Assembly (NCBI RefSeq): GCF_014652535.1
Contig: NZ_BMYZ01000001.1
Span: 558,001 to 622,000 of the forward strand
DNA: 64,000 bases
Reading direction: 5' to 3'
From: Cellvibrio zantedeschiae
Lineage (GTDB): Bacteria; Pseudomonadota; Gammaproteobacteria; Pseudomonadales; Cellvibrionaceae
Shown here: in pieces, positions 1 through 64,000 of the stretch
Position numbering within the stretch: position 1 is the first letter of the stretch
Layout of the letters: every line of letters begins with the position of its first letter
Position numbers and translations under genes: made by a program
The notes under the pieces: model-generated
The model's database searches: none
The model's input: the letters and a program-made list of their open reading frames with translations, nothing else
What the model was told of the DNA's origin: nothing

Positions 1-2
1 TT

Positions 3-197
3 GAGCAACCGCGAAAAGTATTTAGCCGCGATCAATTATTAGCAGCAGTAGGCACGGCGGTAGAAGCAGGTTATGACCGCAGTATCGATACGCATATCAA
101 AACCTTGCGCGCCAAGTTACGCCAAATAGCTGCAGATGCAGAGCCCATTCAAACCCAACGTGGCTTTGGTTATTGCTATCAACCGGAATCACTCTAA
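3..197 (+). CDS. creB: Response regulator CreB, C-terminal fragment (5' end outside window)
   Basis: This is the last 64 codons of an OmpR/PhoB-type response regulator, open from the window edge to a TAA. The residues include the recognition-helix pattern DRSIDTHIKTLRAKL and the wing segment QRGFGYCY, which mark a winged-helix DNA-binding domain. The receiver domain lies outside the window. The stop codon overlaps the ATG of the following sensor kinase, and the CreD-type protein downstream identifies the set as creBCD, a carbon-source/cell-envelope stress system. Assignment as CreB rests on this context plus the winged-helix sequence. Confidence 0.85.
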   Translation, partial: EQPRKVFSRDQLLAAVGTAVEAGYDRSIDTHIKTLRAKLRQIAADAEPIQTQRGFGYCYQPESL

Positions 198-1618
198 TGT
201 CTTTAAGCATACGAATTTTTTTGGTTTATTTAGTATTCGTTGGCTTGAGCGGATATTTTATTTTAAATACTGTTGTTGAAGAAATTAAACCGGGCGTGCG
301 TCAATCGACTGAAGAAACTTTGGTTGATACGGCAAACCTGCTGGCTGAAATTTTGCGTGAGCCTGTTAAAAATCAAACCCTGCAAAATAGCGATTTCCCC
401 CAAATACTTGCCGCTTATGGCCGTCGTAAACTGCAAGCCAATATTTGGGGTATTGATAAAACGGTTGTGAATCACCGCATCTATGTAACGGATAAAAAGG
501 GCATCGTTATTTTAGATTCCGCGCATAAAGCCTTGGGGCAGGATTATTCCCATTGGAACGATGTGTATCTCACCTTGCACGGTAAATACGGTGCGCGTTC
601 TACGGCAGAAATTCCGGATGATGTTGCCAGTAGCGTGATGTACATAGGCGCACCTATTATGGATGGCGATGACATTATCGGCGTGGTCTCGGTCGCAAAA
701 CCCAATCGCAGTATGCAACCCTTTATAGATCGCTCGCGTAATCGTTTGGCGCTTTTGGGCGGCATTATTATCACCATAGGTTTGCTCGCAGGTATTTTGT
801 TCTCGTGGTGGTTAACAGCTGAATTGCGTCGCTTGCGCAATTACGCTTTGGCGGTAAGTGCTGGCGAGCGCGCCGTATTACCCGAACAAAAAATTGCCAG
901 TGGTGAGCTTAACCAACTTGCTAATGCGCTGGAGTCCATGCGTATTGAGTTGGATGGCAAAGCTTATATTGAACAGTACGTGCAAACGCTCGCCCACGAA
1001 TTAAAAAGTCCGCTCGCAGGAATTCATGCTGCTGCGGAATTGTTGCAGTCACCTATGAGCGAAGAGCAACGCGAACGATTTATTAATAATATTGCTGTAG
1101 AAAGTGTTCGCATGCAGCAGCTTATTGAACGTTTGTTAAACCTTGCATTAGTTGAGCAGCAACAAGCCTTGCACGAAACAAAAGCTGTCGCCATCAAATC
1201 CTTGTGGAACGAACTTGTTGAAGCTCAATCGGCACGTATGCATCAACATAATATTAGTTGCGTAAATGATATTGCGGAAGATGCGACTTTAACGGGTGAG
1301 GTTTTTTTATTGCGCCAGGCATTTGCCAATTTGCTGGAGAATGCATTGGACTTTACGCCAAAGAATGGTCGTATACGTATATTCTCAGAGCGACAAAACG
1401 GTAAATTAAAAATCACTATTGAAAATGAAGGTGAGCCAATTCCAGAGTTTGCTTTTGCCCGCTTAACTGAACGTTTCTATTCTTTACCTCGCCCTTCAAC
1501 CGGAAAGAAAAGCACTGGGTTGGGCTTAAATTTCGTACAGGAAGTGGCGAGTTTGCACAAAGGCGAATTACAGCTGCGTAATACAGAAGGTGGAGTAGAG
1601 GCAAGCCTCATTTTTTAG
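197..1618 (+). CDS. creC: Sensor histidine kinase CreC
   Basis: Inner-membrane sensor kinase of the CreBC two-component system, about 473 aa from the ATG at 197, which overlaps the creB stop (TAATG); a TTG further upstream is less likely. There is a first membrane segment near residues 6-28, a periplasmic sensor region, and a second segment near 185-210 followed by a HAMP-like linker. The HisKA motif LAHELKSPLAG carries the phospho-acceptor His near residue 267. The HATPase domain shows the N box (NLLENALDF) and the G box (STGLGLNFV). It would phosphorylate CreB, which in enterics and pseudomonads activates creD. Confidence 0.92.
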   Translation: MSLSIRIFLVYLVFVGLSGYFILNTVVEEIKPGVRQSTEETLVDTANLLAEILREPVKNQTLQNSDFPQILAAYGRRKLQANIWGIDKTVVNHRIYVTDKKGIVILDSAHKALGQDYSHWNDVYLTLHGKYGARSTAEIPDDVASSVMYIGAPIMDGDDIIGVVSVAKPNRSMQPFIDRSRNRLALLGGIIITIGLLAGILFSWWLTAELRRLRNYALAVSAGERAVLPEQKIASGELNQLANALESMRIELDGKAYIEQYVQTLAHELKSPLAGIHAAAELLQSPMSEEQRERFINNIAVESVRMQQLIERLLNLALVEQQQALHETKAVAIKSLWNELVEAQSARMHQHNISCVNDIAEDATLTGEVFLLRQAFANLLENALDFTPKNGRIRIFSERQNGKLKITIENEGEPIPEFAFARLTERFYSLPRPSTGKKSTGLGLNFVQEVASLHKGELQLRNTEGGVEASLIF

Positions 1619-1719
1619 TTATCTTCATACAAACTACACATAATCCCCACAATCCCCACACAAGCCGTTCACCTTCATAGATCAAACTGTTCCTGACTAA
1701 CCAATAACCAGGAGCAGTT

Positions 1720-3063
1720 ATGAAACGCCCACTTTTACTTAAATTTATCACTATAGGTTGTTTGATGTTGTTGTTAATGATTCCGGTTGGAATGATTAAT
1801 GGTGTTATTAAAGAACGCAAATCGTCGCAGCAAGAAGTAATTGAAGAAATTGCTAAAAGCGCTAGCTACAGTCAGAAGCTAATTGGTCCCGTGTTGGTGG
1901 TTCCTTACATCAAACATCATAAAGAATGGAAAACGGACGAAGTGACTAAGGTGCGTTATCAAGTTGATGTAACCGAGAGTGGCGAACGTTACTTTTTACC
2001 TTCGGCTTTTTCAGTGGATGGCAAAGTAAAAACTGAACGACGGGCACGCGGAATATATGAGGCGCGTTTATATCACGCGGACAATATGATCACTGGCCAT
2101 TTTGATGTGCCAGATAATTATGGTGTTGTGGAAAATCTTGACGTTTACGAATTTGATTCGCCATATATATCCATGGGCATTAAAGACATTCGCGGTATTG
2201 AGAATGCGCTAAAAATAAAAGTAGGCGAAGACATTATCGACATGCAGCCAGGAACAAAACTTAAAATTTTGGGTGAGGGCGTGCATGCAACTATCAAACA
2301 CCCGGATCAATTGAAAAAAGCCATTTTACATTTTTCGTTTAATCTGGTGTTGCAGGGTACAGAGTCTTTAAGCATTGTGCCTATAGGTCGTGAATCAAAT
2401 GTAGATTTGAGTTCTGATTGGCCACACCCGAGCTTTATGGGCGACTACCTGCCAACAAAACGGGAGATTGATGACAAAGGATTTATTGCAAGCTGGCGCA
2501 CCTCCTATTTTTCCAGCAATCAAGGTGAAAATTTTGAGAGATGCATAAACTCAGCTGACTGCGAAGCTTTTAATAATCGCTACTTTGGTGTGAGCTTTAT
2601 TGATCCGGTAGACCAATACGTGAAAAGTGATCGCGCTATTAAGTACGCAATTTTATTTATCGCACTGACATTTGCAGGGTTTTTCTTGTTTGAAATTTTG
2701 AAGCGATTAGCTATTCACCCTATGCAATATGGTTTGGTGGGTTTGTCGTTAGCATTTTTTTATTTGTTGCTTGTGTCCTTGTCTGAGCATATTGCTTTTG
2801 ATTTGGCTTATCTTATAGCCTCATCGGCCTGTATTGCATTGATTGGTTTTTATGTCAGCTATGTTTTAAAGAGTATTCTTCGCAGCGCAATTTTTTCCAG
2901 CTTGTTAGCGTCTTTATACGGCTTGCTCTATAGCTTGTTAAGCGCTGAAGACTACGCCTTGCTGATGGGTTCAACTCTGTTGTTCGCGTTGCTTGGTGTT
3001 TTCATGGTGTTAACACGTAAGTTAGATTGGTATTCCGTTGGACGAACTGAAGCTGTTAATTAA
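1720..3063 (+). CDS. creD: Inner membrane protein CreD
   Basis: 447 aa, the normal CreD length. One N-terminal transmembrane helix (about residues 7-27) is followed at once by the family hallmark GPVLVVPYI. A long beta-rich periplasmic domain runs to about 300, and several hydrophobic helices fill 305-440. An RBS-like AGGAGC precedes the ATG. CreD is the classical target of CreBC and is linked to envelope integrity and beta-lactam or colicin responses; its biochemical activity is unknown. It lies 100 bp after creC. I found no exact TTCAC-N6-TTCAC CreB box in that gap, only one TTCAC half-site near 1669. Confidence 0.93.
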   Translation: MKRPLLLKFITIGCLMLLLMIPVGMINGVIKERKSSQQEVIEEIAKSASYSQKLIGPVLVVPYIKHHKEWKTDEVTKVRYQVDVTESGERYFLPSAFSVDGKVKTERRARGIYEARLYHADNMITGHFDVPDNYGVVENLDVYEFDSPYISMGIKDIRGIENALKIKVGEDIIDMQPGTKLKILGEGVHATIKHPDQLKKAILHFSFNLVLQGTESLSIVPIGRESNVDLSSDWPHPSFMGDYLPTKREIDDKGFIASWRTSYFSSNQGENFERCINSADCEAFNNRYFGVSFIDPVDQYVKSDRAIKYAILFIALTFAGFFLFEILKRLAIHPMQYGLVGLSLAFFYLLLVSLSEHIAFDLAYLIASSACIALIGFYVSYVLKSILRSAIFSSLLASLYGLLYSLLSAEDYALLMGSTLLFALLGVFMVLTRKLDWYSVGRTEAVN

Positions 3064-3149
3064 CTCTAATTTTTTAACTAACCAATTTACTAAAGCGGCT
3101 TTCTGTGCAGAGAGCCGCCGCCAGAAAAACTCTACAGAAAAATATCCCA

Positions 3150-3539
3150 ATGTTTATATCAATTCGAGTTGTACCTGTATTTGCTATTTTGTTTTTTATT
3201 TTTATCCTTTGGATTATTGTGGTTTCTGATTCAGGCACACCCAATTTCTTTATTGATGGGGTTCGTAATATCCCTTACGGAGACAAGTTTGGCCATTTGT
3301 CGTTGTATGGTGTCCTGGCGATGCTTGTTAATCTTTCCCTAAAGTCACAGCAGCGAAAATATTTTGGTTTGCCCTTTGGTTGTGCGTTAGTTTTATTGTT
3401 TGCATTGGTTGAAGAATTAACCCAAGCCTTCTTTCCATCTACTCGTACCCTGGATATTGGGGATGTTTTTGCAGATTTTATGGGTATTTATTTTGCTGCG
3501 TGGGTGAGCGATAGGTTTAGTCGACGGAAGCATACTTAG
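3150..3539 (+). CDS. VanZ-like family membrane protein
   Basis: Small integral membrane protein, about 129 aa from the ATG at 3150; a GTG at 3105 in the same frame would add 15 hydrophilic residues. Four hydrophobic segments are visible. The family pattern is present: DKFGHLSLYGVLA after the first helix, EELTQAFFPSTRTLDIGDVFADFMG near the end (conserved E-E-Q, R and D). VanZ-like proteins are named after a teicoplanin-resistance protein, but most bacterial members have no known role. It stands alone between creD and a TPR gene, so the context does not suggest a function. Confidence 0.75.
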   Translation: MFISIRVVPVFAILFFIFILWIIVVSDSGTPNFFIDGVRNIPYGDKFGHLSLYGVLAMLVNLSLKSQQRKYFGLPFGCALVLLFALVEELTQAFFPSTRTLDIGDVFADFMGIYFAAWVSDRFSRRKHT

Positions 3540-3615
3540 GCAAGGAACTTAATTGTAGACGCTATGTTCTAAGTACCCGTTTGGCCAGAACTCAATACTT
3601 ATAAAAAGGATTCCT

Positions 3616-4647
3616 ATGATTCGCCGTCCCTGTTCATTTTCAAAAATAACCAGTCGCCAGATATTTTTACTTTTTGCTTTATGTGCTTGCCCATGGGCTA
3701 TGGCTGCTGATTTGCAGCCTGCTGTTGCTGCCTATAAAGATAATCAGTTGGCGCAAGCAAAATCCTTATTCGAAGCTGCTTCGAAAGATCAATCAGCTAG
3801 AAATGAAGCGCTTTATTATATGGGACGAATTGCGTTTGATGAGGGGGATGCAGAAAAAGCCAAAGATTATTTAAGCCAATCGGTTGAAATCGAACCCAAT
3901 ACCTCAGACGAATATTATTGGTTAGGGCGTGCTTATGGTGAGCTTGCACAAAAAGCCAATATTTTAAAGCAGGCCTCATATGCTTCTAGCGTGCATAAGT
4001 ATTTTCAACTGGCTGTTGAAGTGGACCCAAAGAATATTGCAGCTCAACGCGGGTTGTTTACTTTTTATATAATGGCTCCCGGTATCATGGGTGGCGGTAT
4101 TGATAAAGCGGAAAAGACATTGGCTGATCTTCGTGTCTTATCGCCAGTCGATGCTGATATCAAACAATTGGATCTTTTGGCCAAAAAGGAAGAGAAAGAT
4201 AAGCACCTTGCTCATGCTAAATATTTGGTAGCAACTTATCCACAATCTGCTGAAGCTCTATTTTCAGCGGCGCATGTTTTTCGCAATCATAAAATGTTGA
4301 ATGAAGCTATCGCCCAATTTGAAATTGCGTCGAAGCTGCCTGTTACTCCACAAAATCGCATGTTTGTTGAAAACTCTACCTATTCGTTTGGCGAAACCTG
4401 TTTATGGGCTAATTCACGGATTGATGATGCTATTGTTAGTGTCGAAAAGTTTCTATTGCTCAAATTGGATGCTAAGAACTTTAACAAGAATTGGCCTTTA
4501 TGGACTTTGGCTAAATTGCAGCGTCAAAAAGGCAATATGGAAAAATATCTAAACCTGCGTAGGCAACTCGATCCTGCATTTATAAAACAAGATAAGTGGA
4601 TGCGAGAAGAAGTGGAAAAAATTGATAAAGAGGACAAAAAGATCTGA
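3616..4647 (+). CDS. Exported tetratricopeptide-repeat protein
   Basis: 343 aa with a signal peptide: a basic start (MIRRP), a hydrophobic core FLLFALCACPW and a likely cleavage after AMA near residue 30. TPR units follow. The clearest are ALYYMGRIAFDEGDAEKAKDYL and the later segment around residues 210-240 (AEALFSAAHVFRNHKMLNEAI). It should sit in the periplasm as a protein-interaction scaffold; no catalytic domain is visible. An AAAAGGA ribosome site lies just before the ATG. Specific partner and pathway are unknown, and the neighbours give no hint. Confidence 0.8.
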   Translation: MIRRPCSFSKITSRQIFLLFALCACPWAMAADLQPAVAAYKDNQLAQAKSLFEAASKDQSARNEALYYMGRIAFDEGDAEKAKDYLSQSVEIEPNTSDEYYWLGRAYGELAQKANILKQASYASSVHKYFQLAVEVDPKNIAAQRGLFTFYIMAPGIMGGGIDKAEKTLADLRVLSPVDADIKQLDLLAKKEEKDKHLAHAKYLVATYPQSAEALFSAAHVFRNHKMLNEAIAQFEIASKLPVTPQNRMFVENSTYSFGETCLWANSRIDDAIVSVEKFLLLKLDAKNFNKNWPLWTLAKLQRQKGNMEKYLNLRRQLDPAFIKQDKWMREEVEKIDKEDKKI

Positions 4648-4660
4648 AGCTGAAAATAAA

Positions 4661-4690
4661 AAAGGGTTAGCTGATAGCAGCTAACCCTTT
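4661..4690. terminator. Bidirectional intrinsic terminator
   Basis: A 13-bp perfect inverted repeat (AAAGGGTTAGCTG, 4-nt loop ATAG, complement) is flanked by A and T runs on both sides. It sits between two convergent genes, 13 nt after the TPR gene stop and 17 nt from the aldo-keto reductase stop, so it can end both transcripts. Confidence 0.9.
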
Positions 4691-4706
4691 TTCTTACGCA
4701 TGCTAA

Positions 4707-5720
4707 TTAACGAATAATCGCATCAATTTTTGCAATATCATCTGCACTAAATTCAAGATTGTTTAACGCAGCAACCGAATCTTCAATTTGTGATGGACGG
4801 CTGGCACCTATCAAGCAAGTGGTTACAGCTTCATTGTGTAAGGTCCAGGCAATAGCCATTTGTGCGAGCGATTGTCCGCGTGATTCGGCAATTGCGTTTA
4901 ATTGCTGAACTTTCGCCAACTTTTCTGGTGTGATGTCCTTATTGTTCAAATAAATTAATTCCGGACGTGCCGCGCGTGAATCGGCAGGAATCCCGTTTAA
5001 ATATTTGTTGGTTAAAACACCCTGCGCCAGTGGTGAGAACACAATGGAGCCAACACCTTCAGTTTTGAGAACATCAGTCAAACCATCTTCAATCCAGCGG
5101 TCAAACATGTTGTAACGTGGTTGGTGAATTAATAAAGGTGTGCCTAGTGATTTTAAAATATCGACTGCTTTTTTAGTTTGCGCGGGTTGATAATTTGAAA
5201 TGCCAACATAAAGCGCGCGGCCTGAACGCACAATATAATCCAGCGCTTGCATGGTTTCTTCGATGGGTGTTTCAGGATCCATGCAGTGATGATAAAACAC
5301 ATCAAAATATTCCAAACCCGTGCGCTTTAAACTTTGGTCGCAACTGGATACTAAATATTTGCGTGAGCCGCCAATACCGAAAGGGCCTGGCCACATATCG
5401 TAACCGGCTTTGCTGGCAATAAATAATTCATCGCGATAAGGTGCAAAGTCTTGTTTGTGAATAGTGCCGTAAGTGATTTCCGCAGAACCGAAATTGGGGC
5501 CGTAATTGTTGGCTAAATCGAAATGGTTAATGCCTAAATCAAACGCTTTACGTAACATAGCGCGTGCATTTGCAACGGAATCTACAGCACCAAAATTTTG
5601 CCACAAGCCAAGTGATAAGCGCGACAATTGCACGCCGCTTCTGCCGCAGCGTTTGTACTTCATGGTTTTGTAGCGTTCCGGATTGGCTACATAAATTGGG
5701 TTTGGCTCATGGGTAATCAT
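4707..5720 (-). CDS. yghZ: Aldo/keto reductase, YghZ (L-glyceraldehyde-3-phosphate reductase) type
   Basis: NADPH-dependent aldo/keto reductase, 337 aa from the ATG at 5720, which has a GAGG ribosome site; the open frame continues 27 codons upstream without an RBS. The N-terminus (RYKTMKYKRCGRSGVQLSRLSLGLWQNFG) is characteristic of E. coli YghZ/Gpr and of the Kv-beta-like branch. The catalytic tetrad is readable as Asp68, Tyr73, Lys104 and His144/145 (DLANNY, ASKAGY, FYHHC). The family detoxifies L-glyceraldehyde-3-P and methylglyoxal in the cytoplasm. It is monocistronic. Confidence 0.9.
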   Translation of the reverse strand: MITHEPNPIYVANPERYKTMKYKRCGRSGVQLSRLSLGLWQNFGAVDSVANARAMLRKAFDLGINHFDLANNYGPNFGSAEITYGTIHKQDFAPYRDELFIASKAGYDMWPGPFGIGGSRKYLVSSCDQSLKRTGLEYFDVFYHHCMDPETPIEETMQALDYIVRSGRALYVGISNYQPAQTKKAVDILKSLGTPLLIHQPRYNMFDRWIEDGLTDVLKTEGVGSIVFSPLAQGVLTNKYLNGIPADSRAARPELIYLNNKDITPEKLAKVQQLNAIAESRGQSLAQMAIAWTLHNEAVTTCLIGASRPSQIEDSVAALNNLEFSADDIAKIDAIIR

Positions 5721-5915
5721 TGGAGGCCTCTTGATAATTGTTTTGGCATTGCCGTTGGAGAAGGGTAGAGCTGGGAAAGGACAGCATTTTAGCCCATGCA
5801 AAGGAGCTGGCGTATAGGCTTATTGTAAAGAAGCGTCTTATTTTTTAGGTTAGTGTTGAGTTGATCTGAGCAATTGATTTTATGCTTTGGTTGACTATGT
5901 AATTAGGGGCAAGCA

Positions 5916-6518
5916 ATGAAAGTAATGGTCGTTTTTCCTACTTCGACTGAAGCACATTTTTTTTCACATCCGCAAGTCGTCACGGCAATTTGCGGCGTGG
6001 GGTTATCGGCTGCTGCTTACAATACCGCTAAATTGATTGCTCAACATAAGCCTGACTGGATGATCATGGCAGGCATTGCCGGTGTATATCCCCATTCGCA
6101 ATTTAAGATTGGCGATGTCGTTTTGGTGGAAAGTGAATGCGAATCTGATTTGGGATTTTTTACCCCGAACGGCTTTACCCATCTTGCTGATTTAGATTTA
6201 GCAATGGATTTTAGTGTGACCAAGCATTGGGGATGTCCACATTTGCCATCTAACTCTGTATTGCCGATTGCAAAAAGTAATTCTATGAATGCAGCCATGG
6301 CGCCGTTTATCAACATTCAAGATGCAGATATTGAAAACATGGAAGGAGCTGCTTTTTTTCAAGTTTGTTTGGCGGAACAGCAAGGGTTTTTAGAAGTGCG
6401 AAGTATTTCTAATGTCGTAAGGATTGGTGATGATGATTGGGATATGGAGGGATCAATTCGCATACTTACCGAAGGTTTGCATAAGCTGATTGATTATTTA
6501 TTGGCTTCGGAGCCGTGA
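5916..6518 (+). CDS. Nucleoside phosphorylase/futalosine hydrolase-like protein
   Basis: 200 aa, PNP/UDP phosphorylase fold. Visible family features are the GVGLSAAAYNTAKLI nucleotide/phosphate-side loop near residue 30, the GIAGVYP segment near 56, and ENMEGAAFF near 145, the conserved Met-Glu that binds ribose in MTA/SAH nucleosidases and futalosine hydrolases. RSISNVVRIGDDDWD corresponds to the catalytic-Asp region. The protein is shorter than typical MTA/SAH nucleosidases. Futalosine hydrolase is the closest named type I can suggest, but no other menaquinone gene is present, so the substrate is uncertain. RBS AGGGGC lies before the ATG. Confidence 0.7.
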   Translation: MKVMVVFPTSTEAHFFSHPQVVTAICGVGLSAAAYNTAKLIAQHKPDWMIMAGIAGVYPHSQFKIGDVVLVESECESDLGFFTPNGFTHLADLDLAMDFSVTKHWGCPHLPSNSVLPIAKSNSMNAAMAPFINIQDADIENMEGAAFFQVCLAEQQGFLEVRSISNVVRIGDDDWDMEGSIRILTEGLHKLIDYLLASEP

Positions 6519-6551
6519 GTTTGGTCAAGAGTGAGCCAAAGGCGCAGGGCT

Positions 6552-6580
6552 TAAAATAAAAAGGCCGCTTTCGCGGCCTC
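6552..6580 (-). terminator. Intrinsic terminator of the GGA-rich RNA
   Basis: Read on the minus strand: a 7-bp G/C-rich stem (GCGGCCT with its complement) closed by a GAAA tetraloop and followed by TTTTTATTTT. There is no U tract on the plus strand, so it terminates minus-strand transcription rather than the phosphorylase gene on the plus strand. Confidence 0.88.
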
Positions 6581-6783
6581 GGTGCAGATATTGTCCATAA
6601 ACTCTGTAGTAGTCAGTGCTCTGGTCCGTCTCTATCCCTGTTAACCCCTTGGGTTTATTCCCTTAGCCATTCATCCATCGTCAATCCGTTCCTGGCCGCT
6701 CCTGAATCTCCTGACGTTCTCCTTTAAGGGGACGCCTCCATTGACCTTTCCTGGCCGATTTACTCACTGTCTACTTCCTGATG
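6552..6783 (-). ncRNA. Candidate CsrB/RsmY/RsmZ-family regulatory RNA (CsrA-titrating)
   Basis: No ORF fits here. On the minus strand the segment 6778-6594 contains 13 GGA triplets in about 185 nt (TCC on the plus strand at 6776, 6749, 6737, 6720, 6709, 6700, 6690, 6685, 6674, 6659, 6635, 6625, 6594). Five of these are in the context CAGGA, the core of CsrA-binding sites. The RNA would end at a GNRA-loop terminator with a U tract (6580-6552). A -10-like GATAAT lies at 6795-6790 and two GacA-box-like dyads lie 65 and 88 bp upstream of the inferred start. Known CsrB/RsmZ RNAs sequester CsrA/RsmA through repeated GGA loops, and csrA is present at 30655. The 5' end is inferred. Confidence 0.72.
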
Positions 6784-6789
6784 TTGCTC

Positions 6790-6818
6790 ATTATCCAGAG
6801 AATGACGGCAGATAAACA
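6790..6818 (-). promoter_or_regulatory. Putative promoter of the GGA-rich RNA
   Basis: Minus-strand -10 GATAAT (6795-6790), a 17-bp spacer, and a poor -35 TGTTTA (6818-6813). A good -10 with a weak -35 is what an activator-dependent promoter would look like, consistent with the dyads just upstream. Confidence 0.5.
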
Positions 6819-6836
6819 GTCGCTAAATTCGGTAAG

Positions 6837-6883
6837 TTTTGTAGGAAATTGACTACAGAGCTTGTAGTCAATCTCCTACAAAA
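6837..6883 (-). promoter_or_regulatory. Two tandem GacA/UvrY-box-like dyads inside a 21-bp inverted repeat
   Basis: Two 18-bp elements of form TGTAG-N8-CTACA lie at 6840-6857 and 6863-6880, and are themselves arms of a near-perfect 21-bp inverted repeat (one mismatch, 5-nt centre). GacA/UvrY sites upstream of csrB/rsmY/rsmZ have the form TGTAAG-N6-CTTACA; these differ by one base per half-site. There is no U tract on either strand, which argues against a terminator. The centres fall about 65 and 88 bp upstream of the inferred RNA start. Confidence 0.6.
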
Positions 6884-6908
6884 TTGTCGTTCAAGTTAAC
6901 AATAAAGC

Positions 6909-8315
6909 TTATTTGATGACTTTGTAGCAGGGTTTGTATTCGCGCCCCGGCAGCTTCATGCGGTTTTGTTTGGCGAAGGATTCGAGGAGTTCGTCTACAG
7001 GATGCATGATTTCAGCGTCCCCATGAAGCTCAAAGTGGCCAAACTCCTCAATGGTGCGAATGCCTTCTTCTTTCACGTTACCAGCAACAATGCCAGAAAA
7101 GGCACGACGCAAGTTTGCGGCCAACAAATGACTAGGCTGATTCTTATGCAGTTCCAGATTGCGCATGTTGTCGTGTGTGGGAATAAACGGATGCTGTAAA
7201 TCCGAGCTAATCGTAAGCTGCCAGTTGAAGTAATAGGCGTCATCGCTTTGCTTGCGGAATTCGCGCACTTTCTTAATGCCATCCACCATTTCACGAGCGA
7301 CTGCTTCCGGGTCATTAACGATAATTTTGTAATGGGCTTGCGCTTCAGGGCCAAGTGTATCGCCAATAAATCTATCGACACGCTCAAAGTATTCAGCCGA
7401 GCTGGCAGGGCCGGTAAACACGAGCGGGAAGGGGATATCTTTGTTATCGGGGTGCAGCAAAATACCCAAAATGTAGAGGATTTCCTCAGTGGTACCTGCG
7501 CCGCCAGGGAATACGATAATGCCGTGACCAAGGCGCACAAATGCTTCCAGGCGTTTTTCAATATCCGGCATGATCGTCAATTGGTTAACGATGGGGTTAG
7601 GCGCTTCAGCTGCAATAATTCCCGGCTCGGTAATGCCGATGTAACGACCATTAGGCGTACGCTGTTTGGCGTGACCGATGGTGGCGCCTTTCATTGGGCC
7701 TTTCATGGCGCCGGGACCGCAACCGGTGCAAATATCCAAGCTGCGTAAACCTAACTGGTAACCAACTTCTTTGGTGTAGTCATATTCACCGCGGCTAATG
7801 GAGTGGCCGCCCCAGCACACCACGAGGTTCGGATCTTGCCCCGGATGCAGCAAGTTGGCATTACGCAGCATATGGAACACCGCATCAGTAATACCTTCCG
7901 TAGTATCAACATCGAAATTTGGGTTTTCGTTAATCGCGTCGTTGTTGTAAATCACATCGCGCAGCACGGTAAACAAATGCTCGCTAATACCTTTAATCAT
8001 TTTGCCATCGACAAACGCATTGGCCGGTGCATTTTTTACGGCGAGTTTAATGCCGCGCTCCTGCTGCACAATGCTGATATCAAAATTGCTGTAGCGCTCT
8101 AGCAATTCTTTGCCGTCATCCAAATCGTTACCCGTGTTCAACACGGCGAGCGAGCAGCTACGGAATAATTTGTACAAACCGCTTTGGCTTGAATCCAATA
8201 ATTTGGCGACTTCAACTTTAGATAAAATATTCAATTGCCCGTGGGGCGAAATGGTAGCGTTGATAGTTTCGAAGTTATGATCGGGAGCGATTTTGTACGG
8301 ATGATTGTGTGACAT
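6909..8315 (-). CDS. ppnN: Pyrimidine/purine nucleotide 5'-monophosphate nucleosidase PpnN
   Basis: 468 aa, matching PpnN (YgdH). The enzyme hydrolyses nucleoside monophosphates to free base and ribose-5-phosphate, and in E. coli it is activated by (p)ppGpp. The LOG/lysine-decarboxylase-like core carries TGCGPGAMKGPMKGA near residues 197-211 and the diagnostic FPGGAGTTEE at 269-278. The N-terminal extension (residues 1-140) and the C-terminal tail are those of the long PpnN type rather than the short cytokinin-type LOG proteins. It is monocistronic, with the GGA-rich RNA locus immediately downstream on the same strand. Confidence 0.93.
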   Translation of the reverse strand: MSHNHPYKIAPDHNFETINATISPHGQLNILSKVEVAKLLDSSQSGLYKLFRSCSLAVLNTGNDLDDGKELLERYSNFDISIVQQERGIKLAVKNAPANAFVDGKMIKGISEHLFTVLRDVIYNNDAINENPNFDVDTTEGITDAVFHMLRNANLLHPGQDPNLVVCWGGHSISRGEYDYTKEVGYQLGLRSLDICTGCGPGAMKGPMKGATIGHAKQRTPNGRYIGITEPGIIAAEAPNPIVNQLTIMPDIEKRLEAFVRLGHGIIVFPGGAGTTEEILYILGILLHPDNKDIPFPLVFTGPASSAEYFERVDRFIGDTLGPEAQAHYKIIVNDPEAVAREMVDGIKKVREFRKQSDDAYYFNWQLTISSDLQHPFIPTHDNMRNLELHKNQPSHLLAANLRRAFSGIVAGNVKEEGIRTIEEFGHFELHGDAEIMHPVDELLESFAKQNRMKLPGREYKPCYKVIK

Positions 8316-8504
8316 CTAAACTCTTTAGCACCGCTAGGATGCAGTGGGGAATCGGAATTTCGGCTGAGATATTTCTATCCCGTTACCGAAGTGTAGTGTG
8401 TTTTGGCGTGTTTTGTCTGGCGATAGATGAGGGTGCTTGTGATTTTTGTGCGGTATTGAAAGTTTAGAGTGCGGATAGAACAAAACTTGAGCAAATAGTC
8501 ATGC

Positions 8505-9506
8505 CTACAAAATGCGCTTACGGTGCAGAATCCTCAACGAGGTGATAACCGCAATAACCATAAAAAAGATCACCCACCAAAAGCCGGAAGGGTCATCTTG
8601 TCCCCAAGGTAATCCGCCCGTGTTCATCCCAAAAATACCCGTAATTAAATTGATTGGTAGCAGGGTTACGGTGACTATCGAAAGCACGTATAAATTGCGG
8701 TTTGTTGCTTCACTCATGCGCCCCGCAATTTCTTCTTGCAGTAGCCGCGTGCGTTCCTGCACCAGCTCCAAATCTTGAATGGTTGACTCAAGATGTTCAA
8801 CGGCTTGGCGTAATTCAGAAATGTCGTGCTGGCTCCAGCGCGCAATGTGAGGCATTGCGTGATGCAAGGCTTGGCGATTGGCGCTGAGATGGCGTCGCAA
8901 GCGAGCGAGCAATCGACGAATACGCCCCAACTCGCTGCCTTGATTGTGTAAATGTCCGGCGAGAATTTGGTCTTCGGCGTCATCAACACGGTTGTTAAGA
9001 TCTTTGATGACTTTGTGCATGGAGTCGCCAATGTCGTAAATCAGGCGCGCAAACAAATCCAATGAATTCGCAAAAATCATCCCTTCAAACAATTCATGGC
9101 GAAGACGATCAACCGATTTTAATGGATGGCCGCGACCAGTAATCAAGCGTTCGTTATCAAGATACAAACGCAAAACGCCAAGTTCTTCCGGGTCTTCTTT
9201 GAAATCGTGAAATAAATCCCCAATGATCAATGCTAAGCTATGGTCAAAATTTTCACTGCGAATGTGGGCATCGCTATCCAGCAATAAATCGCGCGCGTCT
9301 TCGGGAATCAATGAGCATGAATTTAACCATTGGGTGGCGCGTGTATCGGCAAGATTAAAGTGCAGCCAGTGCGGCTCGTGCGGAAGCTCGCTGCGTTGGT
9401 CGGCGGCGTAAAGTTTTAGTGGTTGCGGTTTGCTGGTTGCGTCTAAACGAAACCCGCAAATTAGGCCACCGTTATCAGGAATATTAACTGTTGGAGTGAA
9501 ATGCAT
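8505..9506 (-). CDS. zntB: Zinc/magnesium transporter of the CorA family, ZntB type
   Basis: 333 aa. The long soluble N-terminal half ends in a helical region (residues about 150-260), followed by two C-terminal transmembrane helices (LYVLSIVTVTLLPINLITGIF and FWWVIFFMVIAVITSLRIL). The loop between them is GMNTGGLPW. GMN is the CorA signature, and the GG-P after it is typical of the ZntB branch. It forms a homopentamer in the inner membrane; E. coli ZntB transports zinc. It is monocistronic, divergent from the esterase gene. Confidence 0.88.
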   Translation of the reverse strand: MHFTPTVNIPDNGGLICGFRLDATSKPQPLKLYAADQRSELPHEPHWLHFNLADTRATQWLNSCSLIPEDARDLLLDSDAHIRSENFDHSLALIIGDLFHDFKEDPEELGVLRLYLDNERLITGRGHPLKSVDRLRHELFEGMIFANSLDLFARLIYDIGDSMHKVIKDLNNRVDDAEDQILAGHLHNQGSELGRIRRLLARLRRHLSANRQALHHAMPHIARWSQHDISELRQAVEHLESTIQDLELVQERTRLLQEEIAGRMSEATNRNLYVLSIVTVTLLPINLITGIFGMNTGGLPWGQDDPSGFWWVIFFMVIAVITSLRILHRKRIL

Positions 9507-9592
9507 AGTTTCTGTAGTTTATGACACCTATGTAACAGATTTGTGACAGGTCAAGACTCCGCTTTTTAAAAGATTTATGAGAAGGAAACACT

Positions 9593-10255
9593 ATGAATTA
9601 TTTACCCTGTATTGAAGTGCAATCCAATCCGAAAATTGCTGTGTCAGCTTCGGTCATTTGGCTGCATGGTTTGGGCGCTGATGGCAATGATTTTGCCCCG
9701 TTGGCTCGTGAGTTGCGGCTGCCTGAAAATCTAAATGTACGTTTTATTTTTCCAAATGCTCCGTCGATACCCGTTACTGTAAATAACGGTTATGTAATGC
9801 CAGCTTGGTATGACATTTTTGAGTTGACGCTGGATCGCAAAATAGATGCTACGCAACTGCGCGCAAATGCAGAAAAAATCCACGCGTTAATTGAACGCGA
9901 AATTGAGCGCGGTGTACCGAGTGAGAAAATTGTTATTGCCGGTTTTTCACAGGGTGGAGCGGTGGCGTATGAAGCGGCTTTAAGTTACGGAAAACCTTTG
10001 GCAGGTTTGTTGGCGCTATCCACCTATTTTGCGACGACTGAAACTTTGATAGAAAACTCTGCAAATAAACAGATTCCTATTTTAATTCAACATGGTTCCG
10101 GTGACTTTGTTGTTGATGAGGTGTTGGGGCAGCGCGCGTATCGTGAGTTGTCTGATCGTGGTTATAGTGTGAAATATGAAACTTATAATATGGATCATAC
10201 GGTTTGTGCGGAGCAGGTGGATGATATTCGGAAGTGGTTGTTGGAGAGGATTTGA
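9593..10255 (+). CDS. Carboxylesterase/phospholipase, alpha/beta hydrolase
   Basis: 220 aa cytoplasmic serine hydrolase of the carboxylesterase/acyl-protein thioesterase family. The oxyanion segment is WLHGLGADGNDF (residues 23-34). The nucleophile elbow is GFSQGG with Ser119, and Asp171 (GSGDFVVD) and His202 (MDHTVC) complete the triad. The NAPxxPVTxxNGxxMxAWYDI stretch near 55-75 is typical of bacterial carboxylesterases acting on short-chain esters. An AAGGAAAC RBS lies 6 nt from the ATG. No operon partner. Confidence 0.88.
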   Translation: MNYLPCIEVQSNPKIAVSASVIWLHGLGADGNDFAPLARELRLPENLNVRFIFPNAPSIPVTVNNGYVMPAWYDIFELTLDRKIDATQLRANAEKIHALIEREIERGVPSEKIVIAGFSQGGAVAYEAALSYGKPLAGLLALSTYFATTETLIENSANKQIPILIQHGSGDFVVDEVLGQRAYRELSDRGYSVKYETYNMDHTVCAEQVDDIRKWLLERI

Positions 10256-10342
10256 TTCGGTGCTGTTTGCAAGTAATAGGATTGGTACTAATACATCTAT
10301 GCGAGGATGACGATTCCCTACTTAATATGTTTGTGTGAAAGA

Positions 10343-11419
10343 TCAGGTCAAACACGCCGGATCAAAAGTATATCCACCACTCAACCAATCAATAATTTCC
10401 GCACAAAAAGGATTGGATGGAAATGTAGAATAACGTTCCAATAATTCCGCTTTTTCTTCCTCGCTCATTTTAGCCAATCCTTTGTCTTGCAATAGTGGTA
10501 AATCATGCAGCAATGCCTGCGCTAATTCGTCACCACAAAGTTCTGTCGTCACTTCAACAAATACTTTTTCAGGTTGGTAATTATTTTTTTCATGATAGGC
10601 ATGTGGTAGCGATGCCAAGGGGATCTGCGAAAGCCAAGGTTGGTTCATGGGATTAAGCGCATGCCCCGCAACATGATCTTGAATTTGGCTGTGCGATTGA
10701 TTCATTGCACGCAGTTGCAATAGATTTGATTTCGCCGCGCTGTCGTTAACGGGATAGTTATCCCACAAAAAAGGTTTGCGGCCTAATAGATCTTCAACGT
10801 GTGTGAGATGGTGGACAGAATATTCTGTTGAACATACTTTTTCTCCCGTCCAAAAAATATCAATTTCTTTATCGAGATTTTTATTTAAATCCTGCCAATA
10901 ATTTTCTGGCATCTTGCCAAAAACTTTTTCAAGCACAGGGTCAAAGCTGTAATAGGTTGGGCAAAAAATAATGCGCTTGGCGGTGCTAGCTGCTGCAACC
11001 TCGTGCATGTAATCAATTTGCAGGTTGGCGAGGTTGGGAATATCGCCGCGCATATCGTCAAATAGCAGGCACAAAATATCGGGCGCCAATTCGTTTATGT
11101 GATTTACGCGCGCAATTAATTGTTTGCGATTGTCGTGAGTGTTATCGATATAAATTTCATGGGGGCTTAAGCCAATACCGAAATCTATATTGGCTGTGCG
11201 ATAGGTTTCGCGTAATTGAATGAGCGGTTGTTTAATTTCTTTTGGCCAATCTTGCTGCCATGTCTTGCGCAGATATTTGTCGTCTTTTGGTGCATAGATA
11301 TAAAAGTTGAACTCATTTAGTGCAAGAAATTTTGCATAGCTTTCGCGCTCTGCCCATGGCCAGCTACGGCCAAAAAAACCTTCAATAATTCCCAGTGCGG
11401 GGGTGTTTATTGTGTTCAC
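10343..11419 (-). CDS. GH84-type beta-N-acetylglucosaminidase domain protein
   Basis: 358 aa from a GTG start with AAGG upstream. It opens with IIEGFFGRSWPWAER, the start of the GH84 (hyaluronidase/O-GlcNAcase) TIM barrel, followed by FNFYIYAPKDD. The catalytic Asp pair is at 121-122 (LLFDDMRGD), and IFCPTYYSFDP follows. Substrate-assisted hydrolysis of beta-GlcNAc is the known GH84 activity. There is no signal peptide, so it should act in the cytoplasm, which is unusual for a polysaccharide degrader and suggests trimming of imported or recycled amino-sugar glycans. It is single-domain and shorter than clostridial or Bacteroides homologues. Confidence 0.85.
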   Translation of the reverse strand: MNTINTPALGIIEGFFGRSWPWAERESYAKFLALNEFNFYIYAPKDDKYLRKTWQQDWPKEIKQPLIQLRETYRTANIDFGIGLSPHEIYIDNTHDNRKQLIARVNHINELAPDILCLLFDDMRGDIPNLANLQIDYMHEVAAASTAKRIIFCPTYYSFDPVLEKVFGKMPENYWQDLNKNLDKEIDIFWTGEKVCSTEYSVHHLTHVEDLLGRKPFLWDNYPVNDSAAKSNLLQLRAMNQSHSQIQDHVAGHALNPMNQPWLSQIPLASLPHAYHEKNNYQPEKVFVEVTTELCGDELAQALLHDLPLLQDKGLAKMSEEEKAELLERYSTFPSNPFCAEIIDWLSGGYTFDPACLT

Positions 11420-11528
11420 AAAATAGCCTTATTTTTGGTTTATTTCGGTGCCGAGTGTAAATCTTAAAAAAAGCGAAATATAGCGGTGATTTTTAGCGCT
11501 GTTTTGGGCTTTCTGGCGGGCGCTTTAA

Positions 11529-11557
11529 TTGACACCCCTAGACCATCTGCCTATCAT
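11529..11557 (+). promoter_or_regulatory. Sigma-70 promoter upstream of pgi
   Basis: Consensus -35 TTGACA (11529-11534), exact 17-bp spacer, -10 TATCAT (11552-11557). A start near 11564 would leave a leader of about 168 nt before the pgi ATG. The leader holds a small CCCC-A5-GGGG hairpin near 11599-11611. The 312-bp gap between the GH84 gene and pgi contains no plausible ORF. Confidence 0.8.
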
Positions 11558-11731
11558 AGCGGCCTTTTTGCGCCTCACCTATTTCCATGATCCGAGCACC
11601 CCAAAAAGGGGCTTGTGGCGCGCTCAAGTCTTATCTTTATCGCTTAAGGGGCATTAGACCACCTGGCGATGCATCACACCATAATGGGAATCAACTAATG
11701 CGCGTTTGTTATTGTCTTTCGGGAGCGATAA

Positions 11732-13396
11732 ATGGCTAATTCACAATCCTTTTCTCGTCCAACTGATTTACCCTCATGGAGCGCCCTGACCGCCCATGCC
11801 CAGCAACTCAAAACCCGTCATATCAAAGATCTGTTCGCTGAAGATGATGACCGTTTTAACAAGTTCTCGATTGAACTTCCCCGCATTCTGTTTGATTACT
11901 CCAAAAACCTGATTACCGACGAAACCAAAGCGGCTTTGCTCGCTCTGGCGAAAGAGTCTGATATTGAAGCCTGGCGCGGCAAAATGTTTGGTGGCGAGCA
12001 TATTAATGCCACTGAAGACCGCGCTGTTATGCACGTTGCCCTGCGCGATAAATCCTCTAACCCCATTATGATCGACGGCCTCGACGCTCGCCCCGCTATT
12101 GATGCTGAGCTTGAGCGTATGCAAAAGCTGTCTGAAAAAGTTCGCTCGGGCGAGTGGAAAGGCTATACCGGCAAAACTATTACTGATGTCGTAAGCATCG
12201 GCATTGGTGGCTCTAACCTTGGCCCTTTAATGGTCACCGAAGCGCTGAAAGTTTACGGCAGTAAAGCTTTGAAGATGCATTACGTGTCCAATGTGGATGG
12301 CGTACAGATTGCAGAAGTTCTGGAAGGCCTGAATCCCGAAACCGTGTTGTTCGTGATCTCCTCCAAAACCTTCACCACCCAGGAAACTATGACCAACGCT
12401 AAAACTGCTGAGCAGTGGTTTATGGCGGCGGCGAAAGATAAAAGTGCAATTGCCAAGCATTTTGTGGCTGTATCTACCAACCGCAAGCTGGTAACCGCTT
12501 TCGGTATTGGTGAAGAAAATATTTTTGATATGTGGGATTGGGTTGGCGGTCGCTTCTCTTTGTGGTCTGCGATTGGTTTGCCTATTGCCCTTGCTATTGG
12601 TTTTGATGGCTTTACCGATTTATTGAAAGGCGCCTACGAGATGGACTTGCACTTCCAGCAAGCGCCATTAGAAGAGAATGCTCCGGTCATGATGGCTTTG
12701 GTAGGCATTTGGAACCGTAATTTCCTCGGTTACCCGGCGCAAGCTTTGTTGCCTTACGACCAATGTTTGCATCGCTTCCCTGCTTATATGCAGCAAGCGG
12801 AAATGGAATCTAACGGCAAACACGTCAACTGGGCGGGTGAGCCAATTAGCTACGGCAGTGTGCCGCTGGTATGGGGTGAGGTTGGTATCAATGGCCAACA
12901 CGCTTTCTACCAAATGCTGCATCAGGGTACGGATATTATCCCGGCTGACTTTATTGGTTCGGTATCGCCAAATACTCCAGTTGAAGGCCACCACGATGCA
13001 TTGATGGCTAACTTCTTCGCGCAAACCCAAGCCTTAATGCAAGGTATTGACGCCAACCAAGTGCGCAAAGAGCTGGCTGCAAAAGGCGTAAGCGCCGAGC
13101 GTATTGAAGAAATCGTGCTGCATAAGGTGCACAAGGGCAATCGCCCAACTAACACCTTATTGTTGCCACAAGTGGATGCCAAAACCCTGGGTGCTTTGAT
13201 TGCGCTCTATGAACACAAGATTTTTGTGCAGGGCATCATCTGGCGCATCCACTCGTTTGATCAGTGGGGCGTGGAGTTGGGCAAGGTATTGGCCTCGGCA
13301 ATTCAGCCTGAGTTGTCAGCAGACGCCAAGATCAACCCTGCACATGATGCATCGACTCGTCATTTGATCGCATTTTACAAAAACGCCAGAAAGTAA
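11732..13396 (+). CDS. pgi: Glucose-6-phosphate isomerase
   Basis: 554 aa, full length for bacterial PGI. It interconverts glucose-6-P and fructose-6-P in the cytoplasm. Family signatures are visible: GIGGSNLGPLMVTEAL near residue 155, SKTFTTQETMTNA near 205, WVGGRFSLWSAIGLPIAL (PGI signature 1 region), and the C-terminal signature around FDQWGVELGKVLA. RBS GGGAGCG lies before the ATG. As first gene of a co-directional block leading to edd-zwf-pgl-eda-gap-pyk, it can return fructose-6-P to the Entner-Doudoroff pathway. Confidence 0.98.
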   Translation: MANSQSFSRPTDLPSWSALTAHAQQLKTRHIKDLFAEDDDRFNKFSIELPRILFDYSKNLITDETKAALLALAKESDIEAWRGKMFGGEHINATEDRAVMHVALRDKSSNPIMIDGLDARPAIDAELERMQKLSEKVRSGEWKGYTGKTITDVVSIGIGGSNLGPLMVTEALKVYGSKALKMHYVSNVDGVQIAEVLEGLNPETVLFVISSKTFTTQETMTNAKTAEQWFMAAAKDKSAIAKHFVAVSTNRKLVTAFGIGEENIFDMWDWVGGRFSLWSAIGLPIALAIGFDGFTDLLKGAYEMDLHFQQAPLEENAPVMMALVGIWNRNFLGYPAQALLPYDQCLHRFPAYMQQAEMESNGKHVNWAGEPISYGSVPLVWGEVGINGQHAFYQMLHQGTDIIPADFIGSVSPNTPVEGHHDALMANFFAQTQALMQGIDANQVRKELAAKGVSAERIEEIVLHKVHKGNRPTNTLLLPQVDAKTLGALIALYEHKIFVQGIIWRIHSFDQWGVELGKVLASAIQPELSADAKINPAHDASTRHLIAFYKNARK

Positions 13397-13444
13397 AAGC
13401 TGCGGCCCGCTCTAGGAGCTGGCCGCTCAATAGTCTGCATAAAA

Positions 13445-13585
13445 TTGAAAGCCAAAGTGCCGGTAACTACTGGCATTTTGGTAGATGTAACCGGCATGCA
13501 GGAGCGTTCCGGCGCGCTCGGTAAACATTTACTGGCGTTAATGCTAGCCGGTGAAAGCATTGATTTGCGTTTGCCGGTACAATAG
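13445..13585 (+). CDS. Possible small unannotated ORF between pgi and edd
   Basis: 46 codons from a TTG, or fewer from the ATG at 13496, ending in TAG. It is in the same frame as pgi after its stop, and the frame stays open all the way from that stop. The translation (LKAKVPVTTGILVDVTGMQ..., then ERSGALGKHLLALMLAGES) has protein-like composition and the local codon style (GTA, GGC, CGT, TTG). There is no good ribosome site within 12 nt of the TTG. I do not recognise a family. It could be a real small protein, a decayed gene tail, or chance. Confidence 0.3.
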   Translation: MKAKVPVTTGILVDVTGMQERSGALGKHLLALMLAGESIDLRLPVQ

Positions 13586-13718
13586 TCGTCCGCATCTTAT
13601 GTGGGCGCTTAGATTTAAGGTTGATTGCCATTGTGCAGTCGCCTGGCAGCAATTCCGTCGTTGTATGGTTGTAACTCAGCCAGCCAATGAAAGCAGACTC
13701 AACAACAAGTGGTATGCC

Positions 13719-15533
13719 ATGACTGATTCAAGACTTATTGAAATTACCAACCGAATTATCGACAAGAGCCGTGATACCCGCGCTGCTTACCTTGCCAAGG
13801 TGCAGAAATCGCGCAGGTCTGGCCCATCTCGTCATCATTTGGGTTGTGCGAATTTGGCTCACGGTTTTGCTGCCTGTAACGATGCTGACAAGCTCGCTTT
13901 GGCTGAAGGTCAGGCCGGTAACCTGGGTGTTGTTTCTGCTTACAATGAAATGCTTTCTGCACACGTTCCATACGGTGAATATTTAGAACCTATTAAAAAG
14001 GCCGCTCACGAAGTGGGTATGACTGCCCAAATGGCGGGCGGTGTTCCGGCAATGTGTGACGGTGTGACCCAGGGCTTCGCGGGCATGGATTTGTCCTTGT
14101 TCAGCCGCGATGTAATCGCCATGTCTACTGCTATCGCCCTGTCGCACGATATGTTCGACGGCGCTTTGTGCCTGGGCGTATGCGACAAGATCGTTCCAGG
14201 TTTGGCGATGGGCGCTTTGTCCTTCGGTCAATTACCGATTATTTTTGTACCTGCGGGCCCAATGACTCCGGGTTTGCCTAATGCTGAAAAAGCCAAGGCG
14301 CGCCAATTGTTTGCCGAAGGTAAAGTTGGTCGTAAAGAATTACTTGCAGCTGAAAGTGCGTCTTACCACAGCGCCGGTACCTGTACCTTCTACGGCACCG
14401 CTAACAGTAACCAAATGCTGATGGAAATTATGGGCTTGCACTTGCCCGGCAGCTCCTTCGTAAACCCTTACACTCCGCTGCGCGATGCTTTGACTCGCGA
14501 AGCTGTGCATCAGTTAGCGCGTATTTCCGCGCCCGATAATTTCACCCCTATGGCTGAGATTGTCACAGAAAAATCGATTGTGAACGGTATTGTTGGCTTG
14601 TTGGCAACCGGTGGTTCAACTAATCACGCTATGCACATTGTGGCTATCGCCCGCGCTGCTGGCGTCATTATTGACTGGCAAGATCTGAGTGATTTGTCTG
14701 ATATAATCCCGCTTATGTGCCGTATTTACCCCAATGGTTTGGCGGATGTAAACCGCTTCCAGGCCGTAGGTGGTATGGGTTATTTGATGCGCGAACTGCG
14801 TTCAGTAGGCCTATTGCATGACGATGTTAAAACTGTAATGGGTTCAGGCGGTTTGGAGCCTTACACCAAAGAACCATTTATTGATGGTGACAAACTGGTG
14901 TGGCGTGATGCCCCAGCTGAAAGTCTGGATGACTCTGTATTACGCCCAGCAACCAAGCCTTTCACTGCCGATGGCGGTATGCGTTTGCTCAAAGGCAATA
15001 TTGGTCGCTCAATCATTAAAGTGTCTGCAGTAAAAGCTGAGCACCGTAAAGTTACTGCACCTGCAATCGTGTTCCACGCGCAGGAAGAAATGCAGGCAGC
15101 GTTTAAACGCGGCGAATTGGAAAAAGATTTTATTGCAGTTGTACGCTTCCAGGGCCCTAAAGCCTGCGGTATGCCAGAACTGCACAAGCTGACGCCGCCT
15201 CTCGGCGTATTGCAGGATCGCGGTTTTAAAGTCGCCTTGGTAACTGATGGCCGTATGTCCGGTGCATCAGGTAAAATTCCGGCCGCGATTCACATCTCAC
15301 CAGAAGCTTTGGATAACGGCCCAATCGGCCTGATCCAAAACGGCGATATGATTGAGCTGGATGCAGAAGCCGGCACTTTGACCTTATTGATCAGTGATGA
15401 AGAATTGAAGGGGCGTCAATTTGCGACTGCCGATTTAGCGGCAAGCCATGAGGGTATGGGCCGTGAATTGTTTGCACCTTTGCGCGCAACAGTAGGTAAA
15501 GCAGAAGAGGGCGCCACCGTTTTCAGTTGGTAG
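13719..15533 (+). CDS. edd: Phosphogluconate dehydratase
   Basis: 604 aa from the ATG at 13719, chosen because [18 protein letters not shown] aligns with the start of E. coli Edd; the frame is open 56 codons further upstream but that part does not look like Edd. First committed Entner-Doudoroff step: 6-phosphogluconate to KDPG, using a [4Fe-4S] cluster. IlvD/Edd signatures are [25 protein letters not shown] and the C-terminal [22 protein letters not shown]. It lies 320 bp after pgi. The ribosome site is weak. Confidence 0.97.
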
Positions 15534-15555
15534 GTCTCACACGAATAAATAAACA

Positions 15556-15587
15556 GGTGGAGCTTTTCTCCACCAACGCTAGTTGGT
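15556..15587 (+). other. Overlapping hairpins in the edd-zwf intergenic region
   Basis: Stem 1 is GGTGGAG/CTCCACC (15556-15562 with 15568-15574, loop CTTTT). Stem 2 is ACCAAC/GTTGGT (15572-15577 with 15582-15587, loop GCTA). They share ACC, so both cannot form fully at once. There is no U tract, so it is not a standard terminator; it may stabilise the edd end or modulate zwf translation. Confidence 0.4.
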
Positions 15588-15633
15588 TCGATCAGTAGTT
15601 AGAATATATAGAAGTATTTACAGGATAATCCTC

Positions 15634-17121
15634 ATGCTTGAAGCCTTTGATTTTGTTCTTTTTGGTGGTGCTGGTGACTTGGCGCTGCGCAAATTAATTC
15701 CGGGTTTATTTCGTGCCCATCGCAATGGTGAACTACCTGAAGGAACTCGCATCATCCCAACTCTGCGCAACGCGCAAATGGTGTTGGAATACAAAGACAA
15801 AGTGCGTGACGCTGCGCAAAAACATCTGAATAAAGATGAGTTTGAGGCAACAGCATGGGATAGTTTTGCGACTATTATTTTTCCGGTATTTATCGATATT
15901 TCCAAACTCGATGACAAGTGGGCTGCGCTTGCCGAGTTGCTGAACAATGGCGAAAACCGTCAACGCGTATTCTATCTCTCTACTCCACCTTCAGTATTTA
16001 GCGATGCCTGTAAGCATTTGCATGAAAGTGGTTTGATCACCAAATACGCGCGCGTGGTAGTAGAAAAACCACTCGGTTACGACGCAAAAACCGCCGAAGA
16101 AATTAACAGCAGTATCGCAGAATATTTCAAAGAAGAAGCCATCTTCCGTATCGATCACTACCTCGGTAAAGAGACAGTACAAAATCTGTTGGCGTTGCGT
16201 TTTGCCAACGGTATTTTTGAACACTTGTGGGATGCGCGCACTATCGACAACGTGCAAATCACCATCTCTGAAACTGTTGGTTTGGAAGGTCGCGCAAGCT
16301 TTTATGATGGCGCTGGTGCACTGCGTGACATGGTGCAAAACCACATTCTGCAATTGTTGTGTTTGGTGGCTATGGAGTCGCCCAACAAAATGACTGCCGA
16401 GCGTATTCGCGCAGAAAAATTAAAAGTGTTGGAAAGCCTTCGTCCACTAACTGGCAACACTGTGAAATACAATACAGTGCGTGGTCAATATGTTGCGGGC
16501 CAAATGGATAACACCAATGTTCCCGGTTATTTGGATGAATTAGGCCAGCCAAGTAACACTGAGACTTTCGTAGCGATTCGCGCGCACATCGACAATTCCC
16601 GTTGGGCTAACGTGCCTTTCTATTTGCGTACTGGCAAGCGTATGAAATCGCGCTTTGCTGAAATCGTTATTCAATACAAAGATGTTGCGCACCGCGTTTA
16701 TCCGGAAACTGCTGGCAATCCGGTGCCAAACCGTTTGGTGATTCGTTTGCAGCCGGAAGAAAGCATTAAGATCATTATGAACTCCAAAGATTTGGGCAAG
16801 CACGAGACACATTTGTCCCCCGTTGTGTTGAACCTGAACTTTGCTGAAACCTACAAAGATTTCCACAGCGATGCTTACAAGCGTTTGATGTTGGATGCTG
16901 CGGCAAATGACCCAAGCTTGTTTATTCACCGCGCTGAAGTTGATGCAGCTTGGGCATGGATTGACCCGATTATCGAAGCATGGCAGCGTCCTGAAAATAA
17001 ACCGCTCGGCTACATGGCAGGTTCATGGGGGCCGATTGCATCAGCGCAATTACTCGCAAGCGATGGCCGCAACTGGTTCAATATTGAAGAAGTTGGTACG
17101 GATGCGGAGGAAAGCCACTAA
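15634..17121 (+). CDS. zwf: Glucose-6-phosphate 1-dehydrogenase
   Basis: 495 aa from the ATG at 15634 (AGGAT upstream), where MLEAFDFVLFGGAGDLALRKLIP begins with the NAD(P)-binding GxxGDL motif; a frame extension of 17 codons upstream is not family-like. The active-site signature RIDHYLGKETVQNLLALRFAN is at about 183-202. It oxidises glucose-6-P to 6-phosphogluconolactone with NAD(P)+. The stop overlaps the start of pgl by one base, so the two are translationally coupled. I saw no clear HexR dyad upstream. Confidence 0.97.
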   Translation: MLEAFDFVLFGGAGDLALRKLIPGLFRAHRNGELPEGTRIIPTLRNAQMVLEYKDKVRDAAQKHLNKDEFEATAWDSFATIIFPVFIDISKLDDKWAALAELLNNGENRQRVFYLSTPPSVFSDACKHLHESGLITKYARVVVEKPLGYDAKTAEEINSSIAEYFKEEAIFRIDHYLGKETVQNLLALRFANGIFEHLWDARTIDNVQITISETVGLEGRASFYDGAGALRDMVQNHILQLLCLVAMESPNKMTAERIRAEKLKVLESLRPLTGNTVKYNTVRGQYVAGQMDNTNVPGYLDELGQPSNTETFVAIRAHIDNSRWANVPFYLRTGKRMKSRFAEIVIQYKDVAHRVYPETAGNPVPNRLVIRLQPEESIKIIMNSKDLGKHETHLSPVVLNLNFAETYKDFHSDAYKRLMLDAAANDPSLFIHRAEVDAAWAWIDPIIEAWQRPENKPLGYMAGSWGPIASAQLLASDGRNWFNIEEVGTDAEESH

Positions 17122-17831
17122 TGTTGACTGAGCGTTTGTTTGAAAATCGTCAAGACATGGTGGCAGCCTTGGAAGCTGAGTGCGTTGCTGCGCTCACCCA
17201 GGCAATCGAAGAACGTGGTGAAGCAACATTTATGGTTTCCGGTGGCAGTACGCCGGAGCCACTCTACAAAAGCTTAAGCAATGTAGATTTAGACTGGGAA
17301 TCAGTTTACGTAGCGCTGGTTGATGAGCGCTGGGTTGATTTCGATCACGACAAAAGCAACGAAGCTTTTACCGTAAAACACCTTATCCAAAACAAAGCGG
17401 CAGTCGCCAATTTGATCGGCATGAAGAATACCGCCGAAACCGCACAAGAGGGCTTGGCTGATTGCGAAGCCGCCTACCAGCAACTCGCACAACCTTTCGA
17501 TGTCACTATTCTCGGCATGGGTAACGACGGCCACACCGCCTCTTTGTTCCCGCACGCCAACGGCCTTGAGCCAGCACTAAATCCAGACTCTCCTGAACTT
17601 TGTGCAGCAATTATTGCCCATCAAAGTGAAGTAACCGGAGCTATTACCGAAAGAATGACCTTGTCACTTGCTGGTTTATTGCGTTCCAGGACTTTGGTGC
17701 TATTACTAACAGGCGATGAAAAATTGGCCGTATTGCGCAAAGCCCAAGCTGGCACTGATGTAGCCGAAATGCCAATTCGTGCGGTGTTGCAACAAGACCG
17801 CGTACCTGTTGTGGTTTATTGGGCGCCTTAA
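17121..17831 (+). CDS. pgl: 6-phosphogluconolactonase
   Basis: 236 aa, DevB/SOL-type lactonase. It hydrolyses 6-phosphogluconolactone to 6-phosphogluconate, between Zwf and Edd. Conserved segments are VSGGSTPEPLYKSL near residue 35, ALVDERWVDFDHDKSNE near 66, and the signature TILGMGNDGHTASLFPH near 130-146. GAGGAAAG lies just upstream inside zwf as ribosome site. Its position directly after zwf matches the pathway order. Confidence 0.95.
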   Translation: MLTERLFENRQDMVAALEAECVAALTQAIEERGEATFMVSGGSTPEPLYKSLSNVDLDWESVYVALVDERWVDFDHDKSNEAFTVKHLIQNKAAVANLIGMKNTAETAQEGLADCEAAYQQLAQPFDVTILGMGNDGHTASLFPHANGLEPALNPDSPELCAAIIAHQSEVTGAITERMTLSLAGLLRSRTLVLLLTGDEKLAVLRKAQAGTDVAEMPIRAVLQQDRVPVVVYWAP

Positions 17832-17886
17832 GTTATTTGTTAAACAGAATTGAAAGTAAGTATTTATCTCAAACGAGGAACACACA

Positions 17887-18519
17887 GTGGCTTTATCCAT
17901 AGATCAAATCTTGAAAGTAGCACCGGTTGTACCGGTAATGGTTGTTGAGCGCATCGAAGACGCCGTACCTCTGGCAAAAGCGCTTTACGCTGGCGGCTTG
18001 AAGGTTTTGGAAATCACCCTGCGTACTCCTTGCGCACTGGATGCTATCACCGCCATGGTTGAGGCATTGCCAGAAGATGCAGTGATTGGTGCAGGCACCA
18101 TCATCACCCCAAAAGATTTGGATGCAGCAATTAAAGCGGGTTCTACCTTTTTGGTAAGCCCAGGCACAACACCAGCCTTGATCGAAGCCGCTAAAGCGAG
18201 CCCGGTTCCTCTTTTGGCTGGTGTTGCGACTCCAACTGAAGCTATGAATTTGTATGTGCAAGGTTTCACTCACCAGAAGTTCTTCCCCGCGGAAGCAGCA
18301 GGTGGTGTACCTATGTTGAAGTCTATCGGTGGCCCCTTGCCGCAAATTACTTTCTGCCCAACTGGCGGTATTGATTTGGCGAAAGCGCCAAGCTACCTCG
18401 CCCTGCCAAACGTAGCATGCGTAGGCGGAACCTGGATGGCTCCAAAAGAATTGATGAAAGCTGGTCGTTGGGATGAAATTGAACGTCTTGCTCGCGAAGC
18501 AGCAAGCTTGCCACGCTAA
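17887..18519 (+). CDS. eda: KDPG/KHG aldolase
   Basis: 210 aa from a GTG with GAGGAA upstream. It cleaves 2-keto-3-deoxy-6-phosphogluconate to pyruvate and glyceraldehyde-3-P. The class I aldolase residues are readable: Glu in LEITLRTP (near residue 46) and the Schiff-base Lys in HQKFFPAEAAGG (near residue 134). GAGTII and CPTGGI phosphate-side motifs are also present. It follows pgl by 55 bp and precedes gap, completing the Entner-Doudoroff branch and passing its product to GAPDH. Confidence 0.96.
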   Translation: MALSIDQILKVAPVVPVMVVERIEDAVPLAKALYAGGLKVLEITLRTPCALDAITAMVEALPEDAVIGAGTIITPKDLDAAIKAGSTFLVSPGTTPALIEAAKASPVPLLAGVATPTEAMNLYVQGFTHQKFFPAEAAGGVPMLKSIGGPLPQITFCPTGGIDLAKAPSYLALPNVACVGGTWMAPKELMKAGRWDEIERLAREAASLPR

Positions 18520-18616
18520 TTAACGACAAATCCTCAGCAATGAAAGTCGCTGGGCTAACAAATTTTAAAAGATGAATATCCCGCAGTGGATACCACAATT
18601 GACTTAGGAGCAACAA

Positions 18617-19624
18617 ATGACTATCAGAGTGGCAATTAACGGTTATGGTCGTATCGGTCGCAACGTACTTCGCGCCCTATATGAATCAGGCAAGCGCGAA
18701 CAAATCCAAATCGTTGGTATTAACGATCTCGGTGATGCACATTTGAATGCTCACCTTACCAAATACGATTCAGTGCACGGTCAATTCAACGGTACCGTGA
18801 AATACGAAGGCGAATTCATGTACGTGAACGGCGATGCAATCCGCATTACCGCTGAGCGTGACCCAGCTAAGTTGCCTTGGGGCGAGTTGAACGTAGATGT
18901 TGTTTACGAATGTACCGGTATTTTCACTAGCAAAGATAAAGCAGGTTTGCATTTGTCTGCTGGCGCGAAGAAAGTGATCATTTCTGCTCCGGGTACTGAT
19001 GTTGATGCAACCGTAGTATTCGGTGTAAACAACAAAGTGTTGAAAGCAACTGACACCATTATTTCTAACGCATCTTGCACCACCAACTGCTTGGCTCCTG
19101 TTGCCAAAGTGTTGAACGATAACTTCGGTATCGTTCAAGGTTCTATGACCACTATTCACTCATACACCAACGATCAAGTCTTGTCTGATGTTTTCCATAA
19201 AGACATCTATCGCGCTCGTTCAGCAACTCAATCAATGATCCCAACCACTACCGGTGCTGCAAAAGCAGTAGGTTTGGTGTTGCCAGAATTGAAAGGCAAG
19301 TTGGATGGTATTTCTGTTCGTGTACCAACTATCAACGTATCTTTGGTTGACCTGAACGTGTTGGTTGAGAAAGATGTTTCTGTTGAATCGATCAACGCAG
19401 CAATGCGTAAAGCCGCTGATCTCGAAATGCCAGGCGTTCTGGCTTATGTTGATGAGCCGTTAGTTTCTATCGATTACAACCACAATCCACACTCTTCAAA
19501 CTACGACTCTTTGCAAACTAAAGTGTACGGCAAGTGGGTAAAAGTATTGGCTTGGTATGACAACGAGTGGGGCTTCTCTAACCGCATGTTGGACAACACC
19601 CTTGCGTTGATGTCAGCTAAATAA
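18617..19624 (+). CDS. gap: Glyceraldehyde-3-phosphate dehydrogenase, type I
   Basis: 335 aa. NAD-dependent oxidation and phosphorylation of glyceraldehyde-3-P. The N-terminal Rossmann motif is [14 protein letters not shown], and the catalytic Cys lies in [11 protein letters not shown] near residues 152-162. [12 protein letters not shown] closes the protein. AGGAGC precedes the ATG. Codon choice is strongly biased, as for highly expressed genes. It takes the product of the upstream KDPG aldolase and is followed 16 nt later by pyk, so the two are surely co-transcribed. Confidence 0.98.
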
Positions 19625-19640
19625 TAAAAGAGAAATCATC

Positions 19641-21074
19641 ATGTTAAGACGTACCAAGATCGTCAGTACCCTCGGCCCGGCTTCAGAGTCGCCCGAAGTT
19701 TTAGAACAGTTGATTCTTGCTGGTGTGAACGTAGTTCGTTTGAACTTCTCGCACGGTTCACCGGAAGACCACAAGCGTCGCGCTGAAATGGTTCGCGAGC
19801 TGGCTGCAAAACACAACAAATATGTTGCTGTGTTGGGCGACCTGCAAGGTCCAAAAATCCGCGTAGCGCGTTTTGCCCAAGGCAAAATTCATTTGAACGT
19901 GGGCGATAAATTTGTACTGGATGCGTCGCTTGAGCGCGATGCGGGTAACCAGGATCAAGTGGGTATCGACTACAAAGAATTGCCGAACGACTGTAAGCCA
20001 GGCGATATGTTGTTGCTCGACGACGGTCGCGTAGTGTTGAAAGTAGATCGCATCGAAGGCACTCGCATTTACACCACAACAGCTGTTGGTGGTCCTTTGT
20101 CAAACAACAAAGGTATCAACCGTCAAGGTGGTGGCTTGACTGCGCCGGCGCTGACTGAAAAAGACATGGCCGACATCAAAACTGCAGCAGAAATTGATGT
20201 GGACTACTTGGCCGTATCTTTCCCGCGTTCTGCAGAAGATATGAACTTCGCGCGTAAATTGATGGAAGAAGCTGGCGGCCGCGCTGGTTTGGTTTCCAAA
20301 GTTGAACGTGCGGAAGCCGTTGCTGACAATGAAACTCTTGATGACATTATTCGCGCATCTGACGCGGTAATGGTTGCCCGTGGTGACTTGGGTGTTGAGA
20401 TTGGCGATGCAGCTTTGATTGGTGTGCAAAAACGCATTATTGAGCGTTCACGTGCATTGAACAAAGTGGTGATCACTGCGACCCAAATGATGGAGTCCAT
20501 GATCAACAGCCCGTTGCCAACTCGCGCAGAAGTATTCGACGTAGCTAACGCCGTGTTGGATGGTACTGATGCGGTGATGTTGTCTGCTGAGACTGCTGCC
20601 GGTAGCTACCCAGTGCAAACTGTTGAAGCTATGGTGCGTATTATTCTTGGTGCAGAAGAGCATCCAACCGCGAGTTTCGATAAATACCGTATGGACGAAG
20701 CTTTCAATTCAATTGATGAGTCAATTGCCTTGGCTGCGATGTTCACTGCAAACCATTTGGACGGCGTTAAAGCGATTATCTGTTTGACTGAATCTGGCAG
20801 CACGCCACGTTTGATGTCGCGTGTTGGTTCGCAATTGCCAATTTTCGCTTTCTCTCGTCACGTGAGCACGCAACGTAAAGTTGCTCTGTATCGCGGTGTT
20901 CACCCGGTTGCGTTTGATACCGCTGGTGTTCCCTGTGCAGAAGATTTCGCGCGCGCGATTGATTTGTTGAAAACCAAAGGCGTTGTTGCAAGCGGCGATT
21001 TGGTGATTGTCTCTAACGGTGATACTACCGTTCTGGGCGGCACCAACACCATGAAAGTGTTGCGTGTAGCTTAA
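19641..21074 (+). CDS. pyk: Pyruvate kinase
   Basis: 477 aa, full-length bacterial pyruvate kinase (type II/PykA-like). It converts PEP + ADP to pyruvate + [22 protein letters not shown] starts the TIM barrel, [13 protein letters not shown] follows, and [12 protein letters not shown] carries metal- and substrate-binding residues near 237-248. The signature [14 protein letters not shown] lies near 310. The C-terminal domain is complete. It is the last gene of the seven-gene glucose block, followed by a strong terminator. Confidence 0.97.
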
Positions 21075-21093
21075 TTCGTTTTAGCAATCGCAT

Positions 21094-21124
21094 AAAAAAA
21101 CGGCAGCTGGTCTGCCGTTTTTTA
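21094..21124 (+). terminator. Intrinsic terminator after pyk
   Basis: A-run, stem CGGCAG with 5-nt loop and CTGCCG, then TTTTTT. It lies 20-50 nt after the pyk stop and ends the glucose catabolic transcript. Confidence 0.92.
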
Positions 21125-21152
21125 TTGCCCTAAAAAAAATCAGGCCAATACG

Positions 21153-21722
21153 TTGATTGAGCAGCCTTTAACAATTAATGAAAGAAAGTATCTTTTAACT
21201 AGAGTGACTACCGGTACTTTGGTGGGGGTGTTTTTGTTATGTCTGCCGTTGTTGTTTTGCCTGCTTGATTTCAGTCAGTTCGAAAGTTTTTGGTTTTTTC
21301 TATTTATCAAAAATGGTCTAACCCTAATTTGGCTAATCGGGCTTCTGCTGCTCTTAATTAAAGTGTTAAGTTTTTATTTGTATATTCTGCGTAACCACAT
21401 CCAGAAAATAACAGATGAGTTCAAAATTACTCGCAAAGAAAAGCGTACAACCACCTTTGATACGGGATCAGATTCGCATTATTTCTATATCGATTTGGTG
21501 TCTGCAAAACACAAGTTTCGATTGCAAATAGATTTACAAGATTACGAAAAGCTAAAAGAAAATGAGCTGGTGCTACTGCACTATTTTTCACATATTTATC
21601 TATTGATCAGCGCAGAACATTGCGGCAGTCCTTTGGGTTTTATTGAGGCAAGTGTTGTTGATACGAAACCTCGTTTTGTGTTTTTATGGAGTCATATTTT
21701 CTCGCGTTATTTCCGTCGTTAA
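21153..21722 (+). CDS. Hypothetical two-TM membrane protein
   Basis: 189 aa from a TTG; no ATG is available near the start and the ribosome site is weak, so the start is uncertain. Two hydrophobic helices lie at about residues 20-42 and 50-78 (FIKNGLTLIWLIGLLLLLIK), followed by a soluble beta-rich domain of about 100 residues. I recognise no family; it resembles small membrane-anchored domains of the DUF/NfeD-like kind only in layout. It ends 24 nt before the ATG of the M23 peptidase gene, so the two may be co-transcribed. Confidence 0.55.
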   Translation: MIEQPLTINERKYLLTRVTTGTLVGVFLLCLPLLFCLLDFSQFESFWFFLFIKNGLTLIWLIGLLLLLIKVLSFYLYILRNHIQKITDEFKITRKEKRTTTFDTGSDSHYFYIDLVSAKHKFRLQIDLQDYEKLKENELVLLHYFSHIYLLISAEHCGSPLGFIEASVVDTKPRFVFLWSHIFSRYFRR

Positions 21723-21745
21723 ATGTCAATCCAGGTGAGCGATTT

Positions 21746-22546
21746 ATGCGTTTAGTGGTTTTAGTGTTGTCAGCTTTGCTCTGTGCGCCTGCATCCTTTG
21801 CTTTGGAAATGACTGGCGAATGGAAGCAGGGCGCTGTGCTGATCGGGCAAGTAAAGCCAGGTACGGTCGTGGAATATAAGCAGCGCAAATTACAGTTAAC
21901 AACTGATGGAAAATTTGTGATCGGTTTGGGGCGCGATGCTGCAGAAACCGCTGTTATCACCACAACGATTAAAGGCAAAGTTGAACATCATAGCTTTGCT
22001 GTTAAAGCACGCACTTATGATATTCAGCGTGTAGAGGGCGTTCCGCAGGCGACTGTAGAGCCTAATCCAGAACAAGATGCACGCATTGCCCGCGAAGCCG
22101 CATTAGTAACAAGTGCGCGTAAAGTTGATTTGCCTCTTGATGCTTTTACCCAAAAATTTGAGTGGCCATTAGTTGGGCCGATTAGCGGTGTTTACGGCAG
22201 CCAGCGTGTTTACAACGGTATCCCCAAAGCACCACATTACGGTGTGGATATCGCCAAGCCCGTAGGGGCTTTAGTTAAGGCGCCAGCGGGTGGTGTTGTA
22301 ACCTTGGTTCACCCTGATATGTTTTTATCGGGCGGTACTTTGATTATTGACCATGGCCACGGCTTGTCCTCCACGTTTATCCACCTCAGTAAAATCCTTG
22401 TTAATGAGGGCGACAAGACTGAACAGGGGCAGGAGATTGCTTTGGTTGGCAAAACAGGCAGGGCATCTGGTCCGCATTTGCATTGGGCAATGAATTGGTT
22501 CGAAGAGCGTGTCGATCCGCAACTTCTGGTTCCGCCGCAACAATAA
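21746..22546 (+). CDS. M23-family peptidoglycan peptidase (LytM domain), exported
   Basis: 266 aa from the ATG at 21746 with AGGTGA upstream; the frame is open 20 codons further but overlaps the previous gene. A signal peptide (MRLVVLVLSALLCAPASFALE) directs it to the periplasm. The C-terminal LytM/M23 domain (from about residue 150) shows HYGVDIAKPVG with the zinc His and Asp, GHGLSSTFIHLSK, and SGPHLHWAMNW with the HxH motif. Zinc residues are intact, so it may be an active endopeptidase on peptide cross-bridges rather than an EnvC/NlpD-type activator. Confidence 0.88.
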   Translation: MRLVVLVLSALLCAPASFALEMTGEWKQGAVLIGQVKPGTVVEYKQRKLQLTTDGKFVIGLGRDAAETAVITTTIKGKVEHHSFAVKARTYDIQRVEGVPQATVEPNPEQDARIAREAALVTSARKVDLPLDAFTQKFEWPLVGPISGVYGSQRVYNGIPKAPHYGVDIAKPVGALVKAPAGGVVTLVHPDMFLSGGTLIIDHGHGLSSTFIHLSKILVNEGDKTEQGQEIALVGKTGRASGPHLHWAMNWFEERVDPQLLVPPQQ

Positions 22547-22712
22547 GCTCAAATTGAGAAGCACAACCTCTAAAAGGTGGTTTATTTCGTACAGATCGGG
22601 CAAATAATCGTCTATGCTGTGCGAAATAATGAAAACCGCGACAAGAGGCAGAACTAGCTACGGCGAATCTGTGTTCCAGGCGCTGTAACTATGAATTGGA
22701 GCTTTTCTGCCG

Positions 22713-23894
22713 GTGCAATCAACCACTGTGACATTTCTCAGTATTCTCGGTGAGATGGTCCAGACCTTGGGCGTCCTGTCGATCACCTTGCTGTTTCTCA
22801 TGCTGTACCGGGTTTTGCTGCGCGCTTATTTCTTGCGTTGGGCGCAGGCGTGGCTCGCGCTCCTGATTGCGCTATTCAGTTTGCATCTCGCCTTCTCGGT
22901 AGGCTCCCTGCGGTTTCTGGAAATCCTGTATTTTGCGGGCGAGTATGTTTTTGCGGCGCTTTTGTGGTTGGGCTTTGCCACTTTCCCCGAGCGCGATTTA
23001 TCGGTGCGTCGCCACCTCTATTGGCTCTTGCCTATCATCGGTATCTGGTCGCTCGCACTCAGTCTTTTTGGTGGCAATTTTGGCAATCGCTTTAGCCTTC
23101 ATGCCACAGCTTTCACGCTTGCGCTTATACCGGCGTGGATTGCGCTTTGTCGTCTACGATTGCCCGGCAACTATACCTGGGTAAAGCTGGCGGCGATCAC
23201 TTCGCTCCTAATGCTCATCCTGAATTTCGTGCTGGGCGCCAGCCCGATATTTTGGGGCGATTGGGCGCGGGGTGTCGTCCACGACAGCTACTTTGCCTTT
23301 CAATCTATCTTTGATTTAATGTTTGAAGTGTTGCTGGCGTTTAGCCTCTTGGTGATTGCGGCAGTGAATATGAAAGGTGAGCTGGAGCGCGCGAACGAAA
23401 TCCTGCAGGGCGAGCGCGACAATATGTCCATGCTTGCCAATCGCGATGCACTGACAGGTTGTTTGAATCGCCATGCTCTGGATGAACTACAAACCCGCTT
23501 GCGCGACCGCAGCGGTTTGGTGGCTATGGTGGATATCAATGATCTCAAACCGATCAACGACAACTTCGGCCATCACATCGGCGATGAAGCCATCTGCCGC
23601 GTAGCGCAAACCATTAAAGCCCATATGCGCTCGCAGGACTACTTTTTCCGTTACGGCGGTGATGAATTTGTGATTGTGTCTTTTGAAATGCAGGAAGTGG
23701 ATGCAGAGCAGCGTTTACAGGATATCCAGCGCAGTTTGGCTTCCCTGCCTATTACCGATCTTGTACCTTGCGTATTAAGTATTTCCTGGGGTATCCAGCA
23801 GTTTAGCGACGAACGAAGTTTCATTAAGGCCGTGCACGCAGCTGATAGCCTTATGTACCAGCAAAAATTAACCTTTCATCAAACGCCGATTTAA
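22713..23894 (+). CDS. Membrane-bound diguanylate cyclase (GGDEF)
   Basis: 393 aa from a GTG (GGAG 12 nt upstream); an ATG at 22755 is a possible alternative. The N-terminal 220 residues form about seven hydrophobic helices, a membrane sensor of unknown ligand. A short linker leads to the GGDEF domain from about residue 240: DALTGCLNRHALDEL, DINDLKPINDNFGHHIGDE and the intact active site RYGGDEFVIV. RSQD ends five residues before GGDEF, a product-inhibition I-site. It should make c-di-GMP and be feedback-inhibited. Monocistronic. Confidence 0.9.
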   Translation: MQSTTVTFLSILGEMVQTLGVLSITLLFLMLYRVLLRAYFLRWAQAWLALLIALFSLHLAFSVGSLRFLEILYFAGEYVFAALLWLGFATFPERDLSVRRHLYWLLPIIGIWSLALSLFGGNFGNRFSLHATAFTLALIPAWIALCRLRLPGNYTWVKLAAITSLLMLILNFVLGASPIFWGDWARGVVHDSYFAFQSIFDLMFEVLLAFSLLVIAAVNMKGELERANEILQGERDNMSMLANRDALTGCLNRHALDELQTRLRDRSGLVAMVDINDLKPINDNFGHHIGDEAICRVAQTIKAHMRSQDYFFRYGGDEFVIVSFEMQEVDAEQRLQDIQRSLASLPITDLVPCVLSISWGIQQFSDERSFIKAVHAADSLMYQQKLTFHQTPI

Positions 23895-23914
23895 TTTTTG
23901 AATCGGTAACTTTC

Positions 23915-24202
23915 CTACAAATCCTGATAGTAGTTGCTCACAGGTGCAGCGCTAAGATGCCGGGCAATGTTTTCCCAATCGCCTGAGGCCACGACTTTAT
24001 CAATATGAGTTATGTGTGCTGCTTTCGATACCCAGGATTCCAAAATCATAAATCGCTGCGGGTTATCCGCACAGACTTTTGCGTGTGCTTGCTGGCAACC
24101 GTCAACTGTTAGTAAATCTTGGCTGATGTTTTTTAATAATGCAGCAAAGCTTTGTGTGGCTTCCGGTTTAGTTTCAAAGGTAACAAGTACATTAATGCTC
24201 AT
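23915..24202 (-). CDS. Antibiotic biosynthesis monooxygenase (ABM)-domain protein
   Basis: 95 aa from the ATG at 24202, preceded by a GGGAAAA ribosome site. The single ABM/dimeric ferredoxin-like domain is recognisable from VLVTFETKPEATQSFAALL, the DGCQQAHAKVCADNPQRFMILESWVSKAAHITH segment, and the HLSAAPVSNYYQDL end. Such small proteins are dimeric, and some act on quinols or aromatic substrates, others have no known activity. It lies downstream of an AraC-type regulator on the same strand, which may control it. Confidence 0.75.
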   Translation of the reverse strand: MSINVLVTFETKPEATQSFAALLKNISQDLLTVDGCQQAHAKVCADNPQRFMILESWVSKAAHITHIDKVVASGDWENIARHLSAAPVSNYYQDL

Positions 24203-24308
24203 GATGTTTTCCCAATAAGATAAATAATCAACGCGACCAATATGCGTTAGCACTTATCCTAATGGGGATCGCGAGGTTTGCTTAAGTCTGGAAAAAAGAT
24301 TTTCTTGA

Positions 24309-25241
24309 TCAAAACTGCGAAATTTTTCGTAGTTCTACGAGGTACTGCGTCGGCGTGTTTGCGTAGCGCCGTTTAAATTCGCGATTGAAATGCTCAATGC
24401 TTTCAAAGCCGGAATTATAAGCCGCTTCGTTAGGGCGCATGCCTCGGTAAAGCAGTAAATTGCGCGCTTTCTCCAAACGTAAATCGCGCAGATAACGCAT
24501 GGGCGTAACACCCGCAACTTCGCGAAAATGATGCGCATAATGCGAAGTGCTCATTGCCGCCTGCTCAGCCAAATCGGCAATAGATAATGGGCGGTGCAAC
24601 TGCTCTTGCATAAACCTTATCGAATCCTGAATACGCATTGCCGAGCGGGAAATAACGGCTAAATCGCGAATGCGTGCGCCCGCATCAGATCGCAACAAGC
24701 GAACAATAATTTCTTCAATAATCAGCGGTGCAATCGTTTGTCGGTCAGGCAATGAATCTGTCGCGGCTAACAAACGACCGAGGGCATTTATGAGGTTGGG
24801 ATCAATCGACTGGGTGAAATTATCTGCAATTTTTTTAGTCGCAGTTGGCGGCATTTGATTAACCAGATTAGCTATAGCTTTTACCAAAATGTTAATCGGT
24901 AAATCGAGATGTATGGCGAGGTAAGGTTCGTTTTCGCTCGCCGTCACAACCGTGCCCTGGCATAAAGTTTCCGTACCTAAAATCAAATAATTGGATTCGT
25001 CATAGGTGAGGGTTTCGCGTTGCAGCAGCGCCATTTTTCTGCCTTGCAAAACGACCACTATGCCCGGCATAAGCATTTGTTTTTTCTGGTAGTGAATTGA
25101 CTGGGAAAATTTATAAAACCGCAGCCCATCGTAAAGCGAATCTGTACGGCCTTCAGCACTTGCTCGCACAGCAACTTGTTTGCGCAATTGGTCAAACTCT
25201 TGTGTTTGGCTGACCGCAATTTGGTGAGTCATTGTATTCAT
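24309..25241 (-). CDS. AraC-family transcriptional regulator
   Basis: 310 aa from an ATG with AGGAAG 7 nt upstream. The N-terminal AraC_N-type cupin region (residues 1-190) includes FYKFSQSIHYQKKQMLMPGIVVVLQGRK. The C-terminal double HTH (about 205-305) shows SIADLAEQAAMSTSHYAHHFREVAGVTPMRYLRDLRLEKARNLL and FESIEHFNREFKRRYANTP. It should bind DNA in response to a small ligand. It lies between ogt and the ABM-domain gene on the same strand, and the last is its most likely target. Confidence 0.88.
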   Translation of the reverse strand: MNTMTHQIAVSQTQEFDQLRKQVAVRASAEGRTDSLYDGLRFYKFSQSIHYQKKQMLMPGIVVVLQGRKMALLQRETLTYDESNYLILGTETLCQGTVVTASENEPYLAIHLDLPINILVKAIANLVNQMPPTATKKIADNFTQSIDPNLINALGRLLAATDSLPDRQTIAPLIIEEIIVRLLRSDAGARIRDLAVISRSAMRIQDSIRFMQEQLHRPLSIADLAEQAAMSTSHYAHHFREVAGVTPMRYLRDLRLEKARNLLLYRGMRPNEAAYNSGFESIEHFNREFKRRYANTPTQYLVELRKISQF

Positions 25242-25296
25242 GTGTGCTGCTTCCTAAAATTTCCTTACTTTTAAAACGCTTTAAAGCAGAGTGTTT

Positions 25297-25815
25297 TTAA
25301 AACAACGAATGTTGGTTGTGGCTGGTTACTGCAGTGTCTCGCCCTTCAAGTTTGAGAAGAATACGTTTGGCTTCAAGCCCGCCTGCAAAACCGGTCAAAC
25401 CGCCGTTCATTCCAATCACCCTGTGGCAGGGTGCAATGATTGAAATGGGGTTCCTGCCGTTGGCCGCACCTACCGCCCGCACGGCTTTTTCATTGCCAAT
25501 TTGATGGGCAATGTCGCTGTAGCTGCGGGTTTCGCCAAAAGGGATTGTCAGGAGTGCCTGCCATACCTGTTTCTGGAAATCTGTGCCGGCAAAATCCAGC
25601 TCCAACTCAAATTGAGTTCGCTGGCCAGCAAAATACTCTGCCAGTTGATGCTCTGTCTCGCACAGAATTGGATTGTCTTGTTCGGCTACAAGTTCGCCTA
25701 GCTTTACGCGGTTCTCGCGTTCGACCTCCCACAACACCGCCGCCAGCTTTGCACCACGTGCGACTAACGTAAGTTTGCCGACGGGTGAATCTATGATTTT
25801 AAAAGCGTGGGGCAT
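25297..25815 (-). CDS. ogt: Methylated-DNA-[protein]-cysteine S-methyltransferase
   Basis: 172 aa. Suicide repair protein that moves a methyl group from O6-methylguanine to its own cysteine. The active site IIAPCHRVIGMNGGLTGFAGGLEAKRILLKLE is complete, and the helix-turn-helix part with the Arg finger is GETRSYSDIAHQIGNEKAVRAVGAANGRNP. The Ogt length, without an Ada-type zinc domain, supports ogt. It is upstream of the AraC-family gene on the same strand, 55 nt apart, so co-transcription is possible. Confidence 0.93.
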   Translation of the reverse strand: MPHAFKIIDSPVGKLTLVARGAKLAAVLWEVERENRVKLGELVAEQDNPILCETEHQLAEYFAGQRTQFELELDFAGTDFQKQVWQALLTIPFGETRSYSDIAHQIGNEKAVRAVGAANGRNPISIIAPCHRVIGMNGGLTGFAGGLEAKRILLKLEGRDTAVTSHNQHSLF

Positions 25816-25960
25816 AGGAAAGCTCTGATGGAAATTTCGCGATTTTATGGGCTAGGGATTATTGCGGTAGATGGTTTTTAGGTAAAGCTTTCAGCATGGA
25901 AAAAGTCGTCCGAAGAGCACCTTGTTAAGCAGGAAAATATTGTGTCTCCTCATTGTGCAG

Positions 25961-25976
25961 GTAAGTAGTCCCTTAC
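25961..25976. promoter_or_regulatory. GTAAG-N6-CTTAC dyad in the ogt-ycaR gap
   Basis: The 303-bp gap 25816-26118 holds no ORF. It contains a perfect dyad GTAAG-TAGTCC-CTTAC, the core of a GacA/UvrY box lacking the outer T/A pair, and a small GCGGG/CCCGC hairpin near 26019-26045. Neither flank is GGA-rich, so a second CsrB-like RNA is not apparent. Confidence 0.3.
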
Positions 25977-26118
25977 TTTTGTGTCGATTCTCTATAAATT
26001 GCTAAAAACCATGCAAAATCAGCGGGATAAGCCCTTGATCCCCGCTTCAACTAGAGACACAGCAAGTGTCAGCGGTGTAAGATACCGCCCCCGGTTTGGC
26101 TATTGTCAGAGTTGATTT

Positions 26119-26325
26119 ATGATCGACAAAAAATTACTTAGCATCCTGGTATGTCCAGTTAGCAAAGCGGCGTTGGACTATAAACCAGAGCAGCAGGAGT
26201 TGATCTGCTGGACCAGCGGTTTGGCTTATCCCATCCGCGATGGTATTCCAGTGATGCTGGAAAACGAGGCTAGAAAAATAACCCTGGCCGAAAAAGAACA
26301 ACATCAAGCAACAAGTGCCCATTAA
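26119..26325 (+). CDS. ycaR: Trm112/UPF0434 family protein YcaR
   Basis: 68 aa. Small protein of the Trm112-like family: [21 protein letters not shown] at the start and [20 protein letters not shown] near the end. Most of the zinc-binding cysteines of the eukaryotic relatives are absent; one CPV remains, with CWTSG further on. In E. coli ycaR lies in an operon with lpxK and kdsB; here it precedes alaS by 17 nt. Function not established. Confidence 0.85.
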
Positions 26326-26342
26326 CGTCTAGCGGAAGATTT

Positions 26343-28973
26343 ATGAAGAGCGCAGAAATACGCGACGCCTACCTCAAGTTTTTTGAAAGTAAAGGCCACA
26401 CCATTGTTCCCAGCAGTTCCCTGATTCCAGGCAACGATCCTACTTTGCTATTCACTAACGCAGGTATGGTGCAGTTTAAAGATGTATTTCTTGGTGGCGA
26501 CAAACGCCCCTACAACCGTGCTACCAGTTCGCAACGTTGTGTGCGCGCAGGCGGTAAACACAATGACCTCGAAAACGTAGGCTATACCGCACGTCACCAC
26601 ACCTTCTTCGAAATGCTCGGCAACTTCAGTTTTGGCGATTATTTCAAGCGCGATGCCATCGTCTATGCGTGGGAATTCCTGACTTCAAAAGACTGGTTAA
26701 ATATTTCTGCCGACAAGCTCACCGTTACCGTCTACGCCTCAGACGACGAAGCTTATGACATCTGGGCAAAAGAAATTGGCGTTCCTACCGAGCGCATTAT
26801 TCGCATTGGTGACAACAAGGGCGCGCCTTACGCATCAGACAACTTCTGGGCGATGGGCGATACCGGCCCTTGCGGTCCTTGCACCGAAATTTTCTATGAT
26901 CACGGTGCCGACATCTGGGGCGGCCCACCGGGTTCTCCAGAAGAAGATGGCGACCGTTTTATCGAAATCTGGAACAACGTGTTCATGCAATTCAATCGCA
27001 CTCCTGACGGTGTTTTGCATCCTCTGCCAGCACCTTCTGTAGATACCGGCATGGGGCTTGAGCGTATTTCTGCAGTTATGCAGCACGTTCATTCCAACTA
27101 TGAAATTGATTTGTTCCAACATTTGCTGAAAGCTGCTGCTGAAGCAACTGGCAATAGCGACATGGAAAACAAATCCTTGCGCGTAATTGCCGACCATATC
27201 CGCTCTTGTTCATTTTTGGTTGTCGATGGTGTTACGCCATCCAACGAAGGTCGCGGTTATGTATTACGCCGTATTATTCGCCGCGCAATCCGTCACGGTC
27301 ACCAGCTCGGTCAAAAGCAACCTTTCTTCCACAAGCTTGTAAAAGCCCTCGCAGAAGTAATGGGCGATGCTTATCCGGAGTTGGTAAAAGGCCAAGCGCA
27401 AATTGAACGCGTGTTGTTGGCGGAAGAAGAACAATTTGAAAAGACGCTCGATAAGGGCATCAGTGTTCTTGAAGATGCGTTGACTAAAATTTCCGGTTCA
27501 GAAATCCCCGGCCAAGTTGTATTTACCCTCTACGACACCTACGGTTTTCCGGTTGATTTAACCAACGATATCGCTCGTGAAAAAGGCCTTACAATTGACC
27601 TTCCCGGTTATGAAGCCGCAATGGACGAACAGCGTAAGCGCGCACGCGCAGCAGGTTCTTTCAAAGTCGATTACACCGCAGCAGGGTTGGATCTGCCGGT
27701 CAGCGAATTTATGGGTTACGGTTCATTAGCAGAGAAGGGTAAAGTTATAGCTCTGCTGAAAGACGGTGCCAAAGTTGAGCGTTTAGTTGAGGGTGACGAC
27801 GGCGTAATAGTGTTGGATCAAACTCCGTTCTACGCCGAGTCCGGCGGCCAGGCAGGCGATACTGGTTATCTGACCGCTGGTGCAACTCACATTGAAGTGC
27901 GCGATTGCCATAAGCAAGGTGCTAGTAATTTGCACTTGGTGCGCGTGTTAGAAGGCGCGATTAATCTGGGCGATGAAGTCTTGGCGGTTGTTGATCCAAG
28001 TGTTCGCCAGGCGACAGCACTTAACCACTCTGCAACTCACTTGTTGCACGCCGCGTTGCGTAAAGTGCTGGGTGAGCACGTAACCCAAAAAGGTTCTTTA
28101 GTAGACTCCGAGCGTTTGCGTTTCGACTTCTCTCATTTTGAAGCTATTTCAGCTGATCAATTAAAAGCGATTGAAAACTTGGTGAATGATCAGGTTCGCC
28201 ACAATACCGCTGTTGCAACCGAGCTGTGCAATATAGATGAAGCCAAAGCCAAAGGCGCTATGGCGTTGTTTGGTGAGAAGTACGGCGACAGTGTTCGCGT
28301 TTTAACCATGGGCGACGGATTTTCTGTTGAACTATGTGGTGGTACGCACGTAAAACGCACCGGCGATATAGGATTATTCCGCATCACTTCGGAGTCTGGT
28401 GTAGCTGCCGGAATTCGTCGTATTGAAGGTGTCACAGGCGCCAGAGCACTTGTACTCTTCGATAAGGTGGAAGAGCTTATCGACAACAGCGCGCGCGTGC
28501 TCAAAGCCAACCGCGATAATCTGACGGAGAAGTTGGAAAATCTGGTAGCCCAAAATCGTAAGCTCGAAAAAGAATTGGCTGCACTTAAAACCAAGCTCGC
28601 AACGGCTGGAAGTGTCGATTTGCTTGGTCAAGCACAGGAGGTCGCAGGTATTAAAGTTTTGGTATTGAATTTGGAAGGTGCAGACTCCAAATCGCTTAGA
28701 GACAGTGTTGATCAATTTAAAAATAAGTTGGGCACCGCCGTAGTTTTGCTGGCGGCTGTTGAAGACGGTAAGGTTGCGTTGGTGGCGGGTGTTACCCAAG
28801 ATGCTACTAACAAAGTTAAAGCGGGCGATTTAATGCGTTTTGTAGCCGAGCAGTTGGGCGGCAAAGGCGGCGGACGTCCCGATATGGCGCAAGGTGGTGG
28901 CACTGACGTGGCTGCGCTGGATACAGCGTTGCAGTCTGTGGTGCCGTGGATCAAATCTCAGCTTGGCGCGTAG
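26343..28973 (+). CDS. alaS: Alanyl-tRNA synthetase
   Basis: 876 aa, complete class II synthetase. Order: aminoacylation domain from residue 1 ([29 protein letters not shown], motif 1-3 region with [15 protein letters not shown]), editing domain with [16 protein letters not shown] and [13 protein letters not shown] (the HxxxH and CxxxH zinc sites), a coiled coil near 715-750 ([25 protein letters not shown]), and the C-Ala glycine-rich end [15 protein letters not shown]. The alaS-lysC-csrA-tRNA-Ser order is conserved in many gammaproteobacteria. Confidence 0.98.
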
Positions 28974-28993
28974 TAATTACTCACTCACAATGT

Positions 28994-29049
28994 TGAAAAA
29001 GCGTGAATTCTGCTCTTTTTCAGCCTTTTCAGTTAACTTTTACTGAAAA
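28994..29049. repeat. Two tandem palindromes after alaS
   Basis: TGAAAAAG/CTTTTTCA (28994-29001 with 29015-29022) and TTTTCAGT/ACTGAAAA (29026-29033 with 29042-29049) lie between alaS and lysC. Either could act as a weak terminator or processing site. The rest of the 214-bp gap shows no lysine-riboswitch-like architecture. Confidence 0.4.
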
Positions 29050-29187
29050 CTGGTGTTTAATTGCCCGCCGTTTTGTGACCTGGTCGTTACAATGGCGGCG
29101 CGCCAAATTTTCAAGAATATAGCGCTCTCTTTAAGCGTCCATGGGGAATCTTCTCCAACTGACATAGTCTGTAAAGGATAGGTTGTA

Positions 29188-30435
29188 ATGAGCTTATTGG
29201 TTCAAAAATACGGTGGTACCTCGGTAGGTTCCATCGAACGTATTGAGCAGGTTGCTGACAAAGTTGCCAGTTTCCGCGCTCAAGGTCACGACATGGTGGT
29301 AGTGCTTTCCGCAATGAGCGGTGAGACTAATCGCTTAATCGGCTTGGCCACTCAAATTCAAGCCACACCAGATCCGCGCGAGCTGGATGTGTTGGTGTCC
29401 ACCGGTGAACAAGTGACTATCGCATTATTGTGTATGGCGCTCAAAAAACGTGGCGTAGATGCCCGTTCTTATACCGGTGGCCAGGTTCGTATCATGACCG
29501 ATAGCTCCTATACCAAAGCACGCATTCAATCTATCGATGAAGCGAATATGCGCGCAGACCTCGATGCCGGTCGCGTAGTGGTAGTGGCAGGATTCCAGGG
29601 TGTTGACGAGAATGGCAACATTACCACCTTGGGTCGTGGCGGATCAGATACTACCGGTGTAGCGCTCGCCGCAGCTCTGAAAGCTGACGAATGCCAGATC
29701 TACACTGATGTGGACGGTGTTTACACCACAGATCCACGCGTTGTTGAGCGCGCGCGTCGCCTCGAAAAAATTACCTTTGAAGAAATGCTGGAAATGGCCA
29801 GTCAGGGCTCTAAAGTACTGCAAATTCGCTCGGTTGAATTTGCGGGCAAATATAAAGTGCCGCTACGCGTACTCCACAGCTTTAAAGAAGGCCCTGGAAC
29901 CCTTATTACCCTCGATGAGGAAGATTCGACTATGGAACAACCAATTGTTTCCGGTATTGCTTTTAACCGTGATGAAGCCAAAGTAACTGTTGCTGGCGTA
30001 CCTGATGTACCAGGCGTAGCCTCAAAAATTCTTGCACCGATTGGTGCAGCTAACATCGAGATCGATGTGATTGTACAAAACGTGTCAGCGGACAATACTA
30101 CCGACCTGACTTTTACTGTACACAAAAACGATATGCAAAAAGCCGTTGCGGTACTTGAGAGTGTTGCCAAAGAAATAGGCGCGCGCGAAGTTCGCAGTGA
30201 TGATAAGGTTGCTAAAGTTTCTATTGTGGGTGTAGGTATGCGTTCCCATGCGGGCGTTGCCTCCAAGATGTTCACTGCCTTGGCAGCTGATAACATCAAC
30301 ATCCAGATGATCACCACCTCTGAAATCAAGATTTCGGTGATCATTGATGAGCGTTACTTAGAGTTGGCTGTGCGCAGTTTGCACACCGCTTTTGGTTTGG
30401 ATGCCGAACCAACAGAGAGCCGTGTGAGGGGCTAG
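29188..30435 (+). CDS. lysC: Aspartate kinase
   Basis: 415 aa. It phosphorylates aspartate, the first step toward lysine, threonine, methionine and diaminopimelate. The kinase domain starts with SLLVQKYGGTSVGSIERIE and includes VVAGFQGVDENGNITTLGRGGSDTTGVALAA. Two C-terminal ACT domains begin near residues 265 and 345 (VTVAGVPDVPGVASKILAPIG; VSIVGVGMRSHAGVASKMF). The monofunctional, ACT-ACT form is the pseudomonad-type Ask, feedback-inhibited by lysine/threonine. It precedes csrA, as in Pseudomonas. Confidence 0.96.
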   Translation: MSLLVQKYGGTSVGSIERIEQVADKVASFRAQGHDMVVVLSAMSGETNRLIGLATQIQATPDPRELDVLVSTGEQVTIALLCMALKKRGVDARSYTGGQVRIMTDSSYTKARIQSIDEANMRADLDAGRVVVVAGFQGVDENGNITTLGRGGSDTTGVALAAALKADECQIYTDVDGVYTTDPRVVERARRLEKITFEEMLEMASQGSKVLQIRSVEFAGKYKVPLRVLHSFKEGPGTLITLDEEDSTMEQPIVSGIAFNRDEAKVTVAGVPDVPGVASKILAPIGAANIEIDVIVQNVSADNTTDLTFTVHKNDMQKAVAVLESVAKEIGAREVRSDDKVAKVSIVGVGMRSHAGVASKMFTALAADNINIQMITTSEIKISVIIDERYLELAVRSLHTAFGLDAEPTESRVRG

Positions 30436-30630
30436 GCTCAATCACCTGTTGGTTTTGTTAAGGTAGTAAACTCTCCGGTCACGCAGGTTCCTGGAGAAAA
30501 AGTGTTCGGGGTTTCTTCCTTTTCGCGAAAAGTAGTCAATACTTAGCTAAGTCCAAAGCGATAACTGTTTTGGCCGCGACAAGGGTTAGTCGAGAGGCGG
30601 TAGCGGGCAGGAGCCCTAAGCCGTACTCTT

Positions 30631-30650
30631 ACAGGATGAGTGAAGGAGAT
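30631..30650 (+). promoter_or_regulatory. CsrA-site-like GGA pair over the csrA ribosome site
   Basis: ACAGGATGAG (30631-30640) matches the core of the CsrA high-affinity consensus (RUACARGGAUGU). A second GGA (30645-30647) is the csrA Shine-Dalgarno itself. Eight bases separate the two GGA triplets. The layout fits CsrA repressing its own translation, known in E. coli. Confidence 0.55.
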
Positions 30651-30654
30651 TGAA

Positions 30655-30849
30655 ATGCTAATTTTAACTCGCCGTATTGGTGAAACTTTGATGGTTGGTG
30701 ATGAAGTCACTGTGACCGTCCTTGGTGTAAAGGGTAACCAGGTACGTATCGGTGTCAATGCGCCAAAAGATATAGCCGTTCATCGCGAGGAAATTTATCA
30801 ACGTATTCAGCGTGAAAAGCAAAATTCTGACGACCAAAACTCGTTTTAA
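30655..30849 (+). CDS. csrA: Carbon storage regulator CsrA/RsmA
   Basis: 64 aa RNA-binding dimer that controls translation and stability of mRNAs with GGA sites. [51 protein letters not shown] is a near-canonical CsrA, including Arg44 in the VHREE region that contacts RNA. The ATG at 30655 with GAAGGAG upstream is preferred to an in-frame codon at 30640. Its leader carries two GGA sites, and a candidate antagonist RNA lies at 6.55-6.78 kb. Confidence 0.98.
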
Positions 30850-30897
30850 TTTTTTCCTGCCTCGCCGATTGTTGCTATAAGTTTTCGTCTGAACGTC

Positions 30898-30926
30898 TCG
30901 CGGTAGATGGTAACTCACTACCGCGA
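30898..30926 (+). terminator. Hairpin after csrA
   Basis: Nine-bp perfect stem TCGCGGTAG/CTACCGCGA with an 11-nt loop, 49 nt after the csrA stop. The following sequence is only moderately T-rich, so it may be a weak terminator or a 3'-stabilising hairpin. Confidence 0.5.
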
Positions 30927-31114
30927 AGATTCTCTTCTGTGTTAATCCCCCGTGTTTATATTTCAAACAAATTGCAGATTAATAGATCGCAATATTTAAT
31001 ATATGCGTTTGCAGTCTTATTAAATGCGTTTAAGCCTTTGATTTTTTTTGAAATATGATATTATGCCGCTCCTACTGAAATGGAGCGGTAATAAAGTTTC
31101 ATGAAGTAGTTTGT

Positions 31115-31206
31115 GGTGAGGTGGCCGAGTGGCCGAAGGCGCTCCCCTGCTAAGGGAGTATACCCTTTAAACGGTATCGAGGGTTCGACTCCCTCCCTCA
31201 CCGCCA
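31115..31206 (+). tRNA. tRNA-Ser (anticodon GCU), CCA encoded
   Basis: 92 nt. Acceptor GGTGAGG pairs with CCTCACC (31196-31202), followed by discriminator G and encoded CCA. The anticodon loop CTGCTAA gives GCU, reading AGC/AGU serine codons. The long variable arm (TATACCCTTTAAACGGTATC) is diagnostic of a class II tRNA. TTCGA is the T-loop. Position after csrA is conserved in related bacteria. A possible -10 TATTAT lies near 31059. Confidence 0.97.
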
Positions 31207-31217
31207 TTATTCAAAAC

Positions 31218-31249
31218 AAAAAAGCCCAATCGAAAGATTGGGCTTTTTT
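31218..31249 (+). terminator. Intrinsic terminator after tRNA-Ser
   Basis: AAAAAAGCCCAATC, GAAA tetraloop, GATTGGGCTTTTTT: a 14-bp stem and U tract 12 nt after the tRNA CCA. Confidence 0.93.
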
Positions 31250-31280
31250 GTTTGTGCGAAAAATTACTTAGTGTTCTGAA

Positions 31281-31312
31281 AAAAATAAAAGGGATGATGA
31301 CTCATCCCTTTT
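31281..31312 (-). terminator. Intrinsic terminator after valS
   Basis: Read on the minus strand: AAAAGGGATGA, 4-nt loop, TCATCCCTTTT followed by ATTTTTTTC. It lies 25 nt past the valS stop. Confidence 0.88.
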
Positions 31313-31336
31313 CGCTTATCTTATTACTTCGAAAAA

Positions 31337-34192
31337 TTACAATGCGCTAATTTTTTGGATTTGCTCGCGCAATTTTTCAATCGCAATTTTATGCTCTGCA
31401 ACTCGCGCACGCTCTGCCGCTACAACCGCTTCTGGAGCTTTGGCAACAAATGCTTCGTTACTAAGTTTAGCTTCAGTGCTCGCAACATTTGCTTCGAGTT
31501 TTGCGCTTTCTTTTGTTAAGCGAGCGATCTCGGCATCCTTATCGATAATGCCTGCCATAGGCACGAGAATTTCCATATTACCTACTAATGCTGTTGCAGA
31601 CATAGGTTCAATATCACCCGCATTTAACCAGGTTACACTTTCTAGTGAGGCCAACTTCTTCAAAAATTGCTGATTATTTTGCAAGCGTTGCTGATCTTCA
31701 TCTGAACCATTTTTGAAAAGCACAGGTAAATCTTTTGCAGGAGAAATATTCATTTCACCGCGAATATTACGCACGCCTACAACAACTGTTTGCAGCCACT
31801 CAACATCGTTCAATGCTTGCTGGTCAATTTTGCTATCGTTAGCTTCCGGGAAACTAGTAAGCATAATGGTTTCGCCAGTTGCGCCGCTGAGAGGCTTGAT
31901 GATTTGCCAAATTTCTTCGGTGATAAATGGCATCAACGGATGGACCAAACGCAAAATAGTTTCTAACACACGTACTAGCGTACGGCGGGTACCTTTCTTT
32001 TGAGTGGCTGTTGCTTCCGCATTAAATAAAACTGCTTTGGTCGCTTCCAAATACCAGCTGCAGTATTCGTCCCACACGAATGAGTAAATTGCTTGTGAGG
32101 CTAAATCCAAACGATAGTTATCAAGGTTTTCGGCAACGGCTTTTTCAGCAAGTTGAAGCTTGCTGATAATCCAGCGATCCCCTAAAGATAATTCGTAATC
32201 TTTACTTCCGTCTTGACCACAATCCTGATTCTCGCATTGCATTAATGTATAACGCATTGCGTTCCAGATTTTATTGCAGAAATTTCTGTAACCTTCAACG
32301 CGGCCCATATCGAATTTAATGTCGCGGCCAGTCGATGCAAGTGAACAGAAGGTGAAACGCAACGCATCTGTACCGTAAGCTTGAATGCCTTCCGGAAATT
32401 CTTTGCGCGTTTGCTTTTCGATTTTCGCCGCGTCTTTTGGATTCATCAAACCTGTTGTGCGTTTTTGCACAAGCGTTTCCAGATCAATACCGTCAACAAT
32501 GTCGAGTGGATCGAGTACATTGCCTTTTGACTTCGACATTTTCTGGCCTTGGCTATCGCGCACCAAGCCGTGAACGTATACCGTTTTAAATGGAATTTGC
32601 GCGCTGCCGTCTTCATGTTTTACTAAATGCATGGTCATCATGATCATGCGCGCAACCCAGAAGAAAATAATATCGAAGCCTGTTACCAACAAATCTGTTG
32701 GATGGAATTTTTTCAAAAATTCCGTTTGTTCTGGCCACCCCAATGTTGAGAAAGTCCACAAGCCAGAGCTGAACCAGGTGTCCAGCACATCTTCATCTTG
32801 GTTAAGTGAAATGTCAGCAGCGATGGAATATTTGCTGCGTACTTCTGCCTCGCTGCGACCTACATACACTTTGCCGCTTGCGTCATACCATGCGGGAATG
32901 CGGTGGCCCCACCACAATTGACGGCTGATACACCAGTCCTGAATATCGCGCATCCAGGAGAAATACATGTTCTCGTATTGCTTGGGTACAAATTGAATAC
33001 GGCCATCTTCTACAGCGGCAATTGCGGGTTCTGCGAGTGGTTTGGTGCTTACATACCATTGGTCTGTCAACCAAGGTTCGATAACAACACCGGAGCGATC
33101 ACCGCGCGGCACTTTCAGTGCGTGATCATCAATTTTTTCTAACAAGCCAGCAGCTTCAAATGCAGCGACAATTTGTTTGCGCGCTTCGTAACGATCAAGA
33201 CCAGCAAACTCTGTAGGCAATGAACTGCTGACAGCAATATTCAAGCTGCCATCGTAATTAAAAATTTGTGCGATGCCTAAAATGGCTGCGTTTTTGTCGA
33301 GCACATTAATTAATGGCAAATTGTGGCGCTTGCCAACTTCATAGTCGTTGAAGTCGTGCGCTGGTGTAATTTTTACGCAACCGGTACCAAATTCGCGATC
33401 AACATAATCGTCAGCAATAATTGGAATTAAACGGCCAACTAATGGCAACTCAACAAATTTTCCAGTCAAAGATTTGTAGCGCTCATCTTCCGGATGAACT
33501 GCAACCGCGCTATCGCCCAACATGGTTTCAGGGCGAGTGGTGGCGACGACTAAATAGTTTTTACCTTCGGAAGTTGTTGCACCATCTGCCAATGGGTAGC
33601 GCAAATTCCACAGGAAACCTTTTTCATCGTGGTTTTCAACTTCCAGATCGGAAATAGCTGTGTGAAGTTTCGGGTCCCAGTTTACGAGGCGTTTGCCGCG
33701 ATAAATCAAACCGTCGTCATACAAGCGTACAAAAGCTTCCTGTACGGCTTTGGACAAGCCATCATCCATTGTAAAACGCTCGCGGCTCCAATCTACGGAT
33801 GAGCCCAATCGGCGAATTTGGCGTGTGATGGTGCCGCCGGATTGTTCTTTCCACTCCCACACTTTTTTCAGGAATTCTTCGCGGCCCAAATCGTGACGAC
33901 TAATACCTTGCGCGGCGAGCTGACGCTCAACCACCATTTGGGTTGCAATACCGGCATGGTCGGTACCCACTTGCCATAAAGTATCGTCGCCTTTCATGCG
34001 GCGATAGCGAATCATGGTATCCATTACCGCGTTGTTAAAGCCATGACCCATGTGTAGGCTGCCCGTGACATTCGGTGGTGGGATCATCATGGAATAGGGT
34101 GTGCCCTCGCCGGCAGGCTTGAAGTAGCCCTTGGCTTCCCAGGTTTCATACCACTGGCGTTCGATAGCATGGGGTTCGTAGGTTTTTTCCAT
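31337..34192 (-). CDS. valS: Valyl-tRNA synthetase
   Basis: 951 aa from the ATG at 34192, the same length as E. coli ValS; the open frame extends 12 codons upstream with no family similarity. Class I synthetase: the HIGH-type motif is [21 protein letters not shown] near residues 40-60 and KMSKS is [10 protein letters not shown] near 550. The editing CP1 domain with [22 protein letters not shown] is complete. A C-terminal coiled coil ([22 protein letters not shown]) binds tRNA. Monocistronic, convergent with tRNA-Ser. Confidence 0.97.
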
Positions 34193-34375
34193 AGCGATAA
34201 CAAGCTCTATAGGTGCCGCTGGCGGCAAAACAATGACAAAAAATATAGGGAGGCGATTATAGCGGGCGAGGGGCTTGTTTGTCTGCGCTCGCGGGCGAGA
34301 TTTTTAGGGGGCTTTTGGGTATTATGGCGACCAAATTTGTGATCTTGCCAGTGTGTTGTCGGGTGCAAAACCTCT

Positions 34376-35503
34376 ATGAATATTTTACATATTTCCGGTG
34401 TGCTTAAATGGGGTGGTGGCGAAAACCATATCCAGAATTTATGTTTTGAACTGGCTCAATCCAATCCTGAAGTTAATAACATTATTTTGTGTGTTGATGG
34501 TGGGCAATTTCACCAAAAACTCACCAGGTTAAAGATTAAATTTTTTACGGCAAGACGTCGTCGTCGCATTGATTTTAATTTTATCTCAACGATTATCAAA
34601 TTGTGTAAGCAAGAGTCGATTGATTTGATTCATTTGCATGACCCGACCGCTATGCAGTTGACTATTATTGCGGATCATTTTTCAAGCCTTCCTCCGTTTG
34701 TGTTGAGCCGAAAAATCTCATACCCCATTCGCAGAAATTTCCTGACGCTTTATAAATACAACTATAAGAAAATTAAAAAGTATCTATGTGTTTCCGATGA
34801 GACCCGCCGAACTCTGGAAGTAGGAGTGAAGGATAAATCCAAAGCTATAACGGTTTACCACGGTACGCGGATTGATAATAAAAGCGATGTTACGCCGTTT
34901 AAGTTGCGTGAAAAGCTGGGTATTGCTGAGGACATAAAAATTGTAGGTAATATTGCCAACCATTATCCGGCGAAAGATCTGTTTACCTATGTGCGCACTA
35001 TTAACCGATTAATTAATGAACATGGTCGTAAAGACGTTCATTTTGTACAGATAGGTTCACCGGCAGATAAAACACCGGAAATTATGGCGTTAGTGAAAGC
35101 CTATAATCTGGAAGCTTATGTATCCTTCCTGGGTTTTACTGAGGATGCATCGAATTTTATTCCGCAATTCGATATAGGTTTTATGAGCTCCAAGCTTGAG
35201 GGTATAGCTCAGTTCCTCTATGAATGTTTTTATCATCGCGTGCCCATAGTGACTACCAATGCAGGTGGTGCTGCGGAAATTATCAAGCAAGGTGAAACTG
35301 GTTTTATTGCTGACAAAGGCGATGACGAAGCTCTCGCGCGTCATTTGGTTTATGTGTTGGATCATCCCGAAGAATCAAAAGTTATTACGGAAAATGGTAA
35401 TAAATTATTGTACAGCCAATTCATTACCCCGGTCATGGCGCAGAAGACTTTGGCGGTGTATCGTGAAATTATTGCCGATGAAACTGTTGGAAGCAAAACA
35501 TGA
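34376..35503 (+). CDS. Glycosyltransferase family 4
   Basis: 375 aa GT-B enzyme. The N-terminal acceptor domain starts MNILHISGVLKWGGGENHIQNLC. The C-terminal donor domain has HYPAKDLFTYVRTINRL, FLGFTEDASNFIPQFDIGFMSSKLEGIAQFLYE (the E-x7-E-like region) and TTNAGGAAEIIKQGETGF, typical of GT4 sugar-nucleotide transferases. It overlaps the next gene by 4 nt (ATGA), so both belong to one operon. It probably adds a sugar to a lipopolysaccharide core or another surface glycan; the sugar is unknown. Confidence 0.85.
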   Translation: MNILHISGVLKWGGGENHIQNLCFELAQSNPEVNNIILCVDGGQFHQKLTRLKIKFFTARRRRRIDFNFISTIIKLCKQESIDLIHLHDPTAMQLTIIADHFSSLPPFVLSRKISYPIRRNFLTLYKYNYKKIKKYLCVSDETRRTLEVGVKDKSKAITVYHGTRIDNKSDVTPFKLREKLGIAEDIKIVGNIANHYPAKDLFTYVRTINRLINEHGRKDVHFVQIGSPADKTPEIMALVKAYNLEAYVSFLGFTEDASNFIPQFDIGFMSSKLEGIAQFLYECFYHRVPIVTTNAGGAAEIIKQGETGFIADKGDDEALARHLVYVLDHPEESKVITENGNKLLYSQFITPVMAQKTLAVYREIIADETVGSKT

Positions 35504-36564
35504 GTTCAAGCAATAGCATTAAAAAAATACTTGTCATCCGTTTTCGCCGTGTAGGTGATGCTGTCTTGGGTACATCCCTTTGTACCAGTTTGCGAAAAAC
35601 ATTTCCTCAAGCAGAAATTCATTATCTTTTAAATACGCCTATAGCACCGCTTTACGAAGGCCATCCCGATATAGATAAGGTTATTACTTTTGATAATCGC
35701 GACGACAAAAGTTTTTTTCGCTATCTTGGTCGTGCATGGTCTATTGTTCGCGCTAATAAATATGATGTGATTATTGATATGCGCGGTACCGTGCGGACTT
35801 TATTGTTTTCGTTTTTATCTCCCGGCACCCGTTTTCGTATAGGAACAAAAAAAGGCTATAGCTTCCTTGCGTTGAATCATGCGGTTGATAACCGTGGCGA
35901 TAAAACCAGCAATATGATTGATCACAACCTGGAGTTTTTAAAACCACTGGAACAGGTTGCCGAGGTCAAGTATTGCCGGGATTTCAGGCTTTATGTAACT
36001 GAATCGGAAAAGCAGCATTTTTGTAGCTATATGCAAGAATCCGGTGTTGATTTCGCAAGGCCAGTTATGTTGGCGGTTGTATCTGCGCGTTTGCAACATA
36101 AAGTCTGGGACAAGGAGCGCATGAAGCAGGTGTTGCAAAGAATTATTGATCAATACGATGCGCAAATTATTTTTAATTTCGTCAACGCCGAACGCGAGTT
36201 TGCAATCAATGTTCATCAAGAAATGAATAATCATCACAATATATTTACCAATATAGAAGCAAATTCACTGCGCGATTTGTGTGCTTTGAGTGCGAATTGC
36301 GATTTCTTTTTTGGTAATGAAGGTGGTGCCCGACATCTTGCACAGGCATTGGATGTGCCTTCTTTTGCGATCTTCCCACCAAAAATTTCTAAATCACGCT
36401 GGTTGCCGGCGCAGGGCGAACGTTTTGCTGGCATAAGTCCAGATGATTTTTATTCCAGGGCTCAGCAGAAAAACATGACTTATGAAGCGCGTTTTAATCT
36501 CATTACGGTTGAGCGTGTTTGGGAAATGCTTAAGCCTATGTTGGATCGCTATCTTAAAAAATAG
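35500..36564 (+). CDS. Glycosyltransferase family 9 (heptosyltransferase-like)
   Basis: 354 aa. ILVIRFRRVGDAVLGTSLCTSLRKTFPQAEIHYL is the ADP-heptose:LPS heptosyltransferase N-terminus, and FFGNEGGARHLAQALDVPSFAIF is the C-terminal GT9 donor-binding segment, although the usual NDSG/GPxH residues are altered to GNEGGARH. It would add heptose, or a related sugar, to LPS core. Coupled to the GT4 gene by a 4-nt overlap; convergent with the CDP-glycerol transferase-like gene 3 nt downstream. Distinct from the second GT9 gene at 37.6-38.7 kb. Confidence 0.82.
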   Translation: MSSSNSIKKILVIRFRRVGDAVLGTSLCTSLRKTFPQAEIHYLLNTPIAPLYEGHPDIDKVITFDNRDDKSFFRYLGRAWSIVRANKYDVIIDMRGTVRTLLFSFLSPGTRFRIGTKKGYSFLALNHAVDNRGDKTSNMIDHNLEFLKPLEQVAEVKYCRDFRLYVTESEKQHFCSYMQESGVDFARPVMLAVVSARLQHKVWDKERMKQVLQRIIDQYDAQIIFNFVNAEREFAINVHQEMNNHHNIFTNIEANSLRDLCALSANCDFFFGNEGGARHLAQALDVPSFAIFPPKISKSRWLPAQGERFAGISPDDFYSRAQQKNMTYEARFNLITVERVWEMLKPMLDRYLKK

Positions 36565-36567
36565 CGC

Positions 36568-37629
36568 TTACTTAAGTGTGATTAGTTTGTTGTAACTGCG
36601 GAAGGTAAAAAATTTATATTTTTTCCGGATTTGCAATCTGCGCAATAAATTTAATGGTTTACTTTTTAAGTGTTTTTTATCTTTCCGTAAAAAGTCTACG
36701 CAGGTATCTATAACGCGTGCACTGGAGTGCCCATCCTTGTAAGGGTGGGTATCTGCAATAAATTGCTTTATATGTACCATTAAATCTGTTGGGCGGGCGA
36801 GACCTTTTTCAATAGCGCTTTCTAATTGTTCCGGATTCTGAATATCAATTAAATGATTGTCCGGCTTGTTGTTGTTAAAAGTAACAACCGGTTTTTCTTG
36901 TAATAAAAACTCTGCAATGGCTGAGGTCGTATCAGCAATCATTAAATCTGCTTGTTTAAATAATGGAATTAAATCTGTTGTGTCTTTGAAGGTGACATTG
37001 GTATTTTCCAGTGCCCTGAATTTATCCGCTCGGTCTTTATCCATCAATGGATGCATGGTGATCATCCAATCGTAATGATCTAAATCCATTAAACGTTTTA
37101 ACTCAGTGATGAATTGGTCACTGTGTGCGAGGCTTAATTTTGGCGTAAATGTGGATGATACTAAAATGCGTGGGCGTTGATTTTGCGTTGGAACAATAGG
37201 AAATAGAGGATCAACTTTAGACCAGCCTGTTTCTACAGCTTCGAAGTAACCCAGTTCTTGTGCAATTTTTTGAAACGGAATTGTAGTTGATGGCCCCTGT
37301 GTGCAGTAAAGGTCGAAAAAGCCGCGCACGCGGAAATGGCCTTTTTCGGACGCACGTTTATTAATGGAAAATCCGTGGAAAATTTGCACTTTAATGCCGG
37401 GAAAAAAATCTGGCACTATATTGGTTGCAGACAAAACAACATGCGGTTCGTAATCAATAACGTCTTGGGGAGTTATTAATAAATCGCCGGTATCGCGCAA
37501 TAAGCAGCTGCTCTGTTCCATTTCTGAAAACCATTTCACCTGATAACCAAGACGCTTGATTTCTTGCTCCAGTGGTTTACAAATGGGTAAGCCGTAAGCG
37601 TAGGTGACATGAAGTAAGAAACGATACAT
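36568..37629 (-). CDS. CDP-glycerol glycerophosphotransferase-like protein
   Basis: 353 aa GT-B-fold protein. It shows IKVQIFHGFSINKR near residue 85 (the HG motif of TagB/TagF-like enzymes), ILVSSTFTPKLSL, MITMHPLMDKDR, and DLMIADTTSAIAEFLLQEKPVVTFNN near 230-255. The last corresponds to the conserved D-x-S donor site of the family. The C-terminus is strongly basic (KKYKFFTFRSYNK), perhaps for membrane contact. It may transfer a glycerol-phosphate-like group or sugar to a surface polymer. It shares a strand with waaC, 18 nt downstream of that gene's stop. Confidence 0.78.
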   Translation of the reverse strand: MYRFLLHVTYAYGLPICKPLEQEIKRLGYQVKWFSEMEQSSCLLRDTGDLLITPQDVIDYEPHVVLSATNIVPDFFPGIKVQIFHGFSINKRASEKGHFRVRGFFDLYCTQGPSTTIPFQKIAQELGYFEAVETGWSKVDPLFPIVPTQNQRPRILVSSTFTPKLSLAHSDQFITELKRLMDLDHYDWMITMHPLMDKDRADKFRALENTNVTFKDTTDLIPLFKQADLMIADTTSAIAEFLLQEKPVVTFNNNKPDNHLIDIQNPEQLESAIEKGLARPTDLMVHIKQFIADTHPYKDGHSSARVIDTCVDFLRKDKKHLKSKPLNLLRRLQIRKKYKFFTFRSYNKLITLK

Positions 37630-37647
37630 CGCTGCCCTCAGTTGAAA

Positions 37648-38697
37648 TTAATTTTTCATTTTAGTCGTTAGCGTGTTCCATACGCTGAAGGGTTTTATGC
37701 CGTTCATACACGGTGGTGTGTCGTGACTGTTTTCTGGCAACCATTTGCATTGGCGTTTGTGGCAGGGCATGCAAGCAAGGGGTTGTTCTACTTGCAAGTT
37801 GCTGGTGTGTTCACCAATTAAGCCTACTTTTACCGGCGAGGTTGCACCGTAGAGTGCAATCGTAGGTGTTTCGAGCGCTCCGGCCAAGTGAGAGAAGCCG
37901 GTGTCCAGGCCAATTACTCCAGCAGCTTCGACCAATTTTTCCGCAATTGCAGTAATCGTCATACGCTGCAAGGGTCGCGTAGCTTTTGGGCAGGCAGCAA
38001 TAATACTGTCTGCGATGGCGCGCTCTTCCATGCTGCCCCACATAATTTCTACATCGAAACCTTCTTCAATTGCTATCGCCGTTAAGCGCTGCCAATGAAA
38101 GCTTGACCACAACTTTGTAACCCAGCTTGTGCCAATAATAAACATAAGTTTGCGTGGGTTTTTCACTACATGAGAAAAGTTTTGGTTAATACCAAAGTTC
38201 AATATTGGAGCTGGTGTGTAACCGAATATTTGCCCAAAAAGTTGGCGAGTACGTTCAACTGCATGTTGATTTTTACTCACACGGAATCGCTGGTTATAAA
38301 AAAAGCTGGCAATAGGTTCGCGCGCAGATTTTGTATTGAAACCTTTAATTGCAGATGCATTAGCACTTTTTGCGATCATTGCGCTTTTGAATAAACCTTG
38401 CGCGTCTATCACCACATCATAGTGTTCGCGCTGTAAATCTTTTTTCCAAGCCCGGAATTCACTCCAGCTTTTTGTTCCGCGTTCTTTCATCCAACGGCGC
38501 AAACTAATCGGTATGGCTTTGTTAATGGCAGGATGCCAATCGACAATTTCCTTAAAGCCGTCTTCCACCACCCAATCGATAATAGCGTTGGGATGGTGAG
38601 CTTTTAAATCGCTAATAGCGGGAAAGGTATGAAAAATGTCGCCCATGGACGACATTTTTACAAGGAGTATACGCAGCGGAGCAGGTGAGCTTTGCAT
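37648..38697 (-). CDS. waaC: Lipopolysaccharide heptosyltransferase I-like
   Basis: 349 aa from the ATG at 38697, 4 nt after the DUF6165 stop; the frame stays open 31 codons upstream into that gene. LRILLVKMSSMGDIFHTFPAISDLKAHHPNAIIDWVVEDGF is the WaaC N-terminus, and DVVIDAQGLFKSAMIAK and GVIGLDTGFSHLAGALETPTIALYGATSP are the GT9 acceptor and donor segments. It adds the first heptose to Kdo2-lipid A at the inner membrane. LACMPCHKRQCKWLP near the end is a cysteine cluster typical of this branch. Confidence 0.88.
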   Translation of the reverse strand: MQSSPAPLRILLVKMSSMGDIFHTFPAISDLKAHHPNAIIDWVVEDGFKEIVDWHPAINKAIPISLRRWMKERGTKSWSEFRAWKKDLQREHYDVVIDAQGLFKSAMIAKSANASAIKGFNTKSAREPIASFFYNQRFRVSKNQHAVERTRQLFGQIFGYTPAPILNFGINQNFSHVVKNPRKLMFIIGTSWVTKLWSSFHWQRLTAIAIEEGFDVEIMWGSMEERAIADSIIAACPKATRPLQRMTITAIAEKLVEAAGVIGLDTGFSHLAGALETPTIALYGATSPVKVGLIGEHTSNLQVEQPLACMPCHKRQCKWLPENSHDTPPCMNGIKPFSVWNTLTTKMKN

Positions 38698-38701
38698 CGG
38701 C

Positions 38702-39097
38702 TTATTGGTAGTCTTTGTAAGATTTTTCTTCGACGAGCTCAGAACCAAATGCGAGGTTAATATCTTTTTTAACCTTGGCGCGTTTGTCATTGGTTACATA
38801 AACGGCGCGCGCAAGTTGGATAAACTTATCGCTAAAATCTTTTGCATATTCGCAATCGCGAATATCGTCTTCAATTATCCACAATTCCTGATTAATGTCT
38901 TTCAAGTCTTGTTTAAGTGGCGCAAGTTTGGCAACGCCTGGGGCATCTAACAAGCTATCGACTTTTGCATTAAGCACATTTAATTCGTGCGTAACGTTTT
39001 TGAGTTTGCCTGCATCACTGATGTTCACTGCTTTGATTTCTAGAATGGTGATTTTATCGATGAGTTCACCAAGGGAGATAGGGGCTTCAATCAGCAT
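38702..39097 (-). CDS. DUF6165 family protein
   Basis: 131 aa from the ATG at 39097. The protein is almost all helical: PISLGELIDKITILEIKAVNISDAGKLKNVTHELNVLNAK followed by QDLKDINQELWIIEDDIRDCEYAK and FIQLARAVYVTNDKRAKVKKDINLAFGSELVEEKSY. This pattern matches DUF6165, a family found beside LPS and O-antigen genes, with unknown function. Here it is directly upstream of, and nearly coupled to, waaC, supporting a role in core oligosaccharide assembly. Confidence 0.8.
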   Translation of the reverse strand: MLIEAPISLGELIDKITILEIKAVNISDAGKLKNVTHELNVLNAKVDSLLDAPGVAKLAPLKQDLKDINQELWIIEDDIRDCEYAKDFSDKFIQLARAVYVTNDKRAKVKKDINLAFGSELVEEKSYKDYQ

Positions 39098-39222
39098 AGT
39101 TAGTTCTCTTGTGTATTTTGGGCAATTCTTTTGGGATGGCGGGCATCTTAACAAATTTGCAGCCTTATTGTACTTGCCCGATATAGGTGGAGGATATTGT
39201 TATGACATTTGTGACCGCTTTG

Positions 39223-39918
39223 TCAGGAGTTCCCGCAAGCTTTGTTGGCAGGCACGGCTATATCCATAAGGGCTGGGCTCGGTAATTTCAGGCTATTCAT
39301 AAGGCTTACATAAGCCCCTTCATCGGCGACTTGCAATCGTGGGTTGTGCATTTTTTCTTCACCTATTGTGCTACGAGTCCAACCTTTATAGTCGTGGGCG
39401 GGATAGACCCAGGTATCATCTGGCAATGTAAGCAGTTTTTGCATTAGGCTCCGGTATTGTTGCGCTGCGCTGCCGTTTTGGAAGTCTGTGCGACCAGTTC
39501 CGCGAATGAGCAAAGTGTCGCCAGTAAATGCATAAGTCTGGTTTTGCTCTTTAAGGATAAACGAATAGGAATCACTGGTATGGCCTGGTGTGTGAAGCGC
39601 ATTAATAAGGATATGGCCAACTTTTATTTCATCACCATCGTGCAGGGCTTTCGAAACACAAAATGAATTAGCTTGTTCACCTAAAAGTGTGAGCGCTCCC
39701 GTCACAGTTCGCAGTGCTCCGGCGGCGGTAATATGATCGGCGTGAGTGTGAGTGTCTAACACGCATATGAGTTTTAAATCGAGCTCAGTGAGGAGCTTTA
39801 GATAGTTGTCGAGTTCGCTTTTTACGGCATCAATAAATATTGCTTCGCGTGTTTCTTCGCAGCCAATCAGGTAAGTATAGGTGCTGGATTCGCGCTCAAA
39901 TAGTTGTCGAAAAATCAT
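39223..39918 (-). CDS. Persulfide dioxygenase-like MBL-fold protein (ETHE1/Blh type)
   Basis: 231 aa metallo-beta-lactamase fold. MIFRQLFERESSTYTYLIGCEETREAIFIDAV is the ETHE1-type start. The metal motif is THTHADH near residue 56, with HTPGHTSDSYSFIL and YPAHDYKGWTRSTIGEEK further on. ETHE1/Blh proteins oxidise glutathione persulfide to sulfite with one iron. It is last in the regulator-rhodanese-TauE-dioxygenase operon, whose 4-nt overlap with TauE suggests coupling. The sulfite produced could be exported by that TauE protein. Confidence 0.88.
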   Translation of the reverse strand: MIFRQLFERESSTYTYLIGCEETREAIFIDAVKSELDNYLKLLTELDLKLICVLDTHTHADHITAAGALRTVTGALTLLGEQANSFCVSKALHDGDEIKVGHILINALHTPGHTSDSYSFILKEQNQTYAFTGDTLLIRGTGRTDFQNGSAAQQYRSLMQKLLTLPDDTWVYPAHDYKGWTRSTIGEEKMHNPRLQVADEGAYVSLMNSLKLPSPALMDIAVPANKACGNS

Positions 39919-40739
39919 AAAAAATTCCTCACTAAAGTCACGCTGCTAATCAGAAGTAAGCAAACGGCAAATATTTTTTGCAAGCGAGCATTGGCAATAC
40001 GCTGGCTCAGCGTTTGCCCAATCATCATGCCCAAAACGCCACCGCCAGCGGCTAAACCCAGTTGTTTCCAATCATTGCTGGTCGCGAAATGACTGAAAAA
40101 TCCGGCGCTACTTACCACCGCGATAATGGGTAGAGATGTGGCAACCGCTTGTACGATGTTGATGGGGCTCAGAAACAAAAGCAGTGGCACAATCAAAAAG
40201 CCACCACCTACGCCAAACAAGCCAGACAACACACCCACTGCGGCACCGCCGATAAAAAGGCCGCCGATGCAACGTGGACGCAATTGAAACTGACCATTAG
40301 TGCTTAAGTTGCACACTAGGCCAGCAACTGGAACATTAGAATAGTTGCTGGCGCGAACTATCGTGGCGGTGTCCGGGTGTCTACTCGCCGCTAACCACAT
40401 GCGTGTCGCTATGGCGGCGGCCAGCAAACTAAACCCCGCTAACAGCCAGGTTTCAGGCACATGCATCCCTATAAATTTACCGAGTGGTGCTGTTAGCGCA
40501 CCTGTTCCAGCCAGGAGTACGCCCGGTAACCACAGGATTTTTTGGACTCCGTTTTTACCAAAAGCGATTCTCAGGCTGCCATAAAATGAGCTGGCAGCAA
40601 CTGCGCCCAGGGAAAGTCCTACGGCGCTACTCATGGGCAAACCTGCCAGCAATATTAACAAGGGCACGGCGAATACAGATCCACCAGCGCCTGTAAGTCC
40701 AAGCACAAGACCGATGAGGGCGCCAATAAGAATTAGCAT
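39915..40739 (-). CDS. TauE/SafE-family sulfite/sulfur-anion exporter
   Basis: 274 aa, eight or so hydrophobic helices. The two TauE repeats each start with a glycine-rich motif: LIGLVLGLTGAGGSVFAVPLL and GAAVGVLSGLFGVGGGFLIVPLL. The family exports sulfite, sulfoacetate or related anions across the inner membrane. It sits between the rhodanese and the persulfide dioxygenase genes of one operon, 8 nt from the former and overlapping the latter, so removal of sulfite is the likely role. Confidence 0.9.
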   Translation of the reverse strand: MLILIGALIGLVLGLTGAGGSVFAVPLLILLAGLPMSSAVGLSLGAVAASSFYGSLRIAFGKNGVQKILWLPGVLLAGTGALTAPLGKFIGMHVPETWLLAGFSLLAAAIATRMWLAASRHPDTATIVRASNYSNVPVAGLVCNLSTNGQFQLRPRCIGGLFIGGAAVGVLSGLFGVGGGFLIVPLLLFLSPINIVQAVATSLPIIAVVSSAGFFSHFATSNDWKQLGLAAGGGVLGMMIGQTLSQRIANARLQKIFAVCLLLISSVTLVRNFL

Positions 40740-40747
40740 CCCAGGCC

Positions 40748-41278
40748 TTACTTATTCCATGGCATGCGGGCGATTAACATTCCCATCATGCAAGTATCCG
40801 TAATGCCGGCAAACATCAAACCAGCCCCGACAAAACCCGACAAAAAATAGAAAATGCTGTCAACCAAAGTTCCCAACACAACTCCGGTTAAAACCAGGAA
40901 CCCTGCAGCGATACGCACTTGGCGCTCCAGCGACATCACTTTTTTGGTTTGCTGTTTGAGCGGAATTTGCCATTGCTGAACCGCGTTCATGCCGCCTTCG
41001 ATGACTATCAGTTCGGCGTTGATATTGCCCCTGAGTTGATCGGCCGCCATTTCTGCACGGCGCCCTGCCTGGCACAGCAAATAAATTTGTGCATCGCTTT
41101 TTCCGCTTTTGAGGATTTCGGTTTTAAGGCGCTCGGGCGTTAATTCATGCAGCGGAATATGCAGGCAACCGGGGAGGGCCGCTGATTGCACTTCGGCCGC
41201 TGTGCGTACGTCCAAAATACAGGTATCTGCCGTTCTCTGGCTCATTAAATCAAGTGGGTGAATGCGTCTATAAGGCAT
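40748..41278 (-). CDS. Rhodanese domain protein with membrane tail (YgaP-like)
   Basis: 176 aa from the ATG at 41278 (GGAG upstream). The N-terminal rhodanese domain (residues 1-105) has the active-site loop LLCQAGRRAEMAADQL with the persulfide-carrying Cys. Two transmembrane helices follow (IAAGFLVLTGVVLGTLV and FLSGFVGAGLMFAGITDTCMMGMLI), the DUF2892/YgaP layout. E. coli YgaP is a membrane rhodanese next to the YgaV regulator, the same pairing as here. Confidence 0.88.
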   Translation of the reverse strand: MPYRRIHPLDLMSQRTADTCILDVRTAAEVQSAALPGCLHIPLHELTPERLKTEILKSGKSDAQIYLLCQAGRRAEMAADQLRGNINAELIVIEGGMNAVQQWQIPLKQQTKKVMSLERQVRIAAGFLVLTGVVLGTLVDSIFYFLSGFVGAGLMFAGITDTCMMGMLIARMPWNK

Positions 41279-41319
41279 GATTTTCTCCAGCAAGGTTTAA
41301 GGCTTGGGTAATAAATAGC

Positions 41320-41631
41320 TCATGGGTTAGGGCAGTAAATCGATTGCAACACGGCAATGATTTTTGTCGCTTCGTCGCCGCACACCTGGTAATAAACGGT
41401 TTGGGCTTCTTTTCGCGTGCTTACCAATCCCGCATCTCGCAAGTTGGCCAAATGCTGGGAAAGGGCGGATTGGCTTAAGGGAACCTTGGCATTTAAATCG
41501 CCTACGGACAATTCACCGTCTAGCAAAGTACACATAATCATCAAGCGGTTTTCGTTAGCCAGAGCCTTAAGCAAATTGGAGGCTTGCAGGGCATGCGCCT
41601 GCATTTCAGCTAAAGGGGATTGAGTTGCCAT
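41320..41631 (-). CDS. ArsR-family sulfide/persulfide-type repressor (BigR/YgaV-like)
   Basis: 103 aa winged-helix regulator. The DNA-reading helix segment is LSQSALSQHLANLRDAGLVSTRKEAQTVYYQV. Cys34 (MIMCTL) and Cys100 (IYCPNP) are where the redox-sensing pair of BigR/SqrR/YgaV lies (one in helix alpha2, one in the C-terminal helix); a third Cys is at 84. Persulfide-linked disulfide/tetrasulfide formation releases those proteins from DNA. It heads the operon with rhodanese, TauE and persulfide dioxygenase and should repress it. Confidence 0.88.
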   Translation of the reverse strand: MATQSPLAEMQAHALQASNLLKALANENRLMIMCTLLDGELSVGDLNAKVPLSQSALSQHLANLRDAGLVSTRKEAQTVYYQVCGDEATKIIAVLQSIYCPNP

Positions 41632-41658
41632 CTTGGTAATCCAGGTTGCTTTTTCTTT

Positions 41659-41686
41659 ATTATATTAGTGTTTTCTAATTTAGCAA
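41659..41686 (-). promoter_or_regulatory. Promoter with embedded operator-like dyad for the sulfur operon
   Basis: Minus strand: -35 TTGCTA (41686-41681), 16-bp spacer, perfect -10 TATAAT (41664-41659). The dyad ATTAG-N6-CTAAT (41664-41679) fills the spacer, so a bound repressor would block RNA polymerase. Start codon of the ArsR gene is about 20 nt past the expected transcription start. Confidence 0.7.
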
Positions 41687-41779
41687 TATTTAAATTAGAT
41701 TTATTTGAATTACTGGGGTATGAGGGGCTCAGCAGCATCGCCATCTGCTGAGTAAGCATGCGTACAAAGATGCAGTAGG

Positions 41780-41956
41780 CTAGCTGGCAGCTTTAGCGGT
41801 GATTTGTGAGTTGCGGAACGAGTTACAAATGGCGGTGAGTGTTTTGCGGCTATCCGCATCTTGCACTTTGTTGGCAAGCCGAATGGCTTCTTCAAATCGG
41901 TGTTGGATACATAAGATTCTAACTGCCCTAATAATTTCAATGTCGTTCACGATCAT
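41780..41956 (-). CDS. Small helical hypothetical protein
   Basis: 58 aa from the ATG at 41956, chosen for a strong GAGGAAG ribosome site 8 nt upstream; longer in-frame starts lack one. The sequence is helical and slightly repeat-like (IEIIRAVRILCIQHRFEEAIRLANKVQDADSRKTLTAICNSF), resembling one or two TPR-like helix pairs. No family recognised. It is isolated downstream of nothing on its strand, so it has its own transcript. Confidence 0.5.
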   Translation of the reverse strand: MIVNDIEIIRAVRILCIQHRFEEAIRLANKVQDADSRKTLTAICNSFRNSQITAKAAS

Positions 41957-42303
41957 GTCGGTTCTTCCTCGTGTTTGTACCGAAGTAGGCTCCGCACTTA
42001 AACGCTTCTGCATTTGTGTCCTGGTGCTTCATGCCTATACCAAGACTCGGCCTAGGCTTTGAAAATACTCCCTTAACTAAAATTGTATCCAAGCTGCGGT
42101 GGTGCGGGGTGGTTAAAATTTGCACTGTTTATATTGTTTGTGAATGATGGCGCCCGGTTTAATTTGTTAATCCTAAAATGCGTTTGAAAAGAGGTTTAGT
42201 GATACCTGTACCCTAATCATCTTGGTTATTTACAATCTCTCCTGACAGTCTTTGTCAGTGGGCGTGGTTAGTATGACGACACTACTGATGAGGGAGAATA
42301 TTC
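41957..42303. other. Intergenic region without a gene
   Basis: 347 bp between two divergent starts. The only structure I see is a short hairpin CTGACA/TGTCAG at 42243-42259, close to the EVE-domain gene. The promoters of both flanking genes must lie here but neither is near consensus. Confidence 0.4.
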
Positions 42304-42804
42304 ATGCGTTACTGGGTTGGTGTGGCATCTAAAGAGCATGTTGCGCGTGGTGTTGCAGGCGGTTTTTGCCAGCTTTGTCATGGTAAGGCGCACCCGCTTA
42401 AGCGCATGGAGCGGGGTGATTGGATTATTTATTACTCTCCTAAAGTGAGCTATTCGCCTGATGCTATAGCGGAAACCGATGTTATTTGTCAGCAGTTCAC
42501 CGCCATTGGCCGCGTCGTAGGTAATGACGTATATCCATTTGAAATGGCGCCCGGATTTATTCCTTTTCGACGCGATATTGATTTTTTACCGGCGCAACCC
42601 GCGGACATTCGCCCGCTGATTAATCAACTCGCTTTCATTCAAAACAAAAGCCGTTGGGGCTACGCATTTCGCTTTGGCCATATTGAAATTTCGCAAGCAG
42701 ACTTCGAATTGATTTCCGCAAAAATGCTCCTGCCGGAATATCCTATGCCTGAGTTACACACTGTTAATTACCTACCACCTCAACTATCAATGTTTACTTC
42801 TTAA
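42304..42804 (+). CDS. EVE-domain (UPF0310-type) protein
   Basis: 166 aa. MRYWVGVASKEHVARGVAGGFCQLCHGKAHPLKRMERGDWIIYYSPK is the PUA-like EVE fold, with the aromatic cage residues expected for binding modified bases. FTAIGRVVGNDVYPFE and GFIPFRRDIDFLP follow. EVE/YTH-like proteins recognise modified DNA or RNA; some are associated with restriction or 5mC systems. A GAGGGAGAA ribosome site lies before the ATG. The next genes are unrelated small domain proteins on the same strand. Confidence 0.85.
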   Translation: MRYWVGVASKEHVARGVAGGFCQLCHGKAHPLKRMERGDWIIYYSPKVSYSPDAIAETDVICQQFTAIGRVVGNDVYPFEMAPGFIPFRRDIDFLPAQPADIRPLINQLAFIQNKSRWGYAFRFGHIEISQADFELISAKMLLPEYPMPELHTVNYLPPQLSMFTS

Positions 42805-42815
42805 AAGGAAAAAAA

Positions 42816-43208
42816 ATGAAAATATCGGGTGAGTTTTCTGTGAATTTACAACCCTTAAATTCGTACGCTGAGGGCCAAAATGGCATTAATCTTGGGCGTA
42901 TGTCGCTGGATAAAACCTTTAGTGGCGAATTGTCTGCAACGAGTAAAGGGGAAATGTTGAGTGCATTAACGGCTGTAAGAGGTTCTGCAGGATATGTTGC
43001 TATTGAGCAGGTTGTAGGCACGCTGGCGGGTAAGTCTGGCAGCTTTGTGTTGCAGCATTTCGGCATTATGGACAAGGGAAAAGATCGTTTAATTTTGGAA
43101 GTAATACCTGATTCCGCTACCGATGAATTGCAAGGCCTTTCAGGAAAAATGGCCATTATTATTAAAGATGGAAAACATTTTTATGAATTTGAATATCAAT
43201 TTAATTAA
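42816..43208 (+). CDS. DUF3224 family protein
   Basis: 130 aa beta-barrel-like protein 12 nt after the EVE gene. MKISGEFSVNLQPL, followed by LDKTFSGELSATSKGEMLSA and a GSAGYVAIEQVVGTLAGKSGSFVLQHFGIMD stretch, is the DUF3224 signature. Allene-oxide-cyclase-like barrels have this shape, but no enzymatic role is known for the family. RBS AAAGGAAA. Co-transcribed with its neighbours. Confidence 0.85.
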   Translation: MKISGEFSVNLQPLNSYAEGQNGINLGRMSLDKTFSGELSATSKGEMLSALTAVRGSAGYVAIEQVVGTLAGKSGSFVLQHFGIMDKGKDRLILEVIPDSATDELQGLSGKMAIIIKDGKHFYEFEYQFN

Positions 43209-43250
43209 TAAAAGGTCACAAACTTCCACAAGCAGCTAAGGAGAATACTT

Positions 43251-43664
43251 ATGTGGCAAGCTAATTTTCAAACAACAACTGACGTTCCGGCAGAAAACCT
43301 TTATCGCGCTATTACTGATTTCAATGCGTGGAATAAATGGGATGATGGTATTGAATGCACACAATTAATTGGTGAAGCTAAAACAGGTAGTGTCGTTATG
43401 CTTAAGCCTAAAGGCGGGCCATCGGTTAAACTTACCATTGAAAAAATGTGGCCTTACGAAGTAATTGATGTTGCTCACCTTCCGCTCGCTAAAATGCGCA
43501 CAGTGCACAAATATGTGCGCGTAGGTGATACTACTCATATTCATATGGAGCTCCAAATTTGGGGGCCGCTAGGTTTTGTGTGGCGTAAAATAATTGGCGA
43601 AAACCAAATTAAAGATGCTGCTACGCAAACCAAAGCATTAATTGATTATGCGAGGGCAGCATAG
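43251..43664 (+). CDS. SRPBCC (polyketide cyclase/START-like) protein
   Basis: 137 aa. A single helix-grip domain: FQTTTDVPAENLYRAITDFNAWNKWDDGIE, then LKPKGGPSVKLTIEKMWPYEVIDVAHLPLAK, and a C-terminal helix GENQIKDAATQTKALIDYARAA. The fold binds hydrophobic ligands in a deep pocket; the ligand is unknown. RBS AAGGAGAA, 42 nt after the DUF3224 gene. The next gene starts 2 nt after its stop. Confidence 0.82.
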   Translation: MWQANFQTTTDVPAENLYRAITDFNAWNKWDDGIECTQLIGEAKTGSVVMLKPKGGPSVKLTIEKMWPYEVIDVAHLPLAKMRTVHKYVRVGDTTHIHMELQIWGPLGFVWRKIIGENQIKDAATQTKALIDYARAA

Positions 43665-43665
43665 T

Positions 43666-44214
43666 ATGCGTCTGATTTTTGCACTTTGTTTATTGATGAC
43701 AACATTAACTACATTTGCCGCAGATACTAAAACTACCCATCAACAAAAATTAACTAAGGATGAAAAATTAATGACCAAAACGGCTCCACAACTTAAGCAG
43801 CGCCTTCATATTATTCTGTTGGGGGTGAATGACGTGCAGAAATCAGCGGCCTTTTACGAAGCCTTGGGATGGAAGCGCGCTCCAACTAGTCACGCAGGTT
43901 TTGTTAAATTTGATTTGGGTGGCTTTGCGTTGGCGTTAATTTCACGGGAAGATCTCGCTAAAGATGCTTTGGAGCCAAGCGCGCAAGGCACAGGATTTTC
44001 CGGTGTTGCTTTAATTCATTTAGTGCGCACCGCGGATGAAGTCGCACTTACCTTGGCGCGCGCGGTAGAGGCAGGCGGAACATTGGTAAAACCTGCTACT
44101 AAAACCCAATGGGGAACGGCAGGTTATTTCCGCGACCCGGATGGTCACTTGTTTGAGGTGGATCATGAGGATGTGTGGGTATTCGATGACGCTGATCATT
44201 TAGTCGTTCAATGA
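43666..44214 (+). CDS. VOC (glyoxalase-like) family protein with apparent signal peptide
   Basis: 182 aa from the ATG at 43666. The VOC domain starts near residue 45: LHIILLGVNDVQKSAAFYEALGWKRAP, GFALALISREDL, and YFRDPDGHLFEVDHEDVWVF. The N-terminus MRLIFALCLLMTTLTTFAA looks like a real signal peptide, uncommon for VOC proteins. An internal ATG (43771, AAGGATGAAAAATTA upstream) would give a cytosolic 147-aa form. Metal residues are only partly obvious. It is in the run of small genes from EVE to DUF1801. Confidence 0.75.
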   Translation: MRLIFALCLLMTTLTTFAADTKTTHQQKLTKDEKLMTKTAPQLKQRLHIILLGVNDVQKSAAFYEALGWKRAPTSHAGFVKFDLGGFALALISREDLAKDALEPSAQGTGFSGVALIHLVRTADEVALTLARAVEAGGTLVKPATKTQWGTAGYFRDPDGHLFEVDHEDVWVFDDADHLVVQ

Positions 44215-44237
44215 TTTATCAATCTGAGAGACTTTAC

Positions 44238-44657
44238 ATGAACAGCATTAAGGATCAAGCCGTTAGTGAAGTCTTTGCCACTTATCCCACCGCTGCTCGA
44301 AAAAAGTTATTGAGCATTCGCAAACTGATTTACGAAGTTGCAGCGCAAGACCCGGATATTGGTGAGTTGCAGGAGTGCCTGAAGTGGGGCGAGCCTGCAT
44401 ATTTGGCAAAGAATGGTAGTGCTGTTCGTATTAATTGGAAAGCGTCAGCACCGAATTATTATTATGTTTATTTCAATTGCAAAACAACGCTGATCGAAAC
44501 TTTTAAAGAAATTTATGGTGATAGCTTTTCCTATGAAGGTAATCGTGCATTGTTATTCAATCTCAAGGACAAAATTCCTGCTCCGCAACTCAAGCATTGC
44601 ATTGCGCTCTCTTTAAATTATCACCGAATCAAACATTTGCCACTTTTGGGAAATTGA
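44238..44657 (+). CDS. DUF1801 family protein
   Basis: 139 aa from the ATG at 44238 (GAGAG upstream). The YdhG/DUF1801 fold is recognised from ARKKLLSIRKLIYEVAAQ, the ECLKWGEPAYLAKNGSAVRINWK core and YFNCKTTLIETFKEIYGDSFSYEGNRALLFNL. The fold relates to iron-binding frataxin-like proteins; the function is unknown. It follows the VOC gene by 23 nt and closes the small-gene run. Confidence 0.83.
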   Translation: MNSIKDQAVSEVFATYPTAARKKLLSIRKLIYEVAAQDPDIGELQECLKWGEPAYLAKNGSAVRINWKASAPNYYYVYFNCKTTLIETFKEIYGDSFSYEGNRALLFNLKDKIPAPQLKHCIALSLNYHRIKHLPLLGN

Positions 44658-44695
44658 CGGCAAGCTTGCTTGGAAAGTTGAAAGGCAAGTTTGAT

Positions 44696-46426
44696 TTAGT
44701 GATACTGCTTGAATAGCAGTAGAACAATGATCGCAAAAAGAATAAAAGATACGCTTTTCCAAAATAGGGCAGGGTTGCGTTCTATGAGTGGTGGCCGCGT
44801 TCGGTTTAAAAAAGCTTGGGTAGGGCGGCGCAAATCAGTCGTGAATTCGGATAATTCTTGATAGCGTTTGTAAGGGTTTGGATTAACAGCTTTTTTAAGT
44901 ACATCGTCTATCCACACCGGAATTTCCCGTTCATCGTCAAGCACTGATCTATAAACTAAGCGGTTTTGTGCCGCGCGGGTTTTTGCCTGCGCTACTTGCG
45001 CGCCATAAGGTAAATGTCCGCTTAGCATTTGGTAGGTAATTACGCCGAGTGAAAAAATATCGGAGGCTACACTTCCATTTTCACCTAAAAAATATTCGGG
45101 CGCGCTGTATTGCGCTGTTCCTAATAAGTTGTGTTGTTCGGTATTGGTGGCTATTTCCCTGATTCCCGCAACGCGAGTTGAACCGAAATCAATAATTTTT
45201 ACGGTGCCGGTATGATCAATCATAATATTTTCTGGCCGTAAATCCTGATGCAACATTTCCTTGCGGTGGAATGCCAACAAACCTTTTGCAATTTGTTCCA
45301 CTATGCCGCGTACCGTTTCCAAATCCGGTTTTGGGTTGTCGATTAACCACTGCGTAAGAGTTTGACCTTCAATATATTCAGTGACAATATAAATAAAATT
45401 TCGTTTGCGTGTTTGCTTGCAAGGCTTAAGTACGTGCGCGCTGTTAATACGCCGTGCAATCCACTCTTCCATTAAAAAACGTTCCAGGTAAGCGTTATCT
45501 GAGCGCAAATCAATGGAAGGTGTTTTTATAATAACTTGTTCGTTGGTTTCAGTATCAACCGCCAAATAAACATGGCTGCGACTGGTGGCGTGAACTTCGC
45601 GAATAATTTGGTAGCCATCAAACGTGCTTCTTGGTTCCAGAATAGGTGGGAAGGGTAAATCACTTAGCTGATCATAAATTTCATTGGCATCTGTGGTGGC
45701 GAGTTCATCCAGTCGCACAATTTGGATTGTCAGGTTATCTGTACTTCCATTTGCATAAGCTTCAGACACAATTTCTTTTGCGGCGTGGTTTAAATCATGC
45801 TGGTTTGAAAATATGCAATTGATAATAAATTCACTGGTAGCAAATTCGTAAACACCGTCGGTTGCCAGAATAAAAATATCGCCACGCTCTATGGCAATAG
45901 CTTGATAATCAATGTCCAGTTGCGGATGAATTCCCAGTGCGCGACTGAGGTAGTGTTCATGTTCTGTAACCCAATGGCGATGATCCTGGGTTAACTGCTC
46001 CATTTGTTTTGCGCGTAGGCGGTAAATTCGTGAATCGCCCACATGCAGAATATGTGCGGTGGTGGATTTAATAATCAGTGCACTAAGCGTGCAAACATAA
46101 CCGCGATCTTTGTCGTATCTGTATTGGCTTTGTTGGGTTAGATTATGTAGCCAGGAATTGGTTGCGCGGATAACTTGTAAAGCGGAGTTTCGTACGGAGT
46201 TTGCTTCAGAGGTACAGAAATAATCTTCTAAAAAAGTTTTAACAGCGGTTTCGCTGGCGATTTGGCTAACATTACTGCTACTTATTCCGTCGGCAAGTGC
46301 GACGGCTACGCCTTTTAAACTGAGGTGAGGTTCTTTGGGAATGGCGACACCAAAAAAATCCTGATTAACTTCTTTGCGGCCCTTATCAGAGCATTGCCCT
46401 ATAGCGAGGTTTAGTTGACTTGACAT
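44696..46426 (-). CDS. Fused PP2C-type phosphatase and Ser/Thr kinase, C-terminal membrane anchor
   Basis: 576 aa. The PP2C phosphatase domain (about 1-240) has the metal Asp in VALADGISSSNVS, HVGDSRIYRL and ILATDGVYEF. The Hanks-type kinase domain (about 265-535) has VIIKTPS with the ATP Lys, MLHQDLRPENIMI as catalytic loop and IIDFGSTR. The catalytic Asp is kept but HRD is HQD (non-RD type) and the loop Lys is Arg. A single C-terminal helix (VSFILFAIIVLLLF) anchors it to the membrane. It lies downstream of nirC, where homologues of this fusion occur in nitrate/nitrite assimilation clusters. Confidence 0.9.
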   Translation of the reverse strand: MSSQLNLAIGQCSDKGRKEVNQDFFGVAIPKEPHLSLKGVAVALADGISSSNVSQIASETAVKTFLEDYFCTSEANSVRNSALQVIRATNSWLHNLTQQSQYRYDKDRGYVCTLSALIIKSTTAHILHVGDSRIYRLRAKQMEQLTQDHRHWVTEHEHYLSRALGIHPQLDIDYQAIAIERGDIFILATDGVYEFATSEFIINCIFSNQHDLNHAAKEIVSEAYANGSTDNLTIQIVRLDELATTDANEIYDQLSDLPFPPILEPRSTFDGYQIIREVHATSRSHVYLAVDTETNEQVIIKTPSIDLRSDNAYLERFLMEEWIARRINSAHVLKPCKQTRKRNFIYIVTEYIEGQTLTQWLIDNPKPDLETVRGIVEQIAKGLLAFHRKEMLHQDLRPENIMIDHTGTVKIIDFGSTRVAGIREIATNTEQHNLLGTAQYSAPEYFLGENGSVASDIFSLGVITYQMLSGHLPYGAQVAQAKTRAAQNRLVYRSVLDDEREIPVWIDDVLKKAVNPNPYKRYQELSEFTTDLRRPTQAFLNRTRPPLIERNPALFWKSVSFILFAIIVLLLFKQYH

Positions 46427-46562
46427 AGCTTCAGCAATTCACCTCATTATGAGAACTTTATTTTATTTTTTATCGCTTTTTTCGGCTGCTATTTTGAATA
46501 ATTATTGTCTTTATAAAGGCTTTAGCACGTTTCGTTGGTGCTAAAGCCTTTGGTTGCAATTA

Positions 46563-47372
46563 TTAGGCGTTGCGCTTTGGTGCAGTTCTTACGTGTGTAC
46601 TGTAAAGGGTTAAGCCAGTAAATGCCAAGCCGCCCACCAAATTACCCAAAGCAGTTGGAATTTCGTTCCAGATAAAATAATCAGCGATTGAGAAGTTACC
46701 GCCCATGATCAAACCGAATGGGAACAAAAACATATTTACAACGGAGTGTTCAAAGCCCATAAAGAAGAACAAGAAAATTGGCATCCACATGGCGATTACT
46801 TTACCGCTTACGGTAGTAGAAATCATCGCGCCTACAACGCCTAAAGATACCATCCAGTTACACAACATGCCGCGAATAAAAATCGTCATCCAGCCATCAA
46901 AACCGTATTTTGCGTAACCCACGGTACGTGCTTCACCAATGCCAGCTACTTTAGTGCCTACTGCGCCTGCGTCTGCATTGAATCCGTAAGTGAAAATGTA
47001 GGCCATCATAAAGGCAACCGTTAAGGCGCCCATAAAGTTACCCAAAAACACCAAGCCCCAGTTACGCAAAACGCCAGTCACAGTTACACCGGGGCGTTTG
47101 TCGAGCAAAGCGAGGGGGGTCAATACGAACACGCCGGTCAACAAATCAAAACCCATTAAATAGAGCATGCAGAAGCCGACGGGGAACAAAATGGCTCCCG
47201 CTAAAAAGCTACCGGTTTGCACGGCGATAGTTACCGCGAATACCGCAGCCAAAGCCAAAATCGCTCCTGCCATGTAGGCGCGAATAAGCGTATCGCGGGT
47301 GGACATAAATATTTTGGACTCGCCTGAATCCACCATTTTTGTTGCAAATTCTGAGGGGACTAAATAAGACAT
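46563..47372 (-). CDS. nirC: Formate/nitrite transporter (FNT), NirC-like
   Basis: 269 aa, six transmembrane helices in the aquaporin-like FNT fold. FNT signatures are VFLGNFMGALTVAFMMAYIF and MWMPIFLFFFMGFEHSVVNMFLFPFG, the second including the conserved channel His in GFEHSV. It moves nitrite or formate across the inner membrane. The sigma-54-type promoter upstream and the kinase/phosphatase gene downstream favour nitrite in nitrogen assimilation. The N-terminus is soluble (about 25 residues). Confidence 0.85.
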   Translation of the reverse strand: MSYLVPSEFATKMVDSGESKIFMSTRDTLIRAYMAGAILALAAVFAVTIAVQTGSFLAGAILFPVGFCMLYLMGFDLLTGVFVLTPLALLDKRPGVTVTGVLRNWGLVFLGNFMGALTVAFMMAYIFTYGFNADAGAVGTKVAGIGEARTVGYAKYGFDGWMTIFIRGMLCNWMVSLGVVGAMISTTVSGKVIAMWMPIFLFFFMGFEHSVVNMFLFPFGLIMGGNFSIADYFIWNEIPTALGNLVGGLAFTGLTLYSTHVRTAPKRNA

Positions 47373-47440
47373 AGTAATTTCTCGTTGCTTGATTATTGGA
47401 ATGCTACTGTCAGGAAAAACTTGCTTTGCAATGGGTTATA

Positions 47441-47454
47441 GCAACCCTCGTGCC
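47441..47454 (-). promoter_or_regulatory. Sigma-54 (-24/-12) promoter upstream of nirC
   Basis: Minus strand GGCACGAGGGTTGC: GG at -24 and GC at -12 with the exact 12-bp spacing, matching TGGCACG-N4-TTGCT except the first T. Transcription would start near 47430, about 58 nt before the nirC start. The 467-bp gap 47373-47839 between nirC and gltX shows no plausible gene and must also hold the gltX promoter. Confidence 0.65.
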
Positions 47455-47839
47455 TGAATAAGTAGGTGCTGAGAATTCGTTGTTAATTCAGGGAATCGAT
47501 GCGTGTTTGTTCTGTTTTTTGATGCTAAAAGCCAGTATTTGTTATTTTTTGGTGCATGACAAAGTTAGGTTGAATCAATATGACAACAATGGGTGCATTA
47601 ACAAGGTTTCAAATTGAGGCAAAAATTCGCGGCCTTGGCTTTGTGTGCACCAGTATGGTGAAAATCGATTTAAGTGATTTGGGAGGGATAGGTGAGCAAG
47701 GTGTAGGTTTTGCTGTCCTTCGTAGATGTAAAACGTAGTGGATGCAGGGCCGCATCGTGCCCAAAAGCGATCTTTCCCGCGTATAATGCCCGCCATTTCC
47801 TGTTCCCTCTTTTCAAATTTGCAGCAAAAAGGCCATTCC

Positions 47840-49360
47840 ATGTCTGAAGTTCGTACCCGTATTGCCCCTTCACCCACTGGCGATCCGCACGTAGGCACCG
47901 CTTACATTGCACTTTTCAACCTCTGCTTTGCCCGCCAGCATGGTGGCAAGTTCCTGTTGCGTATTGAGGATACTGACCAAACCCGCAGCACGCCGGAATC
48001 AGAACAGGCGATTTTGGACAGCTTGCGCTGGTTGGGTTTGGAGTGGGATGAAGGCCCGGATGTAGGTGGCCCGCACGGTCCTTATCGCCAAAGCGAGCGT
48101 ATGGATATGTACGGCAAATACGCCATGGAGTTGGTGGAAAAAGGCCATGCTTTTTATTGCTTTGCTACCTCGGAAGAGTTGGACGAAATGCGCCGCGAGC
48201 AAATCGCCAAGGGCCAAACGCCGCAATACGACGGTCGCGGTTTAAAGTTGTCTGCTGAAGAAGTGCAAGCAAAACTCAACGCGGGCGAGCCTTATGTAAT
48301 CCGCATGAAATTGCCGACCGAAGGCGTGTGCGAAATTGATGACATGCTGCGCGGCAAAATTGAAATTGAATGGTCGCAGGTGGACATGCAAGTTCTGTTA
48401 AAAGCAGACGGTATGCCGACTTACCATTTGGCTAACGTGGTTGATGATCATTTAATGAAAATTACTCACGTAATTCGCGGTGAAGAATGGATCAACTCTG
48501 CACCCAAGCATCTTAAACTTTACGAATATTTTGGCTGGCAAGCACCTGTGCTGTGTCATTTGCCATTGCTGCGCAACCCGGATAAATCCAAACTCAGTAA
48601 GCGCAAAAACCCAACGAGTATTCTCTACTACAAACGCATGGGTTATTTGCCAGAGGCTATGTTGAATTACCTCGGCCGTATGGGTTGGTCAATGCCAGAT
48701 GAGCGCGAAAAATTCACGCTGCAAGAAATGCAGGCGCATTTTGATTTGAAGCGCGTGTCTTTAGGTGGCCCGATTTTCGATGTAGAAAAGCTCAGCTGGT
48801 TAAACAGCTTGTGGATTCGCGAAAACTTTACCATCGAACAACTTGCCGAGCGCATTCATAATTGGGCGTTTAACAAAGAGACTTTGTTGCAAGCCTTGCC
48901 GCACGCGCAATCGCGCATGAACACCTTGAGCGATTTCGCACCCCTGGCGAGCTTTTTGGTGTCGGGCATGTTGAATATCAACGAAGCCAGCTTTGCCGGT
49001 AATAAGCTCGATATTGAAAAGCAAAAGGAATATTTGCAGTTCGCGCTTTGGCGTATGGAAGCTTTACGCTTCTGGGATCGCGATAACATTTTCAATGAAT
49101 TGAAGCTGCTTGCTGATCAAATGGGTATCAAACTTAAAGATGCGCTTGCGCCAATTTTTGTTGCTATTGCAGGTACCACTGCGTCTTTCTCGGTTGTGGA
49201 TTCCATGCAAATTATTGGCCCTGACATGAGCCGCGCACGTTTGCGTCACGCGGTAAATGCCTTGGGTGGTTTCGGTAAGAACAAGCAAAAAGAGTTGGAC
49301 AAGATTTATGCCCAATTAGGTAAAGAGCAAGATGAAACTGCCGAAGCTCCGCAAGAGTAA
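47840..49360 (+). CDS. gltX: Glutamyl-tRNA synthetase
   Basis: 506 aa from the ATG at 47840; the open frame runs 34 codons further upstream without similarity. Class I synthetase, motifs [22 protein letters not shown] (HIGH) at residues 6-27 and [12 protein letters not shown] (KMSKS type) near 253. [15 protein letters not shown] and [12 protein letters not shown] are also family-typical. It charges tRNA-Glu. Single gene, ended by a strong bidirectional terminator. Confidence 0.97.
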
Positions 49361-49387
49361 ATCTATAGAAAGGCTGTAATGAAAGTT

Positions 49388-49418
49388 AAAAAGGCGACTC
49401 GCTATGAGTCGCCTTTTT
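49388..49418. terminator. Bidirectional intrinsic terminator between gltX and the amidohydrolase gene
   Basis: Stem AAAAAGGCGACTC, 5-nt loop, GAGTCGCCTTTTT with T and A runs outside: a 13-bp perfect inverted repeat between convergent genes. Confidence 0.92.
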
Positions 49419-49420
49419 TA

Positions 49421-50920
49421 TTATTTACTTTTTAGTGCCGATAAGTCTTCGCGTTTAATGGCTTTACCTTTTAAGATGACATATTTTATCGAATCATAAG
49501 CCGTTACGTCTTCCAAAGGATTTTTGCCAAGCAACAACAAATTGGCCACTTTGTTTTTTGCAACGCTACCAATCTCATTTTCCAATCCTATTCTCTGCGC
49601 ATTACCAATCGTCATGGCTTTAAATAAATCGACGAGTGGAATTCCCATATCGATCCAGCGATCCATTTCTTTTCGTCCGTTAAATCCTGGGAATTGTGTA
49701 TAAATAGGTCCGCTCGGCGTATCGGTACCGAACACCAACAAAGTTTTTTGTTGTGTGTGGATTAATTGTGTAAGCAGTTTTGTGCGTTCCAACAAAGGCG
49801 CATAAACGTCTTTCACTTTTTTGTATTCTTGCTCGGGAATCTGTGTGGTTGCATCTTTAACATGTGCACCTATTTCGCGATTCATCCATTGCCCGTCATC
49901 TGATTGATACCAGTTTAACAATGCGGTTGGCATAACGTGCTTAAGATAAGGTTGCTGAAAAAATGTAGGGTTAAATAATTCCTGCTCCCCATAAATCACT
50001 TGCACTGTTGGTTGTATTGCGATCCCGGCTTTAACTAATCGGTGAGCAATTTGCGGCAATTCTTTGTTGGTATTGGCATCGCCATTCCACATGCCATGTA
50101 CAAGCATATCAACGCCCGTTTTCAGCGCGAACTCATAAGACCATTGCGAGTTGCCGTGTAAAAAAACCGGTAAGTTTTGGTTGTGAGCAGCCGTAACTAG
50201 CTCGCGCACAATAGCTTCACTGGGAACCGGTAAATTGCGTTGCGCGCCAAACCCTTTTTCATAAAACGCTTTTATGCAGCGTGCGCCTTCGCTTTTTGCA
50301 GCTGCAACAAGTTTGAGCGGTGTGTGTTCGTCGGCATCAACAAGAGTTGCCTCATTGTGCGAATGTTTATCGTGAAGGTAATGTCGGCTTACCACAGGAG
50401 CATCCTGGACTTCCTTTGGCAGAAGCGCAGCGGGGTAGCCTTGCGGGACAAATACTGGCGAGCAAAAGTAAGCTTGTGGAGCAAGCTGCTGGCTGTTCCA
50501 TTGGTCAATAAACTGCTTATCGTTAATTAAGTCCAGCAAAGTTGTGAAGCCTGCATAGAGGTAACTTTTAGGAATTTGCGCTGCCGCTTCCTGGTAAAGC
50601 TTGGAAGTCGCACGTTCATTTTCCGGCACCATAAGGCCAGGTACATCGCGTAAATGAACGTGGCTATCAATCAGGCCGGGTATTAAGTATTGGCCTTCAC
50701 CCTCAATTACCTGCTCCGCTTTAAATTCTTGTGTGCCTATGGCGCGAATACGATCTTGCTCAATCAATAGGTTGAGCCGTTGTTTACTTGCTTTGGCATC
50801 CGCCGTAACAATGTGCACATTGCGAATTAACAGGCTGCCCTTGGCGGGCTCGTCGGCTTTTGCGCCTGCAGCCGCCATGACAATAAAGGAGAAGGGGATT
50901 AAAAGGTGTTTAAATTTCAT
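49421..50920 (-). CDS. Exported amidohydrolase-family protein
   Basis: 499 aa. A signal peptide (MKFKHLLIPFSFIVMAAAGAKADE) directs it out of the cytoplasm. The metal motif LIPGLIDSHVHLRD (HxH) lies near residues 83-96, and LPVFLHGNSQWSYEFALKTGVDMLVHG and LLVFGTDTPSGP supply later metal-ligand His and Asp. The family covers imidazolonepropionase/prolidase-like hydrolases; this one is close to periplasmic Xaa-Pro/peptidase-like members, but the substrate is not determinable. The divergent membrane AraC regulator is its likely controller. Confidence 0.82.
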   Translation of the reverse strand: MKFKHLLIPFSFIVMAAAGAKADEPAKGSLLIRNVHIVTADAKASKQRLNLLIEQDRIRAIGTQEFKAEQVIEGEGQYLIPGLIDSHVHLRDVPGLMVPENERATSKLYQEAAAQIPKSYLYAGFTTLLDLINDKQFIDQWNSQQLAPQAYFCSPVFVPQGYPAALLPKEVQDAPVVSRHYLHDKHSHNEATLVDADEHTPLKLVAAAKSEGARCIKAFYEKGFGAQRNLPVPSEAIVRELVTAAHNQNLPVFLHGNSQWSYEFALKTGVDMLVHGMWNGDANTNKELPQIAHRLVKAGIAIQPTVQVIYGEQELFNPTFFQQPYLKHVMPTALLNWYQSDDGQWMNREIGAHVKDATTQIPEQEYKKVKDVYAPLLERTKLLTQLIHTQQKTLLVFGTDTPSGPIYTQFPGFNGRKEMDRWIDMGIPLVDLFKAMTIGNAQRIGLENEIGSVAKNKVANLLLLGKNPLEDVTAYDSIKYVILKGKAIKREDLSALKSK

Positions 50921-51069
50921 AACTGGCTTCCTGACAAAATGAATGTGGAAGCCAGATTTTGTGAATAATTTAGTGCGCAGACGACCTCAAGCGCGATTGA
51001 GGACCTTAAAACCGCTAGAATCTGCTGAAATCGGTTTAAATTTACCCAAGGTGCCATTAAGGAATCCTA

Positions 51070-52110
51070 ATGCAACAAGGTATCGTCCATATCTATTTGT
51101 TCTCGGCGATTTTCTGCCTGTTGCTTGCGCTGAGCTTTTTGGTGTCTAAAAAGTTGCAAGTCATGCCTGCGCGCCTGTTGGGCCTTACCTATGTGCTTTG
51201 TACCCTACAGAGTTTTTTAGCGGTTTTAGTCTTTGGTGCGGGCTGGGAGTTTGCGGCTGTATTGCGCGCGAGCATTGCCATGATCCTGGGGCCAGCCAGC
51301 TATTTTTACTATTGCAGTTTGGTTGACGTTGATCGGACTTCTATTAATCGCTGGTGGTTGCATTTGCTTCCCGCTGTTTTGGTCTTTGTGCTTTGCTTTT
51401 TCCGCTCACCACTGGCAAACCTGGCAGAGCTTATGATCATTGCCAGCTTTGCGGTATATGTGGCTTTTACTTGCAGGCTATTAATAGGCGGAAGGCAACG
51501 CCTTCAACATCTCGCCCAATATGCAGACGCCGCCTACCGCTGGCTGGTCATACTTGCCGCGCTCATGGCCATTAACTTCATCATAGAAATCCTGGTGTAT
51601 TTGGAGCTGAGTACCGGCGTACCCATAACCCAATCCTGGGCGATAATGTTGGGAGCCGCGGTCTTCCTGCTTTTTCACATGGTCACATTACTGCTCGTTA
51701 TTACCCGTGCGCCCTTAATGGAGTGGATGCACGCACTGCAAGATTTACGGCTAAGCAAAGCCAAACCCATGAGCGACGCCGAAGCAAAAGACATTTTTAA
51801 TCGCTGGGAGCGGGTAGTCGTAGAGCGTGAGCTCTATAAAAAGGAAGGTGGTGTAACTCTGGAATACGCAGGCCGAATCCTGGTGATTCCCGCACGCCAA
51901 ATCTCCCAAGCCATCAACCGGGTTTATGGTGGCAGCTTCTCGCAATACCTTAACGATTGCCGCGTAAAGGCCGCGCAAACACTGTTGCGTAATAACCCCG
52001 ATATGCCCATCACCACCTTGATGCTCGAATCCGGTTTCAGCACCAAATCCAACTTCAACAAAGAGTTCCTGCGAGTGACAGGATTAAGCCCCAGTGAATA
52101 CCGCAAATAA
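51070..52110 (+). CDS. Membrane-bound AraC-type regulator (7-TM)
   Basis: 346 aa. Seven hydrophobic helices fill residues 1-220, followed by a C-terminal AraC HTH domain (about 250-346: LVIPARQISQAINRVYGGSFSQYLNDCRVKAAQTLLRNNPDMPITTLMLESGFSTKSNFNKEFLRVTGLSPSEYRK). This layout anchors a DNA-binding domain in the inner membrane so that an external or membrane signal is read directly. It is divergent from the periplasmic amidohydrolase gene, 149 bp apart. Confidence 0.87.
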   Translation: MQQGIVHIYLFSAIFCLLLALSFLVSKKLQVMPARLLGLTYVLCTLQSFLAVLVFGAGWEFAAVLRASIAMILGPASYFYYCSLVDVDRTSINRWWLHLLPAVLVFVLCFFRSPLANLAELMIIASFAVYVAFTCRLLIGGRQRLQHLAQYADAAYRWLVILAALMAINFIIEILVYLELSTGVPITQSWAIMLGAAVFLLFHMVTLLLVITRAPLMEWMHALQDLRLSKAKPMSDAEAKDIFNRWERVVVERELYKKEGGVTLEYAGRILVIPARQISQAINRVYGGSFSQYLNDCRVKAAQTLLRNNPDMPITTLMLESGFSTKSNFNKEFLRVTGLSPSEYRK

Positions 52111-52188
52111 ACTGAAACCACCGCGCAAGCCCAATAGTTAACCATTTGATTCGCCTGAGAAAACGCAAATAGCGGAAGGATCTTTTCC

Positions 52189-52217
52189 TTGACACTCCCC
52201 AAACCGCTGCATACAAT
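52189..52217 (+). promoter_or_regulatory. Sigma-70 promoter of tRNA-Ala
   Basis: Consensus -35 TTGACA (52189-52194), 17-bp spacer, -10 TACAAT (52212-52217), and a GC-rich discriminator GCGCCCCGC as expected for a stringently controlled stable RNA gene. The tRNA starts 35 nt after the -10. Confidence 0.9.
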
Positions 52218-52251
52218 GCGCCCCGCTTCAGGACGAAGCCCAAAGAATTTT

Positions 52252-52327
52252 GGGGCTATAGCTCAGCTGGGAGAGCGCAACACTGGCAGTGTTGAGGTCA
52301 GCGGTTCGATCCCGCTTAGCTCCACCA
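52252..52327 (+). tRNA. tRNA-Ala (anticodon GGC), CCA encoded
   Basis: 76 nt. Acceptor GGGGCTA pairs with TAGCTCC, then A-CCA. Anticodon stem CAACA/TGTTG, loop CTGGCAG, anticodon GGC. D-arm GCTCAGCTGGGAGAGC and T-loop TTCGATC are canonical, and the sequence is nearly that of E. coli tRNA-Ala(GGC). The 3' end sequence is partly repeated downstream. Confidence 0.97.
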
Positions 52328-52337
52328 AATTAAAAAG

Positions 52338-52378
52338 AAAAACCCCGTATGCCGGAAGGCATACGGGGTTTTTCTTTT
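52338..52378 (+). terminator. Intrinsic terminator after tRNA-Ala
   Basis: 16-bp stem AAAAACCCCGTATGCC, GGAA loop, complement, then TCTTTTT. It lies 10 nt after the CCA. Confidence 0.93.
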
Positions 52379-52507
52379 TCAGCTTCGCTGGCTCTTAAGC
52401 GGGATCGTTCTTTAGCCGGTTCAAAAAACGGCAGGATAGCCGTTTTTCACAGCGAAGCTGCCCGAAGGGTGAGCGCCATGGATGGCGCGAATGCATCCCG
52501 CTTAGCT
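52379..52507. repeat. Structured repeat element with tRNA-Ala 3'-end copies (MITE/REP-like or att remnant)
   Basis: A run of nested palindromes: CAGCTTCGCTG (52380-52390) against CAGCGAAGCTG (52450-52460); TAAGCGGGAT (52396-52405) against ATCCCGCTTA (52495-52504); AAAAACGGC/GCCGTTTTT around 52427-52449; and GCGCCATGGATGGCGC (52473-52488). ATCCCGCTTAGCT (52495-52507) repeats 13 nt of the tRNA 3' part (52309-52321) in direct orientation; 52396-52407 repeats 12 nt of it inverted. Confidence 0.6.
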
Positions 52508-52680
52508 TTCATCAATTTAAATGAAAAGATCGCTTATAAAATAAGTAAGCATGAGGTTTAGATAGATATATCGTTTGATTGCGAGTAAATGTCATAATCG
52601 AAAGATATGTGTCGAGCCAGAGTAAAAAGGTCTCTTTTCTTAGGGACTGTCTATGTAAGCTTCATTCATGTGAGATTACT

Positions 52681-53937
52681 TTGCTAATAATTAACCCTAA
52701 AAGAATTAATGAGCCTGCTGACTTAAAATCCTTCTGGTATAACTATTATGCGGGCTACTCTCATACCTTTACAAAAAATGTGATTGAATCCAGTGGTCTG
52801 CGAGCAGACGGTGTAATTTTTGACCCATGGAATGGCGCTGGAACTACAACACTAATGGCTTCGGTCGCGGGATATTCATCTATTGGATTGGATTTGAATC
52901 CTGTGATGAAAATAATTGCGTCTGCAAAGCAGGCAACAAAAAGCGATGTAATAGCGCTGCAAAAGCAGTTGTCTAAGCTAACCTCAAAAATCAAATACAA
53001 GCAAAATGAAAATGATGCATTGTCTGTGTGGTTTAAGTCAGATGCAATCGCGAATATTAGAACAATAGAGAGCTTTATACTAAATCAGGCTAAATATTTT
53101 TCTACTGAGTCTAAAGTAGATTCATTAACCATATTGCAATGCTTGATGTATACAGCGTTATTTAATTGCATTAGAGAATTGTTGAAAAACTTTATTCCAT
53201 CTAATCCCACTTGGATTAAACGGCCCAAAAGTGAGGCTGAAAAAATATCTGTAGCGTGGAGCTCAATTAAAAATAGGTACAAAAATATTGTTTCTGATAT
53301 GGTTTTAGGTGTGGATGCTTCCAATCACACATGGAGCAGCGGATTGGCACAACTAGTTACAGGAACTTCATTAAATATACCTTTGCCCGATAATAGCGTA
53401 GATATGGTTTTAACGTCTCCCCCATACTGTACTCGTATAGATTATGGTGTAGCTACTCTTCCCGAGTTGGCATTGTTAGCTGAGGACGGAATTGGCGAGG
53501 TTGAGCAAATAAGGAGATCTTTGATGGGAACGACTACAGTTCCTAGAGAGATTGATTCACATTTGAACTTTTTTGGTGATACGTGTGATTATTTTTTGAA
53601 AAATGTTTATGGTCATGCTTCGAAAGCGTCAACTACTTATTATTATAAGAATTTGTATCAATACTTTGTTTCTTTAAAGAAATCCATAAGCGAGATATCT
53701 AGGGTTATAAAAAAAGACGCCAAGTTTATCTGTGTCGTTCAGGACTCATATTATAAAGACATTCATTGTAATCTTCCACGAATTATAGAAGATATGTCTT
53801 TAATGTACGGGCTTTTTGGTTTGGAAAAGATTGAATTCGAAAGCAAGAAGAATATGGGGAATTTAAATGTAAAATCAAAAGTATACAGAAAAAATAATAC
53901 TGCATTTGAAACTGTTTTGATTTTTAAGAAGGGATAA
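52681..53937 (+). CDS. DNA methyltransferase (N6-A/N4-C type), first gene of accessory cassette
   Basis: About 418 aa from the TTG at 52681, which has GTGAG upstream; no ATG is available and the frame is open from 52579, so the start is uncertain. The SAM-binding motif I is FDPWNGAGTT (residues 47-56) followed by GLDLNP. The catalytic motif IV is TSPPY (245-249), as in amino-methyltransferases of cytosine-N4/adenine-N6 type. A long helical insert (about 90-220) separates them and may recognise DNA. The gene is much more AT-rich than its flanks. It ends 3 nt before the DUF262 gene. Confidence 0.82.
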   Translation: MLIINPKRINEPADLKSFWYNYYAGYSHTFTKNVIESSGLRADGVIFDPWNGAGTTTLMASVAGYSSIGLDLNPVMKIIASAKQATKSDVIALQKQLSKLTSKIKYKQNENDALSVWFKSDAIANIRTIESFILNQAKYFSTESKVDSLTILQCLMYTALFNCIRELLKNFIPSNPTWIKRPKSEAEKISVAWSSIKNRYKNIVSDMVLGVDASNHTWSSGLAQLVTGTSLNIPLPDNSVDMVLTSPPYCTRIDYGVATLPELALLAEDGIGEVEQIRRSLMGTTTVPREIDSHLNFFGDTCDYFLKNVYGHASKASTTYYYKNLYQYFVSLKKSISEISRVIKKDAKFICVVQDSYYKDIHCNLPRIIEDMSLMYGLFGLEKIEFESKKNMGNLNVKSKVYRKNNTAFETVLIFKKG

Positions 53938-53940
53938 ATC

Positions 53941-55068
53941 ATGCAAGATGATGGCTTAATTAGAGCGTTAGAAGAAAATATTGAAAAAGTACATACCCAA
54001 AGTTTGGACCTGTCTTTTAATGAATTGCTTGACATGTATGAAACTGGTGAGCTGGATATAAATCCCGATTATCAGCGTCTTTTTCGTTGGTCTCCAGGGG
54101 CTCAATCGAGGTTTATTGAATCATTGCTTTTGGAAATGCCGGTGCCTCCTATATATGTAGTCGAGTCAAGTGATGGAAAATATCAGCTAATTGATGGGTT
54201 ACAGCGTTTTTCATCATACCTACATTTGCGGGGGAAATTGACAGCAGGTCATTTTTCCCCTCCGATTAATAAAGGGGAATTTTTAGAGCTGCAGGAGTGC
54301 GATATTGTGCACGCCTTAAATGGACTTAATTATGAAGATCTACCCACAGCTCTAAAAATTAGATTGAAAAGAGCTTTTGTGAGAGTGGAAGTTGTTAGAA
54401 AAGGAAGTGAAAACAAATTTCGATACCATATGTTTAAGCGTTTGAATACTGGGGGCGAAGAGCTTACCCCTCAGCAAATTAGAAATTGTACGATTAGAAT
54501 GCTTAATGCCCAGTTTATTGATTTTGTGATAGGTAAAAGTAGATCTAGTGATTTTTCAAATTGCATATCCAATATTTCCGACGAGCAAAAGCTTGGCTCG
54601 TTCGATCAAGAATTGGTTCTTCGTTTTTTTGCATTAAAAAATTATCGTCATAAATTTACACATGACGTGGCTGATTTTTTAACTGAGTATATGGAGCTCG
54701 TCACTGAGGCTGGTAATCAATCGGCGGTATTTGATTATGTAAAAGAAGAGGCTGTTTTCGATAAGATATTTTTGGTTCTTAATAAGGCCCTTGGCGATAA
54801 ATCCTTTGGGCGATATGGTAAAAGTGGTATTCAATCAAACTTCGGTGTATATCATTACGAAGCTATATGTATTGGACTTCTATCTGTGATTGATAAAATA
54901 GAGTCAGATAGAACTGAGCATATAGATTTACTTAGAGTTAAGCTTGAAGAAATAAAATCAGATGGTGAGTTTGCTGCAGCTACCACTGGTGGTGGCAAGA
55001 ACTCTCCAGGCCCAATGAGAACCCGTATCGAATTAGTCGAAAAAAAATTGGCAGAGTTGCAATTATGA
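53941..55068 (+). CDS. DUF262 (ParB/Srx-fold, GmrS-like) protein
   Basis: 375 aa from an ATG with AAGGGA upstream. The DUF262 domain (about 25-150) shows INPDYQRLFRWSPGAQSRFIESLLLEMPVPPIYV and the hallmark LIDGLQRFSS (DGxQR, residues 85-89), the nucleotide-cleaving pocket of GmrS and ParB-like proteins. The HNH (DUF1524) partner domain of GmrSD is absent; the C-terminal half is helical. Coupled to the methyltransferase (3-nt gap) and overlapping the HEPN gene by 4 nt. Probably the sensor/NTPase-like component of a defence or toxin system. Confidence 0.85.
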   Translation: MQDDGLIRALEENIEKVHTQSLDLSFNELLDMYETGELDINPDYQRLFRWSPGAQSRFIESLLLEMPVPPIYVVESSDGKYQLIDGLQRFSSYLHLRGKLTAGHFSPPINKGEFLELQECDIVHALNGLNYEDLPTALKIRLKRAFVRVEVVRKGSENKFRYHMFKRLNTGGEELTPQQIRNCTIRMLNAQFIDFVIGKSRSSDFSNCISNISDEQKLGSFDQELVLRFFALKNYRHKFTHDVADFLTEYMELVTEAGNQSAVFDYVKEEAVFDKIFLVLNKALGDKSFGRYGKSGIQSNFGVYHYEAICIGLLSVIDKIESDRTEHIDLLRVKLEEIKSDGEFAAATTGGGKNSPGPMRTRIELVEKKLAELQL

Positions 55069-55748
55069 GTTTGGAGCATTTTTTGGAGCAGCTGGAGGAA
55101 GAGCGAGCGTGGAGAGAAGCGGAAATCAGATTTCTTGATAATTCACAAAGGTCTCTTGAAAAAGAAGAAGACAGAATGCTTATGCGTCGTTCTATATTAT
55201 GTCTGATATATGCTCATATAGAGGGTTTTGTTAAGTTTTCATTTTCTTTGTATGTTGACGAAATAAATAAAAAAAATTTGCTATGTTACCAAGTGAAACC
55301 TGTAATAGCCGCTGCCACTTTGTCTAGAGAGTTTTTAGCCTTGAGTGAGAATAGAAAAAGCAAAATATTTAGAAGTGATTTGTCGGATGATAAGCATTTG
55401 AGGAAATTGTTTCGGCAAGCAGAATTTATTGAAAATATTTTTGATGTGAAAAATTATGAAGTAAAAATTCCTGAAGAGTATATTAATACAGAGGATAATG
55501 TAGGTATAACCGTTTTGGAAAAATTGATGTGCAAAGTTGGCTTGGATCACACGGATTTAAGAGATGTTAATGCCCCCTTAGGTAGATTGCTAAATGTTAG
55601 GAATGATATTTCACATGGTAAACGGCGAGCTGGAATAGACCACAAAGATTATGAAGAGTTTCTTAATTGCTGCAAATCTGTTATTTCAGGTCTGTCGCGT
55701 AAACTGACGTTGGCTTTTGATCGGCAAGCATTTCTAGTTGCTAGTTAG
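55065..55748 (+). CDS. MAE_28990/MAE_18760-type HEPN nuclease-like protein
   Basis: 227 aa from an ATG overlapping the DUF262 stop (ATGA). YAHIEGFVKF (residues 49-58) is the typical mid-region of the MAE_28990/MAE_18760 family. RNDISHG (179-185) gives the HEPN R-x4-H ribonuclease motif (Arg179, His184), as in many toxin and defence RNases. The long amphipathic helices EQLEEERAWREAEIRFL and YEEFLNCCKSVISGLSRKL complete the four-helix bundle. It is the likely effector of the three-gene cassette; function is inferred. Confidence 0.82.
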   Translation: MSLEHFLEQLEEERAWREAEIRFLDNSQRSLEKEEDRMLMRRSILCLIYAHIEGFVKFSFSLYVDEINKKNLLCYQVKPVIAAATLSREFLALSENRKSKIFRSDLSDDKHLRKLFRQAEFIENIFDVKNYEVKIPEEYINTEDNVGITVLEKLMCKVGLDHTDLRDVNAPLGRLLNVRNDISHGKRRAGIDHKDYEEFLNCCKSVISGLSRKLTLAFDRQAFLVAS

Positions 55749-55925
55749 GTTAAAAAGAGTGGATAAAAAAATTAATAAAAATCTCATGTTTCGAAGTTGA
55801 TGCTCGCGTTACTTTTTATTTGGTAGTAATTAATACTGTTTCAAGAAATTGATCGGTTAATAATATTTGGTTGTGAGTTATTTGCCCATCTGAAAAGATA
55901 AAAAGCTGGATTACTCCTTTCACTC

Positions 55926-55968
55926 GCCCTTCGGGCCAACCTTGGTTGTTCAAAACACTTCGTGTTTT
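55926..55968 (-). repeat. Hairpin-array repeat downstream of the cassette
   Basis: Three adjacent short hairpins: GCCC/GGGC (55926-55936), CAACC/GGTTG (55937-55948), and AAAACAC/GTGTTTT (55952-55968). On the minus strand the first and last loops are GAA, the pattern CCCGAAGGG also seen at 52461-52469 upstream of the cassette. The rest of the 426-bp gap 55749-56174 shows no gene; an ORF of 64 codons across it looks non-coding. Confidence 0.4.
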
Positions 55969-56174
55969 AGTCCCGCTGTCGCGAAGATGACAACTCCCAT
56001 ATAATTGCATGACGTTTAAAATTTAAATCCCAACCACAATTCTCAGCCTGTTAAGAAATGCTTATCCCCTAGCACCAACACCACCCCCTATTTATACTCC
56101 ATTGCTCTCCATCGTGATAGTTGTTGTCCCTTATGCTGTCACTCAAATAATTAACGCAAATGAAGGGGTATCTC

Positions 56175-57539
56175 ATGAACGAAAACGATAATAAAAATTC
56201 ACGCCGTTTGTTTCTTAAAACACTTTCTGGTGCCGCTTTACTGGCGACAACATTACCTCATTCTGCATTCGGAAAATCGTCCTTGTCCGCTAACGATAAT
56301 ATTCAAGTGGCTGCTATCGGCTTGGGTATTATGGGCTTTAAAAATTGTGCGACTACGGTGACTGTGCCTGGTGTAAAACTGGTGGCGGGGTGTGACCTTT
56401 ACACGGGTCGACTCAATCGCGCGAAAGAAATTTATGGCAAACAGTTGCACACCACAAAGCATTTTGAGGAAATTCTGGATAATAAATCTATTGATGCTGT
56501 GATTATTTCTACCAGTGATCATTGGCACGACAAGATTGCTATAGCGGCGATGAAAAAAGGCAAGGCGGTTTATTGTGAAAAACCTATGGTTCACAAACTT
56601 GACCAAGGTTTACCAATGATTGATGTGCAAAATCAAACGGGGCGGATTTGTCAGGTGGGAAGCCAACGTGTGAGTTCTGCCACTTATTTAAAGGCAAAAG
56701 AGCTTTATGAGTCTGGTGCGATTGGTCAGCTGGTTTTGGCGGAAGCTTTTTGGGATCGTCAATCTGCAAACGGTGCCTGGCAATATTCTATTCCTCGTGA
56801 TGCATCACCCCAAACAATTGATTGGAGACGTTTTGAGGGCGATGCACCGCCGCATGATTTTGACCCGGTACGATTCTTTCGCTGGCGTAATTATCAGGAC
56901 TATGGCACTGGTATAGCGGGCGATATTTTTGTGCATTTATTTTCAGGGTTGCATTTAATTGTTAGCTCGCTCGGGCCAACGCGTATCTATGCGTCTGGTG
57001 GTTTACGTTATTGGAAAGATGGTCGCGATGTGCCGGATATTATGACCGGTGTTTATGATTATCCTGAAACCAAACAACACCCCGCATTTAATTTGCAGGT
57101 GCGTGTTAATTTTATTGATGGTGGTGGCGGTGGTGAACAAATCGCGTTGGTTGGCACCGAAGGAAAAATGATTGTACGTGGCAGTTCTGTTGAAGTCATT
57201 CGCAATAAAATGTCGCAAGCTCCAGGCTTTGATGGTTGGGATACCTACAGCACCTTTGATAAGAAAAATCAGCATGATTACGCAGCATGGTACGAAAAAT
57301 ATTATGCAGGGCAATCTGATAAAAAAGAAACCAGCCGCATGGAATGGAAAGCTCCGCAAGGCTATAGCGACCATTTTGATCACCACTCAAATTTCTATAA
57401 TGCTATTCGCACGAATGGAAAGGTTAAGGAGAATGCTGAGTTTGGTTTCCGCGCTGCGGCTGCAGCATTGGCAACTAATAAGAGTTTGTTTGAACAGAAG
57501 ATTATTAACTGGGACCCAGTTGCGATGAAATTGGTTTAA
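56175..57539 (+). CDS. Tat-exported Gfo/Idh/MocA-family oxidoreductase
   Basis: 454 aa from the ATG at 56175 (GGGG 7 nt upstream); an ATG 15 nt earlier is less well placed. A twin-arginine signal NSRRLFLKTLSGAALLATTLPHSAFG exports the folded protein. The Rossmann domain follows (IQVAAIGLGIMGFKNC), with CDLYTGRL and the catalytic region VYCEKPMVHK (EKP motif) near residue 140. The C-terminal alpha/beta domain includes FRWRNYQDYGTGIAGDIFVHLFSG. Members oxidise sugars with tightly bound NAD(P). Confidence 0.88.
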   Translation: MNENDNKNSRRLFLKTLSGAALLATTLPHSAFGKSSLSANDNIQVAAIGLGIMGFKNCATTVTVPGVKLVAGCDLYTGRLNRAKEIYGKQLHTTKHFEEILDNKSIDAVIISTSDHWHDKIAIAAMKKGKAVYCEKPMVHKLDQGLPMIDVQNQTGRICQVGSQRVSSATYLKAKELYESGAIGQLVLAEAFWDRQSANGAWQYSIPRDASPQTIDWRRFEGDAPPHDFDPVRFFRWRNYQDYGTGIAGDIFVHLFSGLHLIVSSLGPTRIYASGGLRYWKDGRDVPDIMTGVYDYPETKQHPAFNLQVRVNFIDGGGGGEQIALVGTEGKMIVRGSSVEVIRNKMSQAPGFDGWDTYSTFDKKNQHDYAAWYEKYYAGQSDKKETSRMEWKAPQGYSDHFDHHSNFYNAIRTNGKVKENAEFGFRAAAAALATNKSLFEQKIINWDPVAMKLV

Positions 57540-57563
57540 CATCGGCCTTAAACTGAAGTCAAT

Positions 57564-57595
57564 AAAAAAGCCGCGTCGTAAAACGCGGCTTTTTT
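57564..57595 (+). terminator. Intrinsic terminator after the oxidoreductase gene
   Basis: Stem AAAAAAGCCGCG, 8-nt loop, CGCGGCTTTTTT, 25 nt after the stop; A and T runs on both sides let it serve the convergent gene as well. Confidence 0.92.
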
Positions 57596-57637
57596 ATTGT
57601 AAGAGTGAAAAATTTCAATACCAACAAGTTTTTTGAA

Positions 57638-58531
57638 TTATTCCTTTTTATCCAAAGAGAAAGGATCGAACCATAAGGTTTTATCATCAAGCGGTGTCAG
57701 CTTGGGCAGTGTTGGGTTTTGCAGCTTGATAACAGTACGGCTTTTTAAATTGGCGTTAGCGATTACATCTTTCACCGTGGGATCGTTCATAAAATATTCT
57801 TCAAAGCTTCCGTCTTCAATAGCAATACGTAAACCCTTCTCAATATTTTTAGCCAGTTCGTTGTTAGATTTGTTAACAAAAAAGTAGAAAGGGTTGGGAT
57901 AAATCATTAGCAGATTTTTCTCCACTTCCAAATCAAGCTTGGGGTGCCTTTTCATTTCGGCCCAGGGCTCATGCGCGCCACGGGGGAATGCATCGAATCG
58001 GTCCCCATCTAACATGAAAAACATACCTTCGTACTTGAGCACTTTAACCACATTCAGGTTGTTGGCGAGCAGTACATCTGTGTCGGCCCAAAAACGACCT
58101 GAGCCTAAAGATACGCGGCGCAAATCTTCAAGAGTGCGTATGCCATCAAATTTGGATTGCGTGCCTTTTTTGATCATTAACACCCGGTAACCCAGCAAGC
58201 CACGGTACATTGGAATTCGAATGGGCTGCATGCGCTCTTCAAATTCGTTGGTGGTGGCGTACCAGCAAACGTCCAGTTGGTTTTCAACCACCATTTGGAT
58301 GATGCGAGCTTCTGTGTTGGTTGCGGTTGAATCATCCCATTCGTATTTTTCGGGAATTTTGGACAAGGCCAGCTTTAGCAGACCTTTCGCGTATTTAGGG
58401 ATGCTTCCATCACCCTCTACCATCCGCAGCGGTTTGGCCTGTACCTGCAGAGGTAGGATTAACAAACAAAAAATCATTCCCAACAGTTTAAGTTTGGCGA
58501 ATGGGCGGGTGTTAATGAGGGATCGCGTCAT
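57638..58531 (-). CDS. Periplasmic substrate-binding-like protein
   Basis: 297 aa. An N-terminal hydrophobic segment (KLLGMIFCLLILPLQVQA) is a signal peptide. The mature part has two-lobe type-2 binding-protein features: LDVCWYATTNEFEERMQPIRIP, GIRTLEDLRRVSLGSGRFWADTDVL, LDGDRFDAFPRGAHEPW, KNIEKGLRIAIEDGSFEEYFM. It has no transporter genes beside it, so it may be an orphan sensor-type binding domain. The ribosome site is weak and the true start may be a few codons in. Confidence 0.72.
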   Translation of the reverse strand: MTRSLINTRPFAKLKLLGMIFCLLILPLQVQAKPLRMVEGDGSIPKYAKGLLKLALSKIPEKYEWDDSTATNTEARIIQMVVENQLDVCWYATTNEFEERMQPIRIPMYRGLLGYRVLMIKKGTQSKFDGIRTLEDLRRVSLGSGRFWADTDVLLANNLNVVKVLKYEGMFFMLDGDRFDAFPRGAHEPWAEMKRHPKLDLEVEKNLLMIYPNPFYFFVNKSNNELAKNIEKGLRIAIEDGSFEEYFMNDPTVKDVIANANLKSRTVIKLQNPTLPKLTPLDDKTLWFDPFSLDKKE

Positions 58532-58863
58532 CTCGGCGTGTACCTAGGTTGTGATTGCTTACTAACTTTAGCTCATTATCGGGCAATTGCATGTCGCTTT
58601 TTTCAACATTTTTCAGGGGGGGAGTTCCTGGATATCTGCACCTTCGGGCTATTCCTGTAGCTTTACCGCGATTAATTTTTTGTCGGAGTTGCAAATGGTG
58701 AGGGCTCGGAGAATATTTTGTAACATGAAAATTCTATCCCCCTATAAATACCTCAATCGCTAGCTATTTGATTTTTATATAAATAATAAAAAAATATTTT
58801 CTTGATTTGAATTAATCGCAGCTTTTCGATTAATTGCAGCAAAAAATTCAAGAGGATATTGAG
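58532..58863. other. Intergenic region without a gene
   Basis: 332 bp between divergent genes. A G8 run lies near 58617-58623, and the first part is GC-rich while 58735-58850 is very AT-rich, as expected for the lipoprotein promoter. No hairpin, riboswitch pattern or ORF stands out. Confidence 0.35.
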
Positions 58864-60372
58864 ATGTTGAAACGCTTAATCCCATTTTTATTTGTGTCAT
58901 TACTTGTTGGTTGCGGCGGTGGAGGAGGAGGGACATCGTCAGAGCCCACCTCAAGTTCAGCTGCAAGTGAATCTCTTGCACCACAGGTGTTAAAAAATAC
59001 AAAAATCACACTGGATGAAACCTCCATCACCTTTGCGACGGGTGTTAGAGAAACGTCTACCGATAATACAGTTCTGCATTTTGACACCACTCAATTTACG
59101 GTTAAGGCTTCTGATGGTAGGACCTTGCCGACAATCTATGGGTATGGTTATGTCGCAACAGGGAATCTCGGAACTGTTATGAGCGTTAGAGGGGGTGACA
59201 GCTATAGGTTTGATCTTACATTCACTGATAAAAAATCTGGCACATTTAAAGAAACCTATACCGGCTTTGACGGGGTGCTCTTGTTGCGGGAAGGAAATTT
59301 TACTGTGCAAGATGAGCCTTTCTCATTCCTGCCGGAAAACATCGTAAACAATCGATATCTGTTGAACGTTAAAACCGCCACATCGACTTTAAGCGCGGAT
59401 GAAAGCCCTATCGTTGGCGAACGTTTTGAAATGACTTTTTTCAAAGATAATTTGGTTGTTAGACCCTCAGATCTTTTGCCGAAAGAAGTGCAGGCAAGCT
59501 ATTCAATAACACCAGTAGATGGCTCTACGCTTGAAATAAACGGTGTTTACTCAAATGCCAAGCACCCTTATAAATTGACTGCACGGTTTGATAGCCTTAC
59601 TACAGGAACATTTACACTTAATATTGGTGAGGGTAAAGCAGTCGCTACGGGTGATTTTAACACTATCAAAATTACACCCATTGACAGGTCGAGCATGAAA
59701 GGGCGTTTTGTTGGCGCCACTTCGATTACATCTACAAACACCAAAATTACTTATCCCTACAATGTTTACCTACCGCCGGGTTATCAAACATCGGGTAAAA
59801 ACTATCCGGTAATTTATGTGACTGATGGACAATGGTATTGGGATTTTGCGTATTTGCTCGAGAAAAAATCAAAAGATTTCATTATGGTTTCTATTGAACA
59901 AGGCCCCAGAGACAGGCGCATGATCGATTTCCTGCCAGATGGTGCACCGCTCTATACCAAGGTCTTAAAAGAAGAATTGATTCCTTTAATAGAATCAACT
60001 TACCGCACTAACCTTGAGCGCACTTTCGTGGGTGTATCAGCAGGCGGATTATTAGGAGCTTATTTGCTGAGTGTTGAGCCTGTAGGTGTTCCATATTTTA
60101 AAAATTATATGTTAATCGACGGAGCATTATTTGCGGTGACATCCGATATTATTAATGCGGAAGGACTACGTTTTAGATTGAATAACTCTTTGGCCGTAAA
60201 CCTATTGCTTGCGGGCACCCCGCAGGGCAATGGTTGGTTTGTGAATGATTTCGAGCGACGTTACAAAAGCCGAAGCTACAGCAATTTCCAACTATTTAAT
60301 AAAGAGTTCAGGGTGACCCACGACGAAATGGGACCGCTCGCGTTTGATGATTTAATTGAGCGTGTTTATTAA
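58864..60372 (+). CDS. Lipoprotein with C-terminal esterase domain
   Basis: 502 aa from the ATG at 58864 (AGAGGA upstream). A lipobox LLVGC makes the Cys lipid-attached, followed by a Gly-rich run and a Ser-rich linker typical of Cellvibrionaceae surface proteins. Residues about 45-285 form an unrecognised beta-rich domain. From about 290 an esterase-D-like alpha/beta hydrolase begins: YNVYLPPGYQTSGKNYPVIYVTDGQWYWD, with nucleophile FVGVSAGGLLGAYLL. His is likely in FRVTHDEMGPL. It probably acts on acetyl or feruloyl esters of polysaccharides outside the cell. Confidence 0.82.
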   Translation: MLKRLIPFLFVSLLVGCGGGGGGTSSEPTSSSAASESLAPQVLKNTKITLDETSITFATGVRETSTDNTVLHFDTTQFTVKASDGRTLPTIYGYGYVATGNLGTVMSVRGGDSYRFDLTFTDKKSGTFKETYTGFDGVLLLREGNFTVQDEPFSFLPENIVNNRYLLNVKTATSTLSADESPIVGERFEMTFFKDNLVVRPSDLLPKEVQASYSITPVDGSTLEINGVYSNAKHPYKLTARFDSLTTGTFTLNIGEGKAVATGDFNTIKITPIDRSSMKGRFVGATSITSTNTKITYPYNVYLPPGYQTSGKNYPVIYVTDGQWYWDFAYLLEKKSKDFIMVSIEQGPRDRRMIDFLPDGAPLYTKVLKEELIPLIESTYRTNLERTFVGVSAGGLLGAYLLSVEPVGVPYFKNYMLIDGALFAVTSDIINAEGLRFRLNNSLAVNLLLAGTPQGNGWFVNDFERRYKSRSYSNFQLFNKEFRVTHDEMGPLAFDDLIERVY

Positions 60373-60603
60373 TTTGAATTGATTCTCCGCCGGGTACCTG
60401 GCCCGGGTGACGAGCAAAAGGAAAATTGCTTCAAGGTCACCCGATTCGGGGCGGCCATTTATTTACACGACTCAGCTGTACCACCAAAGAATTTGTACGT
60501 GATCCTTCCTGTCTGACATAATCCCGCCCTTAACGTCACTCGGCCATATATTTGGCTTTTGGTGTAATTTGGCCCAACAACAAAAAATAACCCAGTGGAT
60601 CTC

Positions 60604-61866
60604 ATGCAAACTGCCAGCTCGCCTTTTCGTGTTCTTTTCGCCAGCTTAATTGGCACAACTATCGAATTTTTTGATTTTTATATTTATGCCACTGCTGCCG
60701 TTCTAGTGTTCCCCAAATTATTTTTCCCGGCTGGCGATGCAACTATTGCAGCACTGCAATCGCTAGCAACTTTCGCCCTCGCATTTTTTGCACGACCAAT
60801 CGGATCGGCACTGTTTGGCCATTACGGTGACCGCATTGGTCGCAAGGCGACTTTAGTTGCAGCGCTAATGACTATGGGGATTTCCACCGTGTGTATTGGT
60901 TTTTTGCCTTCCTATGAATCCATAGGCATTACCGCGACTGTGTTGTTGTGTTTGTGTCGCATTGGGCAAGGAATAGGTTTAGGCGGAGAGTGGGGCGGGG
61001 CTGTGCTCCTAGCGACAGAAAATGCGCCGGACAATAAGCGCGCCTGGTATGGCATGTTTCCACAATTCGGTGCGCCCATTGGTTTTATGTGTTCGACCAG
61101 TGTTTTTTTATTTTTAACGCACAATTTAAGTGATGCAGATTTTTTAAGTTGGGGTTGGCGAATTCCATTTATTGCAAGTGCTTTATTGGTAATTGTTGGT
61201 TTGTATGTGCGCTTGAGTTTGGAAGAAACGCCCGCATTCAAGCAGGCAATTGAAACTGAAAAGCGTGTGCGTGTTCCCATGGTGACTGTGCTAACCCAGC
61301 ATATGCGCGTTACGATTTTGGGTGCATTTTTGGCGATTGCGGCATTCGCGGTGTTTTACATTACCACGGTGTTTTCCCTTGGTTGGGGAACAAGCAAATT
61401 GGGCTACACGCGCGAAGAATTTTTAATTCTGCAATTGTATGCGGTGTTTGCGTTTGTACTTACCATTTGGTTGTCTGCTCTTGTTGCCGACAAAATTGGC
61501 CGCCGCGCCATGCTAATGATTTCAGGCTTCGCCGTGATGGTATTTGGACTGGGCTTTGCAGCTTTGCTGAATTCCGGTTCAAGTATTGGTGTTTTAATTG
61601 CTTTGTCGCTCGGCTTTAGCGTTATGGGTTTAACCTATGGCCCATTAGGTACTGCGCTTGCTGAAATTTTTCCTACAGAAGTGCGTTACACAGGTGCGTC
61701 ACTCAGTTTTAATGTGGCGGGGATTATTGGAGCGTCTCTAACACCGGCAATTGCGAGTTGGTTGGCGACAACTTATGGTCTACCCTTCGTGGGTTACTAC
61801 ATTTCTGCGGCGGGAATATTAACTTTACTTGCTGCGTTTTCTTTGTCGAAGTCTTTGGGGAAATAG
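60604..61866 (+). CDS. MFS transporter, metabolite:H+ symporter (MHS) type
   Basis: 420 aa with twelve helices. LIGTTIEFFDFYIYATAAVLVFPKLFFP is the MHS-family (ShiA/KgtP/ProP) start, and GHYGDRIGRKATLVAAL is the loop 2-3 MFS signature. LGGEWGGAVLLATENAP is the helix 5 region. It imports an organic acid or similar metabolite with protons; the substrate cannot be read. The ATG at 60604 is preferred to a GTG three codons earlier. Monocistronic. Confidence 0.87.
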   Translation: MQTASSPFRVLFASLIGTTIEFFDFYIYATAAVLVFPKLFFPAGDATIAALQSLATFALAFFARPIGSALFGHYGDRIGRKATLVAALMTMGISTVCIGFLPSYESIGITATVLLCLCRIGQGIGLGGEWGGAVLLATENAPDNKRAWYGMFPQFGAPIGFMCSTSVFLFLTHNLSDADFLSWGWRIPFIASALLVIVGLYVRLSLEETPAFKQAIETEKRVRVPMVTVLTQHMRVTILGAFLAIAAFAVFYITTVFSLGWGTSKLGYTREEFLILQLYAVFAFVLTIWLSALVADKIGRRAMLMISGFAVMVFGLGFAALLNSGSSIGVLIALSLGFSVMGLTYGPLGTALAEIFPTEVRYTGASLSFNVAGIIGASLTPAIASWLATTYGLPFVGYYISAAGILTLLAAFSLSKSLGK

Positions 61867-61985
61867 TGTTCCCCATCGTACTTGCTTTTTAACTTTTTAA
61901 ATTTTTAATTTTTTAACTTTTCTCCACTGCGGAGAGTTGTAAGCACAGATTTTTACTTAAGCAAGTATTTTAGCCAGAGTGAAAT

Positions 61986-62456
61986 CTAAACAAAAATTTG
62001 CATCTCTTCGCCAATTTTCTTCCGCATTTCCATTAGTTTAATCGCTGTTGCATGTTGCTTTTTATCTTCTTCTGTTTCAGGTACCCACACAGGGACTTTA
62101 ACTGGCTGCCCGGATTCATCTACCGCTACCATGATAACAATGCAGTGTGTGGTCAATCTGCGGTTTAAGGATTTTGGATCACATGCATTAACCTCAATAG
62201 CGATATGCATGGAAGACTTGCCGGTATAAATAATTTTTGCACTAACTTCGACTAAGTTACCTACATGAACCGGTGATACAAAACGAATGCCGCCTGCGTA
62301 AGCTGTTACGCAGTAACGACTGCTCCAACCCGCAGAGCAAGCGTAGGCAGCAAGGTCGATCCATTTCATAACAGCACCGCCGTGAACCTTACCGCCAAAG
62401 TTTACATCTTGCGGTTCTGCCAAAAAACGTAGGGTGATGTCTCGTTGTGGGCTCAT
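61986..62456 (-). CDS. Acyl-CoA thioesterase (hotdog fold, YciA-type)
   Basis: 156 aa. DVNFGGKVHGGAVMKWIDLAAYACSAGWS is the hotdog active-site region with the Asp of YciA/ACOT enzymes, and FVSPVHVGNLVEVSAKIIYTGKSSMHIAIEV the second half. It hydrolyses acyl-CoA esters in the cytoplasm. Length and order match YciA. No partner gene. Confidence 0.88.
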   Translation of the reverse strand: MSPQRDITLRFLAEPQDVNFGGKVHGGAVMKWIDLAAYACSAGWSSRYCVTAYAGGIRFVSPVHVGNLVEVSAKIIYTGKSSMHIAIEVNACDPKSLNRRLTTHCIVIMVAVDESGQPVKVPVWVPETEEDKKQHATAIKLMEMRKKIGEEMQIFV

Positions 62457-62540
62457 GTTGGATCTCGCTGCGCGCTCAAAAGGTGATAAGCATAAGGTTA
62501 GTATAAAACCCGTATTTTGGTACAGGTTTTAGTTTGCTCT

Positions 62541-63998
62541 TCAGCTTTGAGTTTCGTTATTCGCATCGCCCCAAATTTTATTGAGTAACTGTGTTATTTT
62601 TTCCATCTCGATTGGCTTGGTAAAGTGGTGATCAAAACCGGCCTCTTGGGCGCGTTGTTTATCTTCCTCAGTTCCCCAACCCGTGAGGGCTACCAGCACA
62701 GGTCTATTGGTTGGATAATTTGAAATTATTTCACGGGCAACTTCGTATCCATTCATACCGGGCAATCCAATATCCAATAACACGAGTTCAGGTTGATAAC
62801 TTGCGGTTACTTGCAACGCATCAAAACCGTTGTAGGTTGTTTTGACCTCGTGCCCCAATATCTCCAAAAGCATACTTAGGGTGTCGGCAGCATCAATATT
62901 GTCGTCGACTACCAATATACGATGAGCAGATGTTGAGTTAACTACGGAGCGCATTGCTTCCTGTGTATCACTTTTAGCTGGTTGTGTGCTAAGCGGTAAT
63001 CGAATTGTAAATTGCGCGCCCTTACCATGGCCGTCGCTTTCGGCGGTAATTGTTCCCTGGTGTAACTCTATCAATTGTTTGGAAATTGCGAGCCCTATAC
63101 CCAGCCCGCCTTGGGCGCGGTCTAATGTTTTTCCTGCTTGAGTAAATAATTCAAAAATTTTAGAAATCATTTCAGGAACAATACCCACGCCGTTGTCTTT
63201 CACGCAGATGACGGCCGTGTTGCCGTCTTGTTCTGTAATCAATTCAATCTGGCCGCCAGCAGGTGTATATTTTGCAGCGTTGTTAAGAAGGTTGGTGATA
63301 ACTTGGGCAATGCGGATTGGATCTACCTCAAGCAAAATATCTTTCCCGTCGTTAACAATAACTAATTCATGTTTATTTGCTTCAATAGCAAGTGCGCTAA
63401 CTTCCAATGCGGACCGAATAATTTGATTGAGCTGAGTTTGCTCTTTTTTGAGTTCGATTTTTCCGCTGGAAATTCGCGATACGTCTAACAAATCGTCAAT
63501 TAAATGCACCATATGTTTAACTTGGCGTTCCATCATTTTCAGTGTTTTTAGATCGGGTTCAGATAATGTTGAGCGCTCAAAAATTGCGACAGCATTGTGA
63601 ATAGGGGCGAGGGGGTTGCGCAATTCATGGGCGAGCATTGCAAGAAATTCGTCTTTGCGACGATCTTGCTCTTGTAGCTTTTCGTACATGGTTGCATTCT
63701 CAATACCCGCGCTGGCGATGGCGGCGAGCTGACCTAATATTGCTTCGTCGTCGCTACTGAATTCCCCAGCATATTTATGTGAGAGTTGTAGTGTGCCCAG
63801 GTGCTGTTCGCCTTTTCCTCGCAGCGGAATAGATAAATATTTTTTATTGTCGAGAATTTCCGCTTCAAGATTTTGTGAATGCTGGGGTGTAAATTCATCG
63901 GAAATAGATTTCGCGGTAACAGTGACGTTATTAGGTGAGCTAATCGATACGATTGCTTGATGGGCACCAATAATGGAACGCGCTTTTTCCGCCATTAA
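62541..63998 (-). CDS. Hybrid sensor histidine kinase with GAF and receiver domains (5' end outside window)
   Basis: At least 484 aa; the N-terminus runs past the window edge. The visible order is a GAF-like domain (to about residue 100, starting mid-domain), HisKA with FLAMLAHELRNPLAPIHNAVAIF, HATPase with NAAKYTPAGGQIEL, DNGVGI and GGLGIGLAISKQLIEL, and a C-terminal receiver domain with VVDDNIDAADTL and the phospho-acceptor Asp in LVLLDIGLPGMNGYE. It is cytosolic in the part seen and should pass phosphate to its own receiver. The input signal and any upstream PAS domains are not visible. Confidence 0.9.
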   Translation of the reverse strand, partial: LMAEKARSIIGAHQAIVSISSPNNVTVTAKSISDEFTPQHSQNLEAEILDNKKYLSIPLRGKGEQHLGTLQLSHKYAGEFSSDDEAILGQLAAIASAGIENATMYEKLQEQDRRKDEFLAMLAHELRNPLAPIHNAVAIFERSTLSEPDLKTLKMMERQVKHMVHLIDDLLDVSRISSGKIELKKEQTQLNQIIRSALEVSALAIEANKHELVIVNDGKDILLEVDPIRIAQVITNLLNNAAKYTPAGGQIELITEQDGNTAVICVKDNGVGIVPEMISKIFELFTQAGKTLDRAQGGLGIGLAISKQLIELHQGTITAESDGHGKGAQFTIRLPLSTQPAKSDTQEAMRSVVNSTSAHRILVVDDNIDAADTLSMLLEILGHEVKTTYNGFDALQVTASYQPELVLLDIGLPGMNGYEVAREIISNYPTNRPVLVALTGWGTEEDKQRAQEAGFDHHFTKPIEMEKITQLLNKIWGDANNETQS

Positions 63999-64000
63999 TT

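Follow-up and report, generated by a model that had tools for sequence, protein, structure and literature searches.

A candidate GacA-activated, CsrA-sequestering small RNA beside ppnN in Cellvibrio zantedeschiae and its promoter-defined siblings in the Cellvibrionaceae

In the genome of Cellvibrio zantedeschiae (G000; 4.27 Mb in 12 contigs), the stretch at positions 6552-6883, read on the minus strand between ppnN and a converging gene, very probably encodes a GacA-activated small RNA that sequesters CsrA, one of about five siblings in this genome and a member of a set spread over the Cellvibrionaceae. We put the probability of this reading at roughly 0.9. All coordinates without a contig name are those of the window, the whole 64-kb stretch of DNA analysed (G000:C1:558001-622000). 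An RNA of this kind had been proposed in an earlier note on this DNA, and the proposal is supported by a conserved proximal box, by GGA-rich sites found through their promoters, and by genes for both GacA and CsrA.

From the promoter and its conservation, a GGA enrichment that is strand-specific at most sites, a conserved core hairpin and genes for both GacA and CsrA, we infer transcription of the candidate, binding of GacA and of CsrA, and a physiological effect. In the mechanism that we propose, an autonomous small RNA of about 230 nt, ending at its own terminator, would be made from a promoter with only a -10 element, activated by phosphorylated GacA, which would occupy a palindromic box some 65 bp ahead of the start, with the help of a reader of the sequence GCSACTAT over the -35 region. 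Many A(N)GGA sites of the RNA, some of them in or next to short hairpin loops, would bind CsrA dimers, which would thereby be held off their target mRNAs, presumably when the sensor pair GacS/GacA is active.

The candidate locus, its promoter and its neighbour ppnN

The conserved upstream neighbour of the candidate is ppnN (6909-8315, minus strand; NF038390, 767.8 bits against a cut-off of 450), and the converging gene on the other side (5916-6518) has futalosine hydrolase as its top match, under the cut-off of that model. The predicted RNA, with its start placed from the -10 element, spans 6552-6783 on the minus strand and holds 13 GGA motifs in about 230 nt. It ends at an intrinsic terminator hairpin (6561-6580, minus strand) followed by a T-run to 6552, and the stem 6580-6561 was the sole terminator-like site that a terminator scan returned within 6400-7000. 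The GNRA loop ascribed to this terminator is present, as GAAA, but it varies in relatives. No ORF of at least 60 aa covering the candidate RNA was found on its strand, all three forward frames being interrupted by stops; like a CsrA-sequestering small RNA, the candidate stands between genes, contains no ORF and has an intrinsic terminator of its own.

Reading the sequence again confirmed the 13 GGA triplets in 185 nt on the minus strand, the highest count among all 185-nt stretches on both strands of the 64 kb, where the next non-overlapping stretch has 9. With an RNA as purine-rich as the candidate, dinucleotide shuffles make this plain count look less unusual, 13 being reached by 352 of 5000; 38 of 5000 reach its A-N-GGA count, and only 3 of 5000 reach five CAGGA, a number that was also found as first given. 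The candidate therefore carries many GGA and ANGGA motifs on one strand, above chance, as a CsrA-sequestering RNA would, although plain GGA taken alone is weak evidence for it. Two of the next GGA-dense stretches of the window (around 10192-10426 and 47968-48202, plus strand) showed no box or terminator by eye.

Upstream of the predicted start lies the putative GacA/UvrY box TGTAGTCAATTTCCTACA (6840-6857, minus strand), centred at about -65 and recognised by alignment, by the promoter model R1 described below and by its likeness to the UvrY box of PMC4682653. It is followed by a linker and by the -10 element GATAAT (6790-6795, minus strand; columns 63-68 of promoter alignment A1), and a consensus scan of the candidate promoter found no full sigma-70 site. 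On the far side of this proximal box, an 18-bp GacA-box-like dyad, TGTAGGAGATTGACTACA (6863-6880, minus strand), was read from the sequence; the two dyads are near-exact inverted copies, with 5 nt between them and 21-nt arms that differ by one mismatch. Both of the dyads that had been described are thus in the sequence, but as inverted and not tandem copies, and by eye only the proximal one is conserved in relatives, where it appears to be the upstream, conserved GacA/UvrY box expected of a CsrA-sequestering RNA. Among 20 aligned loci the distal dyad is intact only in the window and, by eye, degenerate in G017 and a few close species. A role of the distal box as a conserved second GacA site was rejected, since it is limited to the species of the window and a few close ones.

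The half-sites had been said to differ by one base from the Pseudomonas TGTAAG, which is true of TGTAGG but not of TGTAGT, and the idea of a lineage-specific half-site had to be given up, as TGTAGG boxes are present too in another family of the order (L199, L201). The Cellvibrio box variants TGTGAGATATCTCCTACA and, on the other strand, TGTGAGACATTGACTACA are very close to the UvrY boxes printed in the accessible part of PMC4682653, which gives TGTGAGAGATCTCTTACA, centred at -183, as the UvrY site of E. coli csrB and TGTGAGACATTGACCATT as that of Salmonella csrC. In P. aeruginosa, the GacA sites are placed at -75 (rsmY) and -196 (rsmZ) in the part of PMC4950607 available to us, so a box centre about -65 from the predicted start gives the window promoter an rsmY-type and not an rsmZ-type geometry.

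At the DNA level, a search of 57 genomes with the stretch matched 21, namely its own, 19 of the 20 other Cellvibrio genomes and, with one weak 30-nt match, a genome of another family; none of the 15 genomes of other Cellvibrionaceae genera gave a match. With G011 as the one exception among 21 Cellvibrio genomes, the promoter site adjoins ppnN at its 3' end, as it also does at four of 29 loci read outside the genus (L086, L138, L140, L141). Farther away, 58 other genomes had a strong ppnN match, and 3' flanks were taken from 19 of them; the pattern used found a box at none of these 19 flanks, which hold at most 9 GGA in 200 nt save for one stretch. That the RNA goes with ppnN throughout the class was rejected on account of these 19 flanks without a box. 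The stretch that stands apart, at the ppnN 3' flank of G162 (L189), has 12 GGA in 200 nt on the strand opposite ppnN and no recognisable box, and is left open. In E. coli, csrB lies near ppnN (L044:2451-2810 and 4603-5967) but not at its 3' end, as syd and queF stand between them; we regard this nearness, which may be chance or remnant synteny, as a lead only.

The stretch might also be read as the 3' UTR of ppnN carrying a dispersed palindromic repeat, with no separate RNA gene. Its two boxes do form an inverted repeat with 21-nt arms right after the ppnN stop, and similar sequences recur in the same genome. However, the inverted double box is confined to the species of the window and a few close ones, whereas a single box, linker and -10 are found at fixed spacing across the family; moreover, the sibling copies adjoin unrelated genes, and in G011 the site is present although no ppnN lies within the 1.5-kb flank examined. 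We consider this reading hardly credible.

Promoter-defined loci across the Cellvibrionaceae and their GGA content

The GacA-activated RNA that we favour would be one of several, as indicated by a search with promoters. Orthologous and paralogous sites, 34 in number and all from Cellvibrio, were aligned gap-free across the 76 nt that run from box to start, and model R1 was built from these promoter sequences alone. Within a sample of 120 Cellvibrionaceae genomes, R1 sites were found at E <= 0.01 in all 21 Cellvibrio genomes, with 2-14 matches each (some cut at contig ends, and one in the genome of the window being the inverted distal box), and in 48 of 99 genomes of other genera, 51 being missed. 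In the control, 17 of 273 other genomes of the class gave matches, weak and mostly partial, the best at E 3.8e-4, and 36 of the 99 other family genomes outscored the best of these 273. The E-values are rough and the class control is the less sensitive one, because fewer candidates were scored per genome (17 for the class, 40 for the family, 150 for the genus). On this comparison of 48 of 99 family genomes with 17 weak matches in 273 class genomes, the full promoter looks like a trait of the Cellvibrionaceae.

The set analysed further comprises 113 distinct sites above 24 bits, of which 43 had first been reached through similarity to the whole stretch or through the box pattern and 70 through the promoter model; orthologous sites among them are not independent. 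At 15 bits or more, 114 sites were counted, one of them the inverted distal box of the window. Outside the genus, 29 loci were read (9 + 20), drawn from the better-scoring part of the hits, and 28 of them lie above the score limit.

Five promoter sites in the genome of the window head GGA-bearing stretches. The window site and L031 (C3:158188, beside glycosyltransferase and acyltransferase genes) each have 13 GGA in the 230 nt downstream, and there are 11 at both L054 (C1:2432269, beside leuA) and L055 (C1:2215773, beside DTW and DUF3530 genes). The fifth, L047 (C3:173787), has four, and is flanked on one side by a gene for an MshE-related c-di-GMP-binding domain and on the other by xseB and a polyprenyl synthetase gene. 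L047 and the group of L022, L023, L027 and L038 are sibling types with only about four GGA in 230 nt and with the boxes closest to the UvrY consensus, which suggests a shorter RNA, or one with another role. In the Cellvibrio draft genome G006, 14 R1 matches were counted, several of them equal in score and located at contig ends; either recent amplification of one small RNA gene or assembly fragments would account for this number.

A further box of the C. zantedeschiae genome, TGTAAGATATCTCGCACA (C1:1979127-1979144, minus strand, within L050, C1:1978300-1980000), is found upstream of a gene for a small ComEA-like helix-hairpin-helix protein (TIGR00426, 76.5 bits). It is followed by a linker, CGAATTTTGCCAGTA, that resembles those of the small RNA promoters, and the promoter match is weak (13.7 in an earlier promoter matrix). 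This comEA-like gene is possibly a direct GacA target at the level of its mRNA.

Sites selected on their promoters are rich in GGA downstream of them. At the 70 sites reached through the promoter model, the 230 nt downstream contain 9.30 GGA on average; the complement has 1.63 and the upstream sequence 2.63, and at 65 of the 70 the complement has fewer GGA. The ANGGA count there is 3.21 times what the dinucleotide composition predicts, and 68 of these sites exceed that prediction. At the 28 sites outside the genus the mean is 11.4 GGA against 1.1 on the complement, with an excess at every one. Over all 113 sites, GGA reaches 1.60 times and ANGGA 3.24 times the expectation, ANGGA being above it at 110, and the groups of 43 and 70 sites agree on the enrichment. 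GGA is also the commonest of the 64 triplets there, at 9.65 against 9.62 for the overlapping AGG, and GAG, TGG and GGC are under expectation. Fewer than five GGA were counted at 21 of the 113 sites, and 12, including L047 (4 vs 5), show no excess over the complement. When the RNAs were clustered, 56 fell into a single group and others into numerous small groups, with no similarity detected from group to group, so the richness in GGA persists after sequence similarity has gone. A strict terminator scan detected a terminator-like site at 52 of 113 sites, and none for three of the five in the genome of the window.

Among orthologues at the ppnN flank, conservation was followed in an alignment of 19 sequences, from which G011 and G015 were omitted. 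Identity to the window base is higher in GGA columns than in the others (0.78 vs 0.61, p = 0.0008), also against other G/A columns (p = 0.003), both values ignoring kinship. All 19 orthologues share three of the GGA triplets and 18 share a fourth, but five triplets survive in just 5-6 of the 19. The conservation of GGA looked for in these orthologues when the RNA was first proposed is hence real for the columns as a whole and for the three invariant triplets, but does not extend to five of the 13. A well conserved 5' region, GGAAGTAGACA, was seen in the same alignment.

One of the invariant triplets (6737-6739, minus strand) stands just 3' of a core hairpin, GGCC-AGGAAA-GGTC (6743-6756, minus strand), which has a 6-nt loop and, in 45 distinct members, compatible changes at its third pair (G-U in 25, A-U in 17, G-C in 3). 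A hairpin with a 6-nt loop followed by N-GGA-N-GCG was found at 50 of 113 sites (39 of 85 in the genus and 11 of 28 outside). The pair counts among the 45 members are biased in favour of pairing, since the search pattern holds part of the 3' arm constant and the loop length giving the greatest number of pairs was used. Past the first four pairs, breaks in the stem are frequent, as at the fifth and sixth pairs. For the 19 orthologues, RNAalifold gave 25 pairs, which form an outer stem and two short helices besides the core hairpin and the terminator; six of the pairs have both partners changed in one or more sequences. The fold of the single RNA is not more stable than those of its shuffles (z -1.43, 18/200). 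The G residues of GGA are unpaired with a mean of 0.54 over the 19 orthologues, against 0.30 for other G; compared with other G/A, GGA sites are just moderately more unpaired, and they fall below them in three of the 19.

A GacA-controlled small RNA could instead act mainly by base-pairing with mRNAs, its GGA richness being secondary, and the 5' region GGAAGTAGACA is indeed longer than GGA sites alone would need. Pairing would not, however, require that ANGGA be enriched at 110 of 113 sites despite RNA groups without detectable similarity, and we hold this alternative to be very unlikely beside the sequestration of CsrA.

The linker element and its counterparts in rsmY promoters

To judge from the alignments, the linker contains a new second promoter element, GCSACTAT, which is held at a fixed spacing between the box and the -10 and occurs family-wide. 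In the window, the conserved linker element is TACCGAATTTAGCGACTGT (6816-6834, minus strand; about -51 to -33), one base off the core consensus, the family consensus being TANCGANNTTNGCSACTAT; the core outside the genus is TTTGCCACTAT, from which the window copy, GCGACTGT, differs by that one base. Over the 113 sites, linker columns 24-42 carry 20.0 bits (19 columns, 1.05 per column), against 24.4 for the box, 8.1 for the -10 and 4.0 for the 20-nt spacer (0.20 per column). In Pseudomonas rsm promoters, the linker between GacA box and -10 was reportedly found by Humair and co-workers in 2010 to be essential and yet poorly conserved.

Counterparts of the element were looked for in 31 Pseudomonadaceae rsmY loci, the best 30 from the 51 of 79 genomes above the cut-off plus L224. 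These were placed by the GacA box alone, L236 being dropped for want of a box and the proximal box of L250 being chosen by eye, and the register test was run on 30 sequences and on 20 representatives with less than 75% identity. Scored with the Cellvibrionaceae matrix, the mean for the linker core peaks at offset 0 of 22 offsets, a result that none of 2000 shuffles reached. The means themselves are negative (-7.6 bits for the 30 sequences and -4.3 for the 20 representatives), and the rsmY linkers are therefore to be seen as relatives of the element and not as plain matches to it. The upstream half of the linker also beats the shuffles in rsmY, yet offset +3 scores as well as 0. One rsmY promoter holds TTGCCACTAT exactly, and five of the 20 representatives score below -15, with a similar word one base further on by eye. 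In four rsmZ promoters, which have a distal box, the linker core scores from -17 to -23.

The linker core thus stands in the same register from the box as in rsmY-type promoters, with a negative mean log-odds, and the element appears recognisable in register in most of the sampled Pseudomonadaceae rsmY promoters. Given this register match and the low rsmZ scores, it seems ancestral to proximal-box promoters. Its reader may be a second GacA contact, another activator or a sigma factor; for E. coli, the accessible part of PMC4682653 describes crosslinking of UvrY near -35 as well, with no visible repeat there.

Two readings of the element were weighed. According to the first, GCSACTAT would be an ancestral and essential second site of proximal-box GacA promoters, serving as a half-site on which a second GacA dimer docks or as the target of a co-activator, common to the Csr/Rsm RNAs of the Cellvibrionaceae and to Pseudomonadaceae rsmY and defining a direct GacA regulon that includes mRNA genes such as the comEA-like one; we advance this tentatively, as a conjecture with slightly less than an even chance of being right. 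The second concerns the linker only and takes GCSACTAT for a -35 hexamer, unusually spaced and touched by the housekeeping sigma factor, with no further regulator, which we find rather doubtful while giving it real weight. The element overlaps -40 to -33, "GAC" also occurs within TTGACA, and a standard sigma-70 site was not found in the window's promoter. On the other hand, 22 nt separate GCSACT from the -10 hexamer, where 16-18 would be usual, and conservation reaches upstream to TANCG, with 20.0 bits in 19 columns, beyond what a hexamer needs.

Known Csr/Rsm RNAs, regulators and meaning for the family

The Rfam covariance models for CsrB and the Rsm RNAs, to which the earlier note had pointed as a check, gave no family match. 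RF00018 (CsrB; Rfam 15) reached its gathering score at none of 19 Cellvibrionaceae loci, whereas the E. coli csrB control scored 384 bits; RF00018 and RF00195 (RsmY) had no match up to E 10 in window positions 6500-6950; and RF00166 (PrrB_RsmZ), above its cut-off in four of 145 genomes of the order, had none at E 0.01 in the genome of the window. Membership of the CsrB, RsmY or RsmZ families of Rfam was rejected on these grounds.

The candidate nevertheless shares traits with each of these families. RsmY (RF00195) shares the promoter plan: its GacA box starts 74-79 nt before the start of the RNA model at 29 of 31 loci, or at 30 if the proximal box is taken for L250, the linker core is in register in most of them, the -10 (TAATCT) falls near columns 63-68, and GGA are many. 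RsmY differs in being about 120 nt long with 7-8 GGA (four loci counted), against about 230 nt and 13 GGA for the candidate, and in a half-site that is mostly TGTAAG and not TGTAGT or TGTAGG. CsrB of Enterobacteria (RF00018) resembles the candidate in being long and rich in GGA and in the kind of UvrY/GacA box that it has, but in E. coli this box is centred at -183, with a putative IHF site between, according to the accessible text of PMC4682653. RsmZ/PrrB (RF00166) also has a GacA box and many GGA, and is set apart by its distal box, with its centre about -171 from the model start in two of four Pseudomonadaceae loci by the pattern used, and by the absence of the linker core in register at four loci.

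Several GGA-rich RNAs per genome within one lineage are also found in Pseudoalteromonas (Pf1-Pf3), of which Pf2 and Pf3 bind CsrA, as stated in the part of PMC11882849 at hand; that lineage is a different one, and the likeness is drawn from the description. Multiple copies are similarly mentioned in the available parts of other sources, with RsmZ1-7 and RsmY in Azotobacter (PMC4824345), CsrB1-4 in Vibrio tasmaniensis (PMC6262261) and RsmX copies in Pseudomonas (PMC7911923). Among the open-licence papers listed by our text searches, none described Csr/Rsm RNAs in Cellvibrio or the Cellvibrionaceae.

Both regulators that the candidate would depend on are encoded in the genome. The GacA orthologue (C1:1735281-1735922) scored 275.6 bits, just under the curated cut-off of 280, with the genome's next response regulator at 89.7, and its gene is followed by uvrC (TIGR00194, 642 bits) and pgsA (TIGR00560, 178 bits), which is the classical gene order. 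A GacA match, in all cases under the cut-off (269.6-278.9 bits), was obtained in 17 of 18 Cellvibrio genomes searched, and none in G010. The csrA gene noted earlier in the window was confirmed at 30640-30849 on the plus strand (PF02599, 86.9 bits; NF002469, 120.9 bits against a cut-off of 73), with the match starting at the sixth codon of the ORF, and its product is the proposed target protein. A second CsrA homologue was detected at C2:502892-503050 (NF002469, 75.6 bits against the same cut-off of 73). Teredinibacter turnerae we take to belong to the same family as Cellvibrio. It is reported to have GacS, GacA and two CsrA proteins, a pair called unusual, in PMC2699552, the text of which mentions neither "sRNA" nor "small RNA".

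Large sets of genes are under the control of Csr/Rsm RNAs, and the candidates in the Cellvibrionaceae escape the Rfam models that were tried. The family is known for the degradation of plant polysaccharides. Since the promoter model recognises such loci regardless of the sequence of the RNA, it offers a way to find them, with several siblings per genome. In addition, the conserved linker provides a concrete, mutable target for the older puzzle of the linker in Pseudomonas rsm promoters, and the element within it may explain how GacA switches on such genes.
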